A stretch of 40,283 nt of DNA from Polyangiaceae bacterium (GTDB lineage Bacteria > Myxococcota_A > Polyangia > Polyangiales > Polyangiaceae). The first letter of the stretch is position 1. Each line of letters starts with the position of its first letter. Of this stretch, positions 1 to 40,283 are shown in pieces. Under the pieces are notes generated by a model. It ran no database searches. It was given only the letters and a program-made list of their open reading frames with translations, and had not been told where the DNA came from. The translations under genes were made by a program, and so were the position numbers. Location: assembly GCA_029261965.1 (NCBI GenBank), contig JAJDAH010000041.1:1-40283 (forward strand), read 5' to 3'.

Positions 1-192
1 GAGAAAGCCGCCGCGGAGAAAGCCGCCGCGGAGAGCACCAAGACTGGCTCCGACGGTGGCACGCGCGCGGGCAACGAACCGAAGGCGGGCGCGGCGCCGA
101 AGGTCGGTGCAAAGAAGGTGCAGACGCAGAAGAAACCGCTACCGAAGCCGTGCAACTGCAAACCCGGTGATCCGCTTTGCTCGTGTGAGTGA
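1..192 (+). CDS. C-terminal end of a Lys/Ala-rich protein with a Cys tail (partial)
   Basis: The first 64 codons are open in frame 1 and end in TGA at 190-192; the start lies outside the window. The 63 visible residues begin with two copies of EKAAA (encoded by a 15-base tandem repeat), run through a Lys/Pro/Gly-rich low-complexity stretch, and end in a tail with four cysteines (CNCKPGDPLCSCE). The Lys/Ala-rich composition is typical of histone-H1-like or periplasmic spacer segments, but nothing here fixes a function. It converges on the lipoprotein gene that ends at 205. Reality as coding is supported by codon composition and by the close fit to the neighbouring stop; the product is unknown. 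Confidence 0.5.
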   Translation, partial: EKAAAEKAAAESTKTGSDGGTRAGNEPKAGAAPKVGAKKVQTQKKPLPKPCNCKPGDPLCSCE

Positions 193-204
193 GCAGGGCA
201 GCTT

Positions 205-1575
205 CTATCCGCCGCAGGCGGGCGGGCCACCGTTCGACCCGCACGGCGCCCCCGGCGGACATAGGAGGACCGAGCAACCGGCACACACGCCGGGACCACC
301 GACGGTGCCAATGCACTGCCCGGTGGCCGCGCAGGTGAGAAGCCGGGAAGGATCGAGGCACTGCGAGTAGAGTACACCCGGATTGCATGGGACGGCGTCC
401 CGGTCGCAGGAGCACGGCGGGCTCACGCCGGCGCCCGTGTCGCACCGGCAGTTGTAGTCGACGGTCATGGTGAAGCTGGCGCTGCACTGGGTCCCCGCCT
501 GGTTGTCGCAGTCGAACTCGACCGACCCTGTCTGTCCGCATCCGGTGTCGGGCGCGCACGTGCCGACGTTACGGATGACCTCGCTTCGGTTGCGGCATTC
601 GAGAACAGGGGACGGGTTGCACGACGCCGTCGGCCCGCCAGGGAGGCACATGGGCGGACCGCCCCCGCCCACGCAGGTTTCCCCCGGAACATGGCTCGGC
701 GGATCGCCGGCGATGCACATCGCGCCGGGACAGATGGCGTCGACCACGGTCTCGGTCATGCAAGCGTCGCTGTCGCAGAATCCTCGCGTGTGCTCTATCT
801 GCTGAGCGAGCGGCGAGCACATTGGCGCCGTCGTTGCTGCGCCGCAGTCCTGGTCCAGCACCGTCGTCGGCGAGCAAGTCCCCGAGACGCACACGCCTTC
901 GGTGTGCTCGAGCAGATCGCCATTGCACTCGGGTGAGGTGTCGAGGAAATCGCAGTCCGCGGCACCCATGCAACCGCCGCCTCCGCCAGAGCCCCCGCTC
1001 CCGGAAGCGCCGGCCGATCCCGCGCTGCCAGCGGCGCCCGCCATCCCGGCGGCTCCCGCCGTGCCCGCAGTGCCAGCACTTCCGGCCATACCGCCACTGC
1101 CGGTCATCCCCGCCCCGCCGGCCATGCCAGCGCCGCCACCGGACCCACCGGTTCCGCCGCCGCCAGTTCCGCCGCCGCCAGTTCCTCCACCGCTGCCGCC
1201 GGTTCCGCCAGTTCCTCCACCGCTGCCGCCGGTTCCGCCAGTTCCTCCAGGTCCCCCACCGGTTCCGCTAGTTCCCCCGCTTCCACTCGTGCCGCCGCTC
1301 CCCCCGGCGCCGCCCGTCCCCCCGGAACCGCCCGTCCCCCCGGAACCACCCGTCCCCCCGGAACCGCCCGTCCCCCCGGAACCGCCGGAACCGCCGCCGT
1401 CCGCAACGACGCAGGTCGACGTCGCCGGATCACAGGTCTGGTCCGACGTGCAGTTCGAGTCAGTGCTGCAAGCCTCGCCGAGCGTGGAGAAAGTCTCGCC
1501 AGCGCCACACCCTGCGAGCCCAACTGCTCCAACGGTCAGAAGTGGCCAAAGCAGGTTCATCTTCACCCAAGCCAT
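205..1575 (-). CDS. Lipoprotein with Gly-rich linker and Cys-rich C-terminal region
   Basis: This is a 456-aa predicted secreted lipoprotein of unknown function. The chosen ATG at 1575 is preceded by GAGGG at a good distance and gives a short signal peptide ending in the lipobox LAGC (Cys23). The next ATG, at 1560, is also possible. After a short Cys-containing module (about residues 30-60, of the type CSTDSNCTSDQTC) comes a linker of about 150 residues made almost only of Gly, Ser, Thr, Ala and Met. The rest is rich in cysteines spaced as in secreted disulphide-bonded repeats. This architecture is common in myxobacterial surface lipoproteins. The linker DNA carries tandem repeats. It lies 171 bases downstream of the vWA lipoprotein on the same strand. 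Confidence 0.75.
   Translation of the reverse strand: MAWVKMNLLWPLLTVGAVGLAGCGAGETFSTLGEACSTDSNCTSDQTCDPATSTCVVADGGGSGGSGGTGGSGGTGGSGGTGGSGGTGGAGGSGGTSGSGGTSGTGGGPGGTGGTGGSGGGTGGTGGSGGGTGGGGTGGGGTGGSGGGAGMAGGAGMTGSGGMAGSAGTAGTAGAAGMAGAAGSAGSAGASGSGGSGGGGGCMGAADCDFLDTSPECNGDLLEHTEGVCVSGTCSPTTVLDQDCGAATTAPMCSPLAQQIEHTRGFCDSDACMTETVVDAICPGAMCIAGDPPSHVPGETCVGGGGPPMCLPGGPTASCNPSPVLECRNRSEVIRNVGTCAPDTGCGQTGSVEFDCDNQAGTQCSASFTMTVDYNCRCDTGAGVSPPCSCDRDAVPCNPGVLYSQCLDPSRLLTCAATGQCIGTVGGPGVCAGCSVLLCPPGAPCGSNGGPPACGG
1181..1250. repeat. 30-base tandem repeat inside the Gly-rich linker
   Basis: A 30-base unit is present at 1181-1210 and identically at 1211-1240, with the start of a third copy from 1241. 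It encodes ten residues of the Gly/Thr/Ser linker of the lipoprotein at 205-1575. Copies are in frame, so gain or loss of a unit would change linker length without breaking the gene. Confidence 0.85.
1310..1381. repeat. 18-base tandem repeat, four copies
   Basis: Four consecutive 18-base units lie at 1310-1327, 1328-1345, 1346-1363 and 1364-1381; the third differs by one base. They encode six-residue Gly/Ser/Thr blocks of the linker of the lipoprotein at 205-1575. This is in-frame minisatellite DNA and a likely site of length variation. Confidence 0.85.
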
Positions 1576-1651
1576 AAGTGCCCTCGCTACCAAAGAATAT
1601 CGCGCGACGAGACGAGTTGCAAAGCCGGGTCGACGTCCCGAAGCGACGAGC

Positions 1652-1705
1652 ACCGCGCTGTCCCTTTGAAACAACCGCGCTGTCCTCCGAAACCACCGCG
1701 CTGTC
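1652..1705. repeat. Three direct repeats in the intergenic region upstream of the Gly-rich lipoprotein
   Basis: The 12-mer accgcgctgtcc occurs at 1652-1663, 1674-1685 and 1694-1705, with spacings of 22 and 20 bases. The last two copies share about 20 bases. The array lies in the gap between the vWA lipoprotein gene (ending at 1747) and the start at 1575, on the upstream side of that start. Spacing near two helical turns would suit repeated binding of one protein. It could equally be a simple duplication. No function is shown. Confidence 0.55.
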
Positions 1706-1746
1706 CTCCGATGGAACGTCGCCAATGAAGCTGAAAGCAGCTCGGC

Positions 1747-2997
1747 TCAGCGCGGCAGCGTTTCGGTCACGCACCCGAGCTGGATCTGGATCTTGCCCAG
1801 ACTCCTGCGCAAGTCGTCGCACGACGCCGGACAGATGGTGATCTTCGTCGGCGAGATGGCGTCGTCGTAGTACCAACCACCGAGTGTGACGTGGCATCCC
1901 CCTTGGCTCGGGGCCTGGGGAATCGTCTCGTCCGCAGCCCCAGGCGCGCCCATGAGCACGTTGACCTTTCGAAAGTCGATGGGGTCGCCGTTCGGCGCTT
2001 GGTCGCCGATGGGGAACTCACAACTCAGTGCGGCGCCGCGGATGAGGTTCATGGTGCTCAGAAAATCGTCAGCTATCGTGGCGAGCTCGACGATGAGGGC
2101 TTCGTTGGTGCCGCCGGCCGTGGCGACTTCGTTCATGCCCACGACGTTGCCGATGCCGACGACGAAGGTGTTTACCGGCGGAACGTGCGCCGCCGCTCGT
2201 GCGGCTTCGGCGGCGACGGCCGCAATGGTGCTACTGCAATCGTTAGGGGCGCCATCGGTGGCGAGCACGATGATCGTCCGGCGAGTAGGGTCGGTCAGCG
2301 CGTGAGCCGTCGCGATGTCCACGGCGCTCTGCATCGCCGGCAAGGTCGGTGTGCCGCCGCTCGGATCCTTGTCGTTCATCGCGTCGATGATTGGCTGAGC
2401 GACGCCGGGAAGCGGCGCGATGGCCACGCGCGGCGGCGAGTAGTCCGAGGCAGCGCAGAGCATGCCCGTGGCGTCCGGGATGCACGTGCCGCCGAACTGA
2501 ACGCAACCTTGAGTGCAAGGCGCACTGCCCGGACAATCGGCGCTGCCGCCGATGGGAAACAACTGCAAACCCACCGAGCTTCCTACGCTGCTCGGCGCGT
2601 TGACGAAGCCGGCAATGGCTTGCTTCACCCCGTCCCACGGACGGCCGGTCATCGACGAAGAGCGGTCCATCAGGATGTACATGTCGAGCGGTGCGACCTC
2701 GCCCTCGAAAACGCTCGTGGAGCACGCAGTGCCCGAGTCGATGCCGCCGACCGCAGCGCCTCCTCCGTTTCCGCCAGTGCCGCCGATGACGTTGCCCGTA
2801 CCGCCCGTGTTCATCCCGGCCGTGCCGGAGTCCATGCCCGCGGTGCCGCCGGTCGTGCCGATGACGCTGCCATCGTCACTGCCGCCGCTGCCTCCGCACG
2901 CGCTAGCCAGCGCCAAGGTCGGCAATGCCGCGCTCAGTAGCCTGGAGATCCGTCGTGTGAGGACGCTTCGTTCGCGGATTCTCGGGGCCATTCGCAC
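1747..2997 (-). CDS. von Willebrand factor A (vWA) domain lipoprotein
   Basis: This is a 416-aa predicted lipoprotein. The start is GTG at 2997, with AGGAG seven bases upstream; an in-frame ATG two codons later is too far from that site. The signal peptide ends in the lipobox LASAC (Cys34). A Gly/Thr/Asn-rich linker of about 55 residues follows, then a vWA domain whose metal-ion-dependent adhesion site is visible as DRSSSM (Asp111). A later ATDGAPND matches the family's conserved TDG turn. Cysteines outside the core suggest disulphides in an extracytoplasmic protein. vWA domains bind protein or matrix partners through a bound divalent metal. The gene is divergent from the small protein at 3144 and upstream of another Gly-rich lipoprotein on the same strand. 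Confidence 0.85.
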   Translation of the reverse strand: MRMAPRIRERSVLTRRISRLLSAALPTLALASACGGSGGSDDGSVIGTTGGTAGMDSGTAGMNTGGTGNVIGGTGGNGGGAAVGGIDSGTACSTSVFEGEVAPLDMYILMDRSSSMTGRPWDGVKQAIAGFVNAPSSVGSSVGLQLFPIGGSADCPGSAPCTQGCVQFGGTCIPDATGMLCAASDYSPPRVAIAPLPGVAQPIIDAMNDKDPSGGTPTLPAMQSAVDIATAHALTDPTRRTIIVLATDGAPNDCSSTIAAVAAEAARAAAHVPPVNTFVVGIGNVVGMNEVATAGGTNEALIVELATIADDFLSTMNLIRGAALSCEFPIGDQAPNGDPIDFRKVNVLMGAPGAADETIPQAPSQGGCHVTLGGWYYDDAISPTKITICPASCDDLRRSLGKIQIQLGCVTETLPR

Positions 2998-3088
2998 GTT
3001 TTTTCTCCTGTGTCCGACGCGTAGCTCCGATCCTGCGCAAGCGCCGGATTTCGGCCTAGGGCAATCGGGGCCGGCGACGCGGCATTTC

Positions 3089-3102
3089 AGTCAGCGCTGA
3101 CT
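3089..3102. promoter_or_regulatory. 14-base perfect palindrome in a divergent intergenic region
   Basis: AGTCAGCGCTGACT is a perfect inverted repeat in the 146-base gap between the divergent starts at 2997 and 3144. Position and symmetry suit an operator for a dimeric regulator. No regulator gene is adjacent, so this is inference from symmetry and location only. Confidence 0.4.
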
Positions 3103-3143
3103 TCTACATTCTCAGGTGATCCGTATGCTAGCGGGTCCAAACG

Positions 3144-3539
3144 ATGAAAAATCCGATCTGGGACGAAGAAGGCTGGGACCGCACCACGTTCGCACCGTTC
3201 GCGCTACTCAACGCGCTCGACACCGAATGGAAAGACGTGCGGCTGGCGTTCGAGGACTGGGACTGGCTGAAGCAAACCCATGGCACCGACACGATCGATG
3301 ACTACTACCTGAACGGGACTGGCGTGCAGGGGCTCGTGCTCGCCGCGCGGCTCACCGCCGGACTCGAAGCCGTGACCGACGGCATGGAGTGCGATTCGGA
3401 GGGAGACACTTGCTACATCCACTTCAAGACAGTCGAAGAGGCCGTGAAGACGGCGGAGCTCGCGTTCGAGATGATCCAGGACGAGAAAAAGATCCGGTCG
3501 CTGATTCCAGTTTCGGACGAGAACGAATTCGACCTGTAG
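3144..3539 (+). CDS. Small acidic cytosolic protein, possibly Imm51-like
   Basis: This 131-aa protein has no signal peptide and no membrane segment, is rich in Asp, Glu and Trp, and ends in an acidic tail. Notable segments are a Trp-rich N-terminal part (FEDWDWLKQ), YYLNGTGVQGLVLAARL, and SEGDTCYIHF followed by a helix. I recall this general pattern from the immunity-protein-51 (Imm51) family of polymorphic toxin systems, but this is from memory and not secure; no toxin gene is visible nearby. The ATG at 3144 has no clear ribosome-binding site. The gene is divergent from the vWA lipoprotein and 55 bases upstream of another lipoprotein. Confidence 0.7.
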   Translation: MKNPIWDEEGWDRTTFAPFALLNALDTEWKDVRLAFEDWDWLKQTHGTDTIDDYYLNGTGVQGLVLAARLTAGLEAVTDGMECDSEGDTCYIHFKTVEEAVKTAELAFEMIQDEKKIRSLIPVSDENEFDL

Positions 3540-3594
3540 GGCTAAGTCACACGGTTCGACGTGAACGCGTCAGGCAGCGTGGTAGGATCGTCGT

Positions 3595-4416
3595 ATGAGG
3601 GTGATCGTTGGCTTGGCGATGGGATGCGTACTGCTGCTCGGTTGCAGCGGCAGCACGTCGGACAATTCGGGATCGGGTGGAAACGCCGGGTCGGCACAGG
3701 GCGGTAACGCGGGAAGCGGGGCGAGCAGCAGCGGAGGTTCCGCCGGCAGTACTAGCTCCGGAGGTCGTGCCGGTTCGGGTGGCAGTACCGGTTCCGGCGG
3801 CGCCTCGACGGGCGGCACCACCGGCTCGGGCGGCGCTTCTACGGGGGGCGGCGCTGGAGCAGGCGGCGCCCCCATCACGACGGCCTGCCTGGCGGACGCC
3901 GGCATGGCGCCGACCCCCGATCCCGCCGATAGAGGGACCGTGAGCGGGACGAACGGTTCGATCACCGACGTTTGTGATTCCGACGGCAACCTCGTCGAGG
4001 GCGTCTGCGTGACCGAAACGGTCTGCGGCCCGGGTCCCAACCCTGGCTGCGACACGTTTCAGACAGGCGAGACCGAAGAGATGATGTTCGATTGCAGCGG
4101 GCACTGCACAAACGGCACATGCCCGTCGCGTTGTCCGGACTTCGGGGACACGCTCGAATTCTTGGCGGTCGACGGCTCTGGCGACGCGACCTTCGAAAAT
4201 GAAGTCGACCGCAGGCGGTACCGGTGCGTGCTCAGCCTCGGCGGATGCGGTAGCGCGACGGTTGGGCAGCGGACGGTCATCGCATCTCTCGGTCTGAGAG
4301 GGGCATTTTGCACTGGCGGTGTCATCGGAAACGTCGGGACGGCGCTCCCGGGCGATATCGATCCGAGCTCACCCCAGGCTTGCACCTACATCGATTGCGA
4401 AGTGCTCCCGCCCTGA
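3595..4416 (+). CDS. Lipoprotein with Gly/Ser-rich linker and Cys-rich C-terminal domain
   Basis: This is a 273-aa predicted lipoprotein. The signal peptide MRVIVGLAMGCVLLLGC gives the lipobox LLGC (Cys17). About 80 residues of Gly/Ser/Ala/Thr linker follow, then a C-terminal domain of about 170 residues with at least twelve cysteines in close pairs. The design matches the lipoprotein at 205-1575, and the two may belong to one surface-protein family, though the Cys spacing differs. No catalytic motif is visible. The gene stands alone, ahead of the cysteine synthase gene on the same strand. Confidence 0.75.
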   Translation: MRVIVGLAMGCVLLLGCSGSTSDNSGSGGNAGSAQGGNAGSGASSSGGSAGSTSSGGRAGSGGSTGSGGASTGGTTGSGGASTGGGAGAGGAPITTACLADAGMAPTPDPADRGTVSGTNGSITDVCDSDGNLVEGVCVTETVCGPGPNPGCDTFQTGETEEMMFDCSGHCTNGTCPSRCPDFGDTLEFLAVDGSGDATFENEVDRRRYRCVLSLGGCGSATVGQRTVIASLGLRGAFCTGGVIGNVGTALPGDIDPSSPQACTYIDCEVLPP

Positions 4417-4494
4417 CGCACCTGCGCAGGGGCACAGCGGGCCGAAGGAGGGTTGAGCGATCGGCCCGCGCGGCCTAGCCTTCCGGGCCTAGCG

Positions 4495-5844
4495 ATGAAC
4501 GATCACTCTACGCGCGTCTACGAGTCGATGCTCGGGCTGCTGAGCAACGAGCACAACCCCACCCCGCTCGTCCGGCTGAATCACGTTACCCCCTACGAGC
4601 ACACGACAGTCTACGCCAAGCTCGAGTGGTACAATCCCTTTGGCGCCGTCAAAGACCGTGTGGCTTCGAGCATGCTCAAGAGAGCCGAAGAGCAGGGCCA
4701 GCTCGGCGACGTCAAGAAACTCGTCGAGGCGACGAGCGGCAACACGGGCATGGGACTCATCATGCTCGCGAACGCCAAGGGGTACTCGTTGACGACGCCC
4801 CTGTCCGACGCCATCCCGCAGGAGAAACGCGACGTGATGCGGTTCTTCGGGTGCGACGTCATCGAGCTCGACGACAGCTTGTGTCCGGCGCCAGGTGCCC
4901 CGGAAGGTGCAATCGCCAAGGCGCAAGAAATCGCGGATTTGCCCGACTTCACCCAGCTCAACCAATACGAAAACGAAGCCAACCCCGACGCGCACTACCG
5001 TACGACCGGCCCCGAGGTGTGGAGGCAAACCGACGGAAAGGTGACGCACTTCGTCGCTGGGCTCGGCACTTGCGGCACGATCACGGGCACCGGTCGGTTC
5101 CTCAAGGAGAAGAGCCAGTCGGTCAAGGTGATGGGCGTGCACCCCGCAGAGGGTCACGACATCCCCGGGGTACGCAGCATCCGTCAGCTCTCGCAGACGT
5201 CGTTCTACAAACCCGACGAATACGACCAGCAGGTGGAGATCGACAACCAAGAGGCGTTCGCGATGTGCCTACAGCTGAATCGCGAGGAGAGCATCATTGC
5301 CGGGCCGAGCTCGGGCATGGCGCTCGCCGGCGCGCTCCGGATGATTCCGGACGAAAAGGGATTGATCGTCGTCGTCGTGTTTCCCGACAGCATCTTCAAG
5401 TACACGACGTCGGTTCGGCGCCATCTGCCGAAGCTTTTCCCGGCAGCGACGAAAGAGGCGAGCTCGGGGCCGAGCCCCGAGGAAGTGACCCTGCGCTCGA
5501 TGCTCGACGCGGCCCGCAAGTCGGACGACGTCATCGACGTCGGTCAGCTCGACGAATTACTCGTCGGGGATCCCCCGCCCGTGGTGATCGACGTGCGCAC
5601 CGCCGAGGAGTTCGGGGAAGAGCACATCGAAGGCTCGGTGAACCATCCGCTCGCGGAGCTATTCGAGCGGGCCTCGGACTTGCCCGATGATCGTGACGGG
5701 ACGATCGTGACGGTGTGCAACGTCGGCAAGCTCTCGCTCAGCGCGATGATCATCCTCAAGTCGATGGGCTACAAGAACGTGCGCAACCTGATGGGCGGGC
5801 TCAACGGTTGGCAGGCCGAGGGGCAACCGCTCGAGTTCGGCTGA
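4495..5844 (+). CDS. Cysteine/cystathionine synthase fused to a C-terminal rhodanese domain
   Basis: This is a 449-aa cytosolic enzyme from the ATG at 4495. A TTG at 4453 in the same frame touches a strong AAGGAGGG and is too close to use it, so the start is uncertain. Residues about 15-320 are a fold-type II PLP enzyme of the O-acetylserine sulfhydrylase/cystathionine beta-synthase family. The PLP lysine is in GAVKDR (Lys53), the substrate loop is TSGNT (80-84), and the Gly-rich phosphate loop is GLGTCGTITGTG. Residues about 345-445 are a rhodanese domain with IDVRTAEEF and the active-site loop beginning at Cys408 (CNVGKLS). The first domain makes or uses cysteine; the second could carry a persulfide. 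The fusion suggests sulfur transfer coupled to cysteine synthesis. It converges on the operon ending at 5894. Confidence 0.9.
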   Translation: MNDHSTRVYESMLGLLSNEHNPTPLVRLNHVTPYEHTTVYAKLEWYNPFGAVKDRVASSMLKRAEEQGQLGDVKKLVEATSGNTGMGLIMLANAKGYSLTTPLSDAIPQEKRDVMRFFGCDVIELDDSLCPAPGAPEGAIAKAQEIADLPDFTQLNQYENEANPDAHYRTTGPEVWRQTDGKVTHFVAGLGTCGTITGTGRFLKEKSQSVKVMGVHPAEGHDIPGVRSIRQLSQTSFYKPDEYDQQVEIDNQEAFAMCLQLNREESIIAGPSSGMALAGALRMIPDEKGLIVVVVFPDSIFKYTTSVRRHLPKLFPAATKEASSGPSPEEVTLRSMLDAARKSDDVIDVGQLDELLVGDPPPVVIDVRTAEEFGEEHIEGSVNHPLAELFERASDLPDDRDGTIVTVCNVGKLSLSAMIILKSMGYKNVRNLMGGLNGWQAEGQPLEFG

Positions 5845-5850
5845 GCGCCC

Positions 5851-5890
5851 GGTTCAGAGCGGTTCAGAGCGGTTCAGAGCGGTTCAGGGC
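5851..5890. repeat. 10-base tandem repeat (ggttcagagc), four copies
   Basis: Three exact copies of ggttcagagc and a fourth with one change fill 5851-5890, almost all of the 49-base gap between the convergent genes ending at 5844 and 5894. The last copy runs into an inverted repeat (5889-5903, 6-base stem, 3-base loop) covering the stop codon of the minus-strand gene. There is no T-run, so a classical terminator is not evident. Confidence 0.8.
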
Positions 5891-5893
5891 AGC

Positions 5894-6589
5894 TCAGAGC
5901 TGCTCGGCCCACTTCAGGAGGGCCGCCGTCACACGCTTCGACTTTTCTTCGTTGGAAAACTCGGGCGTGCGGGACATTTCGAGCTGGATCCACGGAAGGT
6001 CCTCGTGGTGCGCGCGCACGTTGTATCCGCCGGCGAACGGCTCGTTCATGGCAATCGGCGCGCCGAAGGCCTCGTCGAGGCACTTGGCCATACGCTCCAT
6101 CTCCGCGTCGGGGCAGGTGACCCCGCGACCGTTACCGAGACAAATGAGCGGGCGCTCGACGCCGGGATCCGGGCCTACCGGTGGCCCCTTGGCCGCCATG
6201 GTGTGGCAGTCGACGGCGAAACGAAACGACCCTGAGCGGCCGAGTTCGCTGAGCCGACGGTGGTAGGGCCGGTGGTAACGATCGATCAGTTGCTCGACGA
6301 GCTCGTCGGAAAGAGGCTCGCGATAGATCGGCACGTCCCAACACGTATGGGTTTTGACGATTCCGTCTTTGCGCCGGTCGTCCTCGGCGCGATTGATGTC
6401 GACGATCGCGCGGGCGACGTCGGTGGTGACGAACGCTCCCACCTCTTCGCGGAGCGAAAAGTAAATCTGCGCAGCACCGACGTCGCCGTCGTCGATGACC
6501 TCTTGCTCGGTGAGGATGCAGAGCGATTGCACCTCGTTCGGCACCCGGAGGCCGGCGTGAGGCACCGAAATCAAGATCGGACGCTTCAT
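5894..6589 (-). CDS. N-formylglutamate amidohydrolase-family hydrolase
   Basis: This is a 231-aa cytosolic enzyme of the family that hydrolyses N-formyl-L-glutamate, a zinc-dependent fold related to N-acetylmuramoyl-L-alanine amidases. Family hallmarks are visible in order: ISVPHAG near the N-terminus, AIVDINRAEDD, YHRPYHRRL, AVDCHTM, NEPFAGG and LEMSR. The likely metal ligands and catalytic residues all appear present. The ATG at 6589 overlaps the stop of the preceding GGT-family gene as ATGA, so translation is probably coupled. It is the last gene of the sigma-54 operon. No histidine-degradation genes are nearby, so the true substrate is more likely a formyl- or acyl-amino acid made or released by its operon partners. 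Confidence 0.85.
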   Translation of the reverse strand: MKRPILISVPHAGLRVPNEVQSLCILTEQEVIDDGDVGAAQIYFSLREEVGAFVTTDVARAIVDINRAEDDRRKDGIVKTHTCWDVPIYREPLSDELVEQLIDRYHRPYHRRLSELGRSGSFRFAVDCHTMAAKGPPVGPDPGVERPLICLGNGRGVTCPDAEMERMAKCLDEAFGAPIAMNEPFAGGYNVRAHHEDLPWIQLEMSRTPEFSNEEKSKRVTAALLKWAEQL

Positions 6590-8193
6590 GCTCGCGGGCC
6601 ATCCGCCGCGCCGTCGCGCCGAGGATCCGCGACGCCGATGAAGGAATCCCCTTCGCGGAGCACCAGCTGCACACAGCCCAAGTAGAAAGAGTAGGCGTCG
6701 CGCCGGTCGATGGTGAAGCCATACTTCTCGAGAAGCTCGGGCACGTCCGTGCGCATGCGCGACGCTTCGAGCGAGACCTTGCGGTCGAGATTGCAGTAGA
6801 GCCGTGGCGCGCTGACAGCGTCGAACGGGGATTGCTTTTTCAGTCTCAAGAGCACCTGCGCAATCGCCGGAGCGATGCGTTCGCTGCCTGGCGACCCGAT
6901 GCACAGCCAGGGGCGCCGCCCTTCGAAGACGATGGTGGGTGCGACGCTCGCCCACGGTACGGCGTTCGGGCGCAAGTAGTATGGGTGCGAGATATCCTCG
7001 TGCTCGAAGGCCATCATGTAGTTGTTGTAGAGGAATCCGAGATCTTCGGTGACTGCGCACGAGCCATAGACTCGTTCGATCGACTGAGTCAGGGCGACGA
7101 CGTTCCCGTCTCGGTCCATCACCGAAAGATGGGTGGTCTCACCGCTCGTTCGCACGCGTCGATCGATCTCCTTTACGCATTTCTTGGCGTATTCGTCGCT
7201 GAGCATGCGCTTGGTGTTGATCTGGGCGTAGTAGTTCGGATCGAACGGACGATCGGTTCGATCCATGACGGCTCGCCGCACGGTCTCGGCGAGGTAGAGC
7301 GCGCCCATCGGCGTGTCGATGCGCCGGCGCTTCTCCGGAAGGTGACTCAGGATGTTCATCAGCTCGATGAGCATGCGTCCCGCACCCGAAGGCGGCATGG
7401 TCATCACGCGTCGACCGAGGAACCACCCGGCGAGCGGGCGCCGCTCGATGGGGCGCGGGATCTGCGCGAGGTCGTCCTTCCGGATGAGCCCCTCGTTTTT
7501 CACCATGTCGGCGTGGATCGCTCGCGCAATTCGGCCCGTGTAGAAGTCGTCGGTACCGGCCTTGGCGAGGCGTCGCAGGGTCTGGGCCAGCGCCGGCTGT
7601 CGGAAGGTGTGGCCCGCGGGGAATACCGTTTTTCCGTCCTTGAGAAAAAACGGCCCGGCGGTCCCACCGCGCAGAGCCTTGCGCTCCCGTTTGGTGAGCG
7701 CGTGCTGCAGTTGGCTGACGGGGTAGCCGTTCTCCGCGAGCTCGATCGACGGAGCGAGAACGGTTGGGAGATCGAGCTTTCCGTAGCGCTTCAGCGCATA
7801 GCCGAGCGTCGCCGGTGTGCTCGGTACCGTCGTCGCCTTGTAGCCACGGCGGATCTCGGCCGAGCTGAGCGAGCCCGGGATCGCTCGGTTGGGGGCGCGA
7901 GACGAACCGTCGAGGGCGAACGTTTTCCCCGTCTTTCGGCTGTGCACCATCATCATCGTTTGCCCACCGAGCCCCGACGCCGCCGGCTCACACACCCCGA
8001 GGGCAAAGGCGGTGGCGACCGCGGCATCCATGGCGTTGCCGCCTTCTCGGAGGATCCGCACCCCCGCTTCGGTCGCCGCCCAGTGCTGCGCTGCGACCAT
8101 GCCGTGTGGTGAGGCGCCGAAGCGTTGTGGCTCGAAGTGAAAGGGTGAGCTCAGCTCACGTTCGTCGTTGATCGATGCGGAAGGTTTCTTCAC
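6586..8193 (-). CDS. Gamma-glutamyltransferase-family Ntn hydrolase (cytosolic paralog 1)
   Basis: This is a 535-aa member of the gamma-glutamyltranspeptidase superfamily, which self-cleaves to expose a catalytic threonine. GGNAMDAAVA and SGLGG are the usual N-terminal signatures. The processing site is in GETTHLSVMD, making Thr353 the likely nucleophile, followed by GNVVALTQSI. Several substrate-pocket positions differ from classical GGT: LDGSSRAP replaces the LDxRExAP that carries the carboxylate-binding Arg, and NNYMMAF replaces NNQMDDF. The substrate may not be a standard gamma-glutamyl compound. No signal peptide is present, whereas classical GGTs are exported. The start is GTG at 8193, preceded by GAGGT and overlapping the upstream stop by 4 bases (GTGA). 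A paralog lies at 11970-13622. Confidence 0.9.
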   Translation of the reverse strand: MKKPSASINDERELSSPFHFEPQRFGASPHGMVAAQHWAATEAGVRILREGGNAMDAAVATAFALGVCEPAASGLGGQTMMMVHSRKTGKTFALDGSSRAPNRAIPGSLSSAEIRRGYKATTVPSTPATLGYALKRYGKLDLPTVLAPSIELAENGYPVSQLQHALTKRERKALRGGTAGPFFLKDGKTVFPAGHTFRQPALAQTLRRLAKAGTDDFYTGRIARAIHADMVKNEGLIRKDDLAQIPRPIERRPLAGWFLGRRVMTMPPSGAGRMLIELMNILSHLPEKRRRIDTPMGALYLAETVRRAVMDRTDRPFDPNYYAQINTKRMLSDEYAKKCVKEIDRRVRTSGETTHLSVMDRDGNVVALTQSIERVYGSCAVTEDLGFLYNNYMMAFEHEDISHPYYLRPNAVPWASVAPTIVFEGRRPWLCIGSPGSERIAPAIAQVLLRLKKQSPFDAVSAPRLYCNLDRKVSLEASRMRTDVPELLEKYGFTIDRRDAYSFYLGCVQLVLREGDSFIGVADPRRDGAADGPRA

Positions 8194-10343
8194 GTGACCT
8201 CATGAACCAGATATTGAGAAAGCAAGAGAGTGCGCCGCAGCAAGCTGCTCCGCTGAACCCCCTCCATCGGCGTGTTGAGATCGCATGCCACCGGACCGAC
8301 ACCGCAGATGACGGGCACTCTTTCCGGCACGAGCCCCGCGACCGAGGGCCAGACCGAGGAGTCGGTGTCGACGGCCAGCTCCCACTTCTGGCCGGCCTTG
8401 GCGAACTGGGCGGCCAGCGCCTTGTTGCCGGCTCGATCCACCATGGGCGGCCGGTCCGACAGACATTCGAGCTCCCAGCGGTACTCGTCCTTGCCGAGCA
8501 GAATACGCATGCGCTCTTCGGCGCTGTCCGCCGCTTTCGTCGAGCCGTAGCCGACTAGAACCGTCGAGGCGACTCGGTGTGGCAGCTGCATCGGGAATCG
8601 GCTGGCGTTGATGTCGACCGCCGAGATAGCGAGCCGGTCTTTGCGCGAGCTCAGCGCCGCCAACGACTCGAGCTTGTTCCAAGTCCACCGAAGCACCTGG
8701 GGCTTCTTGGTGACTTGCCCGAGCCGTTGTGGTTTCCCCTCCACCGTGAACCGATACTTCCGCACCCCTCGGCGACTCGTGAAAACTTCTTCGCGGGCGC
8801 CAGCAGGGCGCAGAACGATGACCTCTTTGGCGCGGGCCGCCGCTGCCTTGATGGTCTTGGCGCTGTAGACGCAGTCCCGGCCTTCGTCGCCGTAGACCAG
8901 AATCCCGAGCGGTACGTTCTTCAAGCGCTTGAGCGATTTGGCTGCGCGGAGCGCGTATTCGAGCACGACCATCGGAGCCCGGGACGAGCCAACGCCTTCG
9001 CCGAACAGCCACTCGGGGTCGCGACGGAAGGGCGGGGACGCCGCTTGCGGATCGTACGGGACGTCGAGCTGCACGATGAATAGGCGTCCGTCGTCGATGC
9101 CCTTGGGCGTTGTCCAGGTCCAGACGCAGTTGTCGTCGGTCAGGTCGTTGGCCGCCTTGAAGCCGAGCTCGGAAAAGCGATTGCCTAAATGGCGCACCAT
9201 TTCCCGGTGACCAATTCGATCGTCCGTGCGGCTCGACATCGCTTCGAGGTCGCGCAAGCGCCGCTCGAGTCGATCGCGCCGCTCGGTCACGAACTTGAAG
9301 ACTTGGTCCTCGGGATCCGCTCCGCCGAAGCTGATGCTGGCCGCCGCGGGAGTGCCGAAGTACCGCGCGCTGGCGACTTCGACGAGGCGATTGGCGAGTC
9401 CAGCGAAGTCGAGCCCGGCAACTCCAGCCGCTTCGACGTAGGAGCCGTGCTCCCCCATGCTCGGCAAGCTGTTGACCTCGAGTACGAAGATGTTGTCGTC
9501 CTTGTCGATCCGCATGTCCACGCGCGCGCAGTCGTAGCAGCCCAAGGCGTTGAACGCGCGAACCGCCACGGCTTGCACCTTCGCGGTGAGCTCGTCGCCC
9601 AGGGGTGCTGGGCACACGGGTTGAATCGTGCGGCCGGACTTTCGTGTCTTGTCCTCGTAGGTGTAGATCTTCGGGCCGTCCGCTCCGAAGTCGAGCAGTA
9701 CGCCAGGCAGGGGCTCCGGCGGGTCATTGCCCAGAAGGCCGACATTGACCTCGCGACCATCGATGTATTGTTCGGCGAGCACGGGCTGCTTGTCGAAGTG
9801 ATCGAAGATCGCCTGGGCAGCTTCTCGGAGCTCGGCTTCGTCGTTGACGATCTTGATGCCAAAAGAAACGGCCTCGTTCTTCGGCTTGACGATGAGGGGG
9901 TAGGCCAGCCCTTCGGGCACGGGTGTGTCCGAGTCTTCGAGCACGCAGAAATCCGCCGTTGGGATCCCTTGCTGTCGAAAGATCATCTTGGAGACGACCT
10001 TGTCGAGCGCCAAAGAGTGCGCGAGTGGCCCGGATCCGACGTAGGGAACGCCGACCATCTCGAGGATGCTCGGCACGTGCGTGTACCGGGCCTGCCCTTG
10101 AATGCCGTAGGAGACGTTGAACACCATGCCAGGCCGCTCGTGCTTGATGACGGCAGGCATGAACTCTTCGAGCTTGTCCACCAGGTCCTTGTCGCCTTCG
10201 AGGGCGATGACTTGGTGGCCACCACTTTTGAGCGAATCCACGATGCGCTTGATCGTCTTCAATCCGATCTTTTCCTGGTTCGGGGCGCCGAACAGGTTGA
10301 TGACGCTATTGCTTTCGCGATTGTAGACGACGGCGATCTTCAT
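8190..10343 (-). CDS. D-Ala-D-Ala-ligase-type ATP-grasp enzyme fused to a metal-ligand-less M20 peptidase fold
   Basis: This is a 717-aa cytosolic protein. The ATG at 10343 has GGAG eight bases upstream, ahead of an A9 run. Residues 1-330 are an ATP-grasp carboxylate-amine ligase of the D-alanine-D-alanine ligase type: LIVKPK (150-155), LAEQYIDGREV (189-199) and the Mg-binding LEVNSLPSMGEHG (E289, N291). They look intact. Residues about 365-717 follow an M20 carboxypeptidase fold. QLDVPY (425-430) stands where HxD is expected, GEGVGSS (448-454) where GxxDxKG is expected, GDEGRD (485-490) where DEE is expected, and CGVGPVACDLNTPMEG (680-695) where the terminal GxGP...HTPxE is expected. The metal-binding His, Asp, Glu and final His are all replaced, so this half is probably a binding or regulatory domain. 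A dimerisation-domain-like segment follows residue 524. The substrate is unknown. Confidence 0.85.
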   Translation of the reverse strand: MKIAVVYNRESNSVINLFGAPNQEKIGLKTIKRIVDSLKSGGHQVIALEGDKDLVDKLEEFMPAVIKHERPGMVFNVSYGIQGQARYTHVPSILEMVGVPYVGSGPLAHSLALDKVVSKMIFRQQGIPTADFCVLEDSDTPVPEGLAYPLIVKPKNEAVSFGIKIVNDEAELREAAQAIFDHFDKQPVLAEQYIDGREVNVGLLGNDPPEPLPGVLLDFGADGPKIYTYEDKTRKSGRTIQPVCPAPLGDELTAKVQAVAVRAFNALGCYDCARVDMRIDKDDNIFVLEVNSLPSMGEHGSYVEAAGVAGLDFAGLANRLVEVASARYFGTPAAASISFGGADPEDQVFKFVTERRDRLERRLRDLEAMSSRTDDRIGHREMVRHLGNRFSELGFKAANDLTDDNCVWTWTTPKGIDDGRLFIVQLDVPYDPQAASPPFRRDPEWLFGEGVGSSRAPMVVLEYALRAAKSLKRLKNVPLGILVYGDEGRDCVYSAKTIKAAAARAKEVIVLRPAGAREEVFTSRRGVRKYRFTVEGKPQRLGQVTKKPQVLRWTWNKLESLAALSSRKDRLAISAVDINASRFPMQLPHRVASTVLVGYGSTKAADSAEERMRILLGKDEYRWELECLSDRPPMVDRAGNKALAAQFAKAGQKWELAVDTDSSVWPSVAGLVPERVPVICGVGPVACDLNTPMEGVQRSSLLRRTLLLSQYLVHEVT

Positions 10344-10408
10344 TTTTTTTTCTCCAAGTTCAACCGACGACGCCATCTCTGGGTGGCCGACGGATCGTTC
10401 ATTGACGG

Positions 10409-11908
10409 TCAGTCGAGGGAATTGTCGTCGTGACGGTCGTTCTGGGCGTTGCCATCTGCTCCGGCGGTCGCGCCTTGGGAGTAGCCGGACGAGCGATCGG
10501 TCACCCCCCACTCTTTCAGTCGGTACTGAACTGTCCGACGACTCAGCCCCAGCATCGACGATGCCTTGGTGATCGAGCCGCCGAGAGCTTTTAGGGTCTG
10601 CAGCACGGCGTAGCGCTCGATTTCGTCCATCGTCGCGCCGGGGATCATGATGCGCAGCACCTCGGCTTCTGGTTGAGAGCTGGACGAGGGCAGATCGGCG
10701 GTGTCGATTTCCGGCCCCTCGGCGAGCACGACGGCCTGCTCGACGGCGGTCTGCAGCTCGCGCACGTTGCCGGGCCATGGGTACTCGAGCAGGAGCCGCG
10801 TGGCGCCTTCGGTGAAGCTCTGCACGTCGATCTCGTTTTCCTCGCTGCTCTGGCGAAGAAAGTGATCGGCGAGAAGCAGAATGTCGCTCGGCCGAGCGCG
10901 CAGCGGCGGCACGTCGAGTCGAACGACGTTCAGACGATAGTATAGGTCCTCTCGGAAGTTGCCGTCTTCGACCAGGACCTTCAGCTCGCGGTTGGTAGCG
11001 GCGACGATTCGGGTGTCGACTTTGATGGTGTCGTTTCCGCCGACTCGTTCGAATTCGCGCTCCTGAAGGAACCGGAGCAGCTTGACCTGGGTCGGCTTGG
11101 GGATCTCGCTGACTTCGTCGAGAAACAGAGTCCCGGTGTCGGCTTGTTCGAACCGCCCCTCGCGCCGCGCCGCGGCACCGGTGAACGCGCCCTTCTCGTG
11201 TCCAAAAAGCTCGGACTCCAGCACGGCCTCGCTCAGCGAGGCGCAGTTCAGCCGGACGAATGGTCCGGTGGCCCTCTTCGAGTTTTGATGGATGGCGGCG
11301 GCCACGAGCTCCTTGCCCGTGCCGCTCTCTCCGTGGATCAACACCGTGGATCGAGTCTTCGCGACGTGTGCCACTTTTTGAAGCAGCCGTTGCATGGCCG
11401 GGTGGTTGCCGACGATCGCGTCGAGGTTGGTGACCGACAGCGTTTCTTGTGCGCGCCGCTTGAACCGGGAAGCATCTCTCGCCAGCCGTGCTCTTTCGCA
11501 CGCGAGATCCACCACAGGGTTCAGACCCTCTTCGTCGATGGGATCGAAAACGCAGGTCTCGGCGCCGCTCCGCACCGCGCTCGCCACGGCTTCCGGAGAG
11601 CTCGGCGTGACCGCGACGATGCACATGTGAGGAGCACGCTCCCTGGCTTTGCTGATCCACTCCATCCCGTCGTCGCCAGCGTCGACTACGGAAATCAGCG
11701 CCGCGTCGGCATCGCGCTGCTCGATCGCGGTGAGCGCCGCCCCGTCCCGCTCCAGACTCTGCGTTTGGTAGCCCGCGGCTTCCAGCGACTGGGCGATGCG
11801 GGCCACATCGTTTGGGCGCAGCCCCACGAGAAGCACGTTGCCGGTGCGATCTCCCGTCATGGCCTGGTCGCCCGGGGTCGCTCCATCCGTCGCCGCATCT
11901 TGCGCCAT
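10409..11908 (-). CDS. Sigma-54-dependent activator with a degenerate receiver domain
   Basis: This is a 499-aa NtrC-type enhancer-binding protein. Residues about 23-128 fold as a receiver but lack the phosphorylation site: the acidic pair is replaced by LLVGLRPND, the position of the phospho-acceptor Asp by alignment from the DDGMEW turn is Ser (ALISVVD), and the KP motif is DP. The AAA+ domain is complete, with Walker A GESGTGKE (193-200), the sigma-54 contact loop GAFTGA (240-245), Walker B GTLFLDE (259-265) and GNVRELQ. The C-terminus is a Fis-type helix-turn-helix (GGSITKASSMLGLSRRTVQYRL). The start is uncertain: ATG at 11908, or GTG at 11947; neither has a strong ribosome site. It lies inside the operon whose -24/-12 promoter it probably activates. 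Confidence 0.93.
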   Translation of the reverse strand: MAQDAATDGATPGDQAMTGDRTGNVLLVGLRPNDVARIAQSLEAAGYQTQSLERDGAALTAIEQRDADAALISVVDAGDDGMEWISKARERAPHMCIVAVTPSSPEAVASAVRSGAETCVFDPIDEEGLNPVVDLACERARLARDASRFKRRAQETLSVTNLDAIVGNHPAMQRLLQKVAHVAKTRSTVLIHGESGTGKELVAAAIHQNSKRATGPFVRLNCASLSEAVLESELFGHEKGAFTGAAARREGRFEQADTGTLFLDEVSEIPKPTQVKLLRFLQEREFERVGGNDTIKVDTRIVAATNRELKVLVEDGNFREDLYYRLNVVRLDVPPLRARPSDILLLADHFLRQSSEENEIDVQSFTEGATRLLLEYPWPGNVRELQTAVEQAVVLAEGPEIDTADLPSSSSQPEAEVLRIMIPGATMDEIERYAVLQTLKALGGSITKASSMLGLSRRTVQYRLKEWGVTDRSSGYSQGATAGADGNAQNDRHDDNSLD

Positions 11909-11969
11909 CGAACGTCCAGCATGCCGCTGCCGGCTGGGCACGTCCACGAGGGATTTGACCCAAATTCAG

Positions 11970-13622
11970 TCATTTTTCCGGTCCCGCGCCACCATCGCGG
12001 CGTGGGTCCGCGACCGCGATGAACGAACGCCCCGATCGGGCCGTGAGCTGCAGGCCGCCGGTGTTGAACGCGTACGCATCGAGAGGCTCCAGGGTGAATC
12101 CCCAGGCTTCGAGGGCGTCGAGGACTCGCTGCTCCATCCGCGGCGCTTCGATGAGGACCACGCCCTCTGGTGTGCAGTGCAGCCTCGGCGCGGCTACCGC
12201 CTCGAACGGAGTGTTTCGGGCTAGCCGCAGAAGGACACAAAACATGCTCGAGGCGGCTCGCTCCGACCCCGTCGAGCCGAGCACGACGGTGGGTTTGCCG
12301 CCCTGGAGCAGGATGGTCGGAGCGGCGTTGGATCTCGCCACGGCGCCGGGCCGCAGGAAGTACGGGTGCTCGGGGTTTTTCGCTTTGAACGCGCGTAGAA
12401 AGCCGTTGTAGAGAAATCCGAGGCGCGGGGACGCGCAAGCGGATCCGAAGCTCCGTTCGATGGATTGTGTGAGCGCCACGGCGTTGCCTTGTGCGTCCAT
12501 CACCGACAGGTGTGAGGTTTCTCCGGTTCCCGCTTGCCCAGGCGTGCGAGCGTCGCTCGACCTGTCCTTGCGCAGGGTTTCGATCTCCGCTGTGACGGCC
12601 TCGAGGTATTCGGTCGACAGTACGCGGATGGCCGACCCGGGAGAGTTCGTGCCGGTTTCGAGATTGAGTCGACGCCGGTCTTGGCGCACGCGTTGGATGA
12701 TGGCAGCAGCCGTCGTCAAACCTGCGGGTGAGTCGAGGTCGATGTCGCCGCCTTCGATGGTTTCGGCCAACCGCAACATCTCCGCGAACCACAATCCGCC
12801 CGCTGGTGGACCGACGGTGCGCACGTCGGAGTCTCCGAACCACAGCGAGAGAGGTTGCGCAGGTTGCCCGAACTCGACGGACGCCAGGTCGTCCTCGCGA
12901 ATGAAGCCGCCGTTGTCGCGCATGTCTCGGACGATTTCCGCGGCGATTTCCCCTTCGTAGAAGTCTCGCAGCCCCGCCTCGCTGAGCTGCGCGAGCGTGT
13001 CGGCGAGAGCGGGTTGGCGCCACAGCGCGCCGACGTCGGGGATCCGTCCCGAAGGATCGAGCATGACGTCGGCTCCGTTGTGCCCGTTCAGCGCCTTGGC
13101 GTAGCTCGAGAGGGTGGCGTTCTGAACCGGAGTCACTCGAAAGCCATTCTTCGCGAGCTCGATCGCCGGCTCCATCACGCGCGAGACCGTCCAGGTGCCC
13201 CAACGTTCGAGCGCGGCCGCGAGTACCGCTGGCAGCGTCGGCACTGCCACGGCGCCGTAGCCACGATACCGGTGCAGACCTCGAATCGCTTCTGGCGTAG
13301 CCAGTCGCGGCGCTAGGCAGCTTCCGGGCAGAGCCAGCGTCTCTCTCTTGGTCGCGTCGTGCACGAGCATCATGCCCATGCCGCCGAGGCCAGAGCCGGC
13401 GGGCTCTACGACCGCCAGCGCGAGGCTCGCCGCAACCGCTGCATCGATGGCATTGCCTCCCGCTCGAAGCACGTCGCTTCCGGCTCGGGTCGCCAGATAG
13501 TGGGCCGTCGCGACCGCACCGAGCTCGGATTCGGACGACCACCACTTTGGGTCGTCGCGCCGGTCCGAGCGATCGATGAAAGGATCAGCCTCGCCGTGCC
13601 GAGGGCCTTCTGAGGATGTCAC
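11970..13622 (-). CDS. Gamma-glutamyltransferase-family Ntn hydrolase (cytosolic paralog 2)
   Basis: This is a 550-aa paralog of the protein at 6586-8193. The open frame extends further upstream, but GTG at 13622 overlaps the preceding stop as GTGA, exactly like its paralog, and gives the matching length. Signatures are GGNAIDAAVA, SGLGG and the processing site GETSHLSVMD with Thr369 as the likely nucleophile, followed by GNAVALTQSIERSFGS. The carboxylate-binding Arg segment is replaced by LPGSCLAP, and NNQMDDF by NGFLRAF, so the substrate pocket differs from classical GGT and also from its paralog. There is no signal peptide. The two paralogs could act on different amides, or one could process the other's product. 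Confidence 0.88.
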   Translation of the reverse strand: MTSSEGPRHGEADPFIDRSDRRDDPKWWSSESELGAVATAHYLATRAGSDVLRAGGNAIDAAVAASLALAVVEPAGSGLGGMGMMLVHDATKRETLALPGSCLAPRLATPEAIRGLHRYRGYGAVAVPTLPAVLAAALERWGTWTVSRVMEPAIELAKNGFRVTPVQNATLSSYAKALNGHNGADVMLDPSGRIPDVGALWRQPALADTLAQLSEAGLRDFYEGEIAAEIVRDMRDNGGFIREDDLASVEFGQPAQPLSLWFGDSDVRTVGPPAGGLWFAEMLRLAETIEGGDIDLDSPAGLTTAAAIIQRVRQDRRRLNLETGTNSPGSAIRVLSTEYLEAVTAEIETLRKDRSSDARTPGQAGTGETSHLSVMDAQGNAVALTQSIERSFGSACASPRLGFLYNGFLRAFKAKNPEHPYFLRPGAVARSNAAPTILLQGGKPTVVLGSTGSERAASSMFCVLLRLARNTPFEAVAAPRLHCTPEGVVLIEAPRMEQRVLDALEAWGFTLEPLDAYAFNTGGLQLTARSGRSFIAVADPRRDGGAGPEK

Positions 13623-13816
13623 GCTCGAGCTTTCCGCCGACTGAGGGTTCGCTCGTCGGAGACGGCCTCGAGGACTCCGTCCAAGAGCGCGACGTGCTCG
13701 TCGAGTGCTGCTAGGAGCTCCGTCAAGCAGAGTCGGGCGCGATCCGGCTTGCCGGACGCCATCGATTCGTGTGCTTCCTTGGCGAGCGATACGAGCTGGC
13801 GGGTGTGCCCCCGCAT
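13619..13816 (-). CDS. Small helical protein, first gene of the sigma-54 operon
   Basis: This is a 65-aa predicted all-helical, charged, soluble protein from the ATG at 13816. That start has GAGGTG nine bases upstream. The longer frame from ATG at 13849 (76 aa) would begin about one base after the transcription start predicted from the sigma-54 element at 13861-13876, which argues for the shorter form. The protein is rich in Leu, Ala, Glu and Arg with His at several helix positions (MRGHTRQL, LDEHVALLDG). I do not recognise a family. The stop overlaps the GTG of the next gene by 4 bases, so the two are probably translationally coupled. Confidence 0.6.
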   Translation of the reverse strand: MRGHTRQLVSLAKEAHESMASGKPDRARLCLTELLAALDEHVALLDGVLEAVSDERTLSRRKARA

Positions 13817-13860
13817 TCGGGTGGTCACCTCTTTCGACACGAGGTCCATGGGGCGTCATC

Positions 13861-13876
13861 AGCAAATCGAGTGCCA
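13861..13876 (-). promoter_or_regulatory. Predicted sigma-54 (-24/-12) promoter of the ligase/GGT operon
   Basis: On the minus strand the sequence reads TGGCAC-TCGAT-TTGCT, preceded by T. This matches the consensus YTGGCAC-N5-TTGCW, with exactly ten bases between the GG and GC dinucleotides. The -24 GG is at 13875-13874 and the -12 GC at 13863-13862, which predicts transcription starting near 13850, directly in front of the six-gene operon. A sigma-54 activator encoded in that operon (10409-11908) is the natural candidate to drive it. I found no obvious enhancer repeat upstream by eye. Confidence 0.75.
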
Positions 13877-14080
13877 ACTCGAAATTCCGCATCCCCGGAG
13901 TCGGATCGGGCTCGCCTGCGCAGGTCTTGCACAATTGCCGTGCACGGGCTGCGCGCCGCCTGTTCGCCCTGGGGGTGGATCGCGCACATGTTGCTCATTT
14001 GGCCCCAAAACTCGTGACCTGCCAGGACCGCGCCGTGTTCTCGTGCGAGGAGGGTCCCATCACCTGGACAGGAGAACACC

Positions 14081-14917
14081 GTGGGAAAAGCGATCGAAAG
14101 CATGACGAGCCTGCAGGCGCTCGTCGACAAGTTGACCGGCTACCTGCCGCACGTGCTCGCCGCCGTCCTGACGCTTGCTCTGTTCTGGATAGTCCGGCGG
14201 GCCCTGGCGAAGGCACTGAACCACGCCATGAAACGAGCACGCGTCGATCCGACGCTGATGAACTTCGTCGATTCGAGCGTGCGGTTCCTCGTCGCGGTCG
14301 TTGCGATTGCGACCATTCTTGGCCAGCTTGGCATCGACACGAGCTCTATCGTGACGAGTCTCGGCGTCGTAGGGCTGACCCTGGGCTTCGCGGCCCGGGA
14401 CACCTTGTCCAATCTCATCGCAGGGTTGTTCATCTTCTGGGATCGCCCGTTCGTGATCGGGGATCTCGTAGAGATCGACGGGCGCTACGGCCGCGTCGAA
14501 CGAATCACGCTGCGCTCAACCCGTGTGGTGACGACCGACGGAAAAATGCTCGCGATTCCCAACACCACCGTGGTGAATGGCACGGTCACTTCGTACACGA
14601 ACTTCCCGCACCTTCGCCTCGACATCCCCGTCACCGTGGCGGTCCACGAAAATCTCGGCAAGGCGAGGGACGCACTGCTAGCCGTTTGTGACGGGTCTGA
14701 GTTCATGGACACGCCCGCACCCGTCGTTGTCGTGACTGCCCTCAACGACTACAACGTGGCGCTCGAGCTGCGCGTCTGGATCAAGGACGAAAAAAGCCAC
14801 GTAGCTCTACGGCTCCAGCTCCGAGAGAGGATGTTCGAGGCGCTTCGCAGCGCCGACGTCGACATGCCGTTCGAAACGATTCAACTAGCGCCGCTCGACG
14901 TGCGCAAAGCGGCTTGA
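14081..14917 (+). CDS. MscS-family mechanosensitive channel
   Basis: This is a 278-aa inner-membrane protein. The start is GTG at 14081 with GGAG seven bases upstream. Three transmembrane helices are visible: about residues 18-40, 62-85, and the pore helix in LGVVGLTLGFAARDTLSNLIAG, the typical Gly/Ala-rich TM3 leading into a beta domain (FVIGDLVEIDGRYGRVERITLRSTRVVT, then PNTTVVNG). A C-terminal alpha/beta domain follows. MscS channels release solutes on sudden drops in external osmolarity. It is divergent from the sigma-54 operon and converges on the cyclase gene. Two further MscS-family genes occur at 20078 and 30636. Confidence 0.92.
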   Translation: MGKAIESMTSLQALVDKLTGYLPHVLAAVLTLALFWIVRRALAKALNHAMKRARVDPTLMNFVDSSVRFLVAVVAIATILGQLGIDTSSIVTSLGVVGLTLGFAARDTLSNLIAGLFIFWDRPFVIGDLVEIDGRYGRVERITLRSTRVVTTDGKMLAIPNTTVVNGTVTSYTNFPHLRLDIPVTVAVHENLGKARDALLAVCDGSEFMDTPAPVVVVTALNDYNVALELRVWIKDEKSHVALRLQLRERMFEALRSADVDMPFETIQLAPLDVRKAA

Positions 14918-15005
14918 GCGCGAAGCTCGGGTAGGTTGCAGCTTCGGGATCGTGACCACCGAGGGCGCCTAGAAAAAAGCACGCCGCGGAAAGGCCTGAC
15001 TGAGC

Positions 15006-16523
15006 TCAGGGATTCGCCGTGGGGGCGGATTTCGACGGCGTAGCGAGCGCGATCGTGACGGTCACTTGGTCGCGCGTTTCAGGCGCCAAGTGAATTTCAG
15101 GGGGAAGCACCAGGTTCGCGGTCACCTTCCGCGATCGTTCGAGCTGTCCGAGGTCGACGAGCTCGGTGGCGATGAACGTGAACCGACTCTGCTCGCCCTT
15201 GCGGACTTCGACCAGCACTCTGGGGGGATCGGCGCGCACCGCCAGTACGTGCAGACCGTTTCGTGGCAGGCCGCGGGTCCGCACTTTGACCGGAAGGCGG
15301 GTTGGGACCATCTGGTGGGCTTTGATTTCCACTCGCGGCGGCTGAAACCCGACGATTGACACGTCTTTGGGCCGTGTGACGTGGTGCGGTCCGAGTACGA
15401 TCGACTGAGTCCCGGCGCGCACACGAGCTGCGTCGAGCGACACGGCGAGAACGTGCGGCTCGAGCTGAAGCACGGTTCCACTCGGACCCGAAACCGAAAT
15501 TTGCACGAGCGAGGGCTCCGGAGGTTCTATCTGCCAGGCTTCGGGTACGTTCCGGTAGACCACCGGGACCGAAAGTGTGCGGGCCACGGTTTCAGTGCGC
15601 TGTCCAAAGAGCACGACCCAGGCAAGCGTCGCGACGAGTAGCGAAAACGCTTTGGCGCCGACGTCCTCGGTGAGCACGCTCCGAAGCCGGGACACTCGGC
15701 GAGCTGGCGCCTTGGATTCGAGGAACGCGGTCAAGCGGCGACCGAGTTCGCGCGGAGTAACGGTGGCGATTTCTCCCGCCTCCGCGACGCTGATCACGCC
15801 ACGCTCTTCGGAGACGACGATCACGAAGGCGTCGCTTCGCTCCGACACACCGAGGCCGGCGGCGTGACGGGTTCCTCCGGGATGCTTCGCGGCCTTGGTG
15901 GACAAGGGGAGGTGCACCGCGAATCTCTCGAGTCGCCCTCCGATGATTACGACGGCCCCATCGTGGCCCGGCGAGCTCGAGTCGAAGATGCTGAAGAGCA
16001 GCTGTTCGCTCACGGCTCCTCCCAGCTCCACGCCGGCAGAAAAGTGTCGCTCGAGCGGCTCGCGGCCGCGGAACACGATGAGAGCGCCGGTTCGTGTACG
16101 CGCGAGGTGCTCTGCGGAGCTCACCGTCGTCTCGACCAGCGCGGCGTTCGGCGTCGCTCTGTCTCGGTCGCCTCGAGTACCTCTCATCGCGATGCGCTCG
16201 AAGGCGCGACGAATCTCCTCCTGGAAGATGACGACGAGGGCCACCAACGCAATGGTGAATGCCGCTTGAAACAAGTAGACCGTCAGGTGCATGTCGAGCG
16301 CCTGGGCGACGAGGTAGAGCGCGGCCAGTATCGCGACACCGAAGATCACGAAACGCGACTGGGCTCGCCGGAGCCACGCGATCGTTGCGTAGCCGAGCAC
16401 GGCGATCACCACGATGTCGATGGCGTCGGCGGGGCGCGCTTGGCCGAGTGACGCGAGCAGCGCCCCCCCAGCATTTTTCAGGAAAGCGGTGATGCCGGCG
16501 ACATCAGCCCCCTGCTCGTTCAC
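15006..16523 (-). CDS. Diadenylate cyclase (CdaA type) fused to YbbR (CdaR-type) domains
   Basis: This is a 505-aa membrane protein. The start is GTG at 16523 with GGAG eight to nine bases upstream. Residues about 35-105 hold three transmembrane helices and the QEEIRRAFE linker typical of CdaA. The cyclase domain (about 120-265) has the catalytic DGA motif (GHDGAVV, 188-190). The second motif, usually RHR, reads RHA (GGTRHAAGLG, 219-221). A further membrane segment (about 290-307) leads into two YbbR-like beta domains that would lie outside the membrane. In Firmicutes the cyclase and its YbbR regulator are separate neighbouring genes; here they are one protein. The product should be c-di-AMP, which controls K+, Mg2+ and osmolyte balance in other bacteria. 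It is the last gene of the ion-transport operon. Confidence 0.9.
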   Translation of the reverse strand: MNEQGADVAGITAFLKNAGGALLASLGQARPADAIDIVVIAVLGYATIAWLRRAQSRFVIFGVAILAALYLVAQALDMHLTVYLFQAAFTIALVALVVIFQEEIRRAFERIAMRGTRGDRDRATPNAALVETTVSSAEHLARTRTGALIVFRGREPLERHFSAGVELGGAVSEQLLFSIFDSSSPGHDGAVVIIGGRLERFAVHLPLSTKAAKHPGGTRHAAGLGVSERSDAFVIVVSEERGVISVAEAGEIATVTPRELGRRLTAFLESKAPARRVSRLRSVLTEDVGAKAFSLLVATLAWVVLFGQRTETVARTLSVPVVYRNVPEAWQIEPPEPSLVQISVSGPSGTVLQLEPHVLAVSLDAARVRAGTQSIVLGPHHVTRPKDVSIVGFQPPRVEIKAHQMVPTRLPVKVRTRGLPRNGLHVLAVRADPPRVLVEVRKGEQSRFTFIATELVDLGQLERSRKVTANLVLPPEIHLAPETRDQVTVTIALATPSKSAPTANP

Positions 16524-16554
16524 GATTCGTTCTCCCCACTAACGAACAGCGCCT

Positions 16555-17913
16555 TCAATCGTCCTCGCCGTCCTCGTCATCCCTGAGGGACTCGAATCGG
16601 AGACGAGCGACCACTCCGCGGCGAGTGAGCGCGATGATCTTCGCGCTGTAGTGGCCGATGGTGACTTCGTCCCCTTTGGAGGGCATGCGCCCGATGAGGT
16701 TCATCACGTGTCCGCCGACGGTGCTCTCGCCAGAGTCCTTGACGTCGATCCCGAGGTGCGCTGCGGCTTGCGGGAGCGGCATACCGCCGCTGATCTCGTA
16801 GACGCCGCTGGAGATGTCTTTCACGAGAGGCTGCGGCTCGTCGAACTCGTCGATGATGGGGCCCATGACTTCTTCGATCGCGTCCTCGAGAAATGCGAGA
16901 CCGAGGGTCGAGCCGTGCTCGTCCACCACGAGGGCGACGTGCATGCCTTCTCGCTGCAGCGTGCCGGTGAACTCGCCGAGGGACGTGAAGTCGGGGATGA
17001 ACAGCGGCGGCCGGGCCAACTCCTCGAAACCCTCGGCGTCGACGTGGCCACCGCGAGCAAAAACGTCTTTGGCGTGCACGATGCCGACGACGCCGTCGAG
17101 GTCGGTGTTGCAATAGGGAAACCGCGTGTGACCGCTTTCCCGCATGATCTTCAAGTTGTCTTCGGGCGTGTTCGACTGAAGCAACTGCACGACGTCGACG
17201 CGCGGCACCAAAATGTGCCGCACGCGCATGTCGACTACCCGAAACACGTTCTCGGCTATTTCGCGGCTGCGCTCGGAGATGTGGCCCGCGTCGGCGGACA
17301 GGATGAGGGACTGACGAATTTCAGCTCGTGTCGGCACCGCTTCGTGACCATGCTCGGCGTTCATGCCCGCTGCTCGCAGCATCGCGTTCGAAATGCTGTT
17401 CACCAAGTTGATGAACGGCCAGAAGATGAGCGTGAAAATTCGCAGCGGTATCGACGTTTGAAGCGCCGTGGCCTGCGCTTTTCGGAGCGCCCACATCTTC
17501 GGCGCCTGCTCGCCGACGGTCATGTGCAGGATGGTGATCGTCGCGAACGCGAGCGCGATGGCGGAGAACCGGATGACGACGTCGCTAGGTTCGACGGTGA
17601 CTCCTGCCGCCGTCAGTCCCGCCACGATCAACGCGGCGACCGCGGGCTCCCCCAGGGCTCCTAGCGCGAGGCTCGCCAGAGTGATCCCGAGCTGGCACGC
17701 GGAAAGGTAGCGATCGAGGTGCTCGAGGATGTGTTGGGTGACCTTGGCGGTGGTTCGCCCTTGCTTGGCGAGCTCGACCACCCGGGGGCGCCGCACCTTG
17801 ACGAGTGCAAATTCCGCCGCGACGAAAAATCCGTTCAGAAAAACGAGCAGCAGCGTCGCACCGAGCCGCCAGGCGACGCCGCTCAGGCCGATGGCGTGCT
17901 CGCTTCCTTCCAT
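16555..17913 (-). CDS. CorC/HlyC-type (CNNM) membrane protein with CBS pair
   Basis: This is a 452-aa inner-membrane protein with a DUF21 transmembrane domain (FLNGFFVAAEFALVKVRRPRV and three more helices to about residue 150), a CBS domain pair (HILVPRVDVV through VVDEHGSTLGLAFLEDAIEEVMG) and a C-terminal CorC_HlyC domain. Related proteins export or help export Mg2+ and Co2+. ATG at 17913 is preferred: it leaves a short gap after the mgtE stop at 17936, whereas the earlier TTG at 17949 would overlap it. The C-terminus is acidic. A second gene of this family opens the same cluster at 22235. Confidence 0.88.
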   Translation of the reverse strand: MEGSEHAIGLSGVAWRLGATLLLVFLNGFFVAAEFALVKVRRPRVVELAKQGRTTAKVTQHILEHLDRYLSACQLGITLASLALGALGEPAVAALIVAGLTAAGVTVEPSDVVIRFSAIALAFATITILHMTVGEQAPKMWALRKAQATALQTSIPLRIFTLIFWPFINLVNSISNAMLRAAGMNAEHGHEAVPTRAEIRQSLILSADAGHISERSREIAENVFRVVDMRVRHILVPRVDVVQLLQSNTPEDNLKIMRESGHTRFPYCNTDLDGVVGIVHAKDVFARGGHVDAEGFEELARPPLFIPDFTSLGEFTGTLQREGMHVALVVDEHGSTLGLAFLEDAIEEVMGPIIDEFDEPQPLVKDISSGVYEISGGMPLPQAAAHLGIDVKDSGESTVGGHVMNLIGRMPSKGDEVTIGHYSAKIIALTRRGVVARLRFESLRDDEDGEDD

Positions 17914-17935
17914 GGAGTCGACGGTCGCCTGGCTT

Positions 17936-19243
17936 TCAGCCGCCCGCAAGCGCTGCGACCATGACGGTCGCCAAACCCAGGAAACTGAAGAAGCCGACGA
18001 CGTCGGTGACCGTGGTCAACAGAATCGACGAAGCGGTGGCCGGATCTCGCCCGAGCACTGTCAGAATGATGGGGATAATCGCTCCCGCGACAGCGGCGAG
18101 CATCATGCTCATGACCATCGCGACGCTGATCACTCCGGCGAGCGGCAGGTTGCCACTCCAGAGGAACACGCCGAGCGCGGTCATGATGGCGACTGCCACC
18201 CCCGCAGTCGCACCGACCACGGCTTCTTTCCGAACGACCCGCCACCAATGTGAGGGGCGGATCTCTCGGAGCGCCAATCCACGGCTCGTGACCGCGAGGG
18301 CCTGAGCACCAGTGTTGCCCGATTGACCCGCCACGACGGGCATGAGGACCGCCAGGGCGGTCACCTGCGCGATGGTCGCGTCGAAGAGCCCGACCACGGC
18401 CGACGCGAGGAACGCCGTCGCCAAGTTGATCTGGAGCCAAGGCAACCGACTCTTGATTGCCGTCCACGGCGAAGAGAGCGCTCGCTCTTCCTTGCTGGCG
18501 CCGACCATCGCTTGCAGATCGGCGGTCGCCTCCTTGTGCGTCATCGCCACCAAGGCGTCGTGTCGGATGACCCCCATCAGGTGTCCGTCGTGATCGACCA
18601 CCGGCACGCTCGCGAGTCGATGTTTCTCCACCAGTTCGACGAGCTCGTCCTGCGGAGTCATGGGCAGCACACGGGCGGGCTCGCTCTTCGCAATGGAAGC
18701 CAGGATCGTATCCGCCGGGGCCGCGGCGACGGCTTGCAACGGCACCATGGCGACCAGTCGTCCGTCGTCGTCGACCAGCATCAGGTCGGCAATCCGGCGG
18801 CTCTCGAGCTCACGTAGCTTCGTCAAGGCTTGCTCGACGGTGTCGTCCCCGCGAAAGTGGGAGACTTTGCGGTCCATCACGCTCCCGGCGGTCTGCGGAG
18901 GATACGTGAGGATCTCCGAGATCTCGTCCACGACGGTCTTGGGCAAGATTCCGGACCAACGCTCACGCTCCTTCGAGTCGAGGCGAGAAAACAGTCCAGC
19001 GCACTTGGACCTGTCGAGGCCGAGCAGCGCGGCCTTGCCCGCTTCATCCGTGGCGTGGGCGAGCGCAAGCACTGCGTCGTCGGGGTTCATGCGGCTGAGC
19101 AATCGCGCGCTCGCCTCCGGCGGCCGGCGAAAGACGACACCTGCAGCGTCTTCGTGCGACAACGCGCGCAGCGCTGCCACCGCGTCGACGGGGTGCTTGA
19201 TGGCGAACGCCGTCACGAGCGATTCGGCGAGAGCGGCGGTCAC
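17936..19243 (-). CDS. mgtE: MgtE magnesium transporter/channel
   Basis: This is a 435-aa protein with the complete MgtE layout: a helical MgtE_N domain (about 1-115), two CBS domains (about 125-255, with SVMDRKVSHFRGDDTV) and a five-helix membrane domain carrying PVVAGQSGNTGAQAL, the conserved ion-pore signature. MgtE conducts Mg2+ inward and is gated by Mg2+ bound to the N and CBS domains. The start overlaps the stop of the preceding gene by 4 bases. The preceding gene encodes a second copy of the sensory half only, so the two probably form a hetero-assembly. Confidence 0.93.
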   Translation of the reverse strand: MTAALAESLVTAFAIKHPVDAVAALRALSHEDAAGVVFRRPPEASARLLSRMNPDDAVLALAHATDEAGKAALLGLDRSKCAGLFSRLDSKERERWSGILPKTVVDEISEILTYPPQTAGSVMDRKVSHFRGDDTVEQALTKLRELESRRIADLMLVDDDGRLVAMVPLQAVAAAPADTILASIAKSEPARVLPMTPQDELVELVEKHRLASVPVVDHDGHLMGVIRHDALVAMTHKEATADLQAMVGASKEERALSSPWTAIKSRLPWLQINLATAFLASAVVGLFDATIAQVTALAVLMPVVAGQSGNTGAQALAVTSRGLALREIRPSHWWRVVRKEAVVGATAGVAVAIMTALGVFLWSGNLPLAGVISVAMVMSMMLAAVAGAIIPIILTVLGRDPATASSILLTTVTDVVGFFSFLGLATVMVAALAGG

Positions 19244-20088
19244 GGGGTGCTCCCGCGGGTCGGTGCTAGCACCAGATGAGTCACCCAGTCGGCGACCCCG
19301 GCGATGCCGATGCCGTAGAACTCACCGAGCGCCGCGGCAGTCTGTGCGGAATTCGGCCGAGAGACGCCCAATCCCAGCTCGGTCTCGATGCGGCGGACTA
19401 CTTCGTAGCGTATGGCCCCGAGGAGCTTGCCGTCCGGGGCGACGACGGGCAGCTGGTGCCGGGCCTTCCAAGCGGGGTGCGACGCAATGGTTTCGAGTGA
19501 CGCACTCGCTGGCAACGAGTCGAGATCCTTGGTCATCAAGCTCCCCACCGTCAATTCCTGAGAAAAGACGAGTTGCGCCACGGTGACGACACCTTCGAGC
19601 ACTCCGTCGCGCGAGACGACGTAGACATGCGACCGGGGGCGGCGAGCCATCGTGCGAAGCAGCTCGAGCGCCGCTTCGCCGGTCATCTCGGCAGTGAGCG
19701 AGGCGACCGTCGGGTCCATGACCGAGCCCGCCGTGCCGACGGCTTGCTCGAGCAGTCGCTCCACGGGCGCTGCGGCCGCTCGGCCCATGCTCGTCAGAAT
19801 GGAGCTACGCTCGGTGCTCGAGAGCTTCGCCAGGATGCTCGCCGCTCGCGCTGGGCGGAGGGTTTCGAGGGCAGCCGCGCCATCGGCGGTTTCGAGCTCC
19901 GCGAGGCACCTCGCCCCGGCTGACTCGAGCATTTTGGAGAGAACCGCGCCGCGGCACTGGGGCGACCACTCGCTGAAAAGGCTGGCCACCGCGCTCGGCT
20001 CCGCTCGTTCGAGAAGGAGTGCAACGTCGCTCGGGTACTTTTTCGCGAACGCTTCGGAGACTCGGGTCAGCGGGTCCTCATTCGCCAT
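19240..20088 (-). CDS. Stand-alone MgtE_N plus CBS sensor protein without the membrane domain
   Basis: This is a 282-aa soluble protein that resembles the cytosolic half of MgtE. A helical N-terminal domain with repeated Ala/Leu-rich hairpins (LSKMLESAGA, LAKLSSTERSSIL) is followed by SVMDPTVASLTAEM and a CBS pair (HVYVVSRDGVLEGVV, HQLPVVAPDGKLLGAI). The chain ends about where MgtE would enter the membrane. It overlaps the real mgtE gene by 4 bases and the preceding MscS-like gene by 11, so the three are co-translated. The likely role is to bind MgtE and modify gating, or to sense Mg2+ or nucleotide. That role is inference from domain content and position. Confidence 0.85.
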   Translation of the reverse strand: MANEDPLTRVSEAFAKKYPSDVALLLERAEPSAVASLFSEWSPQCRGAVLSKMLESAGARCLAELETADGAAALETLRPARAASILAKLSSTERSSILTSMGRAAAAPVERLLEQAVGTAGSVMDPTVASLTAEMTGEAALELLRTMARRPRSHVYVVSRDGVLEGVVTVAQLVFSQELTVGSLMTKDLDSLPASASLETIASHPAWKARHQLPVVAPDGKLLGAIRYEVVRRIETELGLGVSRPNSAQTAAALGEFYGIGIAGVADWVTHLVLAPTRGSTP

Positions 20089-20884
20089 GGGCCACCCTCA
20101 TCGTGGACGCGCGTGAAAAAACGCTTCCAGGAATGGCGGCCTGTCCGCCCTTCGTCTCGAGCACGACGGTTGTCGCTGTCACCCGGACGATTTGCCCTTC
20201 CAGCTCGCCCACGCGAATGGTTTGACCGGGCTGGTAGAGGTCTCGGGCGTAGTGAGCGCCGAGAATGTTCGCCACCGTTTCGCGGCCGCCAAGTCCGAAC
20301 GCCAGCGCGCCGGCGCCGAGTAGGCCCATGAGGGCGATGGCCACCATGGTCGTCACGAAGCCAAGGTCGATGCCCAGCTGTTGGAGCGCGACGAGGAAGG
20401 AGACGCCCACGATGGCGATCTGGGCCAGGCGCCCGACTCGTTCGGGAGCCAGCACGTCGCTCGCGGGCAGGGCGCGGGTGATGGCTTGGCGCCCGAGAGA
20501 GCCAAAAACGATGCCGGCCAGCCCTACGAGAAAAGCGACGAAGACGCGCGGCAGGTATGTCGCCGCTGCACCGAGCCACGACGTCACCACCGGAAGGCCG
20601 AGTAGCTCGGTGGCTGCCATGACGGTCAACAAGAGGACGAACCAGTAGGTCGCCTTGGCGAAGATCCGGTCGGTTCGGTGTCTCTGGATGGCGGCGGCCA
20701 GACCCTCCTCACCGTCGCGGTCGTGTCGCGACTTGGTCAGCCGCTGCACGATTCGCCCGACGGCAAACCTCGCCAACAGCGCCAGCATCCATCCTGCGGC
20801 GAGGACCGCAGTGGCGACCAGCACCGACCGTGGCGCCCCCGTCAGCGTCTCCATCCGTGCAATCCACGATTCGACTATTGGCAT
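20078..20884 (-). CDS. MscS-like small-conductance channel-type membrane protein
   Basis: This is a 268-aa protein from the ATG at 20884, with GGAGG ten bases upstream. It has four or five hydrophobic helices, ending in MVAIALMGLLGAGALAFGLGGRETVANILG, which matches the conserved TM helix of MscS-related proteins, then a short beta domain (IRVGELEGQIVRVTATTVVLET). The long C-terminal alpha/beta domain of true MscS is missing, so this is the short variant family. It probably forms a channel or an accessory subunit. It lies between a CorC-family gene and the MgtE pair. Confidence 0.82.
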   Translation of the reverse strand: MPIVESWIARMETLTGAPRSVLVATAVLAAGWMLALLARFAVGRIVQRLTKSRHDRDGEEGLAAAIQRHRTDRIFAKATYWFVLLLTVMAATELLGLPVVTSWLGAAATYLPRVFVAFLVGLAGIVFGSLGRQAITRALPASDVLAPERVGRLAQIAIVGVSFLVALQQLGIDLGFVTTMVAIALMGLLGAGALAFGLGGRETVANILGAHYARDLYQPGQTIRVGELEGQIVRVTATTVVLETKGGQAAIPGSVFSRASTMRVAHGE

Positions 20885-20927
20885 TGACTGGCAACCTCCT
20901 GGTTTCGACGTGTGTTCGGCGGGGGCA

Positions 20928-22235
20928 TCATGCTTCGCCCGGTTCGTTCGGTTCGTTCGGTTCGTTCGATTCGTTCGGTTCGTTCGGTTCGTTCGGTTCG
21001 TCGCGCCGGCGAGGGCGCTTCGGCATGCTCAGTCGGACCGATGTCGCTCGGTTGGCTCGAACCTCGATGACCTCGGCAACAGCTCCTTCGAGCTCCACCT
21101 TGTCTCCTGGGGCGAGCAAGCGGCCGAGCTCCTTGACGAGAAAGCCCGAGATCGTGACGACCCCCGGGTCGTAGAGATCGAGGCCGATTTCTCGGTTGAT
21201 CTTCACGAGCGGCACGTTCCCTCGCACGATGAATCCGTCGTCCGTGGGGGTGATTTCGGGCGATACCTTCTCGTCCTCGTCTCGAATCGTGCCCACGATT
21301 TCTTCGAGCACGTCCTTCATCGTCACGAGACCCGCCGTGCCACCGAACTCGTCGACGACGAGCGCCATCTGTCGCCGCGACGCTTGCATCTCGCGAAGAA
21401 GTCGCGCGGCGCTGATGGTCTCGGGCACTCGACTGATGGGTCGCATGAGGGCCGCCAATTCCAGACGATCCGATAGCGGCACGCCCACCAGATCTTTGGC
21501 GTGCACGACACCCACGGCGTTGTCGAGCGAGCCTCGGCATACCGGGTACCGAGTCCGTCTGGTTTTTGCCCAGAGCGTCGAGAGCGACGAGGCGGGCTGG
21601 TCGAGGTCGAAAAAATCCACCTCGTCTCTCGGTATCATCACTTCTTTGCACGTCGTCTCGTCGAGATGAAAAACCGAGTCGAGAATTTGGATCTCGCTCG
21701 GACTGAGCTCCCCCGCATCGGCCCCCATGCGGATGGTAGCGCGGATCTCGTCTTCGGTGACTGTCGGCGTAGCTTCGCTCCCGGTGGCGAACTTCGAGAG
21801 CTTTCGCGTGAACCAAATGAGTGGGCTCAAGCCGCGCACGAGGCCGACGAGCGGCCACGTGATGAGGGGCCAGGTGGTCTTCCAGCTCGAAGCCCCGTAG
21901 GTCTTCGGAATGATCTCCGCGAAGAGCAGGATCAGCAGCGTCAGTACTGCGGAGAACACCGGGACGTAGGAGGCGCCCAGAACGTCCGCGGCGTACATGC
22001 CGGCAAACGTCGCTCCGGCGGTGTTCGCAATCGTGTTCAAGATCAGGATGGCCGACGTCGGCGTCGCGATGTCCCGCTTCATTCGCAGGAGCTGGACTGC
22101 CGCGCCGCGGTGCTTTCCTTCGGCCTTGGCGGCGTCGAGGGTGACCACGCGAGTCGAGTAGAGGGTCGCCTCGAGCAGCGAGCAGATCGCCGATACCGAC
22201 AGCGTCACCGCCACGACCAAGATGAGTAGCGTCAT
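20928..22235 (-). CDS. CorC/HlyC-type (CNNM) membrane protein with a NEP-repeat tail
   Basis: This is a 435-aa protein of the same family as the one at 16555. It has a DUF21 membrane domain starting MTLLILVVAVTLSVSAICSLLEATLYS, a CBS pair (VMIPRDEVDFF through VVDEFGGTAGLVTMKDVLEEIVG) and a CorC_HlyC domain. ATG at 22235 is preferred because it puts the first helix at the N-terminus; an upstream ATG at 22262 is possible. The C-terminus is a run of Asn-Glu-Pro triplets encoded by 9-base tandem repeats, an unusual acidic tail that is absent from the paralog. It opens the ion-homeostasis gene set. Confidence 0.87.
   Translation of the reverse strand: MTLLILVVAVTLSVSAICSLLEATLYSTRVVTLDAAKAEGKHRGAAVQLLRMKRDIATPTSAILILNTIANTAGATFAGMYAADVLGASYVPVFSAVLTLLILLFAEIIPKTYGASSWKTTWPLITWPLVGLVRGLSPLIWFTRKLSKFATGSEATPTVTEDEIRATIRMGADAGELSPSEIQILDSVFHLDETTCKEVMIPRDEVDFFDLDQPASSLSTLWAKTRRTRYPVCRGSLDNAVGVVHAKDLVGVPLSDRLELAALMRPISRVPETISAARLLREMQASRRQMALVVDEFGGTAGLVTMKDVLEEIVGTIRDEDEKVSPEITPTDDGFIVRGNVPLVKINREIGLDLYDPGVVTISGFLVKELGRLLAPGDKVELEGAVAEVIEVRANRATSVRLSMPKRPRRRDEPNEPNEPNESNEPNEPNEPGEA
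20941..20994. repeat. 9-base tandem repeat (ggttcgttc), six copies
   Basis: Six consecutive units of ggttcgttc, the fourth with one change, encode the (Asn-Glu-Pro)n tail of the CorC-family protein at 20928-22235. Each unit adds exactly one NEP triplet, so copy-number change keeps the frame. A partial seventh unit runs to about 21001. Confidence 0.9.
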
Positions 22236-22302
22236 GGCCCCAGCATAGCGACTCCGCGGCATCGGCCGCGGATTGCGGCCGATGCCTGGAGATCACTGCG
22301 CT

Positions 22303-22854
22303 TTATTCTTCCCCTTCTTCGGCGATCATCACGTCGACGCGCCGGTCGCGGCTCCAGCTCTCGTCGTCGGTGCCCGTGGCGTCGCTCTCTCCTCGAGACG
22401 AGGTGAGCACCCGGTCCTGACCGAGCGTTTTCGACACGAGGAACGTTTTCACGTTTTCGGCACGGTCGGCGCTGAGCACGTAGTTGTATTCCTCGTCGCC
22501 GCGAGGGTCGGCGTGACCGACGAGCTGCATTTTTTCGTCCTTGAGCGGCCCGGTGGCGAAGCACTCGGCGAGCTTGCTCAGCACGGCGTCGGCAGCTGCA
22601 GGGACCTTGGCCGAGTCGAAATCGAAGTGCGTTTCGGTGTCGGTGAGGCCGCACGCCTGGCGAATGCGATCCGAAATGTTGATCGACGCTCGCGAGGGTG
22701 CTTTCTCCGGGTGCTTCTCGAGCAACGCCGACGGATCTTTGCCCGCCGTCGTGGCGCTGGTGCCGTCGGGCGCTTCCGGCGGCTTCTGCGACTTGCAGCC
22801 CGCCGCGCCGAGGGCGCATGCAAAGACGAAGGTGTTGATGAGACTGATTTTCAT
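22303..22854 (-). CDS. OmpA-family peptidoglycan-associated lipoprotein
   Basis: This is a 183-aa lipoprotein. ATG at 22854 has a strong GGAGGAG site, and the signal peptide ends in the lipobox GAAGC. The mature part has a short linker and an OmpA-like domain: THFDFDSAKVP, LVGHADPRGDEEYNYVLSADRAENVKTFLV and SRDRRVDVMI, with the peptidoglycan-binding Asp and Arg present. It probably anchors the outer membrane to the cell wall, like Pal. It lies 67 bases upstream of the CorC-family gene on the same strand and may head that transcription unit. It is divergent from the coiled-coil protein at 22976. Confidence 0.88.
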   Translation of the reverse strand: MKISLINTFVFACALGAAGCKSQKPPEAPDGTSATTAGKDPSALLEKHPEKAPSRASINISDRIRQACGLTDTETHFDFDSAKVPAAADAVLSKLAECFATGPLKDEKMQLVGHADPRGDEEYNYVLSADRAENVKTFLVSKTLGQDRVLTSSRGESDATGTDDESWSRDRRVDVMIAEEGEE

Positions 22855-22975
22855 GTTGATTCTCCTCCAGTGGTGCGAGAGTTGCAGCCGCCGTGCCAAG
22901 CCAAAACGAGGCAGAAGACGCAGTCGCTGCGCTGATGCCGTGCACGCTCTGCTCGGCCGTGTGCAGGACTTGCAC

Positions 22976-23842
22976 ATGAGCGCTTGCAGCCAAGCCGGAT
23001 GGGCCAAGCGGGCCAGCCTGGCCCGTGCAAAGCGTGCGGCTACTCGCGGCTCCCGGCGGGAGCGCAGGTTGGGCAGCGGTCGTGCGCGTGCCGTCTGCCT
23101 CTGCGCGGCGATGATCGTGCTCGTATCGCCAGGCTGCGCGCCGCCGGCGGCCTCGGGGCCGCCGCCCGCGACGGCCGAGTCGGAGCAGCTCGCGGGTCTT
23201 CGTCAACGGCTCGAGCTCGCCGAGCGCCGAGCCACCACCGCCGAGCAGCAGCGCGACGAGCAATCGTCCATTGCCTCCCGCGCCGAATACGAGCTCGCCG
23301 TGGTCGAAAAGGAGCGAGACAACGCCAACGAGTTGCTGGAACAGCTCCGGGCCGATCTCGACCGCACCGCGGACCACCTCAGGACGTTCAGCACCCAGAA
23401 GAAAGAGCTGGCCATCGCCGTGACGCAGCTCGAAGCGCGGCTCGCTGAAACCGAGCGGATGGAGGCCGAAAACAAGGAGCGCGCCCAGGTTCTGCGAGAT
23501 CTGGCGGTGGAGTTGTCTGACGCTGTTCGCTCCGCCGCTGTGGACTTGACCGTCATCGGCGGCACACCCGTCCTGCGCTTGCTGACTGGAGTCACCGACG
23601 GCCAGCTGGATGCCGCCTCGTCCGCCGCTCTGGCCAAAACCGCCAAGATCATGAGCACGCGCCCGAGGGTTTTCGAAATCCGTTCGAAGGACGACGCCGT
23701 CGCCGAAGCCGTTGCCGCGGCGCTTCGAGCCGCCGGAGTCGACGAGTCGAGGATCCGCCGAATGGGTGAGCCGGAGACGGGTGCGATAGTGGATATCGCG
23801 CTCGAGAGGCAGGCCCCACCGGCCGCCGCCGGCAAGGGTTGA
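22976..23842 (+). CDS. Coiled-coil envelope lipoprotein with an apparent degenerate OmpA-like tail
   Basis: This is a 288-aa protein. ATG at 22976 has AGGA seven bases upstream and gives a long basic N-region before the lipobox VSPGC. An alternative TTG at 23069 with GGGAG gives a more normal signal peptide. The mature protein has a coiled coil of about 100 residues (heptads rich in Glu, Arg, Ala and Leu), then a C-terminal domain with the strand-helix pattern of OmpA-type domains (VLRLLTGVTDGQLDAASSAALAKTAKIM) but without the usual peptidoglycan-binding Asp and Arg motif. It may be a structural spacer. The stop is one base before the next start, so the two genes are probably co-translated. 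Confidence 0.78.
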   Translation: MSACSQAGWAKRASLARAKRAATRGSRRERRLGSGRARAVCLCAAMIVLVSPGCAPPAASGPPPATAESEQLAGLRQRLELAERRATTAEQQRDEQSSIASRAEYELAVVEKERDNANELLEQLRADLDRTADHLRTFSTQKKELAIAVTQLEARLAETERMEAENKERAQVLRDLAVELSDAVRSAAVDLTVIGGTPVLRLLTGVTDGQLDAASSAALAKTAKIMSTRPRVFEIRSKDDAVAEAVAAALRAAGVDESRIRRMGEPETGAIVDIALERQAPPAAAGKG

Positions 23843-23843
23843 C

Positions 23844-25292
23844 TTGGCGTCGTTCGTGGAGTCGTTTGGGCGCGTGCGACGCCTGACTGGGTCTCTGTTT
23901 GCCATGGCGCTCGGTTGCGCCCCCTCGCTTGGTCATATCCCCGAGCCCGTCGACGGGTCCGAGCACGGCGATCGCAGGACCCACACCGACGACCTGTCCC
24001 GCGACGAAACCATCCTCGAAGTCCCCATCAGCGGTGTCGACGAGGAGGCTCCGGCTTCGGCGTTTCACGGTCCGAGAAGCTGGGGGCAGCTGCAGGCTGG
24101 GCGCGAGCGCACCGGTCGGGTCGCCACCCGCGGCATCGCCAAGCCGAGGCTCCGGTGGCGCGCCAAGGTCGGGGAGCTCGGGCCGGAGCAGACGCCAGCG
24201 GTCGTCGGGCAGTCGGTCATCGTGGCCACGGCCGGGGCGGGGAAGGGGCCCGACGCCGAGGACGCCGTTCTCGCGCTGGACCTCAAGACAGGCCGGCCGC
24301 TCTGGAAGACCACGCTGAAGGGTGACGGCGGCGGTCTCGTCGTAACGGCGGGCAAGGTGATCGTCGTTTCGGGCGGCACACATCTCGTGGCCTTCGATTT
24401 GGTCACGGGCAAGCAGCGTTGGCGCAAAGACCTGGGATCGGCGAGCAGCGCGCCTCTGGCTCTCGAGCACCTGGTCGTCGTCGGGCTGGCGGACGGGCGG
24501 CTCGAGGCGTTTCGCAGCACTACGGGTGATGCGGCTTGGAGCGTGCCTGTCGGTTCGCCCATCGCGGCGGCGCCATCCTCGGACGGAGAGCTCGTCTACG
24601 CCGCGTCATCGACCGGGAAAATCGTGTGCGTGCAAACCGACGGCACGCCGCGCTGGACTCAGACGGTTCAGACGGCTCCGCCGGCGGGCAAGGCGCCGGG
24701 CGCCATAGACGTTCGGGTCACGCCGATCGTCTTTGGCAACGTGCTCGTCGTGCCGTTCGTGCGCACGGAGCCCACCCGACATGCGCCGGCGTTGCTGGCG
24801 CTCGACCGCTTCGACGGAACCATGGCCTGGCGCGCCCGTGCACCAGGGCGCTGGATCGGCATCGAAGCGTCTCCGGCGCTCTCGGAGACGACTCTCGTCT
24901 ACGCCGAGGCGGATTCTGGCGACGTCGTCGGCATCTCGGTGCGAGACGGCTCGCGGGTCTACCGCCGCACCGTCGGCCCTTGTTTCGACCGGCAGCTCGG
25001 CGGCGCAGCGACGGCCGGCGGTGTGGCCTATCTGCCACGGTATGGCGGCACCGTTTACGCGGTACGAGCGAGCGACGGCCGCCCGCGCTGGGAGTTTTAC
25101 CTCGGGAGCTCGCGTGTCTCGAACGGCGTGATGCCGCTTTCACACAAGAACCAAGAGGACTGTGAAGCGGAGCCGCTGACCGGTTTCGGCATCAGCACGC
25201 CGCCCGCGATAGCCCCGCTCGGTACGCTCATCGTCGGCACCCGAGAAGGTTTCCTTCACGCCATCGAAGACGCAGCCCCGCCGCAGCGTTGA
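23844..25292 (+). CDS. PQQ-type beta-propeller lipoprotein
   Basis: This is a 482-aa predicted lipoprotein. TTG at 23844 has AAGGG five bases upstream, and the signal peptide ends in the lipobox ALGC. After an acidic linker of about 80 residues come repeated blades of the PQQ/BamB kind: ALDLKTGRPLWKTTL, AFDLVTGKQRWRKDL, AFRSTTGDAAWSVPV, CVQTDGTPRWTQTV, ALDRFDGTMAWRARA and AVRASDGRPRWEFYL. Such propellers act as outer-membrane assembly scaffolds or ligand binders; quinone-binding residues are not evident, so it is probably not a dehydrogenase. Two late cysteines may form a disulphide. Confidence 0.87.
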   Translation: MASFVESFGRVRRLTGSLFAMALGCAPSLGHIPEPVDGSEHGDRRTHTDDLSRDETILEVPISGVDEEAPASAFHGPRSWGQLQAGRERTGRVATRGIAKPRLRWRAKVGELGPEQTPAVVGQSVIVATAGAGKGPDAEDAVLALDLKTGRPLWKTTLKGDGGGLVVTAGKVIVVSGGTHLVAFDLVTGKQRWRKDLGSASSAPLALEHLVVVGLADGRLEAFRSTTGDAAWSVPVGSPIAAAPSSDGELVYAASSTGKIVCVQTDGTPRWTQTVQTAPPAGKAPGAIDVRVTPIVFGNVLVVPFVRTEPTRHAPALLALDRFDGTMAWRARAPGRWIGIEASPALSETTLVYAEADSGDVVGISVRDGSRVYRRTVGPCFDRQLGGAATAGGVAYLPRYGGTVYAVRASDGRPRWEFYLGSSRVSNGVMPLSHKNQEDCEAEPLTGFGISTPPAIAPLGTLIVGTREGFLHAIEDAAPPQR

Positions 25293-25296
25293 GGCA

Positions 25297-25343
25297 CTTG
25301 CCTCGCTTGCCTCGCTTGCCTCGCTTGCCGCAGCTTGCCGCAG
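25297..25343. repeat. Nested 9- and 10-base tandem repeats between convergent genes
   Basis: Three copies of cttgcctcg (25297-25323) are followed by two copies of cttgccgcag (25324-25343), filling the gap between the stops at 25292 and 25345. It is the third tandem array of this unit length near a gene end in the window. No hairpin with a T-run is evident. Confidence 0.85.
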
Positions 25344-25344
25344 C

Positions 25345-26238
25345 TCACTTGCAGCAGCGAAACCCGATCTGAACCTGCCTGAAGAACTCGTCGTGGCCGC
25401 CGGTGAGCGCACGGCAGCGATTGCGGAGCGGGCCCCACCATCCGCCTTTGCCTCCAGATCGAAACGGCGGCGGCGCGTTCGGGATGTGCGTCCATTCGCC
25501 GACGTTCCCGGTCATGTTGTGCACGCCGAACGGGCTCAAACATTGAGGAAACTCACTGACCGGGCGTCGGTGATCGATGAGGCGCCCTTTGTCGAGTAGG
25601 TCTTGCCGATCGATGTTGCACCGCGTCGAGTCACGTTTGTAGCCGTACGGGTAGGGCAGGTGCTTCGGCCCCTCACAAGCGAACGTCCATTCGTCGGTCG
25701 TGCAGAGCCGCTTGTCCGCCAGCTCGCACAGCAGCTTGGCGTCGCGCCACGACACGTTGCTCATCGGGAGCGGATCGTCGGGGCGCGTGAATTCTTCTCG
25801 ATCGATGCAAAAGTCCATCTCGCGATACGCGTCCTTTCTGCACGCCGTCCCCGGCTTGTACTCGGCACATCGCCGAACGATCGCCTTTTCTGGATCGATC
25901 CACGTCAAACACGTGTGCTCGAGATCGATGCAATAGCGACCCGTCGCGCGGACCATTTCTGGAGGACATTTGCCGCCGTCCGCAACGACGCTCGGTGGAG
26001 GCGGCGTGGGGGCGAGCGCGGGTGCGCTCTCCGTTGGAGCTGTCGAGAGGGAGGCAGCGGCGGGGGTGCTCGAGCTCGGTGGTCCAGGGCGCGGGACAGC
26101 GTCCTTGGCGTCGCCGCCTGAACACGCGGTCCCGATCGACATCGCCATCCCCATCAAAATCGCCGCTCCCACCGACATCGCCGTCGGCGCCACGGCTCCT
26201 CTTTGGACTCCAACGTTTTCACCCATGCCCTGTTGCAT
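25345..26238 (-). CDS. Lipoprotein with a formylglycine-generating-enzyme-like (SUMF1) domain
   Basis: This is a 297-aa predicted lipoprotein. A hydrophobic signal leads to the lipobox IGTAC, then a Pro/Ala/Ser-rich linker of about 50 residues. The C-terminal domain of about 200 residues has the SUMF1 signatures PMSNVSWRDAKLLCE, KRLCTTDEWTFACEG, MTGNVGEWTH and IGFRCC. The paired active-site cysteines of true formylglycine-generating enzymes are not visible, so it is more likely a non-catalytic or carbohydrate/protein-binding member. The start is uncertain; ATG at 26238, 26226 or 26178 would all fit. Confidence 0.83.
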   Translation of the reverse strand: MQQGMGENVGVQRGAVAPTAMSVGAAILMGMAMSIGTACSGGDAKDAVPRPGPPSSSTPAAASLSTAPTESAPALAPTPPPPSVVADGGKCPPEMVRATGRYCIDLEHTCLTWIDPEKAIVRRCAEYKPGTACRKDAYREMDFCIDREEFTRPDDPLPMSNVSWRDAKLLCELADKRLCTTDEWTFACEGPKHLPYPYGYKRDSTRCNIDRQDLLDKGRLIDHRRPVSEFPQCLSPFGVHNMTGNVGEWTHIPNAPPPFRSGGKGGWWGPLRNRCRALTGGHDEFFRQVQIGFRCCK

Positions 26239-26315
26239 GTGCCGGACAGCTCGATCCGGGCAAGAATACGGGGCCTGCGCTGCGTGCGGAGGGATCGCGG
26301 CGCGGTTGTTGGTTT

Positions 26316-26953
26316 ATGCTCGCTCTGGTGTTCCTGCGCAGATGGCGATCGGTCACCCTGTGCTGCCTCGGCGCAGCAACGCTCGCGGGATCATGCCGAG
26401 GCGCATTGGCGCCGCCCGCGCCGCCCCAGCCCGCGGTTCCGGACGCGGCGCCGTCGCCGTCCACCGATGCTTCGGCGGCGCCCGCCCCGCAGAATACAGT
26501 TCGATCGTGCTCACGCGGCTTTCGGACACCACTCAGGTCCACCTCGTCGAATCACCGGTGGCGATGCGTCGGCAGCTCACCTTCGGTCGCGAGCCGGTAG
26601 AGCAGGCAACGTTCTTTCCGGGCTTGAGCCGCCAGCTCACTTACCGGGGCGACGTTGGTGGTACGGAGGATCATCAAATCCTTCGGCTCGATCTCGACAC
26701 TGGTGTGGCCGAAATGCTGACCGACGGCGTGAGTCGCCATGGGCCGTTTCGATGGTCGAGCGCCGGCGCTCTCGCCCACGGCGAGGGTCACCATTTCCGA
26801 AAGCGCAGCAATCGCGATGCGTTCTATCGGACGCTGGCCGAATTTTTCGAGAGATACCTCCTCCGCGGCGAAAGCCTCGAGCTCGGAGCGGTCGATCTGG
26901 CGGTGAACGACGCTGGCGCCGATGCGGGTAGCCAAGATGCCGGCGTGCCGTGA
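26316..26953 (+). pseudogene. Remnant of an S9 prolyl-oligopeptidase-family lipoprotein gene
   Basis: Frame 1 from ATG 26316 encodes a signal peptide and lipobox (LAGSC), then a Pro/Ala-rich linker that loses sense near 26490 after the run cccgcccc. From about 26492 a second frame continues with YSSIVLTRL, RQLTFGREPVEQATFFP, GTEDHQILRLDLDTGVAEMLTDG and WSSAGALAHG, matching the first propeller blades of S9 peptidases. It then jumps directly to GEGHHFRKRSNRDAFY..AEFFERYLL, which matches the C-terminus of S9 catalytic domains around the catalytic His. About 400 residues including the Ser and Asp of the triad are missing. So there is a frameshift and a large internal deletion. Confidence 0.72.
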
Positions 26954-26984
26954 CAGCGGCGCGCACTCGTGAGAGGAATGAAAC

Positions 26985-28247
26985 ATGCAATTCGCCGCCG
27001 TAGGAGCTAGCGACGTCGGCAGGCAGCGAGAGCAGAACGAGGACAAACATCTCGTCGACCACGAGCTCGGCCTGTTCATAGTGAGCGACGGCATGGGCGG
27101 GCATGCCGCCGGAGAGGTCGCCTCGGGTACGGCGGTGAGGGTGGTTCACGAGCAGCTTCGAAGTCAGGCCGCTCTCGTTCGCGAGGTCGTCGACGGGGGC
27201 CGCGATGCTCGAGATCTGGCGCAAGTCACCGAGGCCGCCGTGCAAGCGGCCTGCGCCGAGGTGTATCGCATGGCGACGAGCAAGGCCGAGCACGCCGGGA
27301 TGGGGTGCACGCTCACGATGTTGGTTGCCGCAGGGGACAAGGCCGTCATGGGCCATGTTGGCGATACGCGGCTCTATCTGCTGCGTTCGGACGAGAGTCA
27401 CCTCCTGTCGGCGGACCACACCCTTCCGGCGGAGCTCGCCCGCCGTGGCGCCCTCGATCCCAGTGAGGTGAAGAACCACCCGTATTCGAGCGTTCTGACC
27501 CGGAGCATCGGGACGCAACCAGCCGTACAGGTCGACACGTTGATCATCGATGTCATGGCCGGCGATCGCCTGTTGCTCTGCTCCGACGGCCTGAGCGAAT
27601 ATCTCGAGGATCCGAGCGACGTCGTGCGGGAGCTATCGGGACCGCCCATCGACGAAATCCCTGGCCGGCTCGTGGCGTTCGCCAACGAAGGCGGTGGCCA
27701 CGACAACGTCACAGCCATCGTCATCGAGGTCGAGCCAGCCCCACCAACCGTGGAAGACGGTCTCCCGACCCTAGAAGACGTTCCCGCGGACGCCCAGATC
27801 AACCTCGACGCGTTGGCTTCGGTGTTCTTGTTCGAGGACTTGCCTCTGTCGCACCACGCACGTCTGCTCGACGCGTGCGCCGTCCGATGGTTCGACACCG
27901 GGCAAACGGTCGTGGCTGCCGGAAACGAAGTCGAGTCCCTTTTCGTCGTGGCGGACGGCACCTTCTTGCTGCAACAAGACGGCGAGACCGTCGCCAAGCT
28001 AGAGCCCGGTGATCACGTCGGCGCCGCAACGCTGCTTCGACCCCGTCCGGCGAGGACGTCGCTCGTGGCCGAGTCGTCGGGGCGCCTGCTGGAGCTCGGC
28101 GCGGCGCAGTTTCGGCGCGTGGGTCAGGTCCGACCTTGGCTCGGCGTTGCGCTGCTCGAGGGGCTCGGCAGATGGTTGAGCCAGGACGATTCTCGAGAGG
28201 AACTCGTGCCGGGCACGGCATCCGCATCGCTCGGGGATCTGTTCTGA
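26985..28247 (+). CDS. PP2C-type Ser/Thr phosphatase with a C-terminal cyclic-nucleotide-binding domain
   Basis: This is a 420-aa cytosolic protein from the ATG at 26985, with GAGAGG eight bases upstream. Residues 1-250 are a PP2C phosphatase: EQNEDKHLV (Asp20), VSDGMGGHAAGE (Asp35), GHVGDTRLYLL, CSDGLSEYL and GGGHDNVTAIVI supply the metal-binding Asp residues. After a Pro/Glu linker, residues about 285-400 form a CRP-type cNMP-binding fold (LFEDLPLSHHARLLD, VESLFVVADGTFLLQQDG, LEPGDHVGAATLL). Such phosphatases reverse Hanks-type kinase signalling; the fused domain may gate the activity with a nucleotide. A double kinase lies at 37595-39994. Confidence 0.9.
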   Translation: MQFAAVGASDVGRQREQNEDKHLVDHELGLFIVSDGMGGHAAGEVASGTAVRVVHEQLRSQAALVREVVDGGRDARDLAQVTEAAVQAACAEVYRMATSKAEHAGMGCTLTMLVAAGDKAVMGHVGDTRLYLLRSDESHLLSADHTLPAELARRGALDPSEVKNHPYSSVLTRSIGTQPAVQVDTLIIDVMAGDRLLLCSDGLSEYLEDPSDVVRELSGPPIDEIPGRLVAFANEGGGHDNVTAIVIEVEPAPPTVEDGLPTLEDVPADAQINLDALASVFLFEDLPLSHHARLLDACAVRWFDTGQTVVAAGNEVESLFVVADGTFLLQQDGETVAKLEPGDHVGAATLLRPRPARTSLVAESSGRLLELGAAQFRRVGQVRPWLGVALLEGLGRWLSQDDSREELVPGTASASLGDLF

Positions 28248-28253
28248 CCGAAC

Positions 28254-29705
28254 CTACAAGTAAGGGGAGAGCAGCCGTGCAGCGCCGTCGCGCAGTCGAA
28301 GCGCCAGCGAGCGAGCTTCGACACGCTCGAGAGTCAGCTCGGTTCCGGCTTCGGCCCGCTCGTCGATGAGCTTGGAGACCCGCGCGCCGAACTCGGCGTC
28401 GTAGCACTCGATGCCGAGCTCGAAGTTCAGTCGGAGGCTGCGCGGATCCCAGTTGGCGGATCCAAACAAGACCCAGGCCTCATCGACGACCAGGAGCTTG
28501 CTGTGGTCGAACGGCGGCGGGGTGAAAACCACCCGGCAGCCGTGTCGCAGGAGCGGACCGAGCGATGCCCACATCGCCCAGTCCATGATGCGGATGTTGC
28601 TCCGACCCGGCAGCACGATGGTGACCCGCACGCCGCGAAGCGCCGTGACCTCGAGAGCGCTCAGCAGCCCGCTGTCCGGAAGGAAGTAGGGAGTGGCGAT
28701 TCGTACCGAGTGTCTGGCGCAACCGAGGGCTCCGAGGAACGCCCAGCGCATCTTGTCGAAGTCCTCGTCGGGGCCGTCGGCGATGCCGCGCGAAATGATT
28801 CCGCCTGTCTCGAGCGGCGCCGGAAACCACCCGGTGCCCTTCAGAGCCTCCTTCGTGGTGAATTGCCAGTCTTCGGCGAAGATTTCCTGGAGCTGACCCA
28901 CGACGGGTCCCGCGATTCGGAAGTGCACGTCGCGCACGGGATGTTTTGGTAGGTCGCCCAGCACGTGGCCTTGGCGGATGTTGATGCCCCCGGCGAAAGC
29001 CAACGAGCCGTCGACGACGAGGATCTTGCGATGGTTTCGAAGGTTGAAAAACAGTACTCGCCAAGGCAACCAGGTTGGAAGAAAGCGCGCCGCGGGCACT
29101 CGACGGCTTCGGAGGGGCCCGAGGATGGTCGGCACCGAGTATCGAGAACCCGCGGCGTCGACGAGCACGCGCACTTCGACGCCTCTGTCCTTGGCTCGCG
29201 CGAGCGCGTCGACGAACTTCATTCCGACCGGATCTTTGTCGAAGATGTAGGTCGCCAGGGTGATCGTACGCTCGGCCTTCTCGATGGCTTCGAGCATCGC
29301 TGGGTAGGCTTCGTCGCCGTCGACCAGCACGTCCACCCGGTTGCCCGGCAAGAGCGATCGGCCGGCGACCTGTTGCACGAGGTGCGCCAGCGGTCGCAGC
29401 GACTCGATCGCCGTGCCGGTGAGAATGTCGTTGGTGCCGAGGGACACCGGCTCGACCTTCGTCGGCAGATGGTATCGAGTTTTCCCGCCACGCAGCGCTT
29501 GGGCCTCTCGCCGAATGCGGTTCAACCCGAACACGGCATAGAGCACCACTCCCACGATGGGCACCAGCCACACGACGCCTACCCAGGCGATAGCCGCGCC
29601 CACGTCGCGCTTGCTGAGCACGATGTGCGCTGTCGCCGCCGCGGGCACGCCCACCGCGAGCACCGAGGCCACGGGGGCCAAGAGCTCGGAGATCCAGGGC
29701 GGCAC
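28254..29705 (-). CDS. cls: Cardiolipin synthase (phospholipase D family)
   Basis: This is a 483-aa membrane enzyme from GTG at 29705, the start that gives normal family length. The frame stays open upstream without a convincing start. Two N-terminal transmembrane helices (about 8-30 and 38-60) precede two PLD domains with HKD motifs: NHRKILVVDGSLAFAGG and DHSKLLVVDEAWVLFGSANWDPRS. It condenses two phosphatidylglycerols, or a related pair, into cardiolipin at the inner membrane. It converges with the PP2C gene (6 bases between stops) and is divergent from the DUF481 gene. Confidence 0.9.
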   Translation of the reverse strand: MPPWISELLAPVASVLAVGVPAAATAHIVLSKRDVGAAIAWVGVVWLVPIVGVVLYAVFGLNRIRREAQALRGGKTRYHLPTKVEPVSLGTNDILTGTAIESLRPLAHLVQQVAGRSLLPGNRVDVLVDGDEAYPAMLEAIEKAERTITLATYIFDKDPVGMKFVDALARAKDRGVEVRVLVDAAGSRYSVPTILGPLRSRRVPAARFLPTWLPWRVLFFNLRNHRKILVVDGSLAFAGGINIRQGHVLGDLPKHPVRDVHFRIAGPVVGQLQEIFAEDWQFTTKEALKGTGWFPAPLETGGIISRGIADGPDEDFDKMRWAFLGALGCARHSVRIATPYFLPDSGLLSALEVTALRGVRVTIVLPGRSNIRIMDWAMWASLGPLLRHGCRVVFTPPPFDHSKLLVVDEAWVLFGSANWDPRSLRLNFELGIECYDAEFGARVSKLIDERAEAGTELTLERVEARSLALRLRDGAARLLSPYL

Positions 29706-29821
29706 GGTCGCAAGATACGCATTCTGGCGGAGGGCGCTCGTTTTCTCGGGAAGGCCCCCGCGTCCGGGGCATCGCTGGTTCCGTCTTCCTCGTGGTCGGA
29801 TTATGAGTGAGCACCGTACCG

Positions 29822-30613
29822 ATGCGCTGGCACGACCGAAGCCGTAGGGGGTACACGGCGCTGGGCCTTTGTCTCGGGGTATGGCTCGCGCCATCGGTTG
29901 CTCGCGCACAAGTCAACGTCGAGCCGCTTCGATCGAAGCTCCAGGACGATCGCGTCGGGGCGCTCATCGACGTGAAGCTCGTGGGGCGCGCCGGCAATAC
30001 CGAGGGGTTGACGGCCGGGGGATCGACCCTCTTGGGCGGACGCCTCGAGCCACACTTCGCGTTCGTCAGCGCGTCCGCCGACTACTCGAAGCTCGGGGGC
30101 GCCGTACAGGTCGAGCAGTACGGCGCCCATGCGAGGTACAACTACACGCTCCTACCAAAGCTCTGGTGGGAGCTCTTCGCCCAGGTGGAGCACGATCAGT
30201 TTCGGCTGCTCACTTTTCGTGGTCTCGCCGGCACTGGGCCCCGTATCGGACTCCTGACGACGGAGGAGTTTCGAATCTTTGTCGGAACCGCGTACATGCT
30301 CGAGTACGAGCACCTCAATCTTCCGGAGACGAGCGTCGAAGACCCAGAAACCCGAGCACACCGGTCGAGCAGCTATCTTGCCATGGTGATCCGCCCCGAC
30401 GACGGGATCGTCTTGGCGAACACGACGTTTTTTCAACCGAGATTCGACAGCCCCGCGGACTACCGACTGCTCAGCATCACCTCGGTCGAGTTTGCGATTC
30501 GAAAAATGCTCGCCGCGACGATTTCAGCGACCGTCCGCTACGACAGTCGACCTCCCGAAGAGGTGGACGAGCTCGACTTCTCCCTGGTGAACTCGTTCGG
30601 CCTGCGGTTCTAG
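29822..30613 (+). CDS. DUF481-family outer-membrane beta-barrel protein
   Basis: This is a 263-aa protein. ATG at 29822 gives a classical signal peptide with cleavage after SVARA; GTG at 29807 is possible. The mature chain alternates amphipathic strands with aromatic girdles (LIDVKLVGRAGNTEGL, HFAFVSASADYSKLG, YNYTLLPKLWWELFAQVEHDQF, AYMLEYEHLNLP) and ends in a C-terminal Phe (GLRF), typical of outer-membrane barrels. This family has been called salt-induced outer-membrane protein. Function is unknown. Confidence 0.85.
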   Translation: MRWHDRSRRGYTALGLCLGVWLAPSVARAQVNVEPLRSKLQDDRVGALIDVKLVGRAGNTEGLTAGGSTLLGGRLEPHFAFVSASADYSKLGGAVQVEQYGAHARYNYTLLPKLWWELFAQVEHDQFRLLTFRGLAGTGPRIGLLTTEEFRIFVGTAYMLEYEHLNLPETSVEDPETRAHRSSSYLAMVIRPDDGIVLANTTFFQPRFDSPADYRLLSITSVEFAIRKMLAATISATVRYDSRPPEEVDELDFSLVNSFGLRF

Positions 30614-30635
30614 CTCGCGCTCGGGCCGCAGCCGT

Positions 30636-31529
30636 TCAGGCGCCCGTCGCGTTGGCGGCGCCGTCGGGCAAGAGGCGCAAGTACTCACGAAGCACCTCTT
30701 GCTCGATCTTGCCCTTCTCCCGGACTTGGGTCGGGACACGCACCATGAGACTGAGCGCGCTGTCGTCGCCGACCCCGACAACGACCCTGGGGTAGCCCGA
30801 CGTCGACTCGGGTGGCTCGACGGAACGAATGCTGAGAGGCAGCGAGTAGCGCTTCGAGGCGGCGTCGAGCGAGGTCGTGGTCGATTCCAGGTGCTCGGCC
30901 GTGACTCGGCGTGAGGCCGTCAGAAGCGCGGTCTCGGCTTCGTCCCACGAAATGCCCGCCGGTAGCGGCGCCTTGATGACGTGCAGGATGTTTTCTCCGT
31001 GAAAGGTCTCGTTCACGACGGAGGCAGTCAACAGGATCGAGTTCGGGATCACGACCGATCGACCGCTACGCTCGTGCATCGGACCGCATTCCAAGAGCGT
31101 CGTCGTGAGCACGCCGGTATCGACGACGTCTCCGCGAAGATTGCCGACCTCGATGCGGTCTCCCACGGTGAAGCTCTGCGAGCTCAGCCGAAGGATGGAC
31201 CCCATCACGCAGAGGATGAGCTCCTTGGTGGCGATGACGAGGGCGACCGCCACGGCGACGAGGGAAATCGCGAGCGTTCTCAGCTCCGATCCCCAGATCA
31301 CGAACAAGCCGAAGACCACCGAGCCGGCGACGAGTAGCCGCAGTTGAGAACGCCATTTGAGTCGCGTCTCCGCGTTGGCCCAGGTCGTGCGACGGATGAG
31401 CCGGCCGAGCCCGAGGCGCAGAAGAAATACGATGAACAAGAGCGCCAGCGTCGCCGCCAGGTCGACGGCGAGCTTTTGGTCCATCCCCGCGGGGAGAACG
31501 TCGAACCAGGCCGGTTTGGGTCGGGTCAC
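30636..31529 (-). CDS. MscS-family mechanosensitive channel-like protein
   Basis: This is a 297-aa membrane protein with three N-terminal hydrophobic helices, an MscS pore-lining segment (LVAVAVALVIATKELILCVMGSIL) and a beta domain (FTVGDRIEVGNLRGDVVDTGVLTTTLLE, PNSILLTASVVN). The C-terminal domain is extended. It starts with GTG at 31529, nine bases after the stop of the UspA gene, so the two form an operon. It may adjust turgor or be a stress-linked channel, given its UspA partner. Confidence 0.85.
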   Translation of the reverse strand: MTRPKPAWFDVLPAGMDQKLAVDLAATLALLFIVFLLRLGLGRLIRRTTWANAETRLKWRSQLRLLVAGSVVFGLFVIWGSELRTLAISLVAVAVALVIATKELILCVMGSILRLSSQSFTVGDRIEVGNLRGDVVDTGVLTTTLLECGPMHERSGRSVVIPNSILLTASVVNETFHGENILHVIKAPLPAGISWDEAETALLTASRRVTAEHLESTTTSLDAASKRYSLPLSIRSVEPPESTSGYPRVVVGVGDDSALSLMVRVPTQVREKGKIEQEVLREYLRLLPDGAANATGA

Positions 31530-31538
31530 GCGTCTGGC

Positions 31539-32456
31539 TCAACCGATGCGGAAGGGCGGTAGCCGTGAGGCCACCGCGACGGCTTCGTCCACGAGGGCTT
31601 CGGAGGATGCCTCTCCCGAGCCTGGGCGGGCGATCAGGACCGAGCATGGCGCCGCGCGAACCACCGCCTCGGCCTCGCTGCCTAGCCCGATGCGCGCGAA
31701 ACCCGTCTTGCCTTGCGATCCGACGACGACGAGCGACGCGCCGAGCTCCTTCGCCTGGCGAACAATCGCTCGAGCCGGAGCGCCATCGGTCACGAAGGAC
31801 CTGCCCTCGGTGACGCCCAATCGCTCGAGCGCCGAATCGAGCATCGTCTTGGCGACTTGCTTGCGTTCCTCGATCAAGCCGGGCACGGAAGGGGCGTCGA
31901 ACACCGCGGGACCGAAAATCGACAGCGGTGACGATGGGATGTGCACGCTGTGCATCACGGCGAGGCCGACTTGGCGCTGGGCTGCCGCGGCGACCGCGGC
32001 GGCGAGCGCCGGCAGCGCTCCGTCCGAAAAATCCGTCGCGCCGAGCACGGGACCCGCCGCCGGCGATGGGCGAGCGACCAGCACCGGGCACGGCGCGTGC
32101 CGCACGACTCGCTCTGTCGTGCTGCCGATGACCGCCGTCATGAGAGCGCCGGTGTCTCCCTCGCCGATGACGAGCAAGCGCGCCTTCGATTTCTCCGCTT
32201 CGGCGATGATCGCGGCGGCGGCCGAGCCCGTGCGCACGCGGACGGTCACCTCGGCCTTGCCGACGAGCTTTGCGACAGCGGCCTGGATGAACGGCTCTGC
32301 CCCTTTGGCGCTCACGACCGAGCTCAGCAGGTTCGAGACAGCGTTCACGACCACGAGCGGAGAATCGGTCTTTTCCGCCCAGGCAGCCGCCTGTCGCACC
32401 GCTTCGTCCCCGGATTCGTCGAGTTCGGTCGCGACGAGGATTGGCTGCTGTGCCAT
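31539..32456 (-). CDS. Tandem UspA (universal stress protein) domain protein
   Basis: This is a 305-aa cytosolic protein from ATG 32456. The frame is open further upstream but that extension overlaps the divergent promoter region and looks non-coding. Two UspA domains are visible: PILVATELDESGDEAV through GSTTERVVRHAPCPVLVAR, and GPVLGATDFSDGALPAL through GSQGKTGFARIGLGSEAEAVVRAAPCSVLIAR. The Gly-rich ATP-binding loop G(x)2G(x)9G(S/T) is clearest in the second domain. Such proteins protect against stress and starvation. It is divergent from the TetR regulator, 169 bases apart, and co-transcribed with the MscS gene. Confidence 0.88.
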   Translation of the reverse strand: MAQQPILVATELDESGDEAVRQAAAWAEKTDSPLVVVNAVSNLLSSVVSAKGAEPFIQAAVAKLVGKAEVTVRVRTGSAAAAIIAEAEKSKARLLVIGEGDTGALMTAVIGSTTERVVRHAPCPVLVARPSPAAGPVLGATDFSDGALPALAAAVAAAAQRQVGLAVMHSVHIPSSPLSIFGPAVFDAPSVPGLIEERKQVAKTMLDSALERLGVTEGRSFVTDGAPARAIVRQAKELGASLVVVGSQGKTGFARIGLGSEAEAVVRAAPCSVLIARPGSGEASSEALVDEAVAVASRLPPFRIG

Positions 32457-32625
32457 GCGAGCCAGTCTAGGCGAAAACTCGACTCCTGCTACCGTATTCG
32501 AGCGCTTTGACGCCGGGGGAGGCGGCGGTGTTTCCGTTTCGTCGCGGCCTGGTCTATCACTGCTCTTGCGCTTGCGGGGGGCGTGGTCTGTCAGAGCGCC
32601 CCTGCCACACAGGATCGACTTCGAC

Positions 32626-33267
32626 ATGGGCATTGACGAAAGGCGCGCACGGGAGAAAGCAGAGCGCCGCCGCGCGATTCTCCTTGCCGCGTGGTGCGTC
32701 GCCGAGCGTGAAGGGTGGGTGACTTTCAGCGTCGAGAAAGTCGCGGCGCAAGCCGAGCTCGGAAGGGCGACGATTTATGGGTACTTCGAGTCGCTGGAAA
32801 TGCTCGTCGCCGACATGGCAGAGGAAGCTCTGAGCCGGCTCAAAGACCACGTGAGCAACGCACCGGGTCTGGCGGAATCTCTCGACGCCCCCGTCCGTTT
32901 TTCTCAATCCGATGCCGCGGCGTTCGCTCTGCTCTTCCCGCCGGCGCGCGATCCGAGGCCGGCGTTCTCGAATCAGCGCTTGGAAGCCATCCAACGTGAG
33001 GCCCGAAACTTGATCGGTACCCTGGACCGACTCGCGAGTCGGTCAGGCGCGGTTCTGCCGGCGGACGCCAAGAGCGCTGCGGCGTTCGTGGCGGGCATCT
33101 CCATGGCAGGCGCTTTCGTTCCCGAGCTCCGCACCAGCACGCCGCTTCGCCGTCAGTGGCAGGAGTACTGTCTCGGGCTTTCCGACGTGGGCGGCTCGCC
33201 ACCGAGTGATGAGACCGTACCGGCCGCGCCACCCGTCCCCAGCGACACGGGCGGCCGAAAAGCCTGA
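32626..33267 (+). CDS. TetR-family transcriptional regulator
   Basis: This is a 213-aa protein from the ATG at 32626. The N-terminal helix-turn-helix is clear: AILLAAWCVAEREGWVTFSVEKVAAQAELGRATIYGYFESLEMLVADMAEEA. The C-terminal ligand-binding domain is helical and less conserved, with a Pro-rich tail. The frame is open far upstream, but that segment runs over the UspA gene in antisense and is not coding. It is divergent from the UspA/MscS operon and is the natural candidate to repress it and itself. I saw no obvious operator in the intervening 169 bases. Confidence 0.85.
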   Translation: MGIDERRAREKAERRRAILLAAWCVAEREGWVTFSVEKVAAQAELGRATIYGYFESLEMLVADMAEEALSRLKDHVSNAPGLAESLDAPVRFSQSDAAAFALLFPPARDPRPAFSNQRLEAIQREARNLIGTLDRLASRSGAVLPADAKSAAAFVAGISMAGAFVPELRTSTPLRRQWQEYCLGLSDVGGSPPSDETVPAAPPVPSDTGGRKA

Positions 33268-33293
33268 GCCCGATGGGCCACGGCGGCGGGATG

Positions 33294-34046
33294 TCAGCGT
33301 GGCGCGCTCGCCGCCGCGATGTCCGCGAGGCTGGGCGCGCAAAAGCCGAGGTTAGCTTGCTGCTGTCCGAGCAAGCCTGACTCGAGCGCCGGCAGAAGCT
33401 CGGCGCCGTCGTAGGCCCAATACATGACGCAGCTGTCGTCGACGTCGTGGGCGGGGTGCTGCTGGTCCTCGTGATCTTCCACCATCGGAAGCCCGTTGTT
33501 CACGAGACCCAAGTTGTGACCGATCTCATGAGTCCAGATCGCGCGCTCGGCCATGTCGCAGAATCCCAACACACCGAGAATGCCTGCGCAGCTCCCTTCG
33601 ATGGTGTCCTTCCAGATGGCGTGGTGTCGGTTGTCCCACGCCAGGCCGAACAGCGTGCGGTCGGGGTCGTCGTCTCGTCCGTCGATGAACAACGCGTGCA
33701 TTTTGGCGGTGTTCACCGGGACTTCGAGGTCGAACGTCTCGTCGGCGAGCGCGCGGAGCTCAGAGAAGGTCCACTCGTAGTCGGCTCCTCGCGACTCGAT
33801 CATCCCGTCGATGACGATGTCGACCCCATCGAGCTTGTCGAGGATCTCCGAAAGGCCCCGCTCGATTTGCTCGATGCTCTGCGCTCGGGGTTCGAAACCC
33901 GGCACGCTGTCGACCTCGATCACCAGCCGCGTGATCTCGGGATCGGACACGAAGCCATCGTCGCCTGCCGACGACGAGGAGCTGCCACAGCCAGCGGCTC
34001 CGATGCCGAGAGCGACGAGCAGCGAGGTACCAATCCGGTTCGTCAT
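33294..34046 (-). CDS. Lipoprotein with a metzincin-type zinc protease motif
   Basis: This is a 250-aa predicted lipoprotein from the ATG at 34046, with GAGGAG upstream. The lipobox is GAAGC followed by a Ser run. The motif THEIGHNLGLVNNG (HExxHxxG) supplies two zinc His and the catalytic Glu, and CVMYW downstream is a candidate Met-turn, both features of metzincins. The third ligand is not certain: after HNLG the sequence is LVNNG rather than the usual xxH/D. It is the last gene of the kinase operon. The protein is probably surface-exposed and may process neighbouring lipoproteins, which is inference. Confidence 0.82.
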   Translation of the reverse strand: MTNRIGTSLLVALGIGAAGCGSSSSSAGDDGFVSDPEITRLVIEVDSVPGFEPRAQSIEQIERGLSEILDKLDGVDIVIDGMIESRGADYEWTFSELRALADETFDLEVPVNTAKMHALFIDGRDDDPDRTLFGLAWDNRHHAIWKDTIEGSCAGILGVLGFCDMAERAIWTHEIGHNLGLVNNGLPMVEDHEDQQHPAHDVDDSCVMYWAYDGAELLPALESGLLGQQQANLGFCAPSLADIAAASAPR

Positions 34047-34074
34047 GGGGTTCTCCTCGAGGTAGGTTCTGAGT

Positions 34075-36591
34075 CTACGGGCACGCGGATCCCGCCGGAA
34101 GACACAGAGTATCGCCGCCGAGCGAGCAGCACACCGGGTTCGGGTTTCCGACCCCGCACTGCCAGCACCCCGTGGCGTACAGAAATCCGGTGCACGAGCC
34201 GCCGACGCAGGTCTCCCCGGCGTCGCACTTGTTTCCGCATCCGCCGCAGTGAGCCGGGTCGCTGCTCGTGTCTGCGCACGAGTTGTTGCAGTCGACGCGA
34301 CCCCCGGTGCAGCTGATTCGGCAACCGCCGTTCTGGCACTTCGGGCTCACGATGGGCAGACATCCACCGCCGCACCCACCGCAGTTGCCCGCATCCGAAG
34401 CGATGTTGACGCAAGCGCTTCCGCACTTGACGAGTCCCGGTGCGCAGTCGTCGACAGCGCAGGATCCTCCTTCGCACTGTTCCCCCGAGCTGCAGCCACC
34501 GCCACACGTGCCGCAGAAGCGGGGATCCTCCGCTGGATCGATGCAAGCAGGACCGCCAGCCGTCGAGCACGCGATCGGTGTCGTCGCGCTGCAGCTCACT
34601 TCGCAGGTCCCGGCGTTGCACGTCGCGCTGCCGGTGCCGCCACCGGAAACCGGGGCCATGCACACGTTGTCGCAGCTGCCGCAGTGGCTCGGGTTGCTCT
34701 GGGTGTCGATACACTGGGCGCCGCACGCCGTCTGACCCGGCGGACAACCCAGGACGCACATGCCGTTGGCGCATACTTGGCCGCCCGCGCAAGCGTTGCC
34801 GCAGGTCCCACAGTTCTGTCCGTTCGTGGAGAGATCGACGCAGGCGCCGGAGCAGGCGCTGAATCCGGCGCTGCAGGAAATCCCGCAAGAGCCGGTCGTG
34901 CACGTCGCCAGTCCGTTGGTGGGTACGGGACACGCGTTGCCACAGCCCCCGCAGTTGGCGGTGCTCGAGCGTGTGTCGACGCAAACCGAGCCGCACTTGG
35001 TGAACCCCGCCGAGCACGTGAAGGTGCAGGAGCCGTTGCTGCACGTTGGAGCGCCGTTCGGTGGCGCCGAGCACACTTCGCCGCACGTGCCGCAGTTCGA
35101 GGTATCCGTCTGGGTGTTGACGCACGAACCGTCGCAGTTGCTCGTGCCCGACGGGCACGTCGTAGTGCAGCCGCCACCTGCGCAGACCTGGCTCCCGGAG
35201 CACGAATTGCCGCAAGCGCCACAGTGGTTGATGTTGCTCTGCAGGCTCACGCACTGCCCCGAGCAATCGGAAAAGCCCGGATTGCATGCGATCGAGCACT
35301 GCCCTGTGGTGCACGCCGCCGCGCCGTTGCTCGGGCTCGAGCAAACGACGTCGCAGCCGCCGCAATTCTGCGTGTCGGCAGACGTGTTTCTGCACTCGCC
35401 ACCGCACTCGCCGAAGCCCGGCTCGCAAGAGATCTGGCACGCCGAGCCTGCGCAAGCAGCGGTGGCGTTGGCCGGCTCGTTGCACGCGACACCGCATCCG
35501 CCGCAGTTGGCGGGGTCGCTCGTCGGATCGACGCATTGACCGCTGCAGCCGAGCTCACCCTGGTTGCAGGAGTCCGAGCAAGAACCGCTCGTGCAGAACT
35601 TCCCGAGCTCGCAAGCGTTCCCGCAGGCGCCACAGTGGTTGGGGTTGGCGCTGACGTCGACGCACTGGTCGCCGCACTTGACGAATCCTGGGTCGCAGGT
35701 GAAGTCGCAGGCGCCGCCGGAGCAGACCGCCTTGCCGCGGGCCGGTACCGCGCAAGCATTCCCGCACCCACCGCAGTGGTTGGTGTCCTTGGAGGTGTCG
35801 ATGCAGCCGGTCCCGCACGCCTCGAAGCCAGTGGCGCAGCGAAATCCACAGGTCCCCGCGGCGCAAGTAGCCGAGCCGTTGGACGGTGTTGCGCAGGCCG
35901 CGTCGCATCCGCCGCAATGTGCGGGATCGGTGTCCGCATCGATGCAGGCTTGACCGCACTGTAGGAGCTCGGTCGGGCAAGAATCTGCGCATCCGCCGGG
36001 TGCGCAGACCTTGGCAGTGTCGCAAACGACGTCGCAGCCGCCGCAGTGATTCGGATTGCTGTCGGTGTCTACGCAGGTCCCGCCGCATTCGCTGCTGCCG
36101 GGCTCGCATGCGATCGCACACTGTCCTTCGGAGCACGTTGCTTGTCCGCCGGTGACCGCCGGGCAGGCGTTTCCGCACTCGCCACAGTTCTGTGCATCGG
36201 CCCGAGCATCCACGCAGGAGGCGCCGCAGCGCGTCCGGCCGTCGTCGCACATGAAGTCGCACGTCGAGTCGGCGCATACGGGCATGGCTCCGGGCGGCGC
36301 GGTGCAACCCGCTCCGCAACCCCCACAGTTGGCTGGGTCTTCCTCGAGCCGCGCGCAACTCTGTCCGCAGTTGGTTTCGCCGACGTCGCAGGCAATCGGT
36401 CCCGAGTCAGCTACCGTCCCCTCCCGTACGCACGTGCGAGTTCCGGGGTCACAAGTGAAGCCGGCCAGACATTCGCCCGCCGCCGTACATGCTTTTCCGT
36501 CGACGGTGCCTTCGATGTCCGCGGTGCAGGCGATCGCCAGCGCGAGAAGCATCAGCCAGAGCGCGCCGAGCAAAGATTGTTTGTGCGTCAT
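34075..36591 (-). CDS. Cys-rich lipoprotein with 16 tandem repeats
   Basis: This is an 838-aa secreted lipoprotein. AGGAGG precedes two consecutive ATGs; the second (36591) has the better spacing. The lipobox is AIAC. The mature chain is built from about 16 repeats of roughly 42-48 residues, each with a core of the form NCGGCGxxC preceded by CGxxCVDxxxDPxx and followed by xxGxxxCxxGxC. Sixteen such NCG or HCG cores can be counted. Public annotations of similar myxobacterial proteins sometimes read tryptophan synthase alpha chain; no such enzyme fold is present here. It is probably a long disulphide-braced surface stalk. It follows the TPR/PEGA gene by 9 bases. Confidence 0.88.
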   Translation of the reverse strand: MTHKQSLLGALWLMLLALAIACTADIEGTVDGKACTAAGECLAGFTCDPGTRTCVREGTVADSGPIACDVGETNCGQSCARLEEDPANCGGCGAGCTAPPGAMPVCADSTCDFMCDDGRTRCGASCVDARADAQNCGECGNACPAVTGGQATCSEGQCAIACEPGSSECGGTCVDTDSNPNHCGGCDVVCDTAKVCAPGGCADSCPTELLQCGQACIDADTDPAHCGGCDAACATPSNGSATCAAGTCGFRCATGFEACGTGCIDTSKDTNHCGGCGNACAVPARGKAVCSGGACDFTCDPGFVKCGDQCVDVSANPNHCGACGNACELGKFCTSGSCSDSCNQGELGCSGQCVDPTSDPANCGGCGVACNEPANATAACAGSACQISCEPGFGECGGECRNTSADTQNCGGCDVVCSSPSNGAAACTTGQCSIACNPGFSDCSGQCVSLQSNINHCGACGNSCSGSQVCAGGGCTTTCPSGTSNCDGSCVNTQTDTSNCGTCGEVCSAPPNGAPTCSNGSCTFTCSAGFTKCGSVCVDTRSSTANCGGCGNACPVPTNGLATCTTGSCGISCSAGFSACSGACVDLSTNGQNCGTCGNACAGGQVCANGMCVLGCPPGQTACGAQCIDTQSNPSHCGSCDNVCMAPVSGGGTGSATCNAGTCEVSCSATTPIACSTAGGPACIDPAEDPRFCGTCGGGCSSGEQCEGGSCAVDDCAPGLVKCGSACVNIASDAGNCGGCGGGCLPIVSPKCQNGGCRISCTGGRVDCNNSCADTSSDPAHCGGCGNKCDAGETCVGGSCTGFLYATGCWQCGVGNPNPVCCSLGGDTLCLPAGSACP

Positions 36592-36600
36592 CATGACCTC

Positions 36601-37581
36601 CTAGAAGCTGCCCTGGGCGTGAACACCGCACGCGGCGTGGTTGCACCCGACGCCGAGCCGGGCGTGCGACGATTTTTGGGGTCTGAGGTCGATGAACAGG
36701 AGCACGCCTCCAGCGACGGAGGCGGCAGCGCCCAGACCGAGGAACAGTCGGGCATTTCTCTGCTTGTCCTTCATGCGATCGAACTCCTGCCGGTGGCCGA
36801 CTTGTGTTTCCTCGGCGCGCGCGTCGTCCTCGGCCTTTTTCCGGCCGAGCTCGAAAACCAAACTCGCCCCGAGGCCTCCGGCGCCGACGCCGAGCGCCGC
36901 CCACGTCCAGGGCTGAATCTTTCCGCGTTCCGTCTTCGTATCCGCCGCCGGCGCGTTTTCGCCAGCCGTGGCCGCGGATGAATCGCGCGGCGTCGCGCCC
37001 CGCACCGCCGCGCTCGACGAAGAATTCGTCGCGCCGAGCGCCACGTCGAGGTCGATCGCGCGGTCCGGGCCGAGCACGAACTCCTTGCGCGCGGACGGGT
37101 GGTCGGGGTGCTCGAGCACGAGCACATGGCGTCCCGGTGCGAGCTCACCGGTCCAGGGCGTCGCCCCTCGTTTCTCGTCGTCGATGACTACGGTTGCACC
37201 CGCCGGCTGCGAGAACACGCTGACCTGCTGGAGACCTCTCGCGCGGAGCCGCTTCTCGAGGTTCTGGATCCTCGTCTCGATGAGCGTTCGGTCCTGCTCG
37301 GCGACGCCGTGCCGGAGAAAGTCGCGATACGCGCGGAGCGCATTCGGTACGTCGCCCAGCCGTTCGTACGCCTGCGCGATGTTGTAGAGCAGCGCCGGCT
37401 TTGCATCGAGGCGGTACGCCTCGGTGAACGCGTCGATGGCGTCCTCGTATCGGGCTTCTTTGTAGGCGAGCGCCCCTCGGGCGAAGCTCTCTTGCGCGTC
37501 CGCAGAGGGTGCTTGAGCCAACGCCAGGTCGCTCGCGCCGAGAAACAGGAGGAAGAAAGCCAGGGACATCAATCGGGGCAT
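36601..37581 (-). CDS. TPR and PEGA domain membrane protein
   Basis: This is a 326-aa exported protein from the ATG at 37581, with GGAG five bases upstream. A signal peptide ends near LALA|QAP. TPR units follow (SFARGALAYKEARYEDAIDAFTEAYRLD and ALLYNIAQAYERLGDVPNALRAYRDFL), then a PEGA domain (VSVFSQPAGATVVIDDEKRGATPWTGELAPGRHVLVLEHPDH). Next comes an Ala/Thr-rich linker and a C-terminal part with two hydrophobic segments (WAALGVGAGGLGASLVFELG and FLGLGAAASVAGGVLLFIDL) around a charged helix. It lies 13 bases after the kinase stop and probably acts with it, perhaps as its envelope partner or substrate. Confidence 0.88.
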   Translation of the reverse strand: MPRLMSLAFFLLFLGASDLALAQAPSADAQESFARGALAYKEARYEDAIDAFTEAYRLDAKPALLYNIAQAYERLGDVPNALRAYRDFLRHGVAEQDRTLIETRIQNLEKRLRARGLQQVSVFSQPAGATVVIDDEKRGATPWTGELAPGRHVLVLEHPDHPSARKEFVLGPDRAIDLDVALGATNSSSSAAVRGATPRDSSAATAGENAPAADTKTERGKIQPWTWAALGVGAGGLGASLVFELGRKKAEDDARAEETQVGHRQEFDRMKDKQRNARLFLGLGAAASVAGGVLLFIDLRPQKSSHARLGVGCNHAACGVHAQGSF

Positions 37582-37594
37582 GGGAACTCCACTT

Positions 37595-39994
37595 CTATTT
37601 CTCGAGCGGTTTGAGCTCGGGGAGGCTGTAGTCGTTGGACCGCGCCCGCGACGGGCTCGGAGTGGGTGGGTGGGCAGCTGGCTGCGACGATTCAGCCGTG
37701 CGGGGCGCGGCAGTGGCCACGGCTGGGGTGCGAGCGACGCTCGTCCGTTTCGGCCTCGTCACTGCCCGCGCGTCGAGGGGCGTCGTCGTGTCGACGCCAG
37801 CAGTCGGTAGGGCTTCGCCTGTGGGCTCGGGTGCGAGCGTGCTCGTTCGTACGGCGTTCGCTGTGGGTACGGCGTGCGCGGCAGATGCGGGTGGCGACAG
37901 CGCGTTCGAGTTGCGCGACGACCACGCTTCGACGGCGATGAAACCGAGAACCGCCATCGCGCAGATGGCGACGGCCCCCAGCGCGTAGCGTGCAACACCC
38001 GCGCGTGGCAGCCCCGCCAAGGGCGGAATCGGTGTGTCGAGGTCGGGCTCGAGGGCTTGCCAGAGCTCTTCGGCGAAGCGCGCGGCGGTTGGCGGTCGAA
38101 CGTCGGCTCGTTTCGACAGCGCGCGCATCACCACCCGGTCGACGGCCGCTGGGATGGCCAGATTGGGCGCTCTACTGGCGAGGGGCTCCGGCTCGGCGGT
38201 GAGATGGAGCTCGAGCACGCCGGTGGCGTTGCCGGCGAAGAACACCTTCGAGCCCGTCAGCATTTCGTAGACGACCGCCGCCAGGGCATAGACGTCGGAG
38301 CGCTCGTCGAGCGCCTCGCCGAGGATTTGCTCCGGGCTCATGTACTGCGGCGTTCCGAATACGTAGCCGGGCGTGGTTTGCACGGTCAGCGGCCGGGCAG
38401 TTTGCCTCAAGCCGGAGACGCCATCGGCGTCGGCACCTGGTTCCAGCCCGATTCTGCGAACGGCTCCGAAGTCGAGCAGCTTGACCATGCGGCCGGCGTC
38501 ACCAGCCAGCAGGAACAAGTTCGTCGGCTTGACGTCGCGGTGCACGTAGCCGAGCTGGTGAAGAGCGCCGAGGGCGGAGGCGAAGAGACTCGCGAGCTCG
38601 ACCGCCTCGCGCGGCTCGAAATGGCCGTCGCGCTCGATCCGATCGGCGAGAGTTTCTCCTTCGAGCAGCTCCATCGCGATGAAGTGCACACCGTCATCGG
38701 TGACGCCGGCCTCGTAGATCTGAGTGACTCCGGCGTGTCGGAGCTTGGCGCCCAGCTCGGCTTCCCGCCTGAGCCGCCGCCCGAGCTCGTCGGTGTCGTC
38801 GGCCGTAAATTCCAAGGTCTTCACGGCCACCGGCCGGTTGAGATCGAGCTGGATCGCTCGATAGACCGTGCTGACCGATCCAGACCCGATGACCTCTTCG
38901 AGGCGGTACCTGCCGGCGAAGTTGTCGCTTGCGGAGCGCAGCGTCCTCTGGTCGGTCTTGCGGGCGACAGGGGACGACGGGACTTTCGGCGTCGACCTTC
39001 GCTCGTTGCCTCCCGTCGACTCCTCGTTGCTCGTCGAGTCGTCGGCGGGCGGAGGGTCGGAATCGTGGAGCGACGAGCCGGTGGCATCGACACTGGCCCC
39101 GTTCTTGACCAGCCATTGCTTGAGGGCATCCCCGAGCTCGCTCATCGAGCTCCATCGGTCGCTCGGATCTTTCTCCAGGCCGCGGGAGATGATCTCCCAG
39201 AGGTCTTGGTCTCCCGAAGAAAAGTCGGTGGTCGGAGGCGGTGTGGACTCGAGCACCGCCCGAAACGTGGCGGCGCTCGTCTCTCGGCTGAACAGAATCC
39301 GTCCGGTGATGGCTTCGTAGAGCACGACGCAGAAGCCCCAGATGTCGCTCCGCTCGTCGACGTCGTCGCCTCCGATGATCTGCTCGGGCGACGCGTATTC
39401 CGGGCTACCGACGATGGCGCCGCGGCGCGTGAGCTTCGCGAGCGCTGCACCGCGCACGAGCTTCGCGACGCCGAAGTCGATGAGCTTTGGCTGGAGGCGC
39501 CCGTTGTGCTCCTCGGTGAGCACGATGTTGTCCGGCTTCACGTCTCGGTGAACGACGCCAGCGGCGTGTGCGACGGTGAGTGCCTCGGCTATCGGGAGCA
39601 GCAGCTGCACCGCGCGGATGGACCCGATGCGCCGATCGCGGTCGATGAGGCTCGAGAGCGTTTCGCCGGAGAGCAGCTCCATGACGATGTAGGGGTCGCC
39701 TCGCTCGGTCTCCCCGAGCTCGTGCACCCGTGTGATGGCCGGGTGGTTCAGGCGGGCAGCGGTGCGCGCCTCGCGAAGAAGTCGAGCGTCGGCGCCTTCG
39801 CTGTAGGCGTCCGCACGGATCACCTTCAGGGCGACCTGGATGTCGAGCATGTGGTTGTGCGCGGCCCACACGCTGCCCATGCCGCCTTCGCCGAGTAGAC
39901 GCAGCAGCTGGTATCGTCCTTCGATCCAATCGCCACGGCGGTAGGGACCCGAGGACGGATCGCTCGCCGGTCTTGGCGTGTCGATGGCGCTCAT
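37595..39994 (-). CDS. Membrane Ser/Thr protein kinase with two kinase domains
   Basis: This is a 799-aa Hanks-type kinase with two complete kinase domains. Domain 1 (about 27-297) has the P-loop GEGGMGSV, Lys57 (VALK), HRDVKPDN (catalytic Asp151) and DFG 173-175. Domain 2 (about 362-645) has GSGSVSTV, Lys392 (VAVK), HRDVKPTN and DFG 508-510. All core catalytic residues are present in both. A Ser/Asp/Glu-rich linker separates them. One transmembrane helix (about 669-691) leads to an extracytoplasmic Pro/Thr/Ala tail of about 108 residues. No clear ribosome site precedes the ATG at 39994. It heads an operon with the TPR/PEGA protein, the repeat lipoprotein and the metzincin lipoprotein. Confidence 0.93.
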   Translation of the reverse strand: MSAIDTPRPASDPSSGPYRRGDWIEGRYQLLRLLGEGGMGSVWAAHNHMLDIQVALKVIRADAYSEGADARLLREARTAARLNHPAITRVHELGETERGDPYIVMELLSGETLSSLIDRDRRIGSIRAVQLLLPIAEALTVAHAAGVVHRDVKPDNIVLTEEHNGRLQPKLIDFGVAKLVRGAALAKLTRRGAIVGSPEYASPEQIIGGDDVDERSDIWGFCVVLYEAITGRILFSRETSAATFRAVLESTPPPTTDFSSGDQDLWEIISRGLEKDPSDRWSSMSELGDALKQWLVKNGASVDATGSSLHDSDPPPADDSTSNEESTGGNERRSTPKVPSSPVARKTDQRTLRSASDNFAGRYRLEEVIGSGSVSTVYRAIQLDLNRPVAVKTLEFTADDTDELGRRLRREAELGAKLRHAGVTQIYEAGVTDDGVHFIAMELLEGETLADRIERDGHFEPREAVELASLFASALGALHQLGYVHRDVKPTNLFLLAGDAGRMVKLLDFGAVRRIGLEPGADADGVSGLRQTARPLTVQTTPGYVFGTPQYMSPEQILGEALDERSDVYALAAVVYEMLTGSKVFFAGNATGVLELHLTAEPEPLASRAPNLAIPAAVDRVVMRALSKRADVRPPTAARFAEELWQALEPDLDTPIPPLAGLPRAGVARYALGAVAICAMAVLGFIAVEAWSSRNSNALSPPASAAHAVPTANAVRTSTLAPEPTGEALPTAGVDTTTPLDARAVTRPKRTSVARTPAVATAAPRTAESSQPAAHPPTPSPSRARSNDYSLPELKPLEK

Positions 39995-40283
39995 CGGCGC
40001 GCACCGATGGCGGTAATGTCGCTCGAAGTTTTCAAGATGACCCTCCCGAGCGCCTCCCGGCGCCCGATGAGAGTCAGGTTGAAGCGCTGGCGTAGCCGGC
40101 GTGAGCGTTCATTTCCGACACCCCTGTCGGGGTGCGCTTCTCCCCTAGACCCTAATCAAGCGATAGCCCAACGGCGTTCCGTGCGCGAGGCGCGAGGCGC
40201 GTGGAGACTTCAATGGGCTTGTGCTGAGCACGCGCGCGTGGCACCCGGCGCGGGGTGCGTCGGTAGAGAGGTCTCATTGTCGT
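39995..40283. other. Intergenic region upstream of the double kinase gene
   Basis: I see no gene in this 289-base edge segment. An inverted repeat CACCCC-TGTC-GGGGTG lies at 40119-40134; it has no T-run on either strand and could be an operator or part of an incomplete terminator. The sequence gcgcgaggcgcgaggcgcg near 40180 is a short GC-rich direct repeat. The promoter of the kinase operon should lie here, but no convincing -35/-10 or -24/-12 element is visible. Confidence 0.5.

Follow-up and report, generated by a model that had tools for sequence, protein, structure and literature searches.

A Ddl-related ATP-grasp ligase fused to a pseudo-M20 domain in a conserved operon with two putative amide-cutting enzymes

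The window analyzed here, a stretch of 40,283 nucleotides from a Polyangiaceae bacterium, encodes a protein of 717 residues, with no internal stop in the translation, in which a Ddl-like ATP-grasp ligase is joined to a domain predicted to adopt the fold of an M20 carboxypeptidase and having other residues at the positions of its metal ligands (Table 1). We judge the chances to be about even that this protein is a Ddl-related amide ligase with a repurposed, zinc-less C terminus of the carboxypeptidase G2 type, acting in an operon that makes and trims an amide compound. The location of the fusion with two amide-cutting enzymes in a conserved operon points to an undescribed make-and-trim pathway. 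Fusions of a pseudoenzyme to a live enzyme are good cases for studying how a dead fold gains a function, and, just as the earlier note knew of no protein with this layout, the portions of the literature searched yielded no description of a pseudo-M20 domain on an ATP-grasp ligase; in the searched part of PMC11266112, "M20" occurs only inside reference numbers, and the ATP-grasp amidoligase survey that Iyer and co-workers published in 2009 may mention the layout.

Table 1. Features of the fusion locus (positions in the window)
Feature	Position	Strand	Basis or remark
Ddl-like ATP-grasp ligase (residues 1-335) plus pseudo-M20 domain (residues about 345-717)	8190..10343	-	Pfam, profile, predicted structure
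ATP-grasp half	9324..10343	-	Pfam, alignment with canonical Ddl of same genome
Pseudo-M20 half	8193..9335	-	Ligand alignment, predicted structure
GGT2, gamma-glutamyltransferase-fold Ntn hydrolase	6586..8193	-	GTG start, 4-base overlap with ligase stop
FGase (N-formylglutamate amidohydrolase family)	5894..6589	-	ATG, 4-base overlap with GGT2 stop
Sigma-54-dependent activator, directly upstream of fusion	10409..11947	-	AAA+, Fis-type HTH; receiver-like region below Pfam cut-off
GGT1, second GGT-fold protein, same gene run	11970..13700	-	Putative start; open frame to 13934
-24/-12 promoter-like site TGGCACTCGATTTGCT, upstream of GGT1	13861..13876	-	Candidate only; 1 mismatch

The ligase half shares with the Ddl/Van family (TIGR01205, PF07478) the ATP-grasp fold and the ATP and Mg residues, and is 31% identical to the Ddl of its own genome. 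Dala_Dala_lig_C matches residues 122 to 322 (E=1e-37), and K153, E191, R274, D276, E289, and N291 are invariant in 8/8 aligned rows, the canonical Ddl of the genome included, so that the ATP and Mg residues read from the sequence by the earlier note, with the E289-x-N291 motif, are indeed in place. Because these residues are kept, this half would be expected to activate a carboxylate with ATP and join it to an amine. However, the fusion differs from Ddl by a 10-column insert before the Ddl Glu, by replacement of the omega-loop Tyr and the NTLPGMT acceptor loop, and by its C-terminal extension. The loop for the acceptor D-Ala, with the motif N-T-x-P-G-M that the genome's own Ddl retains, is replaced in all seven rows of the clade: the four orthologues read NSLPS(M/L)G, the paralogue NSMADLG, and the two rhizobial sequences NSMAALG and NSMPSLD. 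The TIGR01205 score of the fusion (172.0 bits) is below the curated cut-off of 245.65, while the separate Ddl encoded elsewhere in the genome (G000:C132) scores 308.9, which rules out the fusion as the Ddl of the cell; the fusion also stays below the cut-off of every NCBIfam family among the matches listed (25 of 56). The product would be a small amide-linked amino-acid compound rather than D-Ala-D-Ala.

For residues 345 to 717, the sole Pfam match was to F-box_5 and insignificant (E=0.7), PF01546 being unmatched at E≤1, and all the NCBIfam matches listed lie within the ligase half, so the M20 assignment needed profiles. The G409 orthologue scores 20.0 bits against PF01546, short of the gathering score of 24.6. 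A profile of four C-terminal halves, however, matched carboxypeptidase G2 in the PDB with an E value of 7.3e-13. The model of the C-terminal half (pLDDT 86.8, pTM 0.87), built on an alignment that included four genuine M20 sequences, shows the complete M20 fold with catalytic and lid domains; it aligns with carboxypeptidase G2 over 370 residues (Z 38.6, rmsd 4.8), and Foldseek matched it to M20 with an E value of 1.7e-24. The profile match, the Foldseek search, and the structure alignment rule out a chance similarity, and the M20 fold to the C-terminal end, which the earlier note had proposed and for which it had named structure prediction and search as the check, is borne out. The full-length AlphaFold model, made from two fusion sequences, reached a pLDDT of only 37.1. 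In a tree of the 37 rows left by a length filter that also dropped some genuine M20 loci, the five fusion C-terminal halves form one clade against the genuine M20s (99/98).

Those five are four orthologues (the window, a Nitrospirota MAG, G237, and G409) and one paralogue from the genome of the window. The fusion family shares the fold, including the lid, with M20 (PF01546, PF07687), but its metal ligands are replaced. In the window copy, D427 and E487 are kept, the metal-ligand positions hold Q425, S453, G488, R512, and N690, and R540 stands where M20s have the His of HAG. Across the four orthologues, the zinc ligands H, D, E, E, and H become QHHH, SVVT, GGGG, RRRR, and NYYN, and the paralogue has N, K, F, T, and D. 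Four of the five ligands are therefore replaced in every orthologue, the first His is lost from the window copy only, and the two ligand Glu residues have become an invariant Arg and an invariant Gly, while the catalytic Glu (E487) stays. The replacements of HxD by QLD, DxK by SxR, DEE by DEG, and HT by NT listed in the earlier note are correct for the window copy, although QLD is not a family trait, as three orthologues retain HLD, and R512 (at a zinc-ligand Glu) and R540 were overlooked.

Besides D427 and E487, the four orthologues have the newly invariant residues C491, C680, R512, R540, W665, and G488. In the paralogue, most of the new ones are missing (T for R512, E for R540, F for G488), P replaces E487, and D427 has also been lost, which confines the new pocket to the four orthologues. 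Fusion-specific invariants concentrate near the old active site (14/41 in 45/379 columns, p=5.2e-5 at ±4 residues), whereas invariants common to genuine M20s do not (11/65, p=0.12); the enrichment depends on the width of this span, which the analyst chose, with uncorrected p values of 0.12 (±2), 0.024 (±3), 5e-5 (±4), and 6e-4 (±5). In the C-terminal half, dN was lower than dS in all the pairs with computable dS (3 of the 6 pairs), a rough guide given that dS was near saturation (1.1 to 1.75). Decay of this copy alone is ruled out by these dN values and by the ligand loss seen in the paralogue and, apart from the first His, in the orthologues of three other genomes. Neither outcome named in the earlier note as refuting its view, a structure lacking the M20 fold or homologues with intact ligands, was observed; family-wide loss together with clustered new invariants indicates repurposing rather than local decay. 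Since the metal ligands are lost, hydrolysis by the M20 zinc mechanism is not expected, and the "dead" peptidase of the earlier note would be dead with respect to this ancestral chemistry only. Substrate binding in M20 enzymes relies on the RNxxP Asn, the GGGSD loop, and the HAG His. That Asn, the Asp of GGGSD, and the His are likewise replaced in the fusion family, which makes peptide binding in the ancestral way unlikely.

The gene order of fusion, GGT-fold hydrolase, and N-formylglutamate-amidohydrolase-like enzyme is conserved in all four orthologous loci. At the paralogue locus a GGT follows the paralogue, and no FGase was found within the 17 kb examined. Of 177 genomes of the order, only the two that carry the fusion have a GGT matching GGT2 at E≤1e-90; the fusion itself was scored over 183 genomes. 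GGT2 resembles GGT and the GGT-fold acylases (PF01019) in its family match and nucleophile, its catalytic Thr (T353) aligning with the residue at which the small subunits in solved structures begin; its PDB matches include 2nlz, labelled cephalosporin acylase, and 2e0w, the GGT of E. coli. It differs in having Ser (His in Bradyrhizobium) aligned with the Arg of the glutamyl alpha-carboxylate pocket (R114 of E. coli), in other altered pocket residues, and in a score below the TIGR00066 cut-off. The altered pocket disfavors a role in ordinary GGT glutathione metabolism. FGase reaches PF05013 (142.7 bits) and, with 69.3 bits against TIGR02017, falls short of the HutG cut-off of 278.75. The three genes are likely to be annotated as "D-Ala-D-Ala ligase", "gamma-glutamyltransferase", and "N-formylglutamate deformylase", although each scores below the curated NCBIfam cut-off for that name. 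GGT2, with its non-glutamyl pocket, and the FGase-type amidohydrolase probably act on the ligase product, by trimming, transfer, or breakdown. The operon is probably under sigma-54 control, with sigma-54-type sites in two loci; against this, the sole candidate of L041 has 3 mismatches, and none with up to 3 mismatches was found in the scanned stretches of L009 and L040 or at window positions 10343 to 10700 before the fusion. Ser/Thr kinase genes adjoin two of the loci.

In the ligase tree, the fusion belongs to the same clade as ligases of rhizobial plasmids (support 100/99). These standalone proteins (NGR234 WP_010875202.1, Bradyrhizobium WP_011090946.1) are 41.5 to 46.2% identical to the fusion over at most residues 1 to 338 and, unlike it, lack the pseudo-M20 domain. 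Of the 13 plasmid records that hold a rhizobial sister ligase, 2 also have a GGT2-like gene (E≤1e-60); given this and the missing FGase beside the paralogue, the ligase clade can do without either partner. The two Bradyrhizobium records have, besides GGT, a KamA-like radical SAM protein and 7TM proteins as partners, and ectB and amino-acid ligases lie near one relative. A 7TM_transglut protein is encoded next to one of the sister ligases; another sister ligase carries a similar region as a fusion. According to PMC12239564, the Rlo system combines a retropepsin (RloA), an inactive transglutaminase-7TM protein (RloB), and an ATP-grasp protein (RloC), so that, like the fusion, it pairs ATP-grasp with an enzyme-dead hydrolase-like domain, but its dead fold is a transglutaminase, its protease is another one, and its setting is secreted. 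No retropepsin family appeared among the Pfam matches of the window ORFs scanned. The fusion, GGT, and FGase, with their simpler rhizobial relatives, form a compact set from which an undescribed metabolite could be traced experimentally; the operon, the two partners, and the sister ligases were absent from the earlier note.

The old cleft of the pseudo-M20 half, with its invariant arginines, is probably the binding site of an anion, be it substrate, product, or partner; serving in this way for docking or sensing, the half would tune or dock the ligase. A more specific reading, in which a metal-free, arginine-lined pocket cooperates with the amide ligase in an undescribed ligase/Ntn-hydrolase/FGase pathway that serves an amino-acid-derived metabolite and is partly shared with rhizobial plasmids, is tentative, and the same holds, taken jointly, for the pocket as an allosteric gate, a carrier of acyl-phosphate or product, or the site of a new metal-independent reaction. 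It is rather unlikely that the half is only a scaffold for dimerization or stability, with the lid dimerizing as in M20 and the cleft without ligand. The lost ancestral substrate residues fit such a scaffold, as do the faster evolution of the C-terminal half (43 to 55% amino-acid identity between fusions, against 65 to 72% for the N-terminal half), the M20_dimer region seen in G409 as a sub-threshold Pfam match (17.9 bits against 21), and the paralogue, still similar across the whole fold although the new pocket residues are missing; but new invariants cluster at the old active site, and an empty cleft would hardly account for the kept catalytic Glu and for R512, R540, and G488 being invariant among the four orthologues. 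Presentation of substrate, which the earlier note had suggested along with product sensing, may be possible, yet with the ancestral substrate residues lost it is not favored over the purely structural role.

New catalysis by the C-terminal half, as a hydrolase that is metal-free or uses another metal or by acyl transfer in sequence with the ligase, seems improbable: four of the five metal ligands are absent from every orthologue, and the invariance of D427 and the general-base Glu E487, which together with the new C491, C680, R512, R540, and W665 would favor it, breaks down in the paralogue and is therefore not general. We regard as very improbable a system in which the ligase, like RimK, tags proteins with amino acids at the C terminus or on side chains and GGT2 and FGase remove the tags. 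The ligase belongs to the Ddl branch, whose characterized members make dipeptides, and of its rhizobial relatives two adjoin a KamA-like gene and one lies near ectB and amino-acid ligase genes; on the other side, the pairing of ATP-grasp with hydrolases resembles the RimK/RimB and Rlo systems (PMC12239564), and the adjoining kinase genes would suit protein tagging.

At E≤0.001, the C-half profile matched in 121/377 genomes of the same phylum, a count that includes fusion genomes and partial matches. Ten other longer frames whose final part matches M20 had no ligase half by phmmer (E≤1e-3) and are not counted as fusions; seven of them were scanned with Pfam along with three other proteins, and these seven exceeded the M20 cut-offs, two with an overlapping M28 match and otherwise no further domain. 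None of the 583 matching plasmid records covered 80% of the fusion, and no whole-fusion relatives were found among viral contigs. The branching differs between the halves, the Nitrospirota copy grouping with G409 in the ligase tree (99/87) and with G237 in the M20 tree (99/91).

The ATP-grasp/M20-like fusion (here the fusion) is a real, rare and conserved two-domain protein. Its N-half (residues 1 to 335) matches Dala_Dala_lig_C in Pfam over residues 122 to 322 (E=1e-37), the PDB relatives listed for it are D-Ala-D-Ala ligases and Van ligases, and all 25 NCBIfam families listed, of the 56 matched by the fusion, lie in this half. For residues 345 to 717, Pfam returned F-box_5 alone (E=0.7), and a single-sequence phmmer query reached carboxypeptidase G2 (CPG2), an M20 peptidase, only at E=0.31. 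With a profile built from four C-halves (A2), CPG2 was matched at E=7.3e-13 over profile positions 16 to 308. At E<=0.001, A2 had matches in 121 of the 377 genomes of the same phylum, a tally that takes in the fusion genomes and partial matches; one matched ORF, in locus L044, clears both Pfam M20 cut-offs.

The C-half was modeled by AlphaFold2 with a mean pLDDT of 86.8 and a pTM of 0.87 from a six-sequence alignment, four rows of which were genuine M20 proteins picked after the sequence profile had shown homology. The top Foldseek match of this model was CPG2 (E=1.7e-24), and VIA-align aligned 370 residues of the two (model residues 1 to 381; Z 38.6, rmsd 4.8). A full-length model from two sequences reached a pLDDT of only 37.1, too low to place the two halves relative to each other. 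The earlier note had proposed an ATP-grasp ligase joined to an M20-like half, and the Pfam match, the A2-CPG2 match and the predicted fold all uphold it, with the reminder that the M20 fold, CPG2 first, was recovered with genuine M20 rows in the alignment.

A search for other such fusions found full-length relatives in a Nitrospirota MAG (L009, 57% identity), in genomes G237 (60%) and G409 (from the same order), and in the window's own genome (paralogue G000:C431, 35%). We aligned the C-halves of the four orthologues and the paralogue with five genuine M20 proteins, one of which has Gly in the bridging Asp column. The residue replacements read earlier in the window copy are correct and ligand loss extends across the family, but the QLD motif is peculiar to the window copy, the other orthologues keeping the His.

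Residues at M20 metal-site columns; the roles (ligand, bridging, catalytic, HAG) are those of the residues in M20 enzymes
Column	Window	L009	G237	G409	Paralogue
First ligand His	Q	H	H	H	N
HxD Asp	D	D	D	D	I
Bridging Asp	S	V	V	T	K
Catalytic Glu	E	E	E	E	P
Ligand Glu (G488 column)	G	G	G	G	F
Ligand Glu (R512 column)	R	R	R	R	T
HAG His	R	R	R	R	E
Last ligand His	N	Y	Y	N	D

In a 37-row tree, the five fusion C-halves form a single long-branched clade apart from genuine M20 proteins (support 99/98), which fits, without proving, a single fusion and a single ligand loss.

The lost site does not look like a mere relic in the orthologues. They share 106 invariant residues in 379 aligned columns, and 25 of the 45 columns within 4 residues of five ligand positions are invariant (p=3e-5; p=0.007, 0.005 and 0.0008 at ±2, 3 and 5 residues, all p values here being uncorrected and the sizes of ±2 to 5 our choice). 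Forty-one of these invariants are fusion-specific, occurring in none of the five genuine M20s, and 14 of the 41 fall in the 45 site columns (p=5e-5; p=0.12, 0.024 and 0.0006 at ±2, 3 and 5), while the remaining invariants are not enriched there (11/65, p=0.12). The dN/dS ratios were 0.27 to 0.49 for the C-half and 0.13 to 0.22 for the N-half in the three of six pairs with computable dS, which was near saturation. The clustered invariants and dN/dS together indicate that the old site of the orthologues is conserved in a new form: R512 stands for a ligand Glu, G488 for the other Glu and R540 for the HAG His, R455 replaces a Lys in three of the four, and D427 and E487 are kept. From this residue set we infer a putative anion-binding cleft in the orthologues; the paralogue lacks R512, R540, G488, D427 and E487. 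The earlier interpretation is partly right: a ligase with an M20 fold lacking the metal site stands, while the substrate-presenting or product-sensing role is conjectural. Any mechanism beyond the ligase, a repurposed metal-free M20 domain and two amide hydrolases would likewise be conjecture.

The fusion lies in an operon that is apparently undescribed in the literature searched; ATP-grasp ligases and pseudopeptidases are known kinds, here joined in one protein. On the minus strand of the window, the order is GGT1 (a GGT-fold protein), a sigma-54 activator, the fusion, GGT2 (a second GGT-fold protein) and FGase (an N-formylglutamate-amidohydrolase-family enzyme), with 4-base overlaps at both joints downstream of the fusion. 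The order is sigma-54 activator, Ser/Thr kinase, fusion, GGT and FGase in L009; fusion, GGT and an FGase truncated where the contig stops in G237; and fusion, GGT, FGase, a second GGT and a Ser/Thr kinase in G409, whose contig stops just upstream of the fusion. For the paralogue, a GGT is the sole such partner within 17 kb. GGT2 keeps the Thr nucleophile but has Ser in place of the glutamyl-pocket Arg, and adjoining pocket residues differ too. Of 177 genomes of the order, 2 encode a GGT that matches GGT2 at E<=1e-90, and these are the two fusion carriers among 183. Allowing at most one mismatch, the whole window has 2 sigma-54 sites where 0.33 would be expected. The scanned stretches of L009 and L040 and the DNA directly before the window fusion had no site with up to three mismatches, and the best site of L041 carries three.

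Coordinates of the features discussed and of other fusions and repeats seen in the loci
Feature	Position	Remark
Fusion gene	8190-10343 (-)	open frame, 717 aa, N-terminus MKIAVVYN
PLP-dependent enzyme + rhodanese domain fusion	window 4453-5844	convergent with the FGase gene
CdaA-type diadenylate cyclase + YbbR matches	window 15006-16523	one polypeptide
Cyclic-nucleotide-binding domain + PP2C phosphatase	window 26985-28247	fused
Seven STIG1 matches	window 34078-36594	839-aa frame; family named from plants, here in a bacterial genome
Sigma-54 site, one mismatch		upstream of GGT1, window
Sigma-54 site, at most one mismatch	window 22883-22898	second of the window, unrelated
Perfect -24/-12 sigma-54 site	L104:10747-10762	ends 31 bases before the G409 fusion start codon
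KamA-like radical SAM, GGT, 7TM (7TM_transglut-type membrane protein), Ddl-like ATP-grasp ligase	L062:6282-11047	compact cluster with the genes in this order, Bradyrhizobium plasmid NZ_CP088281.1
Methyltransferase + Ddl-like ATP-grasp fusion	L009:3011-4999	~3 kb from the Nitrospirota fusion gene
7TM region + same-clade ligase	L065:4238-6325	genome G158; region like a Bradyrhizobium 7TM protein

Full-length fusions were found in two genomes among 282 of the phylum, two among 183 of the order (an order tally of 5 adds three genomes with proteins that the ligase tree shows to be tandem ATP-grasps) and one among 13 of G237's family. Exact peptide patterns, which reach close relatives only, recovered 1 fusion locus from GTDB contigs.

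The ligase half is distinct from canonical Ddl, which the genome encodes separately (G000:C132, 308.9 bits against the TIGR01205 cut-off of 245.65); the fusion scores 172.0 bits, under that cut-off. The ATP/Mg residues K153, E191, R274, D276, E289 and N291 are invariant in all eight aligned rows, G000:C132 included, whereas all seven non-Ddl rows depart from Ddl in its NTLPGMT acceptor loop and at its omega-loop Tyr. A 60-domain tree groups the fusions and paralogue with six rhizobial plasmid ligases and one 7TM-fused ligase in a clade of 12 (support 100/99). The Nitrospirota copy falls among the window's same-phylum copies in both trees, which suggests, on tree placement, a transfer of the fusion between phyla; the two halves disagree on its neighbor, the ligase half placing it beside G409 and the M20 half beside G237.

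Sister ligases without the M20 half occur on 13 plasmid records (41.5 to 46.2% identity), whose hosts are exclusively Rhizobium, Sinorhizobium, Bradyrhizobium or Mesorhizobium. Two of the 13, both Bradyrhizobium, carry a GGT2-like gene at E<=1e-60: besides the compact cluster, the other record has its GGT and ligase ~0.9 kb apart. In Mesorhizobium, the ligase follows a KamA-like gene, with no GGT found within 21 kb, and in Sinorhizobium meliloti, ectB and amino-acid ligases lie near the ligase; three further loci had no partner of the KamA-like, GGT or amino-acid-ligase type in an incomplete gene table. The KamA-like protein matches six families, each below its cut-off. These neighbors hint at a tie of the ligase clade to small-molecule amino-acid chemistry.

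Among 20 further loci retrieved, 15 (within L066-L083) have two tandem Ddl-like ATP-grasp domains in one frame of 636 to 815 aa, and the two halves sit in separate clades of the ligase tree.
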